Origin: Propionibacteriaceae bacterium
GTDB lineage: Bacteria > Actinomycetota > Actinomycetes > Propionibacteriales > Propionibacteriaceae
Assembly (NCBI GenBank): GCA_017882685.1
Contig: JADGPA010000001.1
Location: 1 to 35,866 of the forward strand
Direction of reading: 5' to 3'
Length of the DNA: 35,866 nt
Part shown: positions 1 to 35,866 of the stretch, piece by piece
Numbering within the stretch: the stretch's first letter is position 1
How the letters are laid out: each line of letters begins with the position of its first letter
Position numbers and translations under genes: made by a program
The notes under the pieces: model-generated
Seen by the model: the letters and a program-made list of their open reading frames with translations, nothing else
Told to the model about the DNA's origin: nothing
Databases searched by the model: none

Positions 1-355
1 CCGCCGTCAGTGCCTCCATCTCCACGCCCGTCCGATCTGCCGTGCGGACGGTGGCCTCGATGACCACGCCTGCGTCGGTGACCTCGACGTCGACGACCAC
101 GCCGTGCACGCCGATCACGTGGGCCAGCGGCAGCAGGTCCGGGGTCCGCTTGGCTGCGGCGATGCCGGCGATCCGGGCCACGGCCAGCACGTCGCCCTTG
201 GGAACCGTCCCCGACCGCAGCGCTGCGACGACATGCTGGGGGCAGCGCACAAGGCCGGTGGCCGTCGCCGAACGGACGGTGACCTGCTTGCCGGTGACGT
301 CGACCATCCGGGCCCGTCCGGCCGCGTCGAGGTGGGTGAACGGTTGGTCGGTCAC
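1..355 (-). CDS. moaC: Cyclic pyranopterin monophosphate synthase MoaC (C-terminus outside window)
   Basis: MoaC acts with MoaA to turn GTP into cyclic pyranopterin monophosphate, the first stage of Moco synthesis, in the cytoplasm. The first 118 codons are visible: a GTG start at 355, then a [17 protein letters not shown] stretch typical of MoaC N-termini. This is followed by [28 protein letters not shown] and VEMEALTA, the conserved core. The GTG overlaps the TGA of the moeB-like gene upstream by 4 bp (GTGA), so translation is probably coupled. The 3' end lies beyond base 1. Family assignment is firm; completeness cannot be judged. Confidence 0.95.
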
Positions 356-1140
356 GGCTGGCTCCTTGGTCGGATCGGGACTTCTGCGACGGTCGCCGCC
401 ATCGTGTCCAGGTACAGCAGCCGGCCGAACAGCGGCTCGCCGGCGCCGGTCACCAGCTTGATGGCCTCGTTGGCCATCAGCGCGCCCACCTGGCCACACA
501 TCGCCCCCAGGACGCCGACCTGGGCAGCGGTCACCCAGTTCTCCCGCGGCGGCGGCTCCGGGTGCAGGTCACGCAGGGTGATGCCGGGCACGGTGCCGTC
601 CGGCGTTCGCGGCTGGCCCCAGAACACCGAAACCTGGGCGCGCGTCACCAACACCGCACCCCACACCACCGGGATGCCCAGCTCGGCGCAGGTGTCACTG
701 ATCAGGTAGCGGGTGGGGAAGTTGTCGACGGCGTCGACCACCAGGTCGTAGCCGGAGAGGATCTCGCGGGCATTGCCGGTCTCGAGGCGCTCGGCGTGCA
801 CGACGACGTCGATCGCGGGGTCGAGTTCTGCGATCCTTGCGGACGCGCTGACTGCCTTGAGAACGCCGACACCATCGACCGAATGCAGCACCTGGCGTTG
901 CAGGTTCACCACCTCGACCGTGTCGGCGTCGACAACGCCGAGAGTGCCGATGCCGGCGGCGGCAAGGTAGAGCAGGGCCGGGCTGCCCAGGCCTCCGGCC
1001 CCGACGACGCAGACGCGGGCCGCGCGCAGCCTTCGCTGGGCGAGTTCGCCGAGTTCGGGGATCGGCAGGTGCCGGGCGAACCGTTCCCGGTCGGACGGGG
1101 TCAGCGCCGCCCCGGGTTCCACCAGGGGTGCGAGTCTCAT
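352..1140 (-). CDS. moeB: MoeB/ThiF/HesA-family adenylyltransferase
   Basis: E1-like enzyme expected to adenylate the C-terminal Gly-Gly of MoaD (or a ThiS-like carrier). It has 262 aa from an ATG at 1140 that overlaps the preceding TGA (ATGA); an in-frame ATG 11 codons upstream is less likely. [19 protein letters not shown] is the nucleotide-binding loop, [18 protein letters not shown] the Mg/ATP site, and [13 protein letters not shown] the second conserved acidic block. [18 protein letters not shown] sits where most homologues have PSCxEAGVLG, so the conserved cysteine is missing. The CxxC zinc pairs of E. coli MoeB are also absent, and there is no rhodanese domain. It lies in the moeA-moaC operon, so a Moco role is favoured over thiamine. 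Exact substrate is inference. Confidence 0.88.
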
Positions 1141-1292
1141 GGGCGCCCTTCTGCAGTCAGGATGGCCGTCCACCGTTGGGCATCGGCAGGGGTGTCCACG
1201 TCGTCGACGCTCGCGGTGCCCGGGTCGACGCCGAGCAGGTTCAGCGGCGCGTGGCCACCAGCGAGGACGACCGCGTCGTAGCCGCTGATCAC
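1137..1292 (-). pseudogene. MobA-like molybdenum cofactor guanylyltransferase remnant (internal deletion, frame kept)
   Basis: A 51-codon reading frame starts at GTG 1292, overlapping the moeA TGA by 4 bp. It ends at TGA 1137-1139, overlapping the moeB-like ATG by 4 bp. Its N-terminus, YDAVVLAGG, is the start of a MobA nucleotidyltransferase (normally LAGGxSxRMGxDK). The rest, ending LLGVDPGTASVDDVDTPADA, looks like a MobA C-terminus (the D[IV]DTPxD motif). Intact MobA is about 190 aa, so roughly 130-140 residues, including the GTP-binding signature, are missing. It cannot be a working guanylyltransferase. Retention of both translational-coupling overlaps suggests an in-frame deletion. An assembly collapse is possible but less natural. 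Confidence 0.7.
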
Positions 1293-2512
1293 GCCAGCAT
1301 CCTCACCGTCACCAGGTCGCCCGGTGCGACGTCGGTGACGTCCTCTGCGACGATCGCGATCGCGTCCGCATGGGCCAGCGAGGTGACGAGGTGCGAGGCC
1401 GAGCCGCCGGCGTGCGCGGGCGTGGCCAGGAGCCGTCCGTCTGCCGCAGAGGACAAGCGCACCGGCAAGAGCTGGGCGCGTCCGGCCGGCGACCGCCAGC
1501 CGGTGGCCGTCACGGCGCACAGGTCCCGGACCGGCCTGGTGCCGAGGATGCTGTCCAGCAACGGACGCAAAAGCACCTCATAGGACAGGGCTGCCGAAAG
1601 GGGGTTACCGGGCAGGGCTACGATCGGCGTACCGCCCGGCCACAGGCCCCAGCCCTGCGGCTTACCCGGCTGCATCCGGACGTGGCGGAAAGTGCCACCG
1701 GCATGAGCAACGAGCACGTCGCGTACTACATCGTAGTCTCCCACGCTCGCCCCACCGGTGAGGATCACCAGGTCGGCTGTGGCTGAGTTTCGGTCCAGCC
1801 ACTCAGCCAGTTCTTCCGGATCGTCGCGCAACGGCGGCCCGGTCAATGGCTCGGCACCGTCACGGGCAAGCGCTGCGGCCAGCACGACAGCGTTGGATTC
1901 GTGGATCTGCCCGCGCGCCAGCACTGAACCGTCGGCCACGAGCTCATCCCCTGTCGGGGCCACCAACACGACCGGGCGTGGCCGCACGTGGACGCGGGTG
2001 TGTCCCGCGGCGGCCAGAGCGCCGAGCAAGCCCGGCGTGAGGAGGTCACCGGCGGTTGCCACCGGGTCGCCGACGGTGATGTCGCCCCCGGCAAGGCGGA
2101 CGTACGCGCCGAGGTCCGGCCGGACACGGACCAGCACGACCTCGGTGCCACCATCGGTGTCCTCGACCGGCACGACGCTGTCGGCGAAGCTCGGCAGCGC
2201 TGCGCCGGTCATGATCCGCACACACTCCCCCGAGCCGGCCGGAGGGTCGTCCGGGCTGCCGGCCGGCACCTCGCCGACCACGCGAAGCGCGACGGGCACC
2301 TCGGCAACGTCCGCGTTGCGTACGGCGTAGCCGTCCATCGCGGAGTTGGCGAAGGAGGGGATGCTCACCCGGCTGGTCACGGGCGACGCCAGCACCCGTC
2401 CACGTGCGCCGGCGAGCAGCACGTGCTGGCTACGCCCATCGGGCCGCACCAGCCGGAGAAGTTCTGCGCCATACTCCGCGACGCTCAGCGACTCCCGCGG
2501 AGCGGGGGTCAC
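1289..2512 (-). CDS. moeA: Molybdopterin molybdenumtransferase MoeA
   Basis: MoeA inserts molybdate into adenylated molybdopterin. It has 407 aa, a normal length, from GTG 2512, which overlaps the TGA of the upstream regulator by 4 bp. Recognisable blocks are PSFANSAMDGYAV (substrate loop), RIMTGAALP, the ATGDELV-type loop (here PTGDELV), DLVILTGGASVGDYD, the MQPGKPQGWG loop and ALPGNPLSAALSY. All are standard MoeA signatures, and the C-terminal domain IV is present. It is the second gene of a five-gene minus-strand operon, so its expression probably follows the regulator gene and the central dyad. Confidence 0.97.
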   Translation of the reverse strand: MTPAPRESLSVAEYGAELLRLVRPDGRSQHVLLAGARGRVLASPVTSRVSIPSFANSAMDGYAVRNADVAEVPVALRVVGEVPAGSPDDPPAGSGECVRIMTGAALPSFADSVVPVEDTDGGTEVVLVRVRPDLGAYVRLAGGDITVGDPVATAGDLLTPGLLGALAAAGHTRVHVRPRPVVLVAPTGDELVADGSVLARGQIHESNAVVLAAALARDGAEPLTGPPLRDDPEELAEWLDRNSATADLVILTGGASVGDYDVVRDVLVAHAGGTFRHVRMQPGKPQGWGLWPGGTPIVALPGNPLSAALSYEVLLRPLLDSILGTRPVRDLCAVTATGWRSPAGRAQLLPVRLSSAADGRLLATPAHAGGSASHLVTSLAHADAIAIVAEDVTDVAPGDLVTVRMLA

Positions 2513-3162
2513 GAAGCCGCCGCCTTCTCCGCGAAACGGACGATGCAGCGCTCGGGCGTCGCATACGGCTCCAGCGCAGCCACCTCCCACGGGTCGCTGT
2601 CGTCCAGCAGGCCGCGGATCAGGCCGAGGTGGAGCCGGCACACCGTGTCGGGATCCTCCACGGCGAGTTCGGAGAACGGGCAGGGCCGCAGTTCGATGGA
2701 CGGGGGTGGGCCAGCGACCAGTTCCGGCTGGTAGCCCATCCGGGCAAGGGAAAGGACCATGCGAGGCAGTGGGTCGGCCGGCTCCGCCGGGAGTTCGGCG
2801 AGGAGCTCGGACCCCCAGGCCTCGCCGGCCCGCTCCGCCCTGCTTCCGCGGTCCTCCATCGGGCCGGCGAAATGCCGCACCATCACTGCTGCGAGGTCGT
2901 GGTAGTGGGTCTGCGTGGGCGCCGGCTCGGCGCGGTAGAGCATGCGGGGGCGTCCGGGTTGCTGTCTGCCCTCCGCCTGGCGCTGCACCTGGCCGGCCTC
3001 GATGAGGGCGTCGAGGTGGAACCGCGTGGTGTTCTCGTGCAGCCCGACCGCCGCGGCGATGGCTGCGACCGGTTCGGCGGCGCCGGTGCTTCGCAGGTGG
3101 TCCAGTACCTCAGCCCTGCTGGGTCCGAACCCGCGCACCCGCGGGTTCGCTTCGGTGGCCAT
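2509..3162 (-). CDS. ArsR/SufR-like winged-helix regulator with conserved C-terminal cysteines
   Basis: A 217-aa predicted cytoplasmic transcription factor of the COG2345-like (ArsR/SufR) group. Residues about 10-75 form a winged HTH (RAEVLDHLRS, then AAVGLHENTTRFHLDALIEAG as the recognition helix). The C-terminal half carries RPCPFSEL (C161), DTVCRLHLG (C175) and PERCIVRF (C206), the layout used by SufR-type proteins to hold an Fe-S cluster; cluster binding here is inference. MoaA is itself a 4Fe-4S enzyme, so an Fe-S sensor controlling Moco genes would make sense. It is the first gene of the moeA-mobA remnant-moeB-moaC unit and divergent from moaA. A plausible operator lies midway between them. 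Confidence 0.85.
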   Translation of the reverse strand: MATEANPRVRGFGPSRAEVLDHLRSTGAAEPVAAIAAAVGLHENTTRFHLDALIEAGQVQRQAEGRQQPGRPRMLYRAEPAPTQTHYHDLAAVMVRHFAGPMEDRGSRAERAGEAWGSELLAELPAEPADPLPRMVLSLARMGYQPELVAGPPPSIELRPCPFSELAVEDPDTVCRLHLGLIRGLLDDSDPWEVAALEPYATPERCIVRFAEKAAAS

Positions 3163-3213
3163 CGATACTCCCTCACTCGCCTCGCCCCCCGTACAGCGTA
3201 TCCACTAGAAAAT

Positions 3214-3233
3214 CGTAACTATGCCGGGTTACG
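3214..3233. promoter_or_regulatory. Dyad CGTAAC-N8-GTTACG between divergent Moco operons
   Basis: Perfect 6-bp inverted repeat with an 8-bp spacer. Its centre (3223.5) is almost exactly midway between the first base of the regulator start codon (3162) and the moaA start codon (3286). The spacing and symmetry fit a dimeric winged-helix repressor that controls both directions at once. Binding by the adjacent ArsR/SufR-like protein is inferred from position only. Confidence 0.5.
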
Positions 3234-3285
3234 GTGGGGGCCGAACCGCCAAACTCGTTCTGCCACACTCGTATCGGAGTCGCTT

Positions 3286-4320
3286 GTGACCACCGTAGTG
3301 ACCCGGTTGGGGACGCTCGCCGATGCGCACGGCCGGGTGGCACGGGACCTGCGAATGTCGCTCACGGACCGGTGCAACCTGCGCTGCACCTATTGCATGC
3401 CCGCCGACGGCCTGGCCTGGCTGCCCACCCCCGAGGTACTCACCGACGCGGAGGTCGTGCGGCTGATCGGCGTGGCGGTGGGTCTGCTGGGAGTCCGCAA
3501 GATCCGGTTCACCGGCGGCGAACCACTGCTGCGGCGCGGCCTGGCCGGCATCATCGCCGGCGCGCGGGCCCTGCGCACCGACGAGGGCCTGTCGCCGGAG
3601 TTGTCGCTCACAACGAACGGGATCGGCCTCGACCACCGGGTGTCCGAGCTCGCCGCCGCCGGGCTGCAGCGGGTGAACATCTCCCTGGATTCGCTCGACC
3701 GGGAGCGGTACGCAATCCTCGCGCGGCGCGACCGGCTGGATGAGGTGCTGGACGGGCTGGCCGCAGCCGACGCGACCGGGCTGCGTCCGGTGAAGGTCAA
3801 CGCCGTCGTGATGCGCGGGGTCAACGAGGTCGACGTCGTGCCGCTGGCCGAGTTCTGCCTGCAGCTCGGCTACCGGTTGCGGTTCATCGAGCAGATGCCG
3901 ATCGGCCCGCAGCACGGCTGGGACCGGGCGTCGATGGTGCCGGCTGCGGAGATCCTCGAGTTGCTGGGCGGCCATTTCACCCTCTCCCCTGCGCCGGGTC
4001 GTGGCTCGGCACCGGCGGAGGAATGGCTGGTCGCCGGGGGCGACTGCCACCCGTCCGGGACTGTCGGGGTGATCGCCTCGGTCACCGGGCCCTTCTGCGC
4101 GACCTGCGACCGCACGCGTCTCACGGCGGACGGCCAGGTGCGCACCTGCCTGTTCAGTCTCACCGAGACCGACCTGCGCACGCCGCTGCGTTCGGGAGCG
4201 ACCGATGAGGATCTTGCAGAGCTGTGGACGGGTGCACACCGCGGCAAGTGGGCGGGACACAGCATCGGACGGGCCGGGTTCCGGCAACCCGACCGCACCA
4301 TGAGCGCGATCGGAGGCTGA
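3286..4320 (+). CDS. moaA: GTP 3',8-cyclase MoaA (radical SAM)
   Basis: A 344-aa radical SAM enzyme that starts Moco synthesis by converting GTP to 3',8-cyclo-H2GTP. The GTG at 3286 is the start that gives the normal N-terminus (LADAHGRVARDLRMSLTDRC). The N-terminal cluster motif CNLRCTYC uses C30, C34 and C37. The C-terminal cluster residues are C271 and C274 (FCATCDRTRL) and C288 (RTCLFS). FTGGEPLLRRGL binds SAM, and the protein ends in the catalytically important Gly-Gly. One base separates its TGA from the moaD GTG, so the two are cotranscribed. Regulation by the upstream dyad is likely. Confidence 0.97.
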   Translation: MTTVVTRLGTLADAHGRVARDLRMSLTDRCNLRCTYCMPADGLAWLPTPEVLTDAEVVRLIGVAVGLLGVRKIRFTGGEPLLRRGLAGIIAGARALRTDEGLSPELSLTTNGIGLDHRVSELAAAGLQRVNISLDSLDRERYAILARRDRLDEVLDGLAAADATGLRPVKVNAVVMRGVNEVDVVPLAEFCLQLGYRLRFIEQMPIGPQHGWDRASMVPAAEILELLGGHFTLSPAPGRGSAPAEEWLVAGGDCHPSGTVGVIASVTGPFCATCDRTRLTADGQVRTCLFSLTETDLRTPLRSGATDEDLAELWTGAHRGKWAGHSIGRAGFRQPDRTMSAIGG

Positions 4321-4321
4321 T

Positions 4322-4561
4322 GTGAAGATCACCTTCTACGCCGGCGCAGCCGACGCTGCCGGGTCACCCGGCGCCGAACTGGATGCCAGCGACCTCACCG
4401 CTGCCCAACTCACCGCCCTGCTCGGACGCGACAACGCCCGCCTTGCCGAGGTACTGCCGCGCTGCACGCTGCTGGTGGACGGCACCGCCGTCCGCGACCC
4501 GGGGACCCTGATCGGCGCAGGGGCGCGCGTCGACGTCCTGCCGCCTTTCGCCGGCGGCTGA
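4322..4561 (+). CDS. moaD: Molybdopterin synthase small subunit MoaD
   Basis: A 79-aa ubiquitin-like sulfur carrier. After C-terminal adenylation and thiocarboxylation it donates sulfur to cyclic pyranopterin monophosphate together with MoaE. The GTG start lies one base after the moaA stop. KITFYAGAADAAG, LVDGTAV and VDVLPPFAGG, with the invariant terminal Gly-Gly, identify it. A ThiS identity is less likely given the moaA context. MoaE is not in this window and must be elsewhere, perhaps left of base 1. Confidence 0.93.
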   Translation: MKITFYAGAADAAGSPGAELDASDLTAAQLTALLGRDNARLAEVLPRCTLLVDGTAVRDPGTLIGAGARVDVLPPFAGG

Positions 4562-4575
4562 TCCGCGTTCGACCC

Positions 4576-4597
4576 CCCACCCTCCGGGTTTGGTGGG
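4576..4597. terminator. Hairpin between convergent moaD and molybdoenzyme genes
   Basis: CCCACC and GGTGGG arms (6 bp) around a 10-base loop, 15 bp after the moaD stop and about 65 bp before the end of the convergent oxidoreductase gene. There is no T-run, so it is only a candidate terminator, possibly bidirectional. Confidence 0.35.
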
Positions 4598-4660
4598 TCT
4601 GGCAACTCGGTGGTGGGACGGGCCAGACGAGCCCGATCACGACTTCGCCCCGATCACGGT

Positions 4661-6160
4661 TCAGCCGACGGTGATCTCCACCACGTGGTAGCCGGTGGCC
4701 CCATCGGGCAGGACGTCCTGCACCTCGGCGATCTGCGGCAGGCCGGACGCGTCGGAGGCGCGGGCCGACAACCGGTGCGGCCCGGCCGGCGCGTCCCAAG
4801 GCAGGTACCACTGCCTCCAGTAGTCCAGCCCGACGTCAGGGCCGAGTTGCGCGACGGCCCACGGCCCGTTGTCGACCTGCACCTCCACCTTCCCGACGCC
4901 GCGGTGGGTGGCCCAGGAGACGCCGGCGATCACGGTCTTTCCTGGCGCGATGCGCTCCTGCGGGGTGTCGATGCGGGTTGCGGTCTTGACCGGCCCCAGC
5001 TCCGACCAGCCGCGCTGCGTCCAGTACGCCTCGTCGGCAGCGAAGGTGCTCACCTTGAGCCGGTTGAGCCACTTGGTGGCACCGACATAGCCGTAAAGGC
5101 CGGGCGTGACGAGCCGCGCAGGGAAGCCGTGCACCTGTGTGAGCGGCTGGCCGTCCATGGCGATCGCGATCATCGCGTCCCTGCCGTCCAGCAGCACGGC
5201 CAGCGGCGTACTGGCGGTGAAGCCGTCGACCGAGGAGCTCAGCACCTGGTCGGCCGCTGCGTTCGGCTGGGCGCGGCGCAGCAGGTCGGCCACGCGCACG
5301 CCGAGGAATCGCGTGCTGCCGCAATACGGGCCGCCGATCGGGTTGGAGACGCAGGTGAGGGTGATGTCGCGCTCGATCATCGGCATCGCCACCAGCTCAG
5401 CCCAGGTGATCTTGTACGGCTCGGCCACCATGCCGTCCACCTGCAGGGTCCACGTGTCGGTCGACACCCGCGGCAGCGCGAGGGCGGTGTCGATGCGGTA
5501 GAAGTCCTCGATCGGGGTCCGCAGGGGCGACACGTCCGGCACGGTTGCCTCGAGCCCGGCCGGCAGCGCAGGCGCGGGAGTGGCCGGCGTGGGAATGGCC
5601 ACCGGCGTGCTCGCCGTGGGCTCGGCCGTCCCGCCGGAAACCGCGGCGGCGGCGCCCGCTGCCACCACCCCGGCGGCACCGGTGAGCAGGACGCGACGGT
5701 CGATGCCCCGGCGCGTGTCCGGCCCCTGGCCTGGGCGGTCGGCGAGCCAGCGCAGTTCGAGCCGCAGCACGCCCATCGCCACCGCCGTCCCGACGATGCT
5801 GGGCAGCCAATCGAGCGGCCCGGACGCGGGACGTGTCGCGGCGGCCAGGACTCCGACCAGCCCGACTGCGGCGAACACCCCGTAGCCAACCCCTGCCCGG
5901 CGAACAGCCAGCACTCCGGCGATGCCGGAGAGCACAGCGACGCCCAGCACAATGGTGCCGATCAGCACGGCCTTGTCAGCGGTACCGAGGGTGGCAACGG
6001 CCCATTCCTTCAGCGGGGTGGGCACGCGGTCGACGATCGCAGTACCCACGGCGACGAGCGGAGCGGCCGCAGGGTTAACCAGGAGGGCGACGAGCTGGCC
6101 GGCCGCGGCGCCGAGTGCTGCGGCCGCAATCCCGGCGACGGCCGAACCGGTTCTGTTCAC
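4661..6160 (-). CDS. Membrane-anchored sulfite-oxidase-family molybdopterin oxidoreductase
   Basis: A 499-aa protein. The first ~140 residues hold about four hydrophobic segments (around 7-50, 62-85, 90-110 and 118-135). They are followed by an RRVLLTGAAGVVAAGAA segment resembling an extra signal/anchor and a Thr/Pro/Ala linker. The catalytic part (about 210-395) has the sulfite oxidase fold, with TLTCVSNPIGG carrying the putative Mo-ligand cysteine and GFPARLVTPGLYGYVGATKWL the cofactor loop. A C-terminal Mo-co dimerisation (Ig-like) domain runs to the end. The active site probably faces outside the membrane. Substrate is unknown: sulfite or another small oxide. The GTG start at 6160 is the only good one. 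It sits next to the Moco genes and needs their product. Confidence 0.92.
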   Translation of the reverse strand: MNRTGSAVAGIAAAALGAAAGQLVALLVNPAAAPLVAVGTAIVDRVPTPLKEWAVATLGTADKAVLIGTIVLGVAVLSGIAGVLAVRRAGVGYGVFAAVGLVGVLAAATRPASGPLDWLPSIVGTAVAMGVLRLELRWLADRPGQGPDTRRGIDRRVLLTGAAGVVAAGAAAAVSGGTAEPTASTPVAIPTPATPAPALPAGLEATVPDVSPLRTPIEDFYRIDTALALPRVSTDTWTLQVDGMVAEPYKITWAELVAMPMIERDITLTCVSNPIGGPYCGSTRFLGVRVADLLRRAQPNAAADQVLSSSVDGFTASTPLAVLLDGRDAMIAIAMDGQPLTQVHGFPARLVTPGLYGYVGATKWLNRLKVSTFAADEAYWTQRGWSELGPVKTATRIDTPQERIAPGKTVIAGVSWATHRGVGKVEVQVDNGPWAVAQLGPDVGLDYWRQWYLPWDAPAGPHRLSARASDASGLPQIAEVQDVLPDGATGYHVVEITVG

Positions 6161-6364
6161 CTTGCCAGTATTGCCAGCTGGCTAGGCCGAACCGGGCGCG
6201 GCGGACCGGGCACTGTTGCCCATGGGCCGAGGCGACCCGGTTGACCGCCCGACCTACGCTGACCGAACGAGGGCTGAACGCCGGCCCGTCACCCCTCCCG
6301 GGACCACCCCGGAGAGCCCACCAGTCCTGATACGTTCGACTCCCGCCGTCCATGGGAGGAAGCA

Positions 6365-7369
6365 ATGACGCCACCACTTCGTATCGGGATCCTTGGTGCC
6401 GCGCGGATCGCCGGCCGGGCCGTCGTCGATCCGGCGAAGGCGCTGGGCCACGAGCTGGTGGCCGTCGCCGCCCGTGACCTCGGACGCGCGCAGGCGTACG
6501 CCGCAGAGCACGGCATCGCCAAGGCGTATGGCAGCTACGAGGAACTCCTTGCCGATCCCGACGTCGAGCTGGTCTACAACCCGAGTCCCAACAGCGAGCA
6601 CGCCCGCTGGAACCTTGCCGCCCTGCGCGCGGGCAAGCACGTGCTGTCGGAGAAGCCGTTCGCCAGCAACACAGCAGAAGCCGAACTCGTCGCCGCCGAA
6701 CCGAACCCGAACGGGCTCGTCGTCTTCGAAGGCTTCCACTACCGTTACCACCCGACCTACCTGCGGCTGCTGGAGCTGGTCGGCTCAGGGGCGATCGGTG
6801 AGGTCACGCGGCTCGACGTGCACATGAAGTTCAACTGCGACGATCTCAGCGATATCCGCTGGTCGTGGCCATTGTCCGGTGGCTCCCTGATGGACCTGGG
6901 CTGCTACCACCTGCACGTGGCCCGCGACATCGCCGGCGTGCTGGGTGGCGAGCTGCGCCTGGTGAGCGCTGTCGCCACCGCCCACGAGGGCATCGACCCG
7001 CGGGTGGACGCCACCGCTGCGATCGAGGCCGTGCTGCCCAACGGGGCCACCGTGCTCCTCGAATCCAGCCTCGAAGGTCCGGACGACACCTCGATCCTTG
7101 TCACAGGGACGAGCGGCATGATCCGCCAGCCCAACTTCATCAACCTCACCGAGGACGACCGGCTGATCATCACCGTGGACGGGGTGGAGACCGTCGAGCA
7201 CCACGGGACCGTTTCCACCTACACTCACCAGCTGCGTGTGGTCGACGCAGCGATCCGCGAGGGCGCAGCCTTCCCGACCGGCCTTGAGAACGCCATCACC
7301 AACATGGCGACCATCGACGAGTGCTACCGGCTGGCGGGCCTCCCGCTGCGGGAGTCCACCCTGTCCTGA
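6365..7369 (+). CDS. Gfo/Idh/MocA-family NAD(P)-dependent oxidoreductase
   Basis: A 334-aa cytoplasmic dehydrogenase. The start ATG is preceded by a strong GGGAGGA site at 6354-6360. RIGILGAARIAGRAVVDPA is the Rossmann dinucleotide loop, and GKHVLSEKPFASN contains the family EKP motif with the catalytic lysine. GGSLMDLGCYHLH in the C-terminal domain matches the conserved G-x-D-x-G-x-H region of the dihydrodiol/xylose dehydrogenase branch. Substrates in this family are sugars, inositols or trans-diols, and nothing nearby narrows this down. It is monocistronic and convergent with the next gene. Confidence 0.93.
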   Translation: MTPPLRIGILGAARIAGRAVVDPAKALGHELVAVAARDLGRAQAYAAEHGIAKAYGSYEELLADPDVELVYNPSPNSEHARWNLAALRAGKHVLSEKPFASNTAEAELVAAEPNPNGLVVFEGFHYRYHPTYLRLLELVGSGAIGEVTRLDVHMKFNCDDLSDIRWSWPLSGGSLMDLGCYHLHVARDIAGVLGGELRLVSAVATAHEGIDPRVDATAAIEAVLPNGATVLLESSLEGPDDTSILVTGTSGMIRQPNFINLTEDDRLIITVDGVETVEHHGTVSTYTHQLRVVDAAIREGAAFPTGLENAITNMATIDECYRLAGLPLRESTLS

Positions 7370-7448
7370 CCCCGATCAGGGCTCGGACGGCACCTGCGCT
7401 GCGGGCAGCCTCACCGCGGCTTGCGTGCCGGCCCTCCGGTCCGGTGGT

Positions 7449-8867
7449 CTACTTGACGACCTTCACGCTGAGCTTCTGCCTGGAGGCGACGAGCTTGGAA
7501 TTGCCCAGGTAGCGGACCTCGATGCTGTGCGTGCCGGTCTTGCCGATCGTGGGCAGCTTCAGCTGGGTCAGGCCCTTGTCGTCGGTGTCCATCATGATCG
7601 TGGTGAGGCGCTTCCCGTCCAGATAGAACTGCACCTTGCCGTAGGCAACGACGGTGGGGACGGACGTGGCGACCGCCGCATGGACCACCACCCGCGTCTT
7701 CGCCTTGTGGATGGTCTTCGTCGACAGCGCGACGCCAACACTGCTGGTGGCCTTTCGGATCTCGCACCCGAACGACGCGGACTTGCTCACCCCGGACGCG
7801 GCGTAGCTGACCTTCACCGACACGTCCCCGACCTTGCCGGAGCTGAAGCCGGAGAAGGTCGCGCTGCTCGTCACCGTCCGGGTGTAGCGGCCCTTGTTGT
7901 AGAGGGCTGTGACCACAACGCCCGACCTGCTGAGCTTCTGGCCCACCTGGTAGGTGCAGGTCAACGGCGGCACGACGGAGATCGAGGTCAGCTCGGCCTT
8001 GGCCGGCGGCGAGGCGACCATCGCCTTGTACCGGGCGAGGACGCCGAACACGCTGGCCACGTTGCTGGCGATGATCGTGTGCGTCGCTGCCGGGACGGGG
8101 CCGCGGCTGGCGATCTTGCTGTCCGAGAACGCCACGTCCGACACCGACGTGAGCGTCCACGGCTTGCCGGTCCGCTCCTGGATCCCCACTTTCGCCGCGT
8201 TGAACAGGATCGTGGCGCGCCGGATGTGGGAGGCGTCCGAGACGAGCGTGTAGCTGGTGAACTCGGGGTGGTCGAGCAGGATCGCCATCGAGTTCGTTGC
8301 GTTGCTGACCGTGCTGGCCGACGTGGACTCGCGCAGGATGCGGCTCTTCTTGATGCCCTTGTCCATCAACCAGTCCGCCATCACCTCCGCCTCGGTGTGA
8401 CCGTTGCGCTTCGCCCCGCCAGACACCAGGACCTTCGAGGCCGGGTACTTGCCCAGCGCAGCGAGGGCGACCTTCAGCCGTCGTGACGTCTTCACGGTGA
8501 CGCGGCCCGCCTTCGTCAGGGCCGACCCGAGCACCACGAACGCGTGACCCTTGGCAGGCAGGCCTTTGGGCGTGGTGGTGTGGATCTTCAGGCCCTTGTT
8601 GGCGACGTCCCACGAGGCGAGGAAGTCGGTCCACAGCCCGGCCTTCCACGACGAGATCGCGGCCAGGGAACCCACCACAAGGTCGCGCTGGTCGGAGTTG
8701 TGGGTCTTCTCGAAGTAGATCGCCTGCACCCGCAGGTCGGTGGCGGACGCGGTCGGTGTCACCGGCGCCGTGGCTGCCTGCGCCGCAGGGATGGACTCGA
8801 CACCGCCCGACAGCAGCATCACGAGAACCGTCGCGACCGCGGCGGCGGTGCGGGTGTACCGGGACAT
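7449..8867 (-). CDS. Secreted YdcF/ElyC-type (DUF218) protein with C-terminal Ig-like domains
   Basis: A 472-aa protein with a signal peptide (residues about 1-32, ending AAQA-AT) and a GGAGG-like ribosome site before ATG 8867. Residues about 100-250 match DUF218: FVVLGSAL, KVLVSGGAKRNGHTEAEVMADWLMDKGI (quoted in part), ILRESTSASTVSNATNSM and TLVSDASHIRRATILF. The family acts on the cell envelope in E. coli (SanA/ElyC), but its reaction is unclear. Residues about 270-360 and 370-472 look like two β-sandwich repeats of bacterial Ig type. Members are usually membrane proteins, so an exported form with an Ig tail is unusual. Cell-surface or extracellular location is inferred. Confidence 0.78.
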   Translation of the reverse strand: MSRYTRTAAAVATVLVMLLSGGVESIPAAQAATAPVTPTASATDLRVQAIYFEKTHNSDQRDLVVGSLAAISSWKAGLWTDFLASWDVANKGLKIHTTTPKGLPAKGHAFVVLGSALTKAGRVTVKTSRRLKVALAALGKYPASKVLVSGGAKRNGHTEAEVMADWLMDKGIKKSRILRESTSASTVSNATNSMAILLDHPEFTSYTLVSDASHIRRATILFNAAKVGIQERTGKPWTLTSVSDVAFSDSKIASRGPVPAATHTIIASNVASVFGVLARYKAMVASPPAKAELTSISVVPPLTCTYQVGQKLSRSGVVVTALYNKGRYTRTVTSSATFSGFSSGKVGDVSVKVSYAASGVSKSASFGCEIRKATSSVGVALSTKTIHKAKTRVVVHAAVATSVPTVVAYGKVQFYLDGKRLTTIMMDTDDKGLTQLKLPTIGKTGTHSIEVRYLGNSKLVASRQKLSVKVVK

Positions 8868-8994
8868 GGCGGGGATCCTCCGGGGCGAGGTTGTTCACTG
8901 CGTTCGGTTCCCGCAGTCTGACACCGAACCCGCGTCCGGCACCCGTCTACTTGAGGGTTTGGGGGGTGGCTGGTTGAGGCTTTGACACCGCCTT

Positions 8995-9324
8995 TCACCA
9001 GCCCAGGCTGCCCGCAATCCCCTTGAACGGGCCGGTCACCTCCGGGGTGATCCAGCCGCCGTAGAAGCCTCCCGGCTGGGGCACGACAGGCCGTCCGTCC
9101 ACCAGGCAGGTGTCCATCGGGACGAAGTCCGCGCGCGGCAGGTACCAGGTGGGCGGATGGCTGGTCTCCAGCACCTGCAGGGCGGACGTCGTGCGGCAGA
9201 CGACCTCGCCGCCGAGTACGATCTCGACCGGCCTGCCCGTCGGCCTGACCAGCGGCGGACGGGGGTAGTCCCACACCGATTCCTGGCCGGGGCCGACTGG
9301 TTCACGCAACTGCGGAGCGCTCAT
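8995..9324 (-). CDS. DUF427 domain protein
   Basis: A 109-aa cytoplasmic protein consisting of one DUF427 domain. VWDYPRPPLVRPTGRPVEIV opens the domain. VLETSHPPTWYLPRADF is its strongest signature, and FYGGWITPEVTGPFKG is the usual C-terminal run in actinobacterial members. Function is unknown; the fold is a small β-barrel-like module. It is divergent from the tspO-like gene, with 76 bp between start codons, so the two may share regulation. Confidence 0.88.
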   Translation of the reverse strand: MSAPQLREPVGPGQESVWDYPRPPLVRPTGRPVEIVLGGEVVCRTTSALQVLETSHPPTWYLPRADFVPMDTCLVDGRPVVPQPGGFYGGWITPEVTGPFKGIAGSLGW

Positions 9325-9400
9325 TCCCCGATCCTGTCAACGCGGGCCAAACCTGGGGTTGGGTGGGCTGGCAGGCTGTAGTCGTCGACAAGGAGAGCGC

Positions 9401-9919
9401 ATGTACCCCTTTGAAGCCGAAGCCCGCAAGCCCCGGCGTGCCCGCAACCTCGCCACCACCAGCGGATTGGTCGTCGCAGCAGCCACCGCTGGATCGCTGG
9501 CCACCGAGCCGGACGGGGGTTGGTACCGCGGCCTGGACAAGCCGTCCTGGCAACCGCCGCCGGAGGCGTTTCCGATCGTGTGGACCACCCTTTACGCCGA
9601 CATCGCTGTCACCTCGGCTGCCGTCCTGAACGAGCTCGACCGCCGCGGAGCGACCGACCAGGCCGCGGACTTCCGCAAGGCGCTGGCCGGCAACCTTGCG
9701 CTGAACGGCGGCTGGAGCTGGCTGTTCTTCCGTGCCCACAACCTGCCTGCGTCCACGCTCGGCGCCGGGGTGCTCGCGCTGAACAGTCTGCGCCTGGTTC
9801 GTCGCGCAGGCAGGGTCGACCGCCGCTTCGGCTGGGCCCTTGCCCCCTACGCCCTCTGGACGGCGTTCGCGACCGTCCTCGCGGGAGTGGTCTGGTCGCT
9901 CAACCCCGACCGCGACTGA
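9401..9919 (+). CDS. TspO/MBR-family membrane protein
   Basis: A 172-aa protein with five predicted membrane helices. The start ATG follows AAGGAGA with good spacing. WYRGLDKPSWQPPPEAFPIV is the family's conserved tryptophan/proline-rich loop, LALNGGWSWLFF is the L-x-L-N-x-x-W-S signature, and PYALWTAFATVLAGVVWSLN is the last helix. Members bind tetrapyrroles or cholesterol and are linked to porphyrin and stress handling; the ligand here is unknown. The N-terminus (FEAEARKPRRARNLATTSG) is longer and more basic than in short homologues. Its stop is 12 bp from the convergent helicase gene. Confidence 0.92.
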   Translation: MYPFEAEARKPRRARNLATTSGLVVAAATAGSLATEPDGGWYRGLDKPSWQPPPEAFPIVWTTLYADIAVTSAAVLNELDRRGATDQAADFRKALAGNLALNGGWSWLFFRAHNLPASTLGAGVLALNSLRLVRRAGRVDRRFGWALAPYALWTAFATVLAGVVWSLNPDRD

Positions 9920-9931
9920 CCTTCGCCCGCT

Positions 9932-11410
9932 TTACGCGGAGAGGCGGGACGTACTGCGCCCGGAGGGACGCCGACGGCCGGCCGTGCCCTGACGGGACAG
10001 CCGCACAACGGAGTCGCCGCGGTTGCTCGCGGTCACGAAGCCACGGTCTCCTCCACCACGCGGACTCGAAGCCTTGGGGGCTGCGGAGCGCGACCCGGTG
10101 GAATTCGAACGGCCGGAGTTCGACCGGGTCGAGTTCGACCGGCGCGGCTGCTGCACCTGTTCCTGGCCCTTGCGGGACGCGGCGGGCGGGGCTTCACTCG
10201 GGGCGATCGGTGCGGCCTGGCTACCGACCAGCGCCATCACCTGCGCGTCCCCCGAATGCACGGACGAGGGCTGCGCGGTGATCTTCGCTGCGCGGGCCAT
10301 GGCCTGGAAGTCCTTGCGCTGCTCAGGAAGCACGAGGGTGATCACGTCGCCCTCGTTGCCGGCGCGGGCGGTGCGTCCGGAACGGTGCAGGTAGGCCTTG
10401 TGCTCGGCCGGCGGGTCGACGTGGACGACCAGGTCGATGTCGTCGACGTGGATCCCGCGAGCGGCGATGTCGGTGGCCACCATGACCCGGACCTTGCCGT
10501 CGGCGAAGGCCTGCAGGCCACGCTCGCGGGCGTTCTGGGAGAGGTTGCCGTGCAGTTCGACGGCCGGGATGCCGTCGGCTGTCAGCTCACGGGCCAGCTT
10601 GCGGGCCTGGTGCTTGGTGCGGGTGAACAGAAGGCGACGGCTGGTGCCGCCGGCCAGTTCGTGGAGGATCTGCTTCTTCTGCGACGCGTCGCGCACCAGG
10701 AACACGTGGTGGCTCATCTCGCCCACCGGGGAATCCTCGCTGTCGACGCTGTGTACCAGCGGCCGGCTGAGGAAGCGCTTGACCAGCTTGTCGACGCCGC
10801 TGTCCAGGGTCGCGGAGAACATCATGCGCTGGCCGCCGGTCGGAGTGGCGGCGAGGATGCGCGTGACGCCGGGGAGGAAGCCGAGGTCGGCCATGTGGTC
10901 GGCCTCGTCGAGGATGGTGATCGCCACCGCGTCCAGGTGGACCGCGCCCTGCTTCATCAGGTCCTCGAGGCGTCCGGGCGTGGCTACGACGATGTCGACG
11001 CCGCGTCGCAACTGCTGCACCTGGCCGTGCTGGCTGACCCCACCGAAGATGGTCATCGCCTTCAGGCCGGCGGCTGCCGCCATCGGCTCGATGACCTCAT
11101 GGATCTGGTTGGCCAGCTCGCGGGTCGGGGCGAGGATCAGGCCGCGCGGCTGCCCGGGCTGGGTGCGTCCGGCAACGGCGGACGGGACGAGACGCGCCAG
11201 GCGAGCCACCAGCGGCAGCGCGAAGGCGAGGGTCTTGCCGGAACCGGTGCGGCCGCGGCCGAGCACGTCCTTGCCGGCGAGCGTGTCGGGCAGGGTGGCT
11301 GTCTGGATGGGGAACGGCGAGGTGATTCCGCGCCTGGTGAGGGGGCTCACCAGGACTGCGGGGACGCCCAGCTCCACAAAGGTCGCCGGGACAGTATTGG
11401 TTTGTGACAA
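9932..11410 (-). CDS. DEAD-box ATP-dependent RNA helicase
   Basis: A 492-aa RNA helicase. The Q-motif is at the start (TFVELGVP...FPIQTATLP). Walker A is GRTGSGKT, followed by APTRELANQI (Ia), ATPGRL (Ib), LDEADHM (II), FSATL (III), VATDIAARGIHVDD (V) and HRSGRTARAG (VI). Residues about 385-492 form a basic, disordered Arg/Ser/Asn tail with a repeated RSNS unit (RRSNSTRSNSGRSNSTGSRS), probably an RNA-binding extension. The start is TTG at 11410, because an in-frame TGA lies shortly upstream and the homology begins at residue ~10; no strong ribosome site is seen. The role is likely RNA unwinding in ribosome assembly, decay or cold adaptation. Confidence 0.94.
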   Translation of the reverse strand: MSQTNTVPATFVELGVPAVLVSPLTRRGITSPFPIQTATLPDTLAGKDVLGRGRTGSGKTLAFALPLVARLARLVPSAVAGRTQPGQPRGLILAPTRELANQIHEVIEPMAAAAGLKAMTIFGGVSQHGQVQQLRRGVDIVVATPGRLEDLMKQGAVHLDAVAITILDEADHMADLGFLPGVTRILAATPTGGQRMMFSATLDSGVDKLVKRFLSRPLVHSVDSEDSPVGEMSHHVFLVRDASQKKQILHELAGGTSRRLLFTRTKHQARKLARELTADGIPAVELHGNLSQNARERGLQAFADGKVRVMVATDIAARGIHVDDIDLVVHVDPPAEHKAYLHRSGRTARAGNEGDVITLVLPEQRKDFQAMARAAKITAQPSSVHSGDAQVMALVGSQAAPIAPSEAPPAASRKGQEQVQQPRRSNSTRSNSGRSNSTGSRSAAPKASSPRGGGDRGFVTASNRGDSVVRLSRQGTAGRRRPSGRSTSRLSA

Positions 11411-11564
11411 GGGAAAGACTGCTTTCTGAAGATTGGTTCACCACGGTCCAGGTCCGTCCGCGTCCTTGGTGGCTGAGCCACCCGCGCGCTGCGAAGTGTG
11501 GTGCGATGCTGGGCTGCGACTACCGCGCCCTGTCAACAAGTATCGCACAGACCCCCGACCGGCC

Positions 11565-11628
11565 GATTTGGGGACGGTTCCCATCTCGGTCCACCACCCC
11601 ACCTGACCCGAAATCGGGGACGGTTCCT
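11565..11628. repeat. Two direct copies of GGGGACGGTTCC in the helicase/VIT intergenic region
   Basis: GATTTGGGGACGGTTCCC (11565-11582) and AAATCGGGGACGGTTCCT (11611-11628) share the 12-mer GGGGACGGTTCC, 46 bp apart. They lie within the 276-bp gap between divergent helicase and VIT genes. The motif resembles short REP-like intergenic repeats found in many bacterial genomes. The rest of the gap shows no gene. Function is unknown. Confidence 0.5.
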
Positions 11629-11686
11629 GGTTCGGTTCAGCCGCCGGATAGTCTCGGGACGGCCGTCCGATCCTGAGGAGCATCCT

Positions 11687-12430
11687 GTGGCAGACAACCT
11701 GAACCTCGCCGGCGACGACCCGACCGGCTACCAGGCCGCGGAGGCCCAGGCGGGGTCGCACGGACACCGACTCAACAGCCTTCGCGCTGCCGTGCTCGGC
11801 GCCAACGACGGCATCGTCTCCACCGCCGGCATCGTGATCGGTGTTGCGGGCGCCACTCTCGAGGCGTTCACCATCCTTGCGGCAGGCATCGCAGGCCTCA
11901 CCGCCGGTGCGCTGTCGATGGCAGTCGGCGAGTATGTCTCGGTCAGCGCCCAGCGCGACACCGAGAAGGCCCTGCTGGACAAGGAACGCCGCGAGCTCGA
12001 GGAGATGCCGGAAGAGGAGCTCGCAGAACTGGCCGGGCTGTACGAGGCGAAGGGCCTCGAGCCCGATCTTGCGCTCCAGGTCGCCACCCAGTTGCACGCC
12101 CATGACGCCCTGGGCGCACACGCGGAGACCGAACTCGGGATCGACCCGAACGAACTCACGAGCCCGTGGATCGCCGCTGTGTCGTCGGCGGTCTCGTTCA
12201 CGATCGGCTCGATCCTGCCGCTGGTCGCGATCATCTTCGCCCCGACAGATCTCAAGATCATTGTCACCGTCGCCGCGGTCGCCATAGCCCTTGTCATCAC
12301 CGGCTACCTCAGCGCGCGCGTCGGCGGGACCCCGATCCTGCGGGCCATCCTGCGCAACCTCGTCGGTGGGTTGCTGGCCATGGGCATCACCTACTGGATA
12401 GGACGCCTCGTCGGCCACACCCTCGGCTAG
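11687..12430 (+). CDS. VIT1/CCC1-family Fe/Mn transporter
   Basis: A 247-aa membrane protein from GTG 11687, preceded by GAGGAG. LRAAVLGANDGIVSTAGIVIGVAGA is the first helix with the conserved N-D-G-I-V-S motif. MAVGEYVSVSAQRDTEKALL is the second signature. A charged cytoplasmic helical hairpin rich in Glu follows (LEEMPEEELAEL), the metal-binding domain in plant VIT1, and then three more membrane helices. It probably exports or stores Fe2+/Mn2+. Its TAG overlaps the TAG of the convergent amidohydrolase gene on the palindrome CTAG, leaving no room for a terminator. Confidence 0.93.
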   Translation: MADNLNLAGDDPTGYQAAEAQAGSHGHRLNSLRAAVLGANDGIVSTAGIVIGVAGATLEAFTILAAGIAGLTAGALSMAVGEYVSVSAQRDTEKALLDKERRELEEMPEEELAELAGLYEAKGLEPDLALQVATQLHAHDALGAHAETELGIDPNELTSPWIAAVSSAVSFTIGSILPLVAIIFAPTDLKIIVTVAAVAIALVITGYLSARVGGTPILRAILRNLVGGLLAMGITYWIGRLVGHTLG

Positions 12431-13578
12431 CCCGCCTGGTGCAGGAGCTGGCCGCGGACGAAGACCGCGACTACCCGGGACGGGTCGCGCAGAACCTCGG
12501 GACGGCGCGGGTCGGCGTTGAAGCAGACCAGATCAGCGGGTGCGCCGGGCCGGATCACTCCCAGGTCGCGGCGGCCGAGCAGGCGGGCACCGCCGGCCGT
12601 GCCGGCCAGCAGCGCAGTGTCGACGGGCACTCCGGCCTCGATCAGCGCGGCCAGTTCGTGCAGGTTCCGGCCATGCTGGGTGTCGAGGCCCGCGTCGGTG
12701 CCCATCGCCAGCTGCACCCCCGCCTCCAGGCAGCGGCGGACGGCGAGCGGGTGCGCCTCGACGGCCCGACGTGCGGCCGGTGCGAGCACGGACGGCAGGG
12801 CACCGGACTCTGCCATCGCCAGCACGTCGGTATAGATCCACACCGTGGGCACCACGAACGCGCCCCGGTCGGCGGCGAGCCGGCACTGCTCATCGCTGAT
12901 CAGCACGGCGTGCTCGATGCTGGCCGCCCCGCTCTCCAGGGCCCAGGTGAGGGCGTCCCCGCCCCACGCGTGCACCATCACCGGCAGGTTGGCGTGGGCT
13001 GCGGCGACGTGGATCGCCTTGAGCTCGAGCGCGTCGAACACCGGGTCCAGCACCCGCTCCCCCGCCCCGACACCTCCGGTGGCAAGCACCTTGATCCAGG
13101 ACGCACCGGCGTCCGCCAGCTGCTGCACCCGACCCCGAAGGTGCGCCGCGCCGCGGGCGTCCGCCGGCCCGAGTAGCTGGACGCTGAGCGCTGCCCGCAG
13201 CCCGCCGGCCTCCTGCGCCAGGGTTACGGTGAGCCCGCTGGCGTCCCGGATGCTGGTGACCCCTGCGGCAAGCGTCCGGCCTGCGTTCAACCGCACGTCG
13301 CTGGCCTGTTCTTCTGGGCTGTGGCGCTCGCGATCGGCGGCATCGAAGGCCTGCCAGGCGAGGTGGGTGTGGGCGTCGATGAAGCCCGGAGTCAGCCACA
13401 TGCCGGTGGCATCGGTCCGGTGAGCGACCGCACCAGAGTCGTCGTCGGCGCCGAAGACGCCGTCCTTCATGATCACCGTGCCGGTGCGGAACGTGCCATC
13501 CGTCCCGAGCACTTGCGCGTTCTCGAGCTGCGCACCCTCGGGGTCGTGTCGCGCTCCCGCGGCGGCGTCCCAGGTCAT
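12427..13578 (-). CDS. Amidohydrolase (prolidase/imidazolonepropionase-like, metal-dependent)
   Basis: A 383-aa enzyme of the amidohydrolase superfamily. Metal-site residues are visible: H70 and H72 (FIDAHTHL), K163 (WIKVLATGG, the carboxylated lysine), H203 (VMVHAWGGDA), H223 (SIEHAV) and D295 (MGTDAGLD). The C-terminal GVIRPGAPADLVCFNADP returns to the small β-domain. This layout fits the Xaa-Pro/Xaa-Arg dipeptidase and imidazolonepropionase branch more than urease or allantoinase. The ATG at 13578 overlaps the aminotransferase stop (ATGA); an in-frame upstream start is possible. It is the last gene of the polycysteine-led transport operon, so it likely hydrolyses an amide or cyclic amide in the imported compound (inference). 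Confidence 0.87.
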   Translation of the reverse strand: MTWDAAAGARHDPEGAQLENAQVLGTDGTFRTGTVIMKDGVFGADDDSGAVAHRTDATGMWLTPGFIDAHTHLAWQAFDAADRERHSPEEQASDVRLNAGRTLAAGVTSIRDASGLTVTLAQEAGGLRAALSVQLLGPADARGAAHLRGRVQQLADAGASWIKVLATGGVGAGERVLDPVFDALELKAIHVAAAHANLPVMVHAWGGDALTWALESGAASIEHAVLISDEQCRLAADRGAFVVPTVWIYTDVLAMAESGALPSVLAPAARRAVEAHPLAVRRCLEAGVQLAMGTDAGLDTQHGRNLHELAALIEAGVPVDTALLAGTAGGARLLGRRDLGVIRPGAPADLVCFNADPRRPEVLRDPSRVVAVFVRGQLLHQAG

Positions 13579-14654
13579 CCGGTCTCCTCCCACGCCTGTG
13601 TCGCAGCCTGCCGCGCCGCGTCGCTGTTCGCCGGGACGCCGAGCGCCCCGGCCAGCCGATCGACGCCGCCCAGCACCGCGTCCAGGTCCGCGGCCCGGCC
13701 GAAGTGGTTGACGCGGAACAGCTCACCGGCCAGCGGCCCGTCGCCGGGAGCGAGCAGCGCCCCGGGCTGCAGGACGCCGGGCAGCCCTACAGGCACAGGG
13801 TCGGGCAGCGCCACCGTGGTGCAGACCGCGGCGCGCCGTCCCTGCGCTGCCCAGGGATGCATCCCGAGTGCGCGGACGGCAGCGACGGTGGCGGCACGCG
13901 CCTGACGGTGCCGTCTCTCGACCGCATCGACGCCCTCGGCCTGCACCCGGCGCAACGCGGCCAGCAGCGCCCGGGTCTCCAGCACCGAAGGGGTGCCAGG
14001 TATCCGGGAGTGATCGGTGCGCAGCCACCCGTCAGCCCAATCGAGCAGGGACAGCGTCGAGGAGCGCGGCGCCGCAGGGTTGTTCTCGATGCGCCGCCAC
14101 GCCCGCTCGCTGACCGCTGCCGCACTCACTCCGGCGGGCCCGGCAAGCGCCTTCTGACCGCCGATAACGGCAACGTCGATGCCCCAGTCGTCGACCGCTA
14201 TCGGTTCGGCGCCGATCGCCGCGACCGCGTCCACCACGGTAAGGACTCCCACCTCGCGAGCAACCCCCAGCAGCCCAACCAGATCGAGGTTCGCCCCGGT
14301 CGCCGCCTCGGCCTGGGTCAGGGCGGCGGTGTCCATACCAAGGAGCGCTTCCCGGAAAGAGGTCTCCGACAAGCCCTGATGGCCAACCACTAGGTCGAGG
14401 ACCTCCGCGCCCGTCCGTCGCAGCCACCCTCCGAACAACGAACCGTACGGCCCAGTGACCACGTTCAGCACGCGGTTGCCCGGCCCGGCGACGCTACTGG
14501 CCACGGCCTCGAGCAGCGTGACCGCCTCCGCCTGGCACAGCACCAGCGACCCGCTGGTGCGCAGCGTCGGGGCGAGCAGCTGTTCAAGCTCCACCACCTC
14601 GGCCGGCTGCAGGTCGGGCTGGTCGAGCAGGGCTTCCGCGGCAAGTGCGCTCAC
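13575..14654 (-). CDS. Divergent class-V (alanine-glyoxylate-type) aminotransferase
   Basis: A 359-aa fold-type I PLP enzyme. VVDAVAAIGAEPIAVDDWGI supplies D142, which contacts the PLP ring nitrogen, and GGQKALAGPAGVS holds the Schiff-base lysine K168, as in alanine-glyoxylate and ureidoglycine-glyoxylate aminotransferases. TPSVLETRALLAALR fits the conserved C-terminal loop. The usual N-terminal TPGP segment is missing, and the glycine-rich SGTGS phosphate loop is replaced by LCQAEAVTLLEA, so substrate binding may differ. The GTG start overlaps the upstream ATPase stop by 4 bp. It is coexpressed with a peptide-type ABC importer and an amidohydrolase, suggesting catabolism of an imported amino compound. 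Cysteine desulfurase activity is unlikely, since no catalytic Cys loop is seen. Confidence 0.82.
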   Translation of the reverse strand: MSALAAEALLDQPDLQPAEVVELEQLLAPTLRTSGSLVLCQAEAVTLLEAVASSVAGPGNRVLNVVTGPYGSLFGGWLRRTGAEVLDLVVGHQGLSETSFREALLGMDTAALTQAEAATGANLDLVGLLGVAREVGVLTVVDAVAAIGAEPIAVDDWGIDVAVIGGQKALAGPAGVSAAAVSERAWRRIENNPAAPRSSTLSLLDWADGWLRTDHSRIPGTPSVLETRALLAALRRVQAEGVDAVERRHRQARAATVAAVRALGMHPWAAQGRRAAVCTTVALPDPVPVGLPGVLQPGALLAPGDGPLAGELFRVNHFGRAADLDAVLGGVDRLAGALGVPANSDAARQAATQAWEETG

Positions 14655-15415
14655 CGGGCCTCCTTCACGATGCGGGGCACGGCTTCGAGAAGTGCGCGGC
14701 TGTAGGGGTGCTCAGGGTGGGTGAAGAACCGGCCGGCCGGGGCGACCTCCACCAGCCGCCCGCCCTGCAGCACGGCGACGTCGTCGCAGACGGCGTTGAT
14801 CACCGAGAGGTCGTGGGAGATGAAGAGCGTCGCAAGGTTCATCTGCGCCGACAGCCCTGACAGAAGCTCCAGCACCGTCTTCTGCACCGACACGTCCAGC
14901 GAACTGGTGGGCTCGTCTGCCACCAGCACGGCCGGCTCGACGGACAGCGCCCGCGCAATCGCGATCCGCTGCCGCTGCCCGCCGGAGAACTGCCGCGGAT
15001 ACCGGTCGAGGGCTTCGGCCTCCAGCCCGACCAACCCCAGCAGCTCGGCGGACCGCGCGCGACGCTGCGTCCGGTCGCCGCCGAGGTGGTGGACGCGGAG
15101 GAGCTCATCCAGCACAGAGCCGATGGTCAGCGCCGGGTTCAGCGAGGCGAACGGGTCCTGCCCCACCAGCTGGATGGCGCGGCGCTCGTCGCGGCTCCGG
15201 CGCCCGGAGCGCAGCTCCGCCCCGTCCAGCCGGATACTCCCCGACACCAGAGCAACCGACCCGACGATGGCCCGGGCCAGCGTGGTCTTGCCCGAGCCCG
15301 ACTCCCCTACCAGCCCCACGATCCGACCGGGAGCGACCTGCAGGCTCACCGAACCGACCACCCTCGCCGACCCATAGGCCACGCCGACGTCGACCAGCTC
15401 CAGGCCGCTACTCAC
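14651..15415 (-). CDS. ABC transporter ATP-binding protein (OppF/DppF-like)
   Basis: A 254-aa ATPase with Walker A GESGSGKTT, Q-loop LVGQDPFASLNPALTIG, signature FSGGQRQRIAIARAL, Walker B VLVADEPTSSLD and the H-loop FISHDLSVINAV. The closing TAGRFFTHPEHPYSRALLEAVP-like segment (quoted in part) is typical of the Opp/Dpp ATPase C-terminus. The GTG start at 15415 lies 8 bp inside the end of the other ATPase gene, so translation is coupled. It pairs with the next ATPase to power the two permeases. Confidence 0.93.
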   Translation of the reverse strand: MSSGLELVDVGVAYGSARVVGSVSLQVAPGRIVGLVGESGSGKTTLARAIVGSVALVSGSIRLDGAELRSGRRSRDERRAIQLVGQDPFASLNPALTIGSVLDELLRVHHLGGDRTQRRARSAELLGLVGLEAEALDRYPRQFSGGQRQRIAIARALSVEPAVLVADEPTSSLDVSVQKTVLELLSGLSAQMNLATLFISHDLSVINAVCDDVAVLQGGRLVEVAPAGRFFTHPEHPYSRALLEAVPRIVKEAR

Positions 15416-16163
15416 CGCTCACCTCCGCGAGAGCCGGCAGCGGCAACACGGCGTCCACAAGGGCTTTCGTATACACGTGCGTCGGCCGGTTCACGATGTC
15501 GGCGGTGAGCCCGGTCTCCACCAGCACCCCGTCGCGGAACACGACCACGCGGCCGCACAACGAGGCCACGACGGCCAGGTCGTGGCTGACGAACAGCAGC
15601 GACAGTCCGCGGCCGGCCCGCAGCTCGGCCAGCAGGGCGAGCACCTCGGCCTGCACGGTCACGTCGAGAGCGGTGGTCGGCTCGTCGCACAGCAGGATGT
15701 CGGGCTCGGTGGCCAGCGCGATTGCCAGCAGCACCCGCTGCCGCTGCCCGCCGGAAAGCTGGTGGGGGTAGCGGCGCAGCAGGGCGTCCGGGTCGGGCAG
15801 ACGGACGTCGGCGAACAGGTCACGGGCTCGAGCCCGCGCCGACACCACAGACCCGCCGTGACGGGCGCGGCACACCTCGGCCAGCAGGCTGCCAACCCGG
15901 GTCATCGGGTCGGGATAGCTCAGCGGGTCCTGAAAGATCATCGCCACCCGTCCGCCCACCTCGACCTGCCCGCCGCTCACACGCAACCCTCGCGGCAACA
16001 GCCCCGTCACCGCCCGCAGCGTGAGGGTCTTGCCAGAGCCCGACTCCCCCACGATGCCCAGTGCCTCGCCGGGCTCCAGCGACAGGTCGATGCCGTGCAC
16101 AAGCTCGGTCTCGCCGGTGATCCGCAGCCCCGTCACGGCGAGCGCACCGCGCGACAGGCTCAT
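15408..16163 (-). CDS. ABC transporter ATP-binding protein (OppD/DppD-like)
   Basis: A 251-aa ATPase from ATG 16163, which overlaps the permease TGA (ATGA). Walker A is GESGSGKTLTLRAV, Q-loop IFQDPLSYPDPMTRVG, signature LSGGQRQRVLLAIAL, Walker B ILLCDEPTTALD and H-loop FVSHDLAVVASL. The PTHVYTKALVDAVLPLP tail is that of Opp/Dpp ATPases. It is shorter than many OppD proteins (about 320 aa), since the cysteine-bearing C-terminal extension is reduced. It forms an importer with the neighbouring genes. Confidence 0.93.
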   Translation of the reverse strand: MSLSRGALAVTGLRITGETELVHGIDLSLEPGEALGIVGESGSGKTLTLRAVTGLLPRGLRVSGGQVEVGGRVAMIFQDPLSYPDPMTRVGSLLAEVCRARHGGSVVSARARARDLFADVRLPDPDALLRRYPHQLSGGQRQRVLLAIALATEPDILLCDEPTTALDVTVQAEVLALLAELRAGRGLSLLFVSHDLAVVASLCGRVVVFRDGVLVETGLTADIVNRPTHVYTKALVDAVLPLPALAEVSGE

Positions 16164-17017
16164 CGCAGCCTCCACACGTCGGCCAGCCCGTCGCCCAGCA
16201 GCGACAGCCCGACGCCGGTGGTCACCACTGCAAGACCCGGCAGGCTCGGAATCCACCACTTCGTGGCAAGGAACAGCTGCCCGTCGCTGATCATCGTGCC
16301 CCAGTCGGGGGTAGGCGGCTGCACCCCGAGCCCCAGGTAGCCAAGGGTGACGACGGCCACCATGATCAGCAGGATCTCGGTCATCAGCAGCACCACAGCC
16401 TGCGGCAGCACGTTCGGCAACAGGTGCCGCGCAACCACCCGCGGGTGCGACAAACCGCCACCGTAGGCTGCGCCCACCCAGCCCTCGCGGCACAGCGCGC
16501 GTGTCTTGGCGCGGATCACCCGGGCCGAACTGATCCATCCGACAAGGGCGTACGCGATGAAGATGCCGTTCTCGCCGGTGCCAGTGGCGAACACGATGGC
16601 GATGATCAGCACGTAGAACGGGAACGCGACGAACGTGTCGACGATGCGCCCGATCACCCAGTCGATCCGCCCGCCGGCGTACCCGCTGACCAGGCCGACC
16701 ACCAGACCGGTGACGAACGGGATGATCGCGGCCACCACGGCGATCCGCAGGTCGGTGCGTCCGGCCCAGATCACCCGGGAGAGGATGTCGCGCCCCAGCT
16801 GGTCGGTCCCGAACCAGTGGGACGCGGACGGCGCGGCGAGGCCGTTGCCGAGGTTCTGGGTCTCCGGGTCGTAGGGCGCGACGATCGGCGCCAGCACCGA
16901 GACGGTCACCATGAACGTCAGCAGGAACGCCCCGGCGACGAGGGCGGGGCTGCGTCGGGCGCGGCGCAACCAGCGCATGAACGGACGCGGGGCGGCGACG
17001 GCGGTGGCGGTGCTCAT
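16160..17017 (-). CDS. ABC transporter permease (DppC/OppC-like)
   Basis: A 285-aa membrane protein with about six helices. An N-terminal cytoplasmic basic segment (MRWLRRARRSPALVAG) leads into TM1, then APYDPETQNLGNGLAAPSAS and HWFGTDQLGRDILSRVIWAG, the DppC hallmark. The EAA loop is in the VIRAKTRALCREGWVGAAYG region, where the sequence diverges somewhat from the usual EYVxAARA. It ends ...LLGDGLADVWRLR, typical of the family. It overlaps its neighbours by 4 bp on both sides. It probably forms the channel together with the adjacent DppB-like protein. Confidence 0.92.
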   Translation of the reverse strand: MSTATAVAAPRPFMRWLRRARRSPALVAGAFLLTFMVTVSVLAPIVAPYDPETQNLGNGLAAPSASHWFGTDQLGRDILSRVIWAGRTDLRIAVVAAIIPFVTGLVVGLVSGYAGGRIDWVIGRIVDTFVAFPFYVLIIAIVFATGTGENGIFIAYALVGWISSARVIRAKTRALCREGWVGAAYGGGLSHPRVVARHLLPNVLPQAVVLLMTEILLIMVAVVTLGYLGLGVQPPTPDWGTMISDGQLFLATKWWIPSLPGLAVVTTGVGLSLLGDGLADVWRLR

Positions 17018-17949
17018 ACTGCCCGGATCCGGGGGTCGAGGGTGGCCACCAGCAGGTCGGTGACCAGCGAGATCACCACAACGCCCATCGCGCTGACCAG
17101 CGTGATGCCCTGCACCACCGGGAAATCGCGGGTGCTGATCGAGCTGAACAGCAGCGCTCCCATGCCGTTGATGGCGAACACCTTCTCGATCACCAGCGTC
17201 CCGCCCAGCAGGTACGCCACGTTCACCCCCAGCAACGACAGGGCAGGAACCGCGGCGTTACGCAGCACGTGCCGGACAATGATGCTGGTCGCACCCAGCC
17301 GGGCGGCGTGCAGCGTGACCACGAAGTCGGCGTCCAGCACTTCGAGAAGCTGCTCGCGCAGCGAACGTATCAGCGGTGGCGACATGCCCAGCGCAACGGT
17401 TAGCGCGGGCAGGATCAGGCTGCGCAGGGGGTCGGTGGGGCTGGCGCCGATGCCGCCGACCGGCAGCCACCGCAGCGCCACCCCGAACACCAGGATCAGG
17501 ATCAGTCCCACCCAGAACGCCGGCATCGCCATGCCGATGGTCGGGAAGATCCGCACCACGTGGTCGAGCGGCCCGTCCTTGTGGGTGGCGGCGACGAGAG
17601 CCAGGGGCACAGCGATCAGCACCGTGAACAGCACGGCCAGGCCCACCAGCAGCAGCGTCACCGGGAAGCGCGTCAGGATCAGCCCGAGCACCGGCTGGTC
17701 GGTGACCAGGGAATGCCCGATGTCGGCGCGGGTGAACACCCCCACCAGATAGCTCAGGAGTTGCTGGCCGATCGGCAGGTTCAGCCCGAGTTGCTCGCGC
17801 AGCGCGTCGATCGATGCCGTGGTGGCCTGCTCGCCGAGGATCATCCGGGCGGGGTCCCCAGGGACGATCCGCAGCAGCAGGAAGACACACACCACCACGC
17901 CAAGGGCCACCGTGATGGCGGCGAGCAGTGAGCGTCCGAACCAGCGCAT
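17014..17949 (-). CDS. ABC transporter permease (DppB/OppB-like)
   Basis: A 311-aa membrane protein. FLLLRIVPGDPARMILGEQA is the classic DppB N-terminus and LREQLGLNLPIGQQLLSYL its first periplasmic stretch. The EAA loop lies in LLEVLDADFVVTLHAARLGA, followed by HVLRNAAVPALSLLG. LEGTLVIEKVF-like sequence (here LGGTLVIEKVFAINGMGALL) and DPRIRAV at the end are standard. It lies 29 bp after the solute-binding lipoprotein gene and overlaps the next permease by 4 bp. Confidence 0.93.
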   Translation of the reverse strand: MRWFGRSLLAAITVALGVVVCVFLLLRIVPGDPARMILGEQATTASIDALREQLGLNLPIGQQLLSYLVGVFTRADIGHSLVTDQPVLGLILTRFPVTLLLVGLAVLFTVLIAVPLALVAATHKDGPLDHVVRIFPTIGMAMPAFWVGLILILVFGVALRWLPVGGIGASPTDPLRSLILPALTVALGMSPPLIRSLREQLLEVLDADFVVTLHAARLGATSIIVRHVLRNAAVPALSLLGVNVAYLLGGTLVIEKVFAINGMGALLFSSISTRDFPVVQGITLVSAMGVVVISLVTDLLVATLDPRIRAV

Positions 17950-17978
17950 GTGCAGATTGTCGTCCCTGGGGGGCCTGG

Positions 17979-19559
17979 TTACTTCTGTAGCCAGACGTCC
18001 TGGAAGAGAACGCTGCCGTTGATCCGCGGCGTAAGGCCGTGGACGGACGCCAGCGACGCCACCACGTTCCGGGTGTTGTAGATCGGAATGTAGGGCACCT
18101 CGTCGGCAAGGATCTGCTGGATCTCGGCGTAGATTCCTGCCCGCGCATCACCGTCGGGGGTGACCCGGCCCTGCTCGGCCAGAGTGGTGACCTTGTCATT
18201 GGTGTAGTGCGTCCAGAAGGACTTGCTGAAACCATTCGGGTCCGTCTGGAAGGCGATCAGCCCGTTCGGGTCGGGCGCGTCGCTCTGCCCGGAGTTGATC
18301 ATCGCGTCGAACTTGTACGCGAAGAACCGCTCGCGGAAGGCATTGAGCTCGATCGCCTCGATCTTGAGGGTGATGCCCAGCGGCTTGACGGCCTCCTGGA
18401 TGATCTGGGCCTCCTGCGCGCGGACGGAGTTGCCGGACGCGATCAGGAGGGTGGCGGTGAAGCCCTGCGGGAACTTCGACGCGGCCAGTTCGGTCAACGC
18501 CCTGGCCGGGTCGTTGTCGAGGGCCTTCACGGGTGCGGAGTACTGGATCGTCGGCGGGATCAGGGTCAACACCCTCTGCGCCGCGCCGAAGGTGACTGCC
18601 TGCGTGATGCCGTCCCGGTTGAGGGAGAGTGCGATGGCTCGGCGGACGTGCGGGTCGGCGAAGTACTGGTTCTGCGTGTTGAAGAAGACCTGCTCCACCT
18701 CCCAGGAGCCCAGCTGCGACACCGTGACGTTCGCGTCGCTACTGAGCTGCGAGATGGTGGCCGGGGCCACAGCGTCAATGCCGGAGAGTTGGCCGGCCTG
18801 TAGCTGCTGGATGCGCTGGGTGTCGTCGGCCACCACCTTGTAGACCAGCTTGTCGGCGTACGGCTTGCCTGCCTGCCAGTAGTGGGGGTTGGCGGTGAAG
18901 GTGGTGTCGCCGCTGGGGTCCCAGGTGCCGACGACCCACGGGCCGGTGCCGATGGGCTTGGCGAAGAACTCCTTCTCCGTCAACCCGGCGAAGTCCTTCG
19001 GGAAGACGCCGTTGGAGAAGCCGGACAGCTCCGAAAGGAACGGGGTGTAGGCGTTCTTGAGCGTGATGGTGAGGGTCTGGTCGTCGGTGGCTGCGATCTT
19101 GGCGATCGGCGCCTCCAGCGGCAGCGGGCCCTGCACCTTGATGTGCCGATCGAGGGAGAACTTGGCATCGGCCGCGGTCACCGGGGTGCCGTCGGAGAAC
19201 TGCAGGCCGCTGCGCAGGGTGAAGGTGTAGGTGAGCTGGTCGTCGCTCACCGTCCATTTCTCTGCCAGCCAGGGAATGATCTTGCCCTCGGTGTCGAAGG
19301 AGACCAGCGGCTCGAACACCTTGTCGATGGCGAAGGCGTTGTTGGCTGTGATCTGGTTGTTCAGGTCGAAGGACGTGGTGGCAGCTGCCCGTCCGAAGGT
19401 GATGGTGCCGCCCTTGGTCGGGGTGGCGGCAGCGGTCGCGCTGGCCGAGCCGGCGGTGGTGGCGGTCGGCGCTGCCGAGCAGGCCGCGAGCCAGATCAGG
19501 GCTACGGCCGCTGCGGCAAGCAGCGCGATCCAACGTCGGCGTGTGTTGAGCGAGGACAT
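17979..19559 (-). CDS. ABC transporter solute-binding lipoprotein, family 5 (peptide/nickel type)
   Basis: A 526-aa extracellular lipoprotein. The N-terminus is RRRWIALLAAAAVALIWLAAC, with the lipobox LAAC placing the lipidated cysteine near residue 27. A low-complexity Thr/Ala linker follows, then SBP family 5 blocks: AEKWTVSDDQLTYTFTLRSG, FSDGTPVTAADAKFSLDR, and the DPNG/FWTHYTND region. ATG 19559 is favoured over an upstream GTG, because AGGAAG is then well spaced. It determines substrate choice for the importer. Family 5 members bind peptides, opines, nickel chelates or glutathione, and the polycysteine leader upstream hints at a sulfur compound. Gene order SBP-B-C-D-F is canonical. Confidence 0.94.
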   Translation of the reverse strand: MSSLNTRRRWIALLAAAAVALIWLAACSAAPTATTAGSASATAAATPTKGGTITFGRAAATTSFDLNNQITANNAFAIDKVFEPLVSFDTEGKIIPWLAEKWTVSDDQLTYTFTLRSGLQFSDGTPVTAADAKFSLDRHIKVQGPLPLEAPIAKIAATDDQTLTITLKNAYTPFLSELSGFSNGVFPKDFAGLTEKEFFAKPIGTGPWVVGTWDPSGDTTFTANPHYWQAGKPYADKLVYKVVADDTQRIQQLQAGQLSGIDAVAPATISQLSSDANVTVSQLGSWEVEQVFFNTQNQYFADPHVRRAIALSLNRDGITQAVTFGAAQRVLTLIPPTIQYSAPVKALDNDPARALTELAASKFPQGFTATLLIASGNSVRAQEAQIIQEAVKPLGITLKIEAIELNAFRERFFAYKFDAMINSGQSDAPDPNGLIAFQTDPNGFSKSFWTHYTNDKVTTLAEQGRVTPDGDARAGIYAEIQQILADEVPYIPIYNTRNVVASLASVHGLTPRINGSVLFQDVWLQK

Positions 19560-19609
19560 GGTCACTTCCTGGTCGGTCAGTTACTGGGTTCAACGATGAC
19601 AGGGTGGAG

Positions 19610-19637
19610 AACGATCCCTGAGGCCTGTCGAAGGGTC
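19610..19637. repeat. Intergenic palindromic repeat, copy 1 (consensus GATCCCTGAGC-TGTCGAAGGGTC)
   Basis: AACGATCCCTGAGGCCTGTC followed by GAAGGGTC. It is an imperfect hairpin (GATCCCT against AGGGTC) of the CCCTGAGC-N-GTCGAAGGG type, widely dispersed in actinobacterial intergenic DNA. It lies 51 bp upstream of the solute-binding-protein start, inside the presumed mRNA leader. Confidence 0.65.
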
Positions 19638-19645
19638 GGGACGGG

Positions 19646-19672
19646 AACGTTCCCCGAGCTAGACGAAGGGTT
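19646..19672. repeat. Intergenic palindromic repeat, copy 2
   Basis: AACGTTCCCCGAGCTAGACG followed by AAGGGTT is a second, diverged copy in the same orientation, 9 bp after copy 1. It overlaps the perfect 12-bp palindrome GGGAACGTTCCC at 19643-19654. The two copies together fill most of the leader between the polycysteine ORF and the operon, and could form alternative RNA hairpins. Confidence 0.55.
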
Positions 19673-19699
19673 GGGCGGTTGTGCCCATGGTTGGCTGGA

Positions 19700-19765
19700 T
19701 CAGCAACAACAACAGCCGACACGGAACAGGGCCACGGACAGGCCGCACATTCGGTCGCTACGCAT
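19700..19765 (-). CDS. Leaderless polycysteine leader peptide, putative cysteine-responsive attenuator
   Basis: A 21-codon ORF, ATG at 19765, TGA at 19700-19702. It has Cys at position 7 and ends RVGCCCC, four consecutive Cys codons (TGT TGT TGT TGC) before the stop. A TATTCT -10 box ends exactly 6 bases before the ATG, which places transcription start at the A of ATG, i.e. a leaderless mRNA. Short leaderless polycysteine ORFs are known in mycobacteria to control downstream sulfur genes by ribosome stalling when charged tRNA-Cys is scarce. Here the gene 140 bp downstream is the solute-binding protein of an ABC importer operon. Attenuation is inferred from architecture; the ORF and promoter box are seen directly. 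Confidence 0.72.
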   Translation of the reverse strand: MRSDRMCGLSVALFRVGCCCC

Positions 19766-19771
19766 GCGCCG

Positions 19772-19777
19772 AGAATA
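19772..19777 (-). promoter_or_regulatory. -10 box TATTCT of the polycysteine leader / ABC importer operon
   Basis: TATTCT on the minus strand matches TANNNT and is separated from the polycysteine ATG by the six bases CGGCGC. No ribosome binding site fits between them. The spacing is that of actinobacterial leaderless promoters. No clear -35 is visible, which is common in this group. Confidence 0.55.
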
Positions 19778-19815
19778 GCGATCGGGGCGCCGCGGGCCAA
19801 CTTCTGCTCCTCCGG

Positions 19816-20030
19816 CTAGGGAAGCGACTTGATCAGCTCCCACTCGGTGGCTGCCTGCTTCCTCAGCCCGGCGATGCTGAGGTGGCTGTGGTCCGCTGCC
19901 AGGTCCTCGCCCGTGATGGTCATCTGGTTGAGCGCCCCGCCGCAATGCGGAAACCCCAATGGCGCCGGATTTCGCAAGAATGCCGCCCTGAAGCCTCTAT
20001 GCGGAATTCCTAGCCCCAGCAGGCACCCTT
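19816..20030 (-). pseudogene. C-terminal remnant of an SGNH/GDSL-type hydrolase
   Basis: A reading frame without a sensible start is open from about 20036 to TAG at 19816-19818. Its last ~40 residues include TITGEDLAADHSHLSIAGLR and AATEWELIKSLP. DHSHLSIAG resembles the conserved Asp-x-x-His block near the end of SGNH hydrolases (D-x-x-H-L-S/P-x-x-G). The catalytic GDS N-terminus is absent, and the upstream part reads as poor-quality sequence. I call it a 5'-truncated remnant. An alternative is that it is a chance match of a small ORF starting at ATG 19923. Confidence 0.4.
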
Positions 20031-20078
20031 ATGCCACAGTTATCTCCGACGAACCGATCGTGGATCGCACACCCCCCA

Positions 20079-20100
20079 CGAGCGTTGCTCGCAACGCTCG
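20079..20100. promoter_or_regulatory. 22-bp palindrome, candidate operator
   Basis: Perfect inverted repeat CGAGCGTTGC / GCAACGCTCG around two central bases, 38 bp upstream of a small plus-strand ORF. It has the size and symmetry of a TetR/MarR-type operator. It could instead fold in RNA as a terminator for transcription from the left, but no T-run follows. Confidence 0.45.
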
Positions 20101-20137
20101 GCCTTCCGCATTACCCCCCTAGTAATGGAGTCGTCCG

Positions 20138-20296
20138 ATGATCTCTACCAGCGCTGCTTCCGCCACAGCACGCCCCACCGCAGAATCCGCCGTTGCACGC
20201 CGTGCACTCGCAGGCGCCTCGACGTGGTGGCATGTTGTTCGTCCGCAGTCGCGGGCCATCCCCCGTCACGCGCTGGTCGAAGTCGGTCAGTCCTAG
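20138..20296 (+). CDS. Small hypothetical protein (52 aa)
   Basis: ATG at 20138 with GGAG eight bases upstream, TAG at 20294-20296. The product is Ala/Ser/Arg-rich at the N-terminus (TSAASATARPTAESAVARRA) and has an aromatic/basic second half (STWWHVVRPQSRAIPRHALV). It is not predicted to be exported. I do not recognise a family. In favour of being real: a ribosome site, a 22-bp palindrome upstream, and no competing gene on the other strand. Against: short length and only moderate third-position GC. It ends 8 bp before the stop of the convergent VWA gene. Confidence 0.4.
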   Translation: MISTSAASATARPTAESAVARRALAGASTWWHVVRPQSRAIPRHALVEVGQS

Positions 20297-20304
20297 CGGT
20301 CGGG

Positions 20305-22296
20305 CTAGGCGCCCCAGTAGTTGCCGAGGTCGGCACGGCGGGCGCTCAGGTACTCCGAGACCACAGCTGCGCCCAGGTCGTCCAGGTCAGGGTTGACCAC
20401 GCGGCCGTCCACCCGGTCGGCCATCTGCCGGACGAAGCTCTCCAGGCCCGGGTCGTCCCCAAGCCGGAAGAACGTGATCCGTGCGCCCAGCCGGCGCACC
20501 CGATCGAGCTGGGCAACGGTCGCGCGCAGCGTTGGCAGGCTCGGCGGGTAGCTGAACAGTGAATCCCCGTCGGGGGCGAGGTACGCCGTCGGCTCCCCGT
20601 CGGTGACGATCAGCACCACCGGCTGCATGGTCGGGTGCTTGCGAAACATCTGCTCAGCGAGCAGCAGGGCGTGGTGCAGGTTCGTGCCCTGCTCGCGCAG
20701 GGCCGGCAACCCGACCAGGTGCTCCACGGCGACCGTCTCGGCGTACCTGCCGAACGTGATCAGGTCGAGCTGGTCGCCCCGCCACCGCGTCGACACCAGG
20801 TGGTGCAGCGCCAGCGCTGTGCGCTTCATCGGCAGCCAGCGTCCCTCTGCTGCCATCGAGAACGACGTGTCCGCCAGCAGCGCCACCGCCGCCTGCGTGC
20901 GCGTCTCGGTCTCGACGATCTCCACGTCCTCCAGGTGCACGCGGACGCGGCCGCCAGCCCCGGGATGCTCGGCGTCGGTCACGTCCCGGCGCATCGCGTT
21001 GAGGATCGTGCGGGTCACGTCCCAGGGTTCGGTGTCCCCGAACGCCCACTGCCGGGTTGAGCCGGTCAGCTCCCCCGCCGCGCCGGAAAGCCGGGCTTCG
21101 CGCTGCCCGGTGCGTCCGCTGAGTCGGTCGGACACCTCCTGCAGGAGCGTCTTGCCCAGCTGGCGCATGGCCCGGGGCGAGAGCTTCAGGTTGCCGTCGG
21201 AGCCGCGGCTCAGGTAGCCGGCGTTCCGCAGCGCCCGCTCGAGCTCCGCCAGCGTCCGGGCCGACACGGCGGCGTCAGGGCCGAGCTGGCGTGCCATCGC
21301 GTCGACGTCGATGTCTTCCATCCGCGCTCCGCCATAGCCCTGGCCCAGCTGTGCGGCCAGCGAGTCCAGCTCGGCCAGGTCCTGCAGGACGCCGGTGCCG
21401 TCGCCCAGCCCCAACCCCTGGTCGCCGCCGAACTGCTCCGAACCCGACCAGTCCTCCCCCGGACGCAGCGACTGCAGGTTCGCGTCCAGCTGCCCCAGTT
21501 GGGCCATCAGCTCGGGTGACCCGAACGCTTGCATCGAGAGTTGCATCAGCTCCTGACGTTGCTCGGGGGTCATCGAGTTCAGCATCCGTTGCGCCGCTGC
21601 GGCCCGGTTGGCGAGGGCGTCGATCAGCTCCTCCACGTCTTGCGGGTTCTCCGGGAAGAAGTCGCCGTGCTTGTTCATGAAGTCGGTGAAGTCCTGATCG
21701 GTGTCCTCGCCGCGTCGGTGCGCCTCCAGCAGATCGTTGAGGTCCTTGAGCATCTCTGCGATCGCCTCGCGGTCGGAGTCGGTGGCGTTCTCCAGTGCCT
21801 CCTTCATGCCGGCGAAGCGCTGGTCGAGCAGCTCGCGGCCCAGCAGGTCCTTGATCTTCTCGTAGGCCTCGCGCGCCGGCTTCGAGCGCCAGTCGTAGTC
21901 GGACAGCTCCCGGACGGCAGCAGCCGTCGACTCGGGCAGGTTGGACAGCTGCAGCTCCCGGAAGTCGCGATCCAGGTCGTCGAGGGTGATGTCGCGAGCG
22001 AGCTCCTTGCGTTCCTCGAGGACGGCGGTGTCCAGGAGCTCCTTCACCTCGGCCAGCGTCCCGTCCAGCTTGTTGGTGTCGAGGAGCTCCCGGCGTCTGG
22101 CCTGCACCCGTCCGGCCAGGTCGTCGAGACCCTGCTGACCGCGTCCGCCGCGGCGCAGGAACTCCCGCAAGGCACGCTCGGCGGAGTAGCCGGCCATCAC
22201 GTCCTCGCTGATCGCCGCCAGCGCCTCGGCGAGGTCGACAGGGGGCGCCAACGGGTCGGGACCGTCGACGTACCTGCCGTACCGGGAGCGGGGCAT
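20305..22296 (-). CDS. VWA-domain protein (CoxE/Mg-chelatase ChlD-like partner of AAA ATPase)
   Basis: A 663-aa protein from ATG 22296 with AAGGATGG upstream. The N-terminal two thirds are charged and helical (many Asp/Glu/Leu/Arg), with a Gly-rich stretch around residues 330-350 (GGDQGLGLGDGTG). The C-terminal third is a von Willebrand A domain: LLADTSFSM is the MIDAS D-x-S-x-S site and VLIVTDGEPTAY the later metal-contact loop. Such proteins work with MoxR/Mg-chelatase-I-type ATPases to remodel or insert metal into a client. The matching ATPase gene lies 25 bp upstream and is presumably cotranscribed. The client is unknown. Confidence 0.88.
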   Translation of the reverse strand: MPRSRYGRYVDGPDPLAPPVDLAEALAAISEDVMAGYSAERALREFLRRGGRGQQGLDDLAGRVQARRRELLDTNKLDGTLAEVKELLDTAVLEERKELARDITLDDLDRDFRELQLSNLPESTAAAVRELSDYDWRSKPAREAYEKIKDLLGRELLDQRFAGMKEALENATDSDREAIAEMLKDLNDLLEAHRRGEDTDQDFTDFMNKHGDFFPENPQDVEELIDALANRAAAAQRMLNSMTPEQRQELMQLSMQAFGSPELMAQLGQLDANLQSLRPGEDWSGSEQFGGDQGLGLGDGTGVLQDLAELDSLAAQLGQGYGGARMEDIDVDAMARQLGPDAAVSARTLAELERALRNAGYLSRGSDGNLKLSPRAMRQLGKTLLQEVSDRLSGRTGQREARLSGAAGELTGSTRQWAFGDTEPWDVTRTILNAMRRDVTDAEHPGAGGRVRVHLEDVEIVETETRTQAAVALLADTSFSMAAEGRWLPMKRTALALHHLVSTRWRGDQLDLITFGRYAETVAVEHLVGLPALREQGTNLHHALLLAEQMFRKHPTMQPVVLIVTDGEPTAYLAPDGDSLFSYPPSLPTLRATVAQLDRVRRLGARITFFRLGDDPGLESFVRQMADRVDGRVVNPDLDDLGAAVVSEYLSARRADLGNYWGA

Positions 22297-22321
22297 GCCG
22301 CCATCCTTTCTAGAGCACTGC

Positions 22322-23710
22322 CTATCCGTAGATCGTCTGGCCGTCGTCGGACTCCTTGGAGATCCGGCGGGCGAGGTAGAGCCCTTCGAGCGCGAGTTCG
22401 ATGGCGCTGGCGCGGGTGCCGTCGGTGGTGGCATCGAACCGTTCGCAGATCTGGTCGTACACCTCCGCGCCGTCCAGCGACGGCAGGCCGGTGAGGAACT
22501 CCCGCGCGGTCACCTGCTCGCCGGTGGTGACCGTGGTGTGGCCGTCGAGCGCTCCGACCAGGGGCCCGAGGTCGATCCCGCGGAAGTGCTGACGGACGGT
22601 CTCCGCAGTGGCTGTGCGCAGCAGGTGGGCGAGGATCTCGGGCTCGCGTCCCTCCTCGCCGGATTCGAACTCGAGCTTGCCGGTGAGCACGTCCACGGCA
22701 GCCTCCAGGTCGACGATCCGCGCGACGGCCTCAGGCTCGCCGCGGGACGTGGCTCGGTGCAGCGCCGCGGCGGCGACGGTCTCGGCGCCGGCGATCGCGA
22801 ACCGTGCCGACACCCCGGAGCGCTGGTTGATCGCCTGCGAGGCGCGCAGCGCCCGGGTGTAGCGGGCGAGGATGTCCATGATGGGGGCGGGGATGGCCGC
22901 CACCAGCTTCGCTTCCTGGGTGATGACGGCGATCTCGTCGTCCAGCTCGATCGGGTAGTGGGTGCGGATCTCGGCGCCGAATCGATCCTTCAGCGGCGTG
23001 ATGATGCGGCCGCGGTTGGTGTAGTCCTCGGGGTTGGCCGACGCGACCACCAGCACGTCCAGCGGTAGCCGCAGCACGTAGCCGCGAATCTGGATGTCGC
23101 GCTCCTCCATCACGTTCAGCATCGACACCTGGATGCGCTCGGCCAGGTCGGGCAGCTCGTTGATGGCGACGATGCCGCGGTGCGAGCGCGGGATCAGCCC
23201 GTAGTGGATCGTCTCGGGGTCGCCCAGCTGGCGTCCCTCTGCCACCTTCATCGGGTCGACGTCGCCGACCAGGTCGGCCACCGAGGTGTCGGGGGTGGCG
23301 AGCTTCTCCGAGTACCGCTCGGAACGATGCCGCCAGGAGATCGGCAATTGATCGCCCTCGGCGGCAGCCCTGCGACGGGACGCGGGCGTGATCGGGTCGT
23401 AGGGATGCTCGCCCAGCTCTGCGCCGTCGATCACCGGCGTCCACTCGTCGAGCAGGCCCACCATCGAACGCAGCAGCCGGGTCTTGCCCTGCCCCCGCTC
23501 GCCCAGCAGGACGACGTCGTGGCCGGCGATCAGGGCGCGTTCCAGCTGCGGCAGCACGGTGCGGCTGAAACCGTGCATGCCGGGCCAGGGGTTCTCTCCG
23601 GCGGCAAGTTTGGCCAGCAGGTTGTCGCGGATCTCGGTGTGCAGGTGCTTGTGCACATGGCCGGACGCGCGCAGTTCGCCGAGGGTCCGGATGGCAGGGG
23701 GTTCACTCAC
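22322..23710 (-). CDS. MoxR/Mg-chelatase-type AAA+ ATPase
   Basis: A 462-aa AAA+ protein. Walker A is GERGQGKT (residues 70-77). GIVAINELPDLAERIQVSML carries the Walker B region (with N-E for the usual D-E), MEERDIQIRGYVLRLPLDVLV is the helix-2 insert region of Mg-chelatase/MoxR proteins, and VVASANPEDYTNRGRIITPL is sensor 1. The C-terminal helical lid follows. It probably forms a ring that acts through the adjacent VWA protein, a pair seen in Mg-chelatase (BchI/BchD), CoxD/CoxE and RavA/ViaA. The substrate cannot be read from the context. A leading role in chlorophyll synthesis is excluded by the absence of such genes. Confidence 0.87.
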   Translation of the reverse strand: MSEPPAIRTLGELRASGHVHKHLHTEIRDNLLAKLAAGENPWPGMHGFSRTVLPQLERALIAGHDVVLLGERGQGKTRLLRSMVGLLDEWTPVIDGAELGEHPYDPITPASRRRAAAEGDQLPISWRHRSERYSEKLATPDTSVADLVGDVDPMKVAEGRQLGDPETIHYGLIPRSHRGIVAINELPDLAERIQVSMLNVMEERDIQIRGYVLRLPLDVLVVASANPEDYTNRGRIITPLKDRFGAEIRTHYPIELDDEIAVITQEAKLVAAIPAPIMDILARYTRALRASQAINQRSGVSARFAIAGAETVAAAALHRATSRGEPEAVARIVDLEAAVDVLTGKLEFESGEEGREPEILAHLLRTATAETVRQHFRGIDLGPLVGALDGHTTVTTGEQVTAREFLTGLPSLDGAEVYDQICERFDATTDGTRASAIELALEGLYLARRISKESDDGQTIYG

Positions 23711-23786
23711 ATGCTCACGCTAACCCCGCATACCAACACTGCGGATGGGCAAAGTCCTGCCCACTTGCGCAGCTGGGCCTACGGGC

Positions 23787-23792
23787 TACGCT
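23787..23792 (+). promoter_or_regulatory. -10 box TACGCT, leaderless promoter of the phosphatase gene
   Basis: TACGCT ends seven bases before ATG 23800, and no ribosome binding site lies between. This fits a leaderless transcript starting at the ATG. It lies in the 89-bp gap between divergent genes. Confidence 0.45.
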
Positions 23793-23799
23793 CCACGCC

Positions 23800-24447
23800 A
23801 TGGCAACCCGGAAGGCGCCGCCGAGCACCCTCGTGCTGCTGGTGCGGCACGGCGCCACCCCGACGACGGGGAAGGTGATGCCCGGACGCGCGCCCGGCCT
23901 GCACCTTTCCGAAGCTGGCCTGGCCCAGGCCGCAGCGGTGGCCGAACGCCTTGCGACCCTGAAGCTCGACGCGATCTACTGCTCGCCGCTGGAGCGCGCC
24001 TGCGAGACGGCGACGCCCACGGCCACCGCCACAGGCCTTGTGCCGATCGAGGAGCCGGGCCTGCTGGAGGCCGACGTCGGCGAGTGGACGGGCCAGTCGC
24101 TGGTATCACTGGCCAAGCTCAAGGAGTGGCGCGGAGTGCACGGGTCGCCGTCCACGTTCCGCTTTCCCGGTGGGGAGAGCCTTGCAGAGTTGCAGGCACG
24201 GGTGGTGGCCGTGCTTGACCGGGTGCACGCCGCCCATCCCGGCGGGACGGTGGCCTGCTTCAGCCATTCCGACCCGATCCGGTTGGGCCTCGTGTTCGCG
24301 CTCGGTGCTCCCCTGGACGCGTTCGGACGGGTAGTGGTGGGCACCGGTTCGATCTCGGCTCTCCGTTTCACCGACGGGTTCCCCCCGCAGGTGCTCACAA
24401 CGAACACCGTGACCGGCCCGCTGACCGGCCTCGCCGCAGAGGGCTGA
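23800..24447 (+). CDS. Histidine phosphatase (phosphoglycerate-mutase-like, MSMEG_4193 type)
   Basis: A 215-aa cytoplasmic protein of the histidine phosphatase superfamily. VLLVRHGATPTTG holds the catalytic RHG histidine, YCSPLERACETA the second arginine, and FPGGESLAELQARVVAVLDR and CFSHSDPIRLGL the proton-donor side and second catalytic histidine. In actinobacteria a phosphatase of this type is usually followed by DUF3090 and SCO1664-family genes, often near mshC. Here the SCO1664-family gene follows directly, three bases after the stop. Substrate is unknown. Confidence 0.88.
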   Translation: MATRKAPPSTLVLLVRHGATPTTGKVMPGRAPGLHLSEAGLAQAAAVAERLATLKLDAIYCSPLERACETATPTATATGLVPIEEPGLLEADVGEWTGQSLVSLAKLKEWRGVHGSPSTFRFPGGESLAELQARVVAVLDRVHAAHPGGTVACFSHSDPIRLGLVFALGAPLDAFGRVVVGTGSISALRFTDGFPPQVLTTNTVTGPLTGLAAEG

Positions 24448-24450
24448 CCC

Positions 24451-25185
24451 GTGCCCGCCCGTCCGCTCGAGCACGCATCGGACTCCGACGAGCGCGTGCT
24501 GAGCGTCCTGACCGACGGCCACGTGGAGATCATTGGACGCATCGTGCCGAGCAGCAACCTCGCGCTGCTGGTGCAGGTGGGCACCGGCGACGACGCACTG
24601 CCCGCCGTCTACAAGCCGCTGTCCGGTGAGCGTCCGCTGTGGGACTTCGAGCCCGGACTGCACCGGAACGAGGCCGCAGCGTACGTGCTGAGCGACTGGC
24701 TGGGCTGGGACCTCGTCCCGCCGACGATCATCCGGGGGGACGCTCCGGTCGGAGTGGGCTCCATCCAGCTGTACATCGACTCCGACCCGTCTGACCATTA
24801 CTTCACCCTGTACGACCGGGCGCCCGAGACCCGGGCGCAGCTGCGTGCCCTGGCCGCTTTCGACGTGGTGGCGAACAATGCCGACCGCAAGAGCGGGCAC
24901 GTGCTGCGCGGCACCGACGGCCGCATCCAGGGCATCGACCAGGGTCTGTGCTTCGCCGCGGAGGACAAGCTGCGTACTGTCGTCTGGGACTTCGCCGGCC
25001 AACCGGTCCCGCCAGAACTGCTGGGGGGCATCGCCCCGCTGCTCAACGACCTGCCGCCCGGGCTGGACGAGCTCATCACTGTCAGCGAGATCGAGGCGCT
25101 GCAGGGCCGCGTCCGGCGGCTGTTGCGCACGGGCGTGTACCCCACCGACCGCAGCGGACGCCGAGTCCCTTGGCCGCTGGTGTAG
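24451..25185 (+). CDS. SCO1664-family, PI3/PI4-kinase-like protein
   Basis: A 244-aa protein from GTG 24451. The kinase-like features are [15 protein letters not shown] (the nucleotide-contacting lysine region), [17 protein letters not shown] (catalytic loop with N-x-x-D-R-K-x-G-H) and [10 protein letters not shown] (metal-binding Asp). This is the pattern of the phosphatidylinositol-kinase-like SCO1664 family. The biochemical function is not known. It is cotranscribed with the phosphatase (3-bp gap). The DUF3090 gene that normally sits between them is absent. Confidence 0.85.
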
Positions 25186-25298
25186 CGTGGAATTCCGAAC
25201 GAAGGCTGCGCAGAACTACCCATTGCTTTCCGTTCGTGCCTGCGGGGGCTCGAGGGGTGCTTTGCTTGCGCCTTGCAAAGACGCCAAAGGAGGCATGC

Positions 25299-26819
25299 AT
25301 GCTCTATTCCGCTCCCGGTACCGACGGCTCCAAAGTCACGGTTTCCGCGCAGTACGGCAACTGGATCAACGGCCAGTACAGCGATCCGACAACCGGGGAG
25401 TACGCCGACAATCCGTCCCCCGTCACCGGCAGGCCGTTCACCCGGTTCGCCCAGTCAGGAGCGGCGGACATCGAACTGGCGCTGGACGCGGCACACGCGG
25501 CCCAGCCTGCCTGGGCAGCTCTTTCGCCGTCGGCCAGGGCGATCATCCTGAACAAGGCTGCCGACGCGATCGAATGCCACCTCGAGGAACTTGCCGTGGC
25601 AGAAAGCTACGACAACGGCAAGGCTGTCCGCGAAACCCTTAACGCCGACATTCCCCTTGTCGTCGACCATTTCCGGTACTTCGCCGCAGCGGTGCGCACC
25701 GAGGAAGGGTCGATCAGCGAGATCGACTCAGACACCATCGCCTACCACTTCCGCGAGCCGCTGGGTGTGGTCGGGCAGATCATCCCGTTCAACTTCCCGC
25801 TGCTGATGGCTGCCTGGAAGCTCGCCCCCGCCCTGGCCGCGGGGAACGCCGTCGTCCTGAAGCCGGCCTCGCCGACGCCGTGGTCGATCATGAAGCTGAT
25901 GGAGGTGCTGGCCGACGTTCTGCCGCCGGGCGTAGTCAACGTCGTCACCGGCCCCGGTGCGGAGATCGGACGCGCGCTGGCCACCAGCAAGCGAATCGCC
26001 AAGATCGCCTTCACCGGTGAAACCGTCACCGGCCGGGTGATCATGCAGTACGCCGCGCAGAACCTCATTCCGTCCACAACGGAACTAGGCGGGAAGAGCC
26101 CGAACATCTTCTTCGACGACATCATGGCGCAGGACGATTCCTACCTCGACAAGGCCGTCGAAGGCTTGGTGCTGTACGCGTTCAACCAGGGCGAGGTGTG
26201 CACGGCTCCGTCGCGGGCACTGATCCAGGAGAACATCTACGACGCCTTCATGGAGCGCTGCCTCGGCCGGATCGCGGCGATCAAGATGGGCAATCCCCTC
26301 GACACCGAAACGATGATGGGCGCCCAGGTCTCCACCAACCAGATGGACAAGATCAACAGCTACATCGGCATCGGGAACGAGGACGGCGCGGAGTTGCTGA
26401 TCGGCGGCGCCGTGGCGAAGCTGGACGCGTCCCTCGACGGCGGCTATTACTTCCAGCCGACCGTGTTGAAGGGCAACAACAAGATGCGGATCTTCCAGGA
26501 GGAGATCTTCGGCCCGGTGCTCGCTGTGACCACGTTCAAGGACGAGGCCGAGGCGCTGGAAATCGCCAATGACACCCTCTACGGCCTCGGCGCCGGGGTG
26601 TGGACGCGCAACGGCAACAAGGCGTACCGCATGGGTCGGGCGATCAAGGCCGGGCGGGTGTGGACGAACTGTTACCACGCCTACCCTGCGCATGCGGCGT
26701 TCGGCGGGTACAAGATGTCTGGTGTCGGCAGGGAGAACCACCTGATGATGCTGGATCACTACAGCCAGACCAAGAACCTGCTGGTCAGCTACTCGGAGAC
26801 GAAGCTGGGCTTCTTCTGA
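25299..26819 (+). CDS. Aldehyde dehydrogenase (AldB/ExaC/AcoD type)
   Basis: A 506-aa NAD(P)-dependent aldehyde dehydrogenase. The ATG at 25299 is six bases after a strong AAAGGAGG, and a nearer out-of-frame ATG at 25295 is ignored. Motifs are [38 protein letters not shown] with the catalytic glutamate, and [12 protein letters not shown] with the catalytic cysteine. [10 protein letters not shown] and [20 protein letters not shown] close the fold. The last two segments and the DUF779 neighbour point to the acetaldehyde/ethanol-oxidation subgroup. A 113-bp gap before it probably holds its own promoter. Confidence 0.95.
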
Positions 26820-26853
26820 TCGGTTGAAGCGGCCTTCGGACGTAAGGACGGAC

Positions 26854-27195
26854 ATGAGTGAGCTGCAGTTCCTCTCGCAGGAGCGATTCTCCGCTACCGA
26901 AGAGGCGCGCGCTGCACTGGAGGCGGTGCGCGCACGTCTCGGCGGGCAGCTCATGTTCGTCCAGTCCGGAGGCTGCTGCGCCGGCAGTACCCCGATGTGT
27001 TACCCGGCCGGTGACTTCCTGACCGGGCCGAACGACCTCCTGCTGGGCGAGGTGGACGGGGCGGAGTTCTACATCGACGTCGCCCTAGACACGGCCTGGT
27101 CGCACCCCGCTTTCGTGCTGGACGTGGCCGGGGGCGTGCCCGGGCAAACACCTGGAGTATTGGATTTCGTCCCTCCGCGGCAGCCCTGCGCTTGA
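26854..27195 (+). CDS. DUF779 protein, aldehyde dehydrogenase partner
   Basis: A 113-aa cytoplasmic protein starting at ATG 26854, 35 bp after the dehydrogenase. VQSGGCCAGSTPMCYPAGDF holds the conserved cysteine cluster, and TAWSHPAFVLDVAGGVPG the second family block. DUF779 genes are almost always next to AcoD/ExaC-type aldehyde dehydrogenases; the function is unproved, possibly redox or metal handling. The final codons QPCA and the stop lie inside a 16-bp tandem duplication belonging to an intergenic repeat, so the C-terminus has probably been altered by the repeat. Confidence 0.88.
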   Translation: MSELQFLSQERFSATEEARAALEAVRARLGGQLMFVQSGGCCAGSTPMCYPAGDFLTGPNDLLLGEVDGAEFYIDVALDTAWSHPAFVLDVAGGVPGQTPGVLDFVPPRQPCA

Positions 27196-27240
27196 CGATC
27201 CCTGCGCTTGACGATCCCTGAGCTGGACGAAGGGTCGTCC
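27184..27240. repeat. Intergenic palindromic repeat, copy 3, with 16-bp tandem duplication
   Basis: CCCTGCGCTTGACGAT occurs twice in tandem (27184-27199 and 27200-27215), then continues as CCCTGAGCTGGACGAAGGGT plus CGTC to 27240. The last part forms a hairpin (GACGATCCCT against AGGGTCGTC). It belongs to the same family as the copies at 19610 and 19646. The first unit contains the DUF779 stop codon. Confidence 0.7.
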
Positions 27241-27259
27241 GCGGTCCCGTGACTGCGGC

Positions 27260-27735
27260 TCAGACGTGGATGAGGATCTCCCCGTGCAGCACGCTGATCC
27301 ACCCGTCGGGGTGGGCAGCCCAGTCCCGCCAGGACGTGGCGATCTCCTCCAGCTCCTCCCGGCTGGCCATGCCGCTGTCCACGAGCTGGTTGGCGATGGC
27401 CGAGCCGGTGATGCGGTCGGCCCACATCGAGCCCCAGGCGTCGCGCGTCGCCGGGTCGGCGTAACACCAGGTCGATGACGTGGCCTCCACCTGCTCGCAG
27501 CCGGCGGCGTGAGCCCAGGCCCACAGGTGCCGTCCGGCGTCAGGCTGGCCGCCGTTGGCGTGGGCGGCCGCGCGGTAGAGGTCGCCAACGGTCAAGGCCG
27601 GGGCTCGCCGGGAACCAGGTGAAGGCGCCGTAATCGGAATCCCGCGCTGCCACCACCCCACCGGGACGACAGACCCGCACCGGTGATGGTGCCTGGACCG
27701 CTGCCCAGGCACGCTACCCCTGGGCTGCGGGCCTG
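27260..27735 (-). pseudogene. Broken SAM-dependent methyltransferase
   Basis: Three pieces of one class-I methyltransferase lie in order on the minus strand. First is GVACLGSGPGTITG (motif I, SAM loop) near 27720-27680. Directly joined to it in another frame is RVCRPGGVVAARDSDYGAF (post-motif III region), so the middle of the domain is deleted. Then, after a second frame change near 27593, come DLYRAAAHANGGQPDAGRHL and the C-terminus ending WISVLHGEILIHV at TGA 27260. The N-terminus is not recognisable. With an internal deletion and a frameshift it cannot be functional. Its 3' end is 20 bp from the repeat at 27184-27240. Confidence 0.72.
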
Positions 27736-27762
27736 GGGAGGTCAGGCGGCGTTGCTGGACGA

Positions 27763-27918
27763 TCAGGTGGCCGGGGGCGCCAGGACTTCGACAGATAGGT
27801 GCTCCCACTCGATGAGGGAATCCCTCACATAAGCCTGGTGGGTGCCCGGGTGACCCGACGTCTGGAGGCAAAAGGCATCCTCAACGCGGGGCGACTTCTC
27901 CAGGCAGGCGTAGGACAT
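27763..27918 (-). CDS. Small hypothetical ORF (51 aa), doubtful
   Basis: ATG at 27918, TGA at 27763-27765. The product contains SPRVEDAFCLQTSGHPGTHQ and VRDSLIEWEHLSVEVLAPPA. I do not recognise it. It has no good ribosome site, and it sits immediately upstream of the broken methyltransferase in a lower-GC stretch. It could be a real small gene, a fragment of a lost gene, or chance. Confidence 0.2.
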   Translation of the reverse strand: MSYACLEKSPRVEDAFCLQTSGHPGTHQAYVRDSLIEWEHLSVEVLAPPAT

Positions 27919-28026
27919 GTTTCAGTCATTTTCCCGTTCTTCGACTATTCACCATGAGTATCCCATACCCATTTGCAACCACTCAATGCACCGGATGCAC
28001 GGTGAAACGTGGGCGTCCGGCATTGG

Positions 28027-28833
28027 TCACATATCGCGGTCGCGCTTGGCGGCGGTGAGGGCCGCACGCAGGGTTTCGGCCGTTTCGCGGGTGCCGTAGC
28101 CGGGGGTGTCCTTCTGGATCCGCCAGCTCTCCGCAACAGCAGAAGCCCGCATCCAGCCCCTTGAACTCCATTGCTGAGCGTGCAGGATCTCCACGCCGTC
28201 GAGGAGCAGGTCGAGGGCGAACTCGAACTCGAGTCGGTCGTCGCAGCCAGGACCGACCCCCGACTCGGGGTCGGCCTGCGCGGCGGCTCGCGCGATCGCG
28301 GCCAGGTGCGGGAAATGGGTCGGGAGCGCGGCCTTCTGGGTCTCGAAGGACGGGTCGGAGCGCGGCGTGGCGGCGAAGAGCTCCTGACTGAACCCCCACA
28401 TGCGGTTACCGAGGGCGTGCATGACGTGATGGGTCAGGTCGGCGGACAGGCCGCCGTCGAGGAACAGCCCGGTGAGGGCGTTGAGGTAGTCGAGCATGGC
28501 GGGGGTCATCGCTGCGCGGGACTCGAGCACAGCCCGCGACCACGAGTGCCGTTGCAGCCGGTCGCGCGCGGCAAGGATGCGTGCGCGGACGTCCCGCTTC
28601 CAGTCGCCGGTCTGCGGAGTGCGTTCGACCTCCCCGACGACGAGCTCGATCATCCCGTCGAGCAGGTCCCCCTTGTTCGCGACATGCTTGTACAGGGCCA
28701 TTGGCACGACATCGAGTTCCTGCGCGAGGCTGCGCATGTTCAGCGAGTCGAGGCCATTGGCGTCGGCTTGCGCGATCGCTGCGGCGACGACTCGGGCCCG
28801 GCTCAGGGTTTCGCGGCGCCCCGTCATTGACAT
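28027..28833 (-). CDS. TetR-family transcriptional repressor
   Basis: A 268-aa regulator. Residues about 8-60 are the HTH: ARVVAAAIAQADANGLDSLN, then MRSLAQELDVVPMALYKHVA as the recognition helix, and KGDLLDGM. The long C-terminal ligand domain resembles TetR_C in the actinobacterial subgroup that controls membrane/efflux genes (GDWKRDVRARILAARDRL, LEFEFALDLLLDGVEIL). The start is taken as ATG 28833, directly abutting an operator copy. TACCGT inside that operator ends 7 bases before the ATG, so the transcript is probably leaderless and self-repressed. An ATG two codons in (28827) is an alternative. It is divergent from a DUF4386 membrane gene. Confidence 0.92.
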   Translation of the reverse strand: MSMTGRRETLSRARVVAAAIAQADANGLDSLNMRSLAQELDVVPMALYKHVANKGDLLDGMIELVVGEVERTPQTGDWKRDVRARILAARDRLQRHSWSRAVLESRAAMTPAMLDYLNALTGLFLDGGLSADLTHHVMHALGNRMWGFSQELFAATPRSDPSFETQKAALPTHFPHLAAIARAAAQADPESGVGPGCDDRLEFEFALDLLLDGVEILHAQQWSSRGWMRASAVAESWRIQKDTPGYGTRETAETLRAALTAAKRDRDM

Positions 28834-28850
28834 GGTGTACACGGTACACC
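28834..28850. promoter_or_regulatory. TetR operator copy 1, GGTGTA-N5-TACACC
   Basis: Perfect 6-bp inverted repeat touching the tetR start codon. The minus-strand -10 candidate TACCGT (28841-28846) lies inside it, so a bound repressor would block its own promoter. Identical arms recur 34 bp away. Confidence 0.75.
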
Positions 28851-28867
28851 TAGATTGAGAACTACAA

Positions 28868-28884
28868 GGTGTACCTAGTACACC
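28868..28884. promoter_or_regulatory. TetR operator copy 2, GGTGTA-N5-TACACC
   Basis: A second perfect copy with the same arms and spacing, 42 bp upstream of the DUF4386 start codon. It is placed to control the plus-strand promoter. Centre-to-centre distance to copy 1 is 34 bp, about three helical turns. Confidence 0.75.
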
Positions 28885-28926
28885 ACTGGCTGCCACCCCG
28901 ACAGCCGCGTCGAAGCGGAGCTCACA

Positions 28927-29661
28927 ATGTCGTTCGAGATCACTGATCGGGTTACGAAACCCGGCCTCGCCAGGATCACTGGCGGGCTGTACCTGCTGTT
29001 CATCGTGACGTCGGTCCTTGCCGACGCGCTGGCGCACATCGGCCTTGGCGATGCCCAGCAGATCTATGGCTCACTCACCGCGAGTCCTGCGGCATTCCGC
29101 TTCGGGCTGGTAACGGCGTTCGTGTCGACGTTCTTCTTCCTGCTGGCAGCGTGGGGCCTGTTCGTCCTGCTGCGGACTGTGAACGGCGATCTGGCCCTGC
29201 TGTTCCTGCTGCTCAACGCCATCGGCGTCGCCGTCCAGTGCGCGAGCATGCTGCAGCTGGTGACCGCCATGGTGGTCGTGGACCCGAGCGGTGGGCTGGA
29301 CACTGTTCAGGCCCAATCCGTGGCGCTCGTTGCCATCAATGTGTACCGGACAGGCTTCGTCGCCGCCCAGCTGTTCTTCGGGACCTGGCTGTTCCCGCTC
29401 GGCTACCTGGTGATCAAGTCGGGGTTACTGCCGCGGCTCCTGGGCGTCCTGCTCATCCTGGACGGGGTCGGCGAGCTCGTCTGGTTCCTGCAGGCCTTCC
29501 TCCTGCCGGACTACCCGGCGATCAAGACACCCGGGACGTTCGTGAGCCTGCTCGCCGAAGTCGGGTTGGCACTCTGGCTCCTGATTCGGGGAGTGAAGGA
29601 TGACCGCGTGGGAACACCGCTCTCCTCGACCCCCACGGGCACCACCGCCACACCGCGATGA
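28927..29661 (+). CDS. DUF4386 family membrane protein
   Basis: A 244-aa protein with about six membrane helices. ATG 28927 follows CGGAGC. The start KPGLARITGGLYLLFIVTSV and the later VYRTGFVAAQLFFGTWLFPL and LPRLLGVLLILDGVGEL are the DUF4386 signatures. The last ~25 residues are a polar Thr/Ser/Pro tail. The biochemical function is unknown. Two TetR operators upstream suggest it is induced by a TetR ligand. Its stop overlaps the start of the next membrane gene (ATGA). Confidence 0.88.
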   Translation: MSFEITDRVTKPGLARITGGLYLLFIVTSVLADALAHIGLGDAQQIYGSLTASPAAFRFGLVTAFVSTFFFLLAAWGLFVLLRTVNGDLALLFLLLNAIGVAVQCASMLQLVTAMVVVDPSGGLDTVQAQSVALVAINVYRTGFVAAQLFFGTWLFPLGYLVIKSGLLPRLLGVLLILDGVGELVWFLQAFLLPDYPAIKTPGTFVSLLAEVGLALWLLIRGVKDDRVGTPLSSTPTGTTATPR

Positions 29662-30116
29662 CCAGGCGTTGGAGCGGGGTCGCCAGGCTGACCGTCGGCG
29701 GCGGCGTGGGCTTCTGGGTTGCCAATCTGGCGATCTCGCTCACCCCCATCGCCGCGGAGTACCGAGCCGCACTCTCGATCCCCTACGTGCCGATGCTGTT
29801 CGAGGCCCTGGTCGGCGGGCTTGTGATCGCGCTGGCTGTGAGCGTCGCGCTGGTGCGCGCCGGCGACGCGCTACCAACCGCCAGTCCGGTGGCGAAGGCG
29901 ATACTCCTCAGCCTTGTCGCCCTCGTGGTTGTGACCCTTCTCGTCGCGGTGCCGTCGACGCTGCTGGTGGACTCGGGCGACCCCGTGCGCTACTTCCTGA
30001 TCGCCACGGCGTTCAACGCCGTGCGGATCACGGCTCTCGGCATGGCCATCGGCCTCCTCCACGGGTGGTCGGCGCGGCTCGACCGGGTGCCCCGCCGCAG
30101 CGTCAAGGTCAAATGA
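29658..30116 (+). CDS. Small integral membrane protein, unknown function
   Basis: A 152-aa protein with about four hydrophobic segments (residues 8-28, 43-66, 80-105 and 115-137) and a basic C-terminus (LDRVPRRSVKVK). I recognise no named family. ATG 29658 overlaps the DUF4386 stop by 4 bp, so the two are one operon under the TetR operators and may act together. Confidence 0.75.
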   Translation: MTRRWSGVARLTVGGGVGFWVANLAISLTPIAAEYRAALSIPYVPMLFEALVGGLVIALAVSVALVRAGDALPTASPVAKAILLSLVALVVVTLLVAVPSTLLVDSGDPVRYFLIATAFNAVRITALGMAIGLLHGWSARLDRVPRRSVKVK

Positions 30117-30274
30117 CCCGGCGGTCCTTCGGGGTTCACGCCAGGTTCGCGCGAGGATCAGATAGCTCTGCAGCGCGCACTTCGGGACCTCGAAGCCTCC
30201 GAGTCGACGTGGGCTCACCCGCAGGTCCGGTGCGTGGAGAGGGCGAGTCTCAGGAGGTGCCTGGCGGAACTCGG

Positions 30275-31154
30275 TCACAGCGGTGTGGCGGGCCCGGTTC
30301 TGATGTTGGAGGTCATCAACCCCCGGCAGCCAAGGGGCGAGAGCCCTTGCGCGTTCCCCGACCGTCGTGACGGGCCACATCATCACGGGCTTCTTGTTCC
30401 GCGTTGCCAGGCCGACCACTCGCTGAACGACGGCGTCGGCCTGGTCGGCACCGATCCCCAGCATGTCGATGGCCGGATCGGACGCGAACTGCTCCAGGTT
30501 GTCGAGATGGGCCGGCTCGTCGAGCACGTATCCCACGTGGCGAACCCGTGCGTCTTTGCGCGTGTGAAGTTTGGGGAGTTGACGTACTGCTTCCAGACGG
30601 TGCGTTCGGGCCTGTTCAACGTGATCAGGGTTTGCATCAGCGGCACTGCTGCGTCCTCGGTCTTGGGCTCGGCAAACAAGCCGTTGGATGTACTTGCCGA
30701 TCACGTCGTCAAGACGACTGAAGGGTCGTTCCGGCTGTTGCGGATCATCGGTGTACCTCGAGGTGACCATCAAACCGGAGAGCGTCGGCCAGTCCGTCTT
30801 CGAGATGTCGTGGGCGACCCCGGTGACGCGAAGCGTGTCCGGGTCGTGGCTGCACAACAGGACGCCGTCGGCCGACCTGCACACGGAGATCTCGATCGCG
30901 TGCACGAAGGGCAGCGCCGCGGCCTGGGCATAGGAATACGCGGTCATCTCCGGCAAGTTGCCGCCACCACCTCGGTGAGCCACATAGAACGGGGTCTCGG
31001 CGAACAGTTCGGAATGGGTGTGCGGCCCGGCGTCCAGCACCGGCATCTTCGTCGCGCAGCCGGCCAGGGCTACGAGGAGCCCTGCCCCACCCGACAGGAG
31101 CTCACCGCGATGCAGGCCAGGCCACGCTGCCTGACGGGGACGCTGCGCACGCAT
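30275..31154 (-). pseudogene. Frameshifted glycerophosphodiester phosphodiesterase lipoprotein
   Basis: The N-terminus carries a lipobox (LLVALAGC) and the GDPD start FYVAHRGGGGNLPE, then EISVCRSADGVLLCSHDPDT and PFSRLDDVIGKYI. Near 30675 the frame shifts: FAEPKTEDAAVPLMQTLITL continues in another frame. Near 30532 it returns, as GYVLDEPAHLDNLEQFASD and KKPVMMWPVTTVGERARALA. Near 30320, in a G-run, it shifts again to the natural ending LMTSNIRTGPATPL and TGA at 30275. So there are three frame breaks in about 880 bp. The usual E-x-D metal pair reads EIS, so a ligand may also be lost. Homology is clear; loss of function is very likely unless the breaks are sequencing errors. Confidence 0.82.
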
Positions 31155-31292
31155 TGTGCCGATGGTAGGCGCGAGTGGGGGCTGGCCACGTCATCGTTTC
31201 GTGAGGACCCGGTAAGCACAGTCGCATGGAAGCCGCGCCGACCGCCGCGTTGACTGGCGAGTGCCCACACACCAATCGATTGGAGCGGCACC

Positions 31293-32052
31293 GTGAAGTA
31301 CTCGCATCTATCCCTTCTCCTGACGACCGCCGCCACAGCGGTCGCGGTTTCCTTCAGCCTGGCGCCGGTCGCGTCGGCCGCCCCGGCGGGTCACTCCGCC
31401 GCGGACCGCCACAGCGCCGGCGCCGTCTTCGTCCAGACCGACGACCTGGACCACAACGCCGTCATCGCCTACGACCGTGCGTCCAACGGCCAACTCACCA
31501 AAGTCGGCACCGTCTTCGGTGTGGATGGCAGTTGGCTGACCCGCCGGCAGGTGCTGCCCACTCACGGTGACCTGCCGGTCTCGGTCGGTGTGTCCGGCAA
31601 CCTGGTCTACGTGCTGAACGCCCGCGACGGCGGCTCGATCACGGGCTTCAAGGTGGAGGGCCGAACCCTGGTTCCGTTGGCCGGCTCCACCCGGGCACTG
31701 AACCTGGCACCCAACGCCAACCCCGAGTTCCTGCAGGCACCGCGTCGCAGGTGGCGATCACACCCGACCGGGACGCCGTCATCGTGGCTACCAAGACCCA
31801 TGGCACCCTGCCGGTGTTCCCGCTGGGTGATCACGGTCGTCCTGCTGCCTCACCGGTGGTGGCACCGATGCAGGTCCGGTGGACCTTGCCGCGTCCCGGC
31901 ATGGCGAGTTCATCTACCAGCTGAGCGGAGCGACCGGCATGGTTGATGAGTACCGCGTGGCCAGGGACGGCTCGCTGGCCCGCACCGGGTCGGTCAGCAC
32001 CGGCCTCGGGTCGGCCAACGGCCACCCGCTGGAAGGTATGGCGGCGAGTTGA
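31293..32052 (+). pseudogene. Decayed secreted lactonase (6-phosphogluconolactonase-like β-propeller)
   Basis: GTG 31293 with GGAG upstream starts an intact signal peptide (ending APVASAAPA). Then come GAVFVQTDDLDHNAVIAYDR and, after a jump that drops about 45 codons of propeller near 31533, WLTRRQVLPTHGDLPVSVGV and NLVYVLNARDGGSITGFKV. A frameshift near 31740 moves the reading to VAITPDRDAVIVATKTHGTL. A further break with loss of about a hundred codons near 31875 leads to the natural C-terminus, AASRHGEFIYQLSGATGMVD and GHPLEGMAAS, with TGA 32050-32052. The parts are in the right order, so this is one gene decayed by deletions and frameshifts. Confidence 0.8.
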
Positions 32053-32064
32053 TTCGGGCGGTTC

Positions 32065-32098
32065 GGCGGGCGCCGCGGGGTCACCCGGGGCGCCCGCC
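32065..32098 (+). terminator. Strong GC hairpin after the lactonase pseudogene
   Basis: Perfect 10-bp arms GGCGGGCGCC / GGCGCCCGCC with a 14-base loop that can pair further, 13 bp after the lactonase stop. No T-run follows, as is common for actinobacterial terminators. The remaining ~190 bp to the next gene hold nothing I recognise. Confidence 0.65.
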
Positions 32099-32288
32099 GT
32101 GGTTCAGCCCGGAGCGGCCAGCACCAGCACCGAAGGGGCTGCCGCCTTGGCAAGTCGATCAAGGAATGACGGAGCCGATGTGCAGCAGCGAGGTCACTCC
32201 CGAGGGGACTGATGACGAATAGGTATTGACGCTTAGCTGATGTCGCTGGGCCGAGGGCGGTTCAGACCCCCACCCAACGGAGAAAAGC

Positions 32289-32516
32289 ATGCGCAAGCTC
32301 GTCGCGTCAGTCATCACTGGCGCTGTCCTTTCCATGGGCCTCGTGGCCTCGGTCCCCGCCCCCTTTGCCCAAGCCGCACAGGTTCACAAGCCACACGCGA
32401 AGCCCGGTCAGTTCTGCGCCAAGAGGGATCACAACGACTGGACCAAAACCAGCCACTACGGCAAGCTCCGTTGCAAGCACTACGCCAGCGGCGCTTGGCA
32501 CTGGAAGCGAATCTGA
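32289..32516 (+). CDS. Small secreted two-cysteine protein
   Basis: A 75-aa protein with a signal peptide (residues 1-30, cleavage after AQAAQ or nearby) and GGAGAAA before ATG 32289. The mature part is about 45 residues, basic and rich in His, Lys and Trp, with two cysteines (GQFCAKRD and KLRCKHYA) likely to form one disulfide, ending GAWHWKRI. It resembles a group of small exported actinobacterial proteins with G-x-F-C ... L-x-C ... W-x-W/R spacing. Function is unknown. It stands alone, with a hairpin 31 bp downstream. Confidence 0.7.
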   Translation: MRKLVASVITGAVLSMGLVASVPAPFAQAAQVHKPHAKPGQFCAKRDHNDWTKTSHYGKLRCKHYASGAWHWKRI

Positions 32517-32547
32517 GCAGTACTTGAGGCGTCGCGGGGGCTGGACT

Positions 32548-32570
32548 GGGTTCAGGGATGGCCTGAACCC
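32548..32570 (+). terminator. Hairpin after the small secreted protein gene
   Basis: Perfect 9-bp arms GGGTTCAGG / CCTGAACCC around a 5-base loop, 31 bp after the stop codon. There is no T-run. The following ~170 bp up to the dodecin gene show no gene I can support. Confidence 0.55.
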
Positions 32571-32743
32571 GATGGTCAGCGTCGCCGCGGCCTGGGCCAC
32601 CCGCCGAGGACGGTACGGAGGTAGGAGTCATGCTCAGCCCCGAACTGCTTGCGGATGGTCGGCCTCCTACACGCAGCCGGCTCGTCAACGACCCTGCGGG
32701 GTGGGGCGAGCCGGCGCAGTGCGCCTGCCAGGGGGACGGTTGC

Positions 32744-32947
32744 CTACTGCTCGTACTTGAACGAGACGCGAAGTTTCGTCCGGTAGGTGAGCCCGCCGCT
32801 TTCGTCCAGGTGGATGTCCTGGGCGATGACCTCGGCGACCCGGAGATCACGGATCGTTGCGCCGGCCACCTTGATGGCAGCGGCCGCGGCATCCTCCCAG
32901 GACTCCGCACTGGTTCCAATGAGATCCGTCACTCGATAAACGCTCAT
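32744..32947 (-). CDS. Dodecin flavin-binding protein
   Basis: A 67-aa protein matching dodecin, which assembles into hollow dodecamers that store or buffer flavins or CoA-linked species in the cytoplasm. SVYRVTDLIGTSAESWEDAA contains the conserved Trp that stacks on flavin. IRDLRVAEVIAQDIHLDESG and YRTKLRVSFKYEQ are the typical β-strands. ATG 32947 has AAGGAGGG at ideal spacing; an in-frame ATG further upstream would add 13 residues with no homology. It is divergent from the large glycosidase-like gene. Confidence 0.94.
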   Translation of the reverse strand: MSVYRVTDLIGTSAESWEDAAAAAIKVAGATIRDLRVAEVIAQDIHLDESGGLTYRTKLRVSFKYEQ

Positions 32948-33090
32948 GCGACCCTCCTTGGTCACAGGGGATGGATCCTCCCCCACACCACCGGTTTACC
33001 CGACCTTGCCGCCACCGACAAGAGGGATGGGTGCGGACCCACTCCCGCGTTCGTCTGGTTTCAGCGAGAAGCCAGTGTTAGACATGGGTG

Positions 33091-35866
33091 GTGCCCCCAT
33101 CACCAACCCGCGTGTCGCGAAAACCCTTTGAACTAGCCTCGGGGGACGCCCATGCAGTGTTCACCCCTGCAATGGCACCGACGCGCTTCGATGTGGCGGG
33201 CCTGAGCATGATCCTTTACCCCGCCAGCCCCCTTGAGGCCGGGCTGACCGGGTTGTACCTGCGACCAGGAGTGAACGGCGCCGCCCCCATTCCACTGCTC
33301 GGCCCGGAATCGAAAGGGACGACTGCGCTGGCTGGTGACGCGATCGTGCGTCGCGGGCGGCACGGCGGCCTGGATTGGAGTGTCGAGTTCTCCTTCGGCC
33401 CCGACGGGCACGACTGGCGCTGGCAAATCGCGTTGCACAATCGGTCCGGGAATGCCCTGGTGTGCGATCTGGTCGCAACGCAGGATTTCGCGCTGGCGCC
33501 GTACACAGCGGTCCGGACCAACGAATACTACGTGAGTCAGTATTTGGACCTATCCCCCATTTCCGATCCCGAGTTCGGTAACGCCATCGCCGTCCGGCAG
33601 AACATGCCGGGCGATCGTCAGCCCTGGGCGGTCCTCGGCTCTCTTGGCCGCGGCACCAGCTGGGCGACTGACGCCCTGCAGCTGCGGACGATCCGCAACC
33701 AACGACCAGTCCTGGACGTCTCACACCTCCCGTCCACGCGCTTGCAGCACGAGCACACGCTGGCCGCCCTTGCGTCCGACGAACTGAGCATCGGCCCTGG
33801 CGAAACGGTCCTCGCCGGCTTCTTCGGTGCCTTCGTCGAGGACCATCCGGACGCCACCGGCCCCGCGGACGCGGACCTCGTCCGGCGGCTGCGCGCCACA
33901 TCGTCGGAGCGCGCCCGGGTCGAGGCCTCAGCGGGTGAAGCACGCGAACCGGGCAAAGGCGCCCCGGCAACCGACGCCGATGCCCCAACCGGACACATCT
34001 TCGGCTCCCCCGCCGCGCCCGCGTCCCCGCTGTCTGGCGCGATCGCGGAACGCTGGTTCCCGGGCAGCCGTGACCTCGTGGAGATCGCCCCCGACGGGTC
34101 ACTGTGGGCGTTCCGGACGGGGTCCGGCGAGCATGTCACCGCTCGGGACAAGGAGTTTTCGGTCCTGCGCCCGCACGGCCAGATCTTGCGGACCGGCGAC
34201 GGCCTCACCCCCGAGGTGGGCACCCTCACCTCGACGATCTGGATGCGGGGAGTCTTCGCGTCCCAGGTCACGACGGGGCACGTGAGCCTGGGCGGGTTGA
34301 TCTCGGGCGACCGCACGTACCTCGGTCTGCAGGACGCCCACGGTATGCGGGCGTTCGTCCGGCGGGCGGGCGCCTGGGAACTGCTGGACGTCCCGACCGC
34401 CTGGACGCTAGGTCCCGACAGGGCGAGCTGGCGCTACGACCTCGCCGGCTCCGAGGTGGAGGTCACCACCAGGGCCAGCGTTGATGCCCACCGCCTTGAG
34501 TTCACGATCCGCACCGTCGGGGACATCGACCGCGTCCTGCTGGCCGTTCAGCTGGCGCTCGGCGCCGACGACGGGCAGGCGGCTGGACACGTCGCCGTCA
34601 ATGGGAGCGGCCCGGTGGTCACCGCATCCGGAGCTGGACGCACTCTGAGCCTCGACTTCGGCGACCAGGAAGTCGATTGCGGCGGCGACGAGCTGTTGTT
34701 CGTCGACGGCGAGAGCCGCGACCTGCCCTGGCTGTGCTGCGCTCTGGCCCCGGGCGAAACGGTCTTCACGCTCACCGCCGAGGCGGCGGCGGCCGACGCC
34801 GGGCCCGAACCGATACGGCAGCCCGGCCTGTGGTCGGAGTTGCGCGCGGGGCTCTGCCTGGCTGGCACCGCCGGCGACGAGGACGTGGTCACCCTGGACG
34901 CAATCCTCCCGTGGTTCGCGCACGACGCCCTGATCCAATACCTGGCGCCGCGCGGGCTCGAGCAGTACACCGGTGGCGCCTGGGGTACCCGCGACGTCTG
35001 CCAAGGTCCGGTGGGCCTGCTCACGGCGCACGCCCGGGACGACGCGCTGCGCGACGTCCTGCTGCGGACCTTCCGCGATCAGAACGCACGCGGGGACTGG
35101 CCGCAGGCCTTCGACTACCTGCCGCCCGACGGTGAGATCGGGCAGGGGGACGCCCACGGCGACGTCGTCTACTGGCCGCTGCTCGCCCTGAGCGACTACC
35201 TGATCGCCACCGGCGACACCACGCTGCTGGTCGAGGAGGTGACGGGCCGCGGCGACGGCGTCCGGACGCCCCCAACGCCGATCGCGGAACACGCGCGCCG
35301 GGCGCTGGCGCACATCGAGTCGACCCTCGTCCACTCCACGCCGCTGCCGGCGTACGGCCACGGCGACTGGAACGACTCGCTGCAGCCGGCCAACCCCCGG
35401 CTGGCCTCGCAAATGGTGTCCACCTGGACGGCCACCCTGCAGTCCCAAGCGCTCAGCCGGCTGGCCCAAGGCCTCGCCGCCGCCCGCGCCGAGCCCGACC
35501 TCGCCGCGCGCTGCGCCGACCTGGCGTCCGCCACTCGCGCATCCCTCGGCGAGCTGCTGCTCGCCGACGGCGTCCTGTCCGGATACGCGGTGTTCGACCA
35601 GGACCCAACCACACCGGAACTGCTGGTGCACCCGCGAGACCACAGGACCGGACTCACCTACGGCTTCCTGCCCTGGATCCACGCCATCGCGGGGGATCAG
35701 GTCACCCCCGAGCAAGCGCGCCACCATCTCGACCTGATCCACGCCCACCTGTGGGGTCCCGACGGCGCCCGCCTGTTCGACAAGCCGCCGGTCTATCGCG
35801 GCGGCCCGATGGAGGTGTTCAAGCGCGCGGAGGCGGCGACGTTCTGGGGCCGGGAGATCGGCCTGA
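33091..35866 (+). CDS. GH94/GH36-type glycoside phosphorylase-like enzyme (C-terminus outside window)
   Basis: The open frame runs from about 33082 to the window edge, giving more than 900 residues. Two β-sandwich regions come first (about residues 25-235, with APYTAVRTNEYYVSQYLDLS, and about 340-560), separated by an Ala/Glu/Pro-rich linker. Then comes an (α/α)6 catalytic domain: WGTRDVCQGPVGLLTAHARD, YLPPDGEIGQGDAHGDVVYW and YGHGDWNDSLQPANP, where the Asp of GDWND is the expected general acid. FWGREIGL at the edge is a late family block. Substrate is probably a β-glucoside or oligosaccharide. GTG starts at 33088, 33091, 33112 and 33157 and ATG 33172 all fit; homology seems to begin near 33115, so I prefer 33091 or 33112. 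The gene continues beyond 35866. Confidence 0.85.
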   Translation, partial: MPPSPTRVSRKPFELASGDAHAVFTPAMAPTRFDVAGLSMILYPASPLEAGLTGLYLRPGVNGAAPIPLLGPESKGTTALAGDAIVRRGRHGGLDWSVEFSFGPDGHDWRWQIALHNRSGNALVCDLVATQDFALAPYTAVRTNEYYVSQYLDLSPISDPEFGNAIAVRQNMPGDRQPWAVLGSLGRGTSWATDALQLRTIRNQRPVLDVSHLPSTRLQHEHTLAALASDELSIGPGETVLAGFFGAFVEDHPDATGPADADLVRRLRATSSERARVEASAGEAREPGKGAPATDADAPTGHIFGSPAAPASPLSGAIAERWFPGSRDLVEIAPDGSLWAFRTGSGEHVTARDKEFSVLRPHGQILRTGDGLTPEVGTLTSTIWMRGVFASQVTTGHVSLGGLISGDRTYLGLQDAHGMRAFVRRAGAWELLDVPTAWTLGPDRASWRYDLAGSEVEVTTRASVDAHRLEFTIRTVGDIDRVLLAVQLALGADDGQAAGHVAVNGSGPVVTASGAGRTLSLDFGDQEVDCGGDELLFVDGESRDLPWLCCALAPGETVFTLTAEAAAADAGPEPIRQPGLWSELRAGLCLAGTAGDEDVVTLDAILPWFAHDALIQYLAPRGLEQYTGGAWGTRDVCQGPVGLLTAHARDDALRDVLLRTFRDQNARGDWPQAFDYLPPDGEIGQGDAHGDVVYWPLLALSDYLIATGDTTLLVEEVTGRGDGVRTPPTPIAEHARRALAHIESTLVHSTPLPAYGHGDWNDSLQPANPRLASQMVSTWTATLQSQALSRLAQGLAAARAEPDLAARCADLASATRASLGELLLADGVLSGYAVFDQDPTTPELLVHPRDHRTGLTYGFLPWIHAIAGDQVTPEQARHHLDLIHAHLWGPDGARLFDKPPVYRGGPMEVFKRAEAATFWGREIGL

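Follow-up and report, generated by a model that had tools for sequence, protein, structure and literature searches.

A predicted cysteine-sensing leader ORF ahead of a peptide/nickel-type importer operon in a Propionicimonas-like genus of the Propionibacteriaceae

Introduction

Polycysteine-encoding leaderless short ORFs of mycobacteria are reportedly the subject of Canestrari et al. 2020 in Mol Microbiol, and in the polycysteine leaders of Mycobacterium smegmatis the pairing of the leader with the Shine-Dalgarno sequence is said to be blocked by a paused ribosome. Leaderless polycysteine ORFs are reported as established cysteine-responsive attenuators in M. smegmatis (via PMC9031893, PMC9094748, PMC13236596). 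A prediction from 2005 lists candidate cysteine leader peptides for cys operons in Mycobacterium spp. and in Propionibacterium acnes, as well as for cbs in Bifidobacterium longum (PMC1262725).

The locus described here is predicted to be a further polycysteine leaderless attenuator, with an unusual controlled operon. It lies in a stretch of 35,866 nucleotides, analysed as a whole and called the window below, which is contig C51 in a draft genome (215 contigs, 88.9% complete) of a Propionicimonas-like member of the Propionibacteriaceae, the family to which P. acnes also belongs. Related genomes are referred to by G numbers and the loci examined in them by L numbers.

A leaderless-type polycysteine ORF ahead of an importer operon

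The leader and its promoter-like elements lie on the minus strand as follows:

19800-19795, minus strand: weak -35-like hexamer TTGGCC, 17 nt from the -10 element
19777-19772, minus strand: -10 element TATTCT, 6 bases before the leader ATG
19765-19700, minus strand: leaderless-type polycysteine leader ORF of 21 codons, ATG to TGA (from translation, conservation in relatives and chance simulation)

Translation of 19765-19700 on the minus strand yields the peptide MRSDRMCGLSVALFRVGCCCC, with cysteine codons at positions 7 and 18-21, which bears out the 21-codon ORF ending in four cysteine codons of the initial annotation; the TATTCT box that it had placed just ahead of the ORF start also stands, six bases separating the -10 element from the ATG at 19765. 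Leader transcription would start at the A of this ATG. Because a longer open frame (81 aa, opening with a TTG at 19945) encloses this ATG, we infer the leader start from the -10 element together with conservation. The hexamer TTGGCC and its 17-nt spacing to the -10 element are also present in one relative, G027 (read by eye). A generic sigma-70 scan of 19450-19900 called no promoters, the TATTCT element included.

The rarity of such an ORF was gauged in 150 simulated windows (first-order Markov, same dinucleotide make-up, both strands), in which we counted ORFs of 8-45 codons with TANNNT 5-7 nt before an ATG or GTG, at least two cysteine codons and a CC pair. Matching ORFs arose at 0.08 per simulated window, and those with at least four cysteines at 0.013 per window, while a run of four cysteine codons occurred in none of the 150; in the whole of the real window, the leader is the sole ORF of this description. 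No Rfam family of cis-regulatory RNAs matched the window at gathering score, and no NCBIfam family matched the window leader peptide at E up to 1 or four other leader peptides at E up to 0.1.

The operon downstream consists of seven genes on the minus strand, reaching to 12427, in which consecutive genes overlap or nearly touch:

19571-19699, minus strand: untranslated spacer, C-rich and G-poor, a candidate Rho loading site and/or region of pairing with the ribosome-binding site (RBS) (from composition)
19570-19565, minus strand: Shine-Dalgarno sequence AGGAAG of the first operon gene (from sequence)
17979-19559, minus strand: SBP_bac_5 substrate-binding lipoprotein (Pfam PF00496, E=2e-87)
17014-17949, minus strand: ABC permease 1, BPD_transp_1 (profile matches)
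16160-17017, minus strand: ABC permease 2, BPD_transp_1 and OppC_N (profile matches)
15408-16163, minus strand: ABC ATPase 1, peptide/nickel type, with its ATG at 16163 (profile matches)
14651-15415, minus strand: ABC ATPase 2, peptide/nickel type (profile matches)
13575-14654, minus strand: class-V aminotransferase (profile matches)
12427-13593, minus strand: amidohydrolase of the prolidase/amide-hydrolase group (profile matches and motifs)

These Pfam and NCBIfam gene calls agree with the peptide/nickel-type importer, aminotransferase and amidohydrolase that the initial annotation had placed downstream. The leader stop codon lies 129 nt ahead of the Shine-Dalgarno sequence of the first operon gene, whose start is most likely the ATG at 19559 and not the mechanically listed GTG at 19565. 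The substrate-binding protein is called a lipoprotein from its signal-peptide-like N-terminus (read by eye), and YliB/GsiB and Lmo0135/CtaP are two of its many relatives. For the aminotransferase, the nearest NCBIfam model is pyridoxamine-pyruvate transaminase, which scores below cut-off. The amidohydrolase has HxH, Lys, His, His and Asp motifs that are kept in all seven operons found in the genus and that we take to be metal ligands; amide hydrolases, an arginine carboxypeptidase and a Xaa-Pro dipeptidase are among its nearest solved relatives. Upstream of the leader, genes for a VWA-domain protein and a MoxR/Mg-chelatase-like AAA ATPase occupy 20305-23710 of the window on the minus strand. 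This gene pair also adjoins the importer in G027 and has no match in the examined stretches of the other five relatives.

Conservation of the leader in related genomes

An orthologous importer is present in 7 of 30 genomes of the genus (E up to 1e-100), one relative having a substrate-binding protein 91% identical to that of the window. The gene order SBP-permease-permease-ATPase-ATPase-amidohydrolase is kept in the six relatives, and among the seven operons the aminotransferase was found only in the window and in G027 (E up to 1e-15, in the stretches examined). Upstream of all seven importers lies a homologous leader region with the layout TATYCT, 5-7 nt, start position and leader, the -10 element reading TATCCT or TATTCT. 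Five of the seven regions hold an intact leaderless-type ORF with 4-5 cysteine codons and two a broken one. Both counts support the proposal of the initial annotation, in which a peptide/nickel-type importer is preceded by a leaderless polycysteine attenuator.

The leaders of the window and G027 encode an identical peptide and differ at 1 of 66 bases, a synonymous change, within flanks that are far more diverged (by eye). The other three intact leader peptides are MHSDRMRGRMPARCCACCRCWL in G011, MHSDRMRGRMPAPCGACCRCWC in G026 and MYGNRMHGRMLRCAACCRCWR in G017, all with 4-5 dispersed cysteine codons. The initial annotation had looked to an alignment of the leader across relatives for conservation of the cysteine run: the alignment upholds the homologous region in 7/7 and the intact ORF in 5/7, but the run of four cysteines itself is confined to the window and G027. 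Across the intact leaders the number of cysteine codons is kept (4-5) while their positions shift, a pattern that would agree better with a sensor that counts codons than with a functional peptide.

The broken leaders are those of G015 and G024 (L061:717-781 and L062:7375-7440). In the former, a GTG start is in a different frame from the cysteine codons, and the latter has AAG at the start position and no stop; the two losses suggest either that some lineages can do without the control or that the draft genomes contain errors. Both genomes keep an intact leader ahead of metY, and G024 also one ahead of sir (see below). Beside the importer leader, a divergent gene for a GyrI-like small-molecule-binding protein (Pfam) lies at L058:6077-6532 and L062:6765-7220, and similar ORFs of 151-162 aa occur in the same place in L059, L060 and L061.

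How specific the leader is to this importer was assessed among 20 SBP_bac_5 loci in three genomes, G000, G027 and G011. Three of these loci have a cysteine leader, and they are the three orthologues of the window gene; the other 17 have none within the flank scanned (up to 1.5 kb, so that a leader farther away would escape). The distant importers of G093 and G045 (34 and 32% identity) have no cysteine leader in a strict scan, and six matches of the strict scan in loci of distant genomes were set aside as chance. When the G011 leader peptide was searched against 197 genomes of the family, it matched in G011, G026 and G017 and gave two weak matches in other genera; the latter are placed within long frames and were not counted as leaders. 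This search missed the leaders of the window and G027 and therefore understates the spread of the leader.

Sibling leaders ahead of sulfur operons

The window's own genome has cysteine leaders at two other kinds of operon. The leaderless-type leader MPERNSSVPGLRGVDLRRSMCCAY (L104:4873-4947, contig C131) stands ahead of sir-cysH-cysD-cysN-CbiX, in which sir, a gene of the sulfite/nitrite-reductase family, is followed by cysH, cysD, cysN and a CbiX-type gene, and the leader MSSMRSATMCCRCLPSMVCCRMR stands ahead of metY-cysK. A TANNNT element precedes the ATG by 7 nt in the sir leader and by 6 nt in the metY leader. The sir leader was found in five of the six genomes in which the sir start could be examined, the exception being G004, whose sir gene has no cysteine leader upstream. 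In the relatives G011, G026, G017 and G024 it ends MCCAC or MCCAS, and that of G011 does not have TANNNT at the standard distance used in the scan. All seven importer genomes, G015 and G024 included, keep an intact metY leader; a search with its peptide (E up to 0.01) matched 16 of the 30 genomes of the genus and 1 of 167 other family genomes, genomic context being established in the seven importer genomes. In G017, a different leader, MITMRFATMCCCRASMACPAC, is found ahead of a second cysK.

Hence, one genome carries a multi-locus set of cysteine leaders, at the importer, sir-cysHDN and metY-cysK. These siblings lend further support to the attenuator claim, as does the lack of a leader, within the flank scanned, at the other 17 of the 20 SBP_bac_5 loci.

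Two related observations concern metY and cysK loci. The window's genome contains two metY loci, L117 (contig C177) and L135 (contig C188), with an identical leader peptide and diverged spacers; the draft genome may combine two strains or contain a duplication. In L072 (G028) and L073 (G014), short leaderless-type ORFs ending MCCPR lie about 1.1 kb upstream of cysK and are followed by two small genes, one of which encodes a CAPC motif; these ORFs may be a further cysteine leader.

Proposed sensing mechanism and probable sulfur link

We consider it highly likely that the importer operon is under the control of a leader that senses cysteine through its codons; given the sister leaders ahead of sulfate and cysteine genes, the operon would very probably be switched on when cysteine is short. 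In the proposed mechanism, ribosomes would load directly on the 5' AUG of the leader and translate its 21 codons. When charged tRNA-Cys is scarce, a ribosome would pause at Cys18-21 and keep the downstream mRNA permissive for the operon. When charged tRNA-Cys is plentiful, the ribosome would complete the leader and depart, and the spacer would then shut the operon off, with the Shine-Dalgarno sequence hidden and/or Rho loaded on the C-rich spacer. The transcription start, leader translation, the pausing at cysteine codons, the direction of the response and the scavenging, by importer and amidohydrolase, of a peptide or amide that yields cysteine or sulfur are the parts that we infer. The sensor part of this proposal is well supported, and the output step is left between masking of the RBS and Rho.

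One may argue that the ORF instead encodes a small cysteine-rich protein acting in trans, such as a metal or redox peptide, and the N-terminus M.(S/G)(D/N)RM.G, conserved in the five intact leaders, is in keeping with such a product. However, the number of cysteines is kept while their positions shift, and leaders of the same leaderless-type geometry, yet encoding unrelated peptides, precede other sulfur operons, so that a peptide with a function of its own is very improbable. A chance ORF would be compatible with the two relatives that lack an intact one, but conservation, specificity among the SBP_bac_5 loci and the sibling leaders all speak against it, and we regard this reading as hardly credible at all.

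Turning to the cargo, a sulfur link is suggested by gene content and neighbourhood. Siroheme is the cofactor of sulfite reductase, and tetrapyrrole methylases also serve cobalamin. In G011 and G026, tetrapyrrole methylase-like and NAD-binding siroheme-type genes lie one gene from the importer on the opposite strand, their identities coming from Pfam on the G011 copies only. PF01507, the cysH/cysD family, matched in six of the seven importer genomes vs 7 of the 23 others (Fisher p=0.025), a modest association given uneven genome completeness; the importer genome with no PF01507 match is G027, which is 80% complete. In addition, CtaP is described as a cysteine-transport protein (PMC10269559).

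Judged from these comparisons, the importer is thus most likely part of a cysteine-attenuation regulon and a scavenger of organic sulfur. Its place in the regulon is proposed because its leader is conserved, because sibling leaders precede sulfur operons and because, among the 20 SBP_bac_5 loci, only its orthologues carry such a leader. A cysteine-yielding peptide or amide is a reasonable, though not demonstrated, predicted substrate class. It is also conceivable, but unlikely, that the leader is a true cysteine sensor and the importer carries a cargo that does not supply sulfur, such as a metal or a peptide used for carbon or nitrogen, cysteine then being a proxy signal. The best curated matches of the substrate-binding protein are nickel families, all below cut-off, and the aminotransferase reaches no cysteine-desulfurase cut-off and has other aminotransferases as its nearest solved relatives, all of which would suit such a cargo. 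On the other hand, the leader type is common to sulfate-assimilation and cysteine-synthesis operons, siroheme-type genes stand near the importer in two relatives, and SBP_bac_5 proteins include importers of glutathione and cysteine (GsiB, Lmo0135/CtaP).

How the operon might be shut off

If the output step were translation attenuation, released ribosomes would allow the leader to pair with the Shine-Dalgarno sequence and a paused ribosome would block this pairing, a model that we hold to be plausible, if somewhat short of probable. Single-sequence folds pair the leader with the Shine-Dalgarno sequence in G027 (0.58), in G011 (0.83) and partly in G024 (0.32), whereas lower values are obtained for the window (0.04), G017 (0.13), G026 (0.02) and G015 (0.00). 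Ribosome stalling was modelled for five importer leaders, the broken ORFs of G015 and G024 being left out since they have no usable cysteine frame. The modelled stall raises Shine-Dalgarno accessibility in G027 and G011 (2 of 60 shuffles reach it), but brings no such gain in the window (0.30 to 0.26), G026 or G017; in the window it is the start codon that opens, from 0.55 to 0.87 (without shuffle control). Among the sibling leaders, an effect of the modelled stall is seen in three of seven at metY (1-2 of 40 shuffles), but in none of five at sir (the start being uncertain for G011). Moreover, duplex energies between leader and RBS fall within those of shuffles in all seven regions (p 0.14-0.56), and RNAalifold on five aligned leaders stays within column shuffles for three of three alignments. 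As a general rule, leader-Shine-Dalgarno pairing is therefore rejected, given the duplex-shuffle and RNAalifold results and the mixed stall modelling. Hairpins between leader and Shine-Dalgarno sequence that were seen by eye in all seven regions are not claimed, because folding energy passes z = -2 in only two of the seven.

The output may instead depend on Rho. C-rich, G-poor RNA is the typical pattern of a Rho loading site, and a released ribosome would leave 76-133 nt of such untranslated RNA to Rho, while a paused ribosome would prevent loading; we regard this, too, as a serious candidate that falls a little below even probability. In the window, C minus G amounts to 0.19 over 19576-19699. 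The mean over spacers is 0.21 for the seven importer leaders and 0.23 for the seven metY leaders, vs 0.002 for 76 control upstream regions, which are the 86 upstream regions of the examined loci minus 10 that are linked to a leader. The 10 dropped regions range from -0.01 to 0.27, and in some of them the start had been miscalled; all 19 leaders were therefore re-measured with the control window, a stretch of 100 nt whose end lies 16 nt ahead of the start. By this control measure, the importer mean is 0.16 (p 9e-5) and the metY mean 0.22 (p 9e-6), relatives being counted separately. The sir leaders, however, are hardly skewed, with 0.12 by spacer and 0.06 by the control measure (p 0.04, relatives again counted separately), and this last value makes the sir set at best weakly skewed. 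The importer spacer of G027 is also weak in skew (0.09 and 0.05). Furthermore, composition is no proof of Rho loading, and a ribosome at Cys18-21 would cover only the first bases of the spacer. No intrinsic terminator, as a G+C-rich hairpin with a U run, was found before the first gene in 19450-19900, which counts in favour of Rho; attenuation of the trp type, by an intrinsic terminator, is rejected for want of a candidate in this interval. Rho has already been suggested for the cysteine leaders of Mycobacterium and P. acnes, in the 2005 prediction (PMC1262725). Since the importer, sir and metY each have a leader family of their own in one genome, this bacterium would suit a direct comparison of RBS masking with Rho.

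Comparison with known systems

The initial annotation had not seen this combination described, and our search agrees: no paper, judged by title or abstract opening, treats such a leader before a peptide-type importer, within a literature in which subscription journals were thinly covered. The apparent novelty lies in the type of operon, in a set of three leader families within one Propionicimonas-like genus, and in the C-rich nature of the spacer. For the importer, the leader supplies a probable signal, cysteine shortage, and a probable role, organic-sulfur scavenging, where its sequence families alone say nickel/peptide transport. For the Propionibacteriaceae, the findings suggest leaderless cysteine-codon sensing as a multi-operon set in one genus. 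A broader and rather doubtful extension would be a cysteine 'ribulon' outside mycobacteria, in which an SBP_bac_5 importer and a prolidase-like amidohydrolase were recruited as an inducible means to scavenge cysteine peptides, N-acyl-cysteine or similar amides, and whose leaders would all be switched off by Rho acting on a C-rich spacer.

We know of no cysteine leader for the CtaP or GsiABCD systems. The window importer resembles CtaP (Lmo0135, Listeria) and GsiABCD as an SBP_bac_5-type importer, those systems being tied to cysteine or glutathione; the likeness is at family level only. With the leaders of the 2005 prediction (PMC1262725), the present one shares a short ORF, cysteine codons near the stop, the lack of a terminator hairpin and the suggestion of Rho, but whereas the targets there are sulfate and cysteine genes, a further target here is a peptide-type importer. 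The likeness to the mycobacterial polycysteine leaders, as these are reported, extends to a leaderless 5' AUG ORF (its start being predicted here), consecutive cysteine codons, operons of sulfur or cysteine use (a predicted use in the case of the importer), and several loci per genome that would share one signal. Unlike those leaders, the present ones belong to the Propionibacteriaceae, and the operon that would be controlled encodes an SBP_bac_5 importer together with an amidohydrolase.
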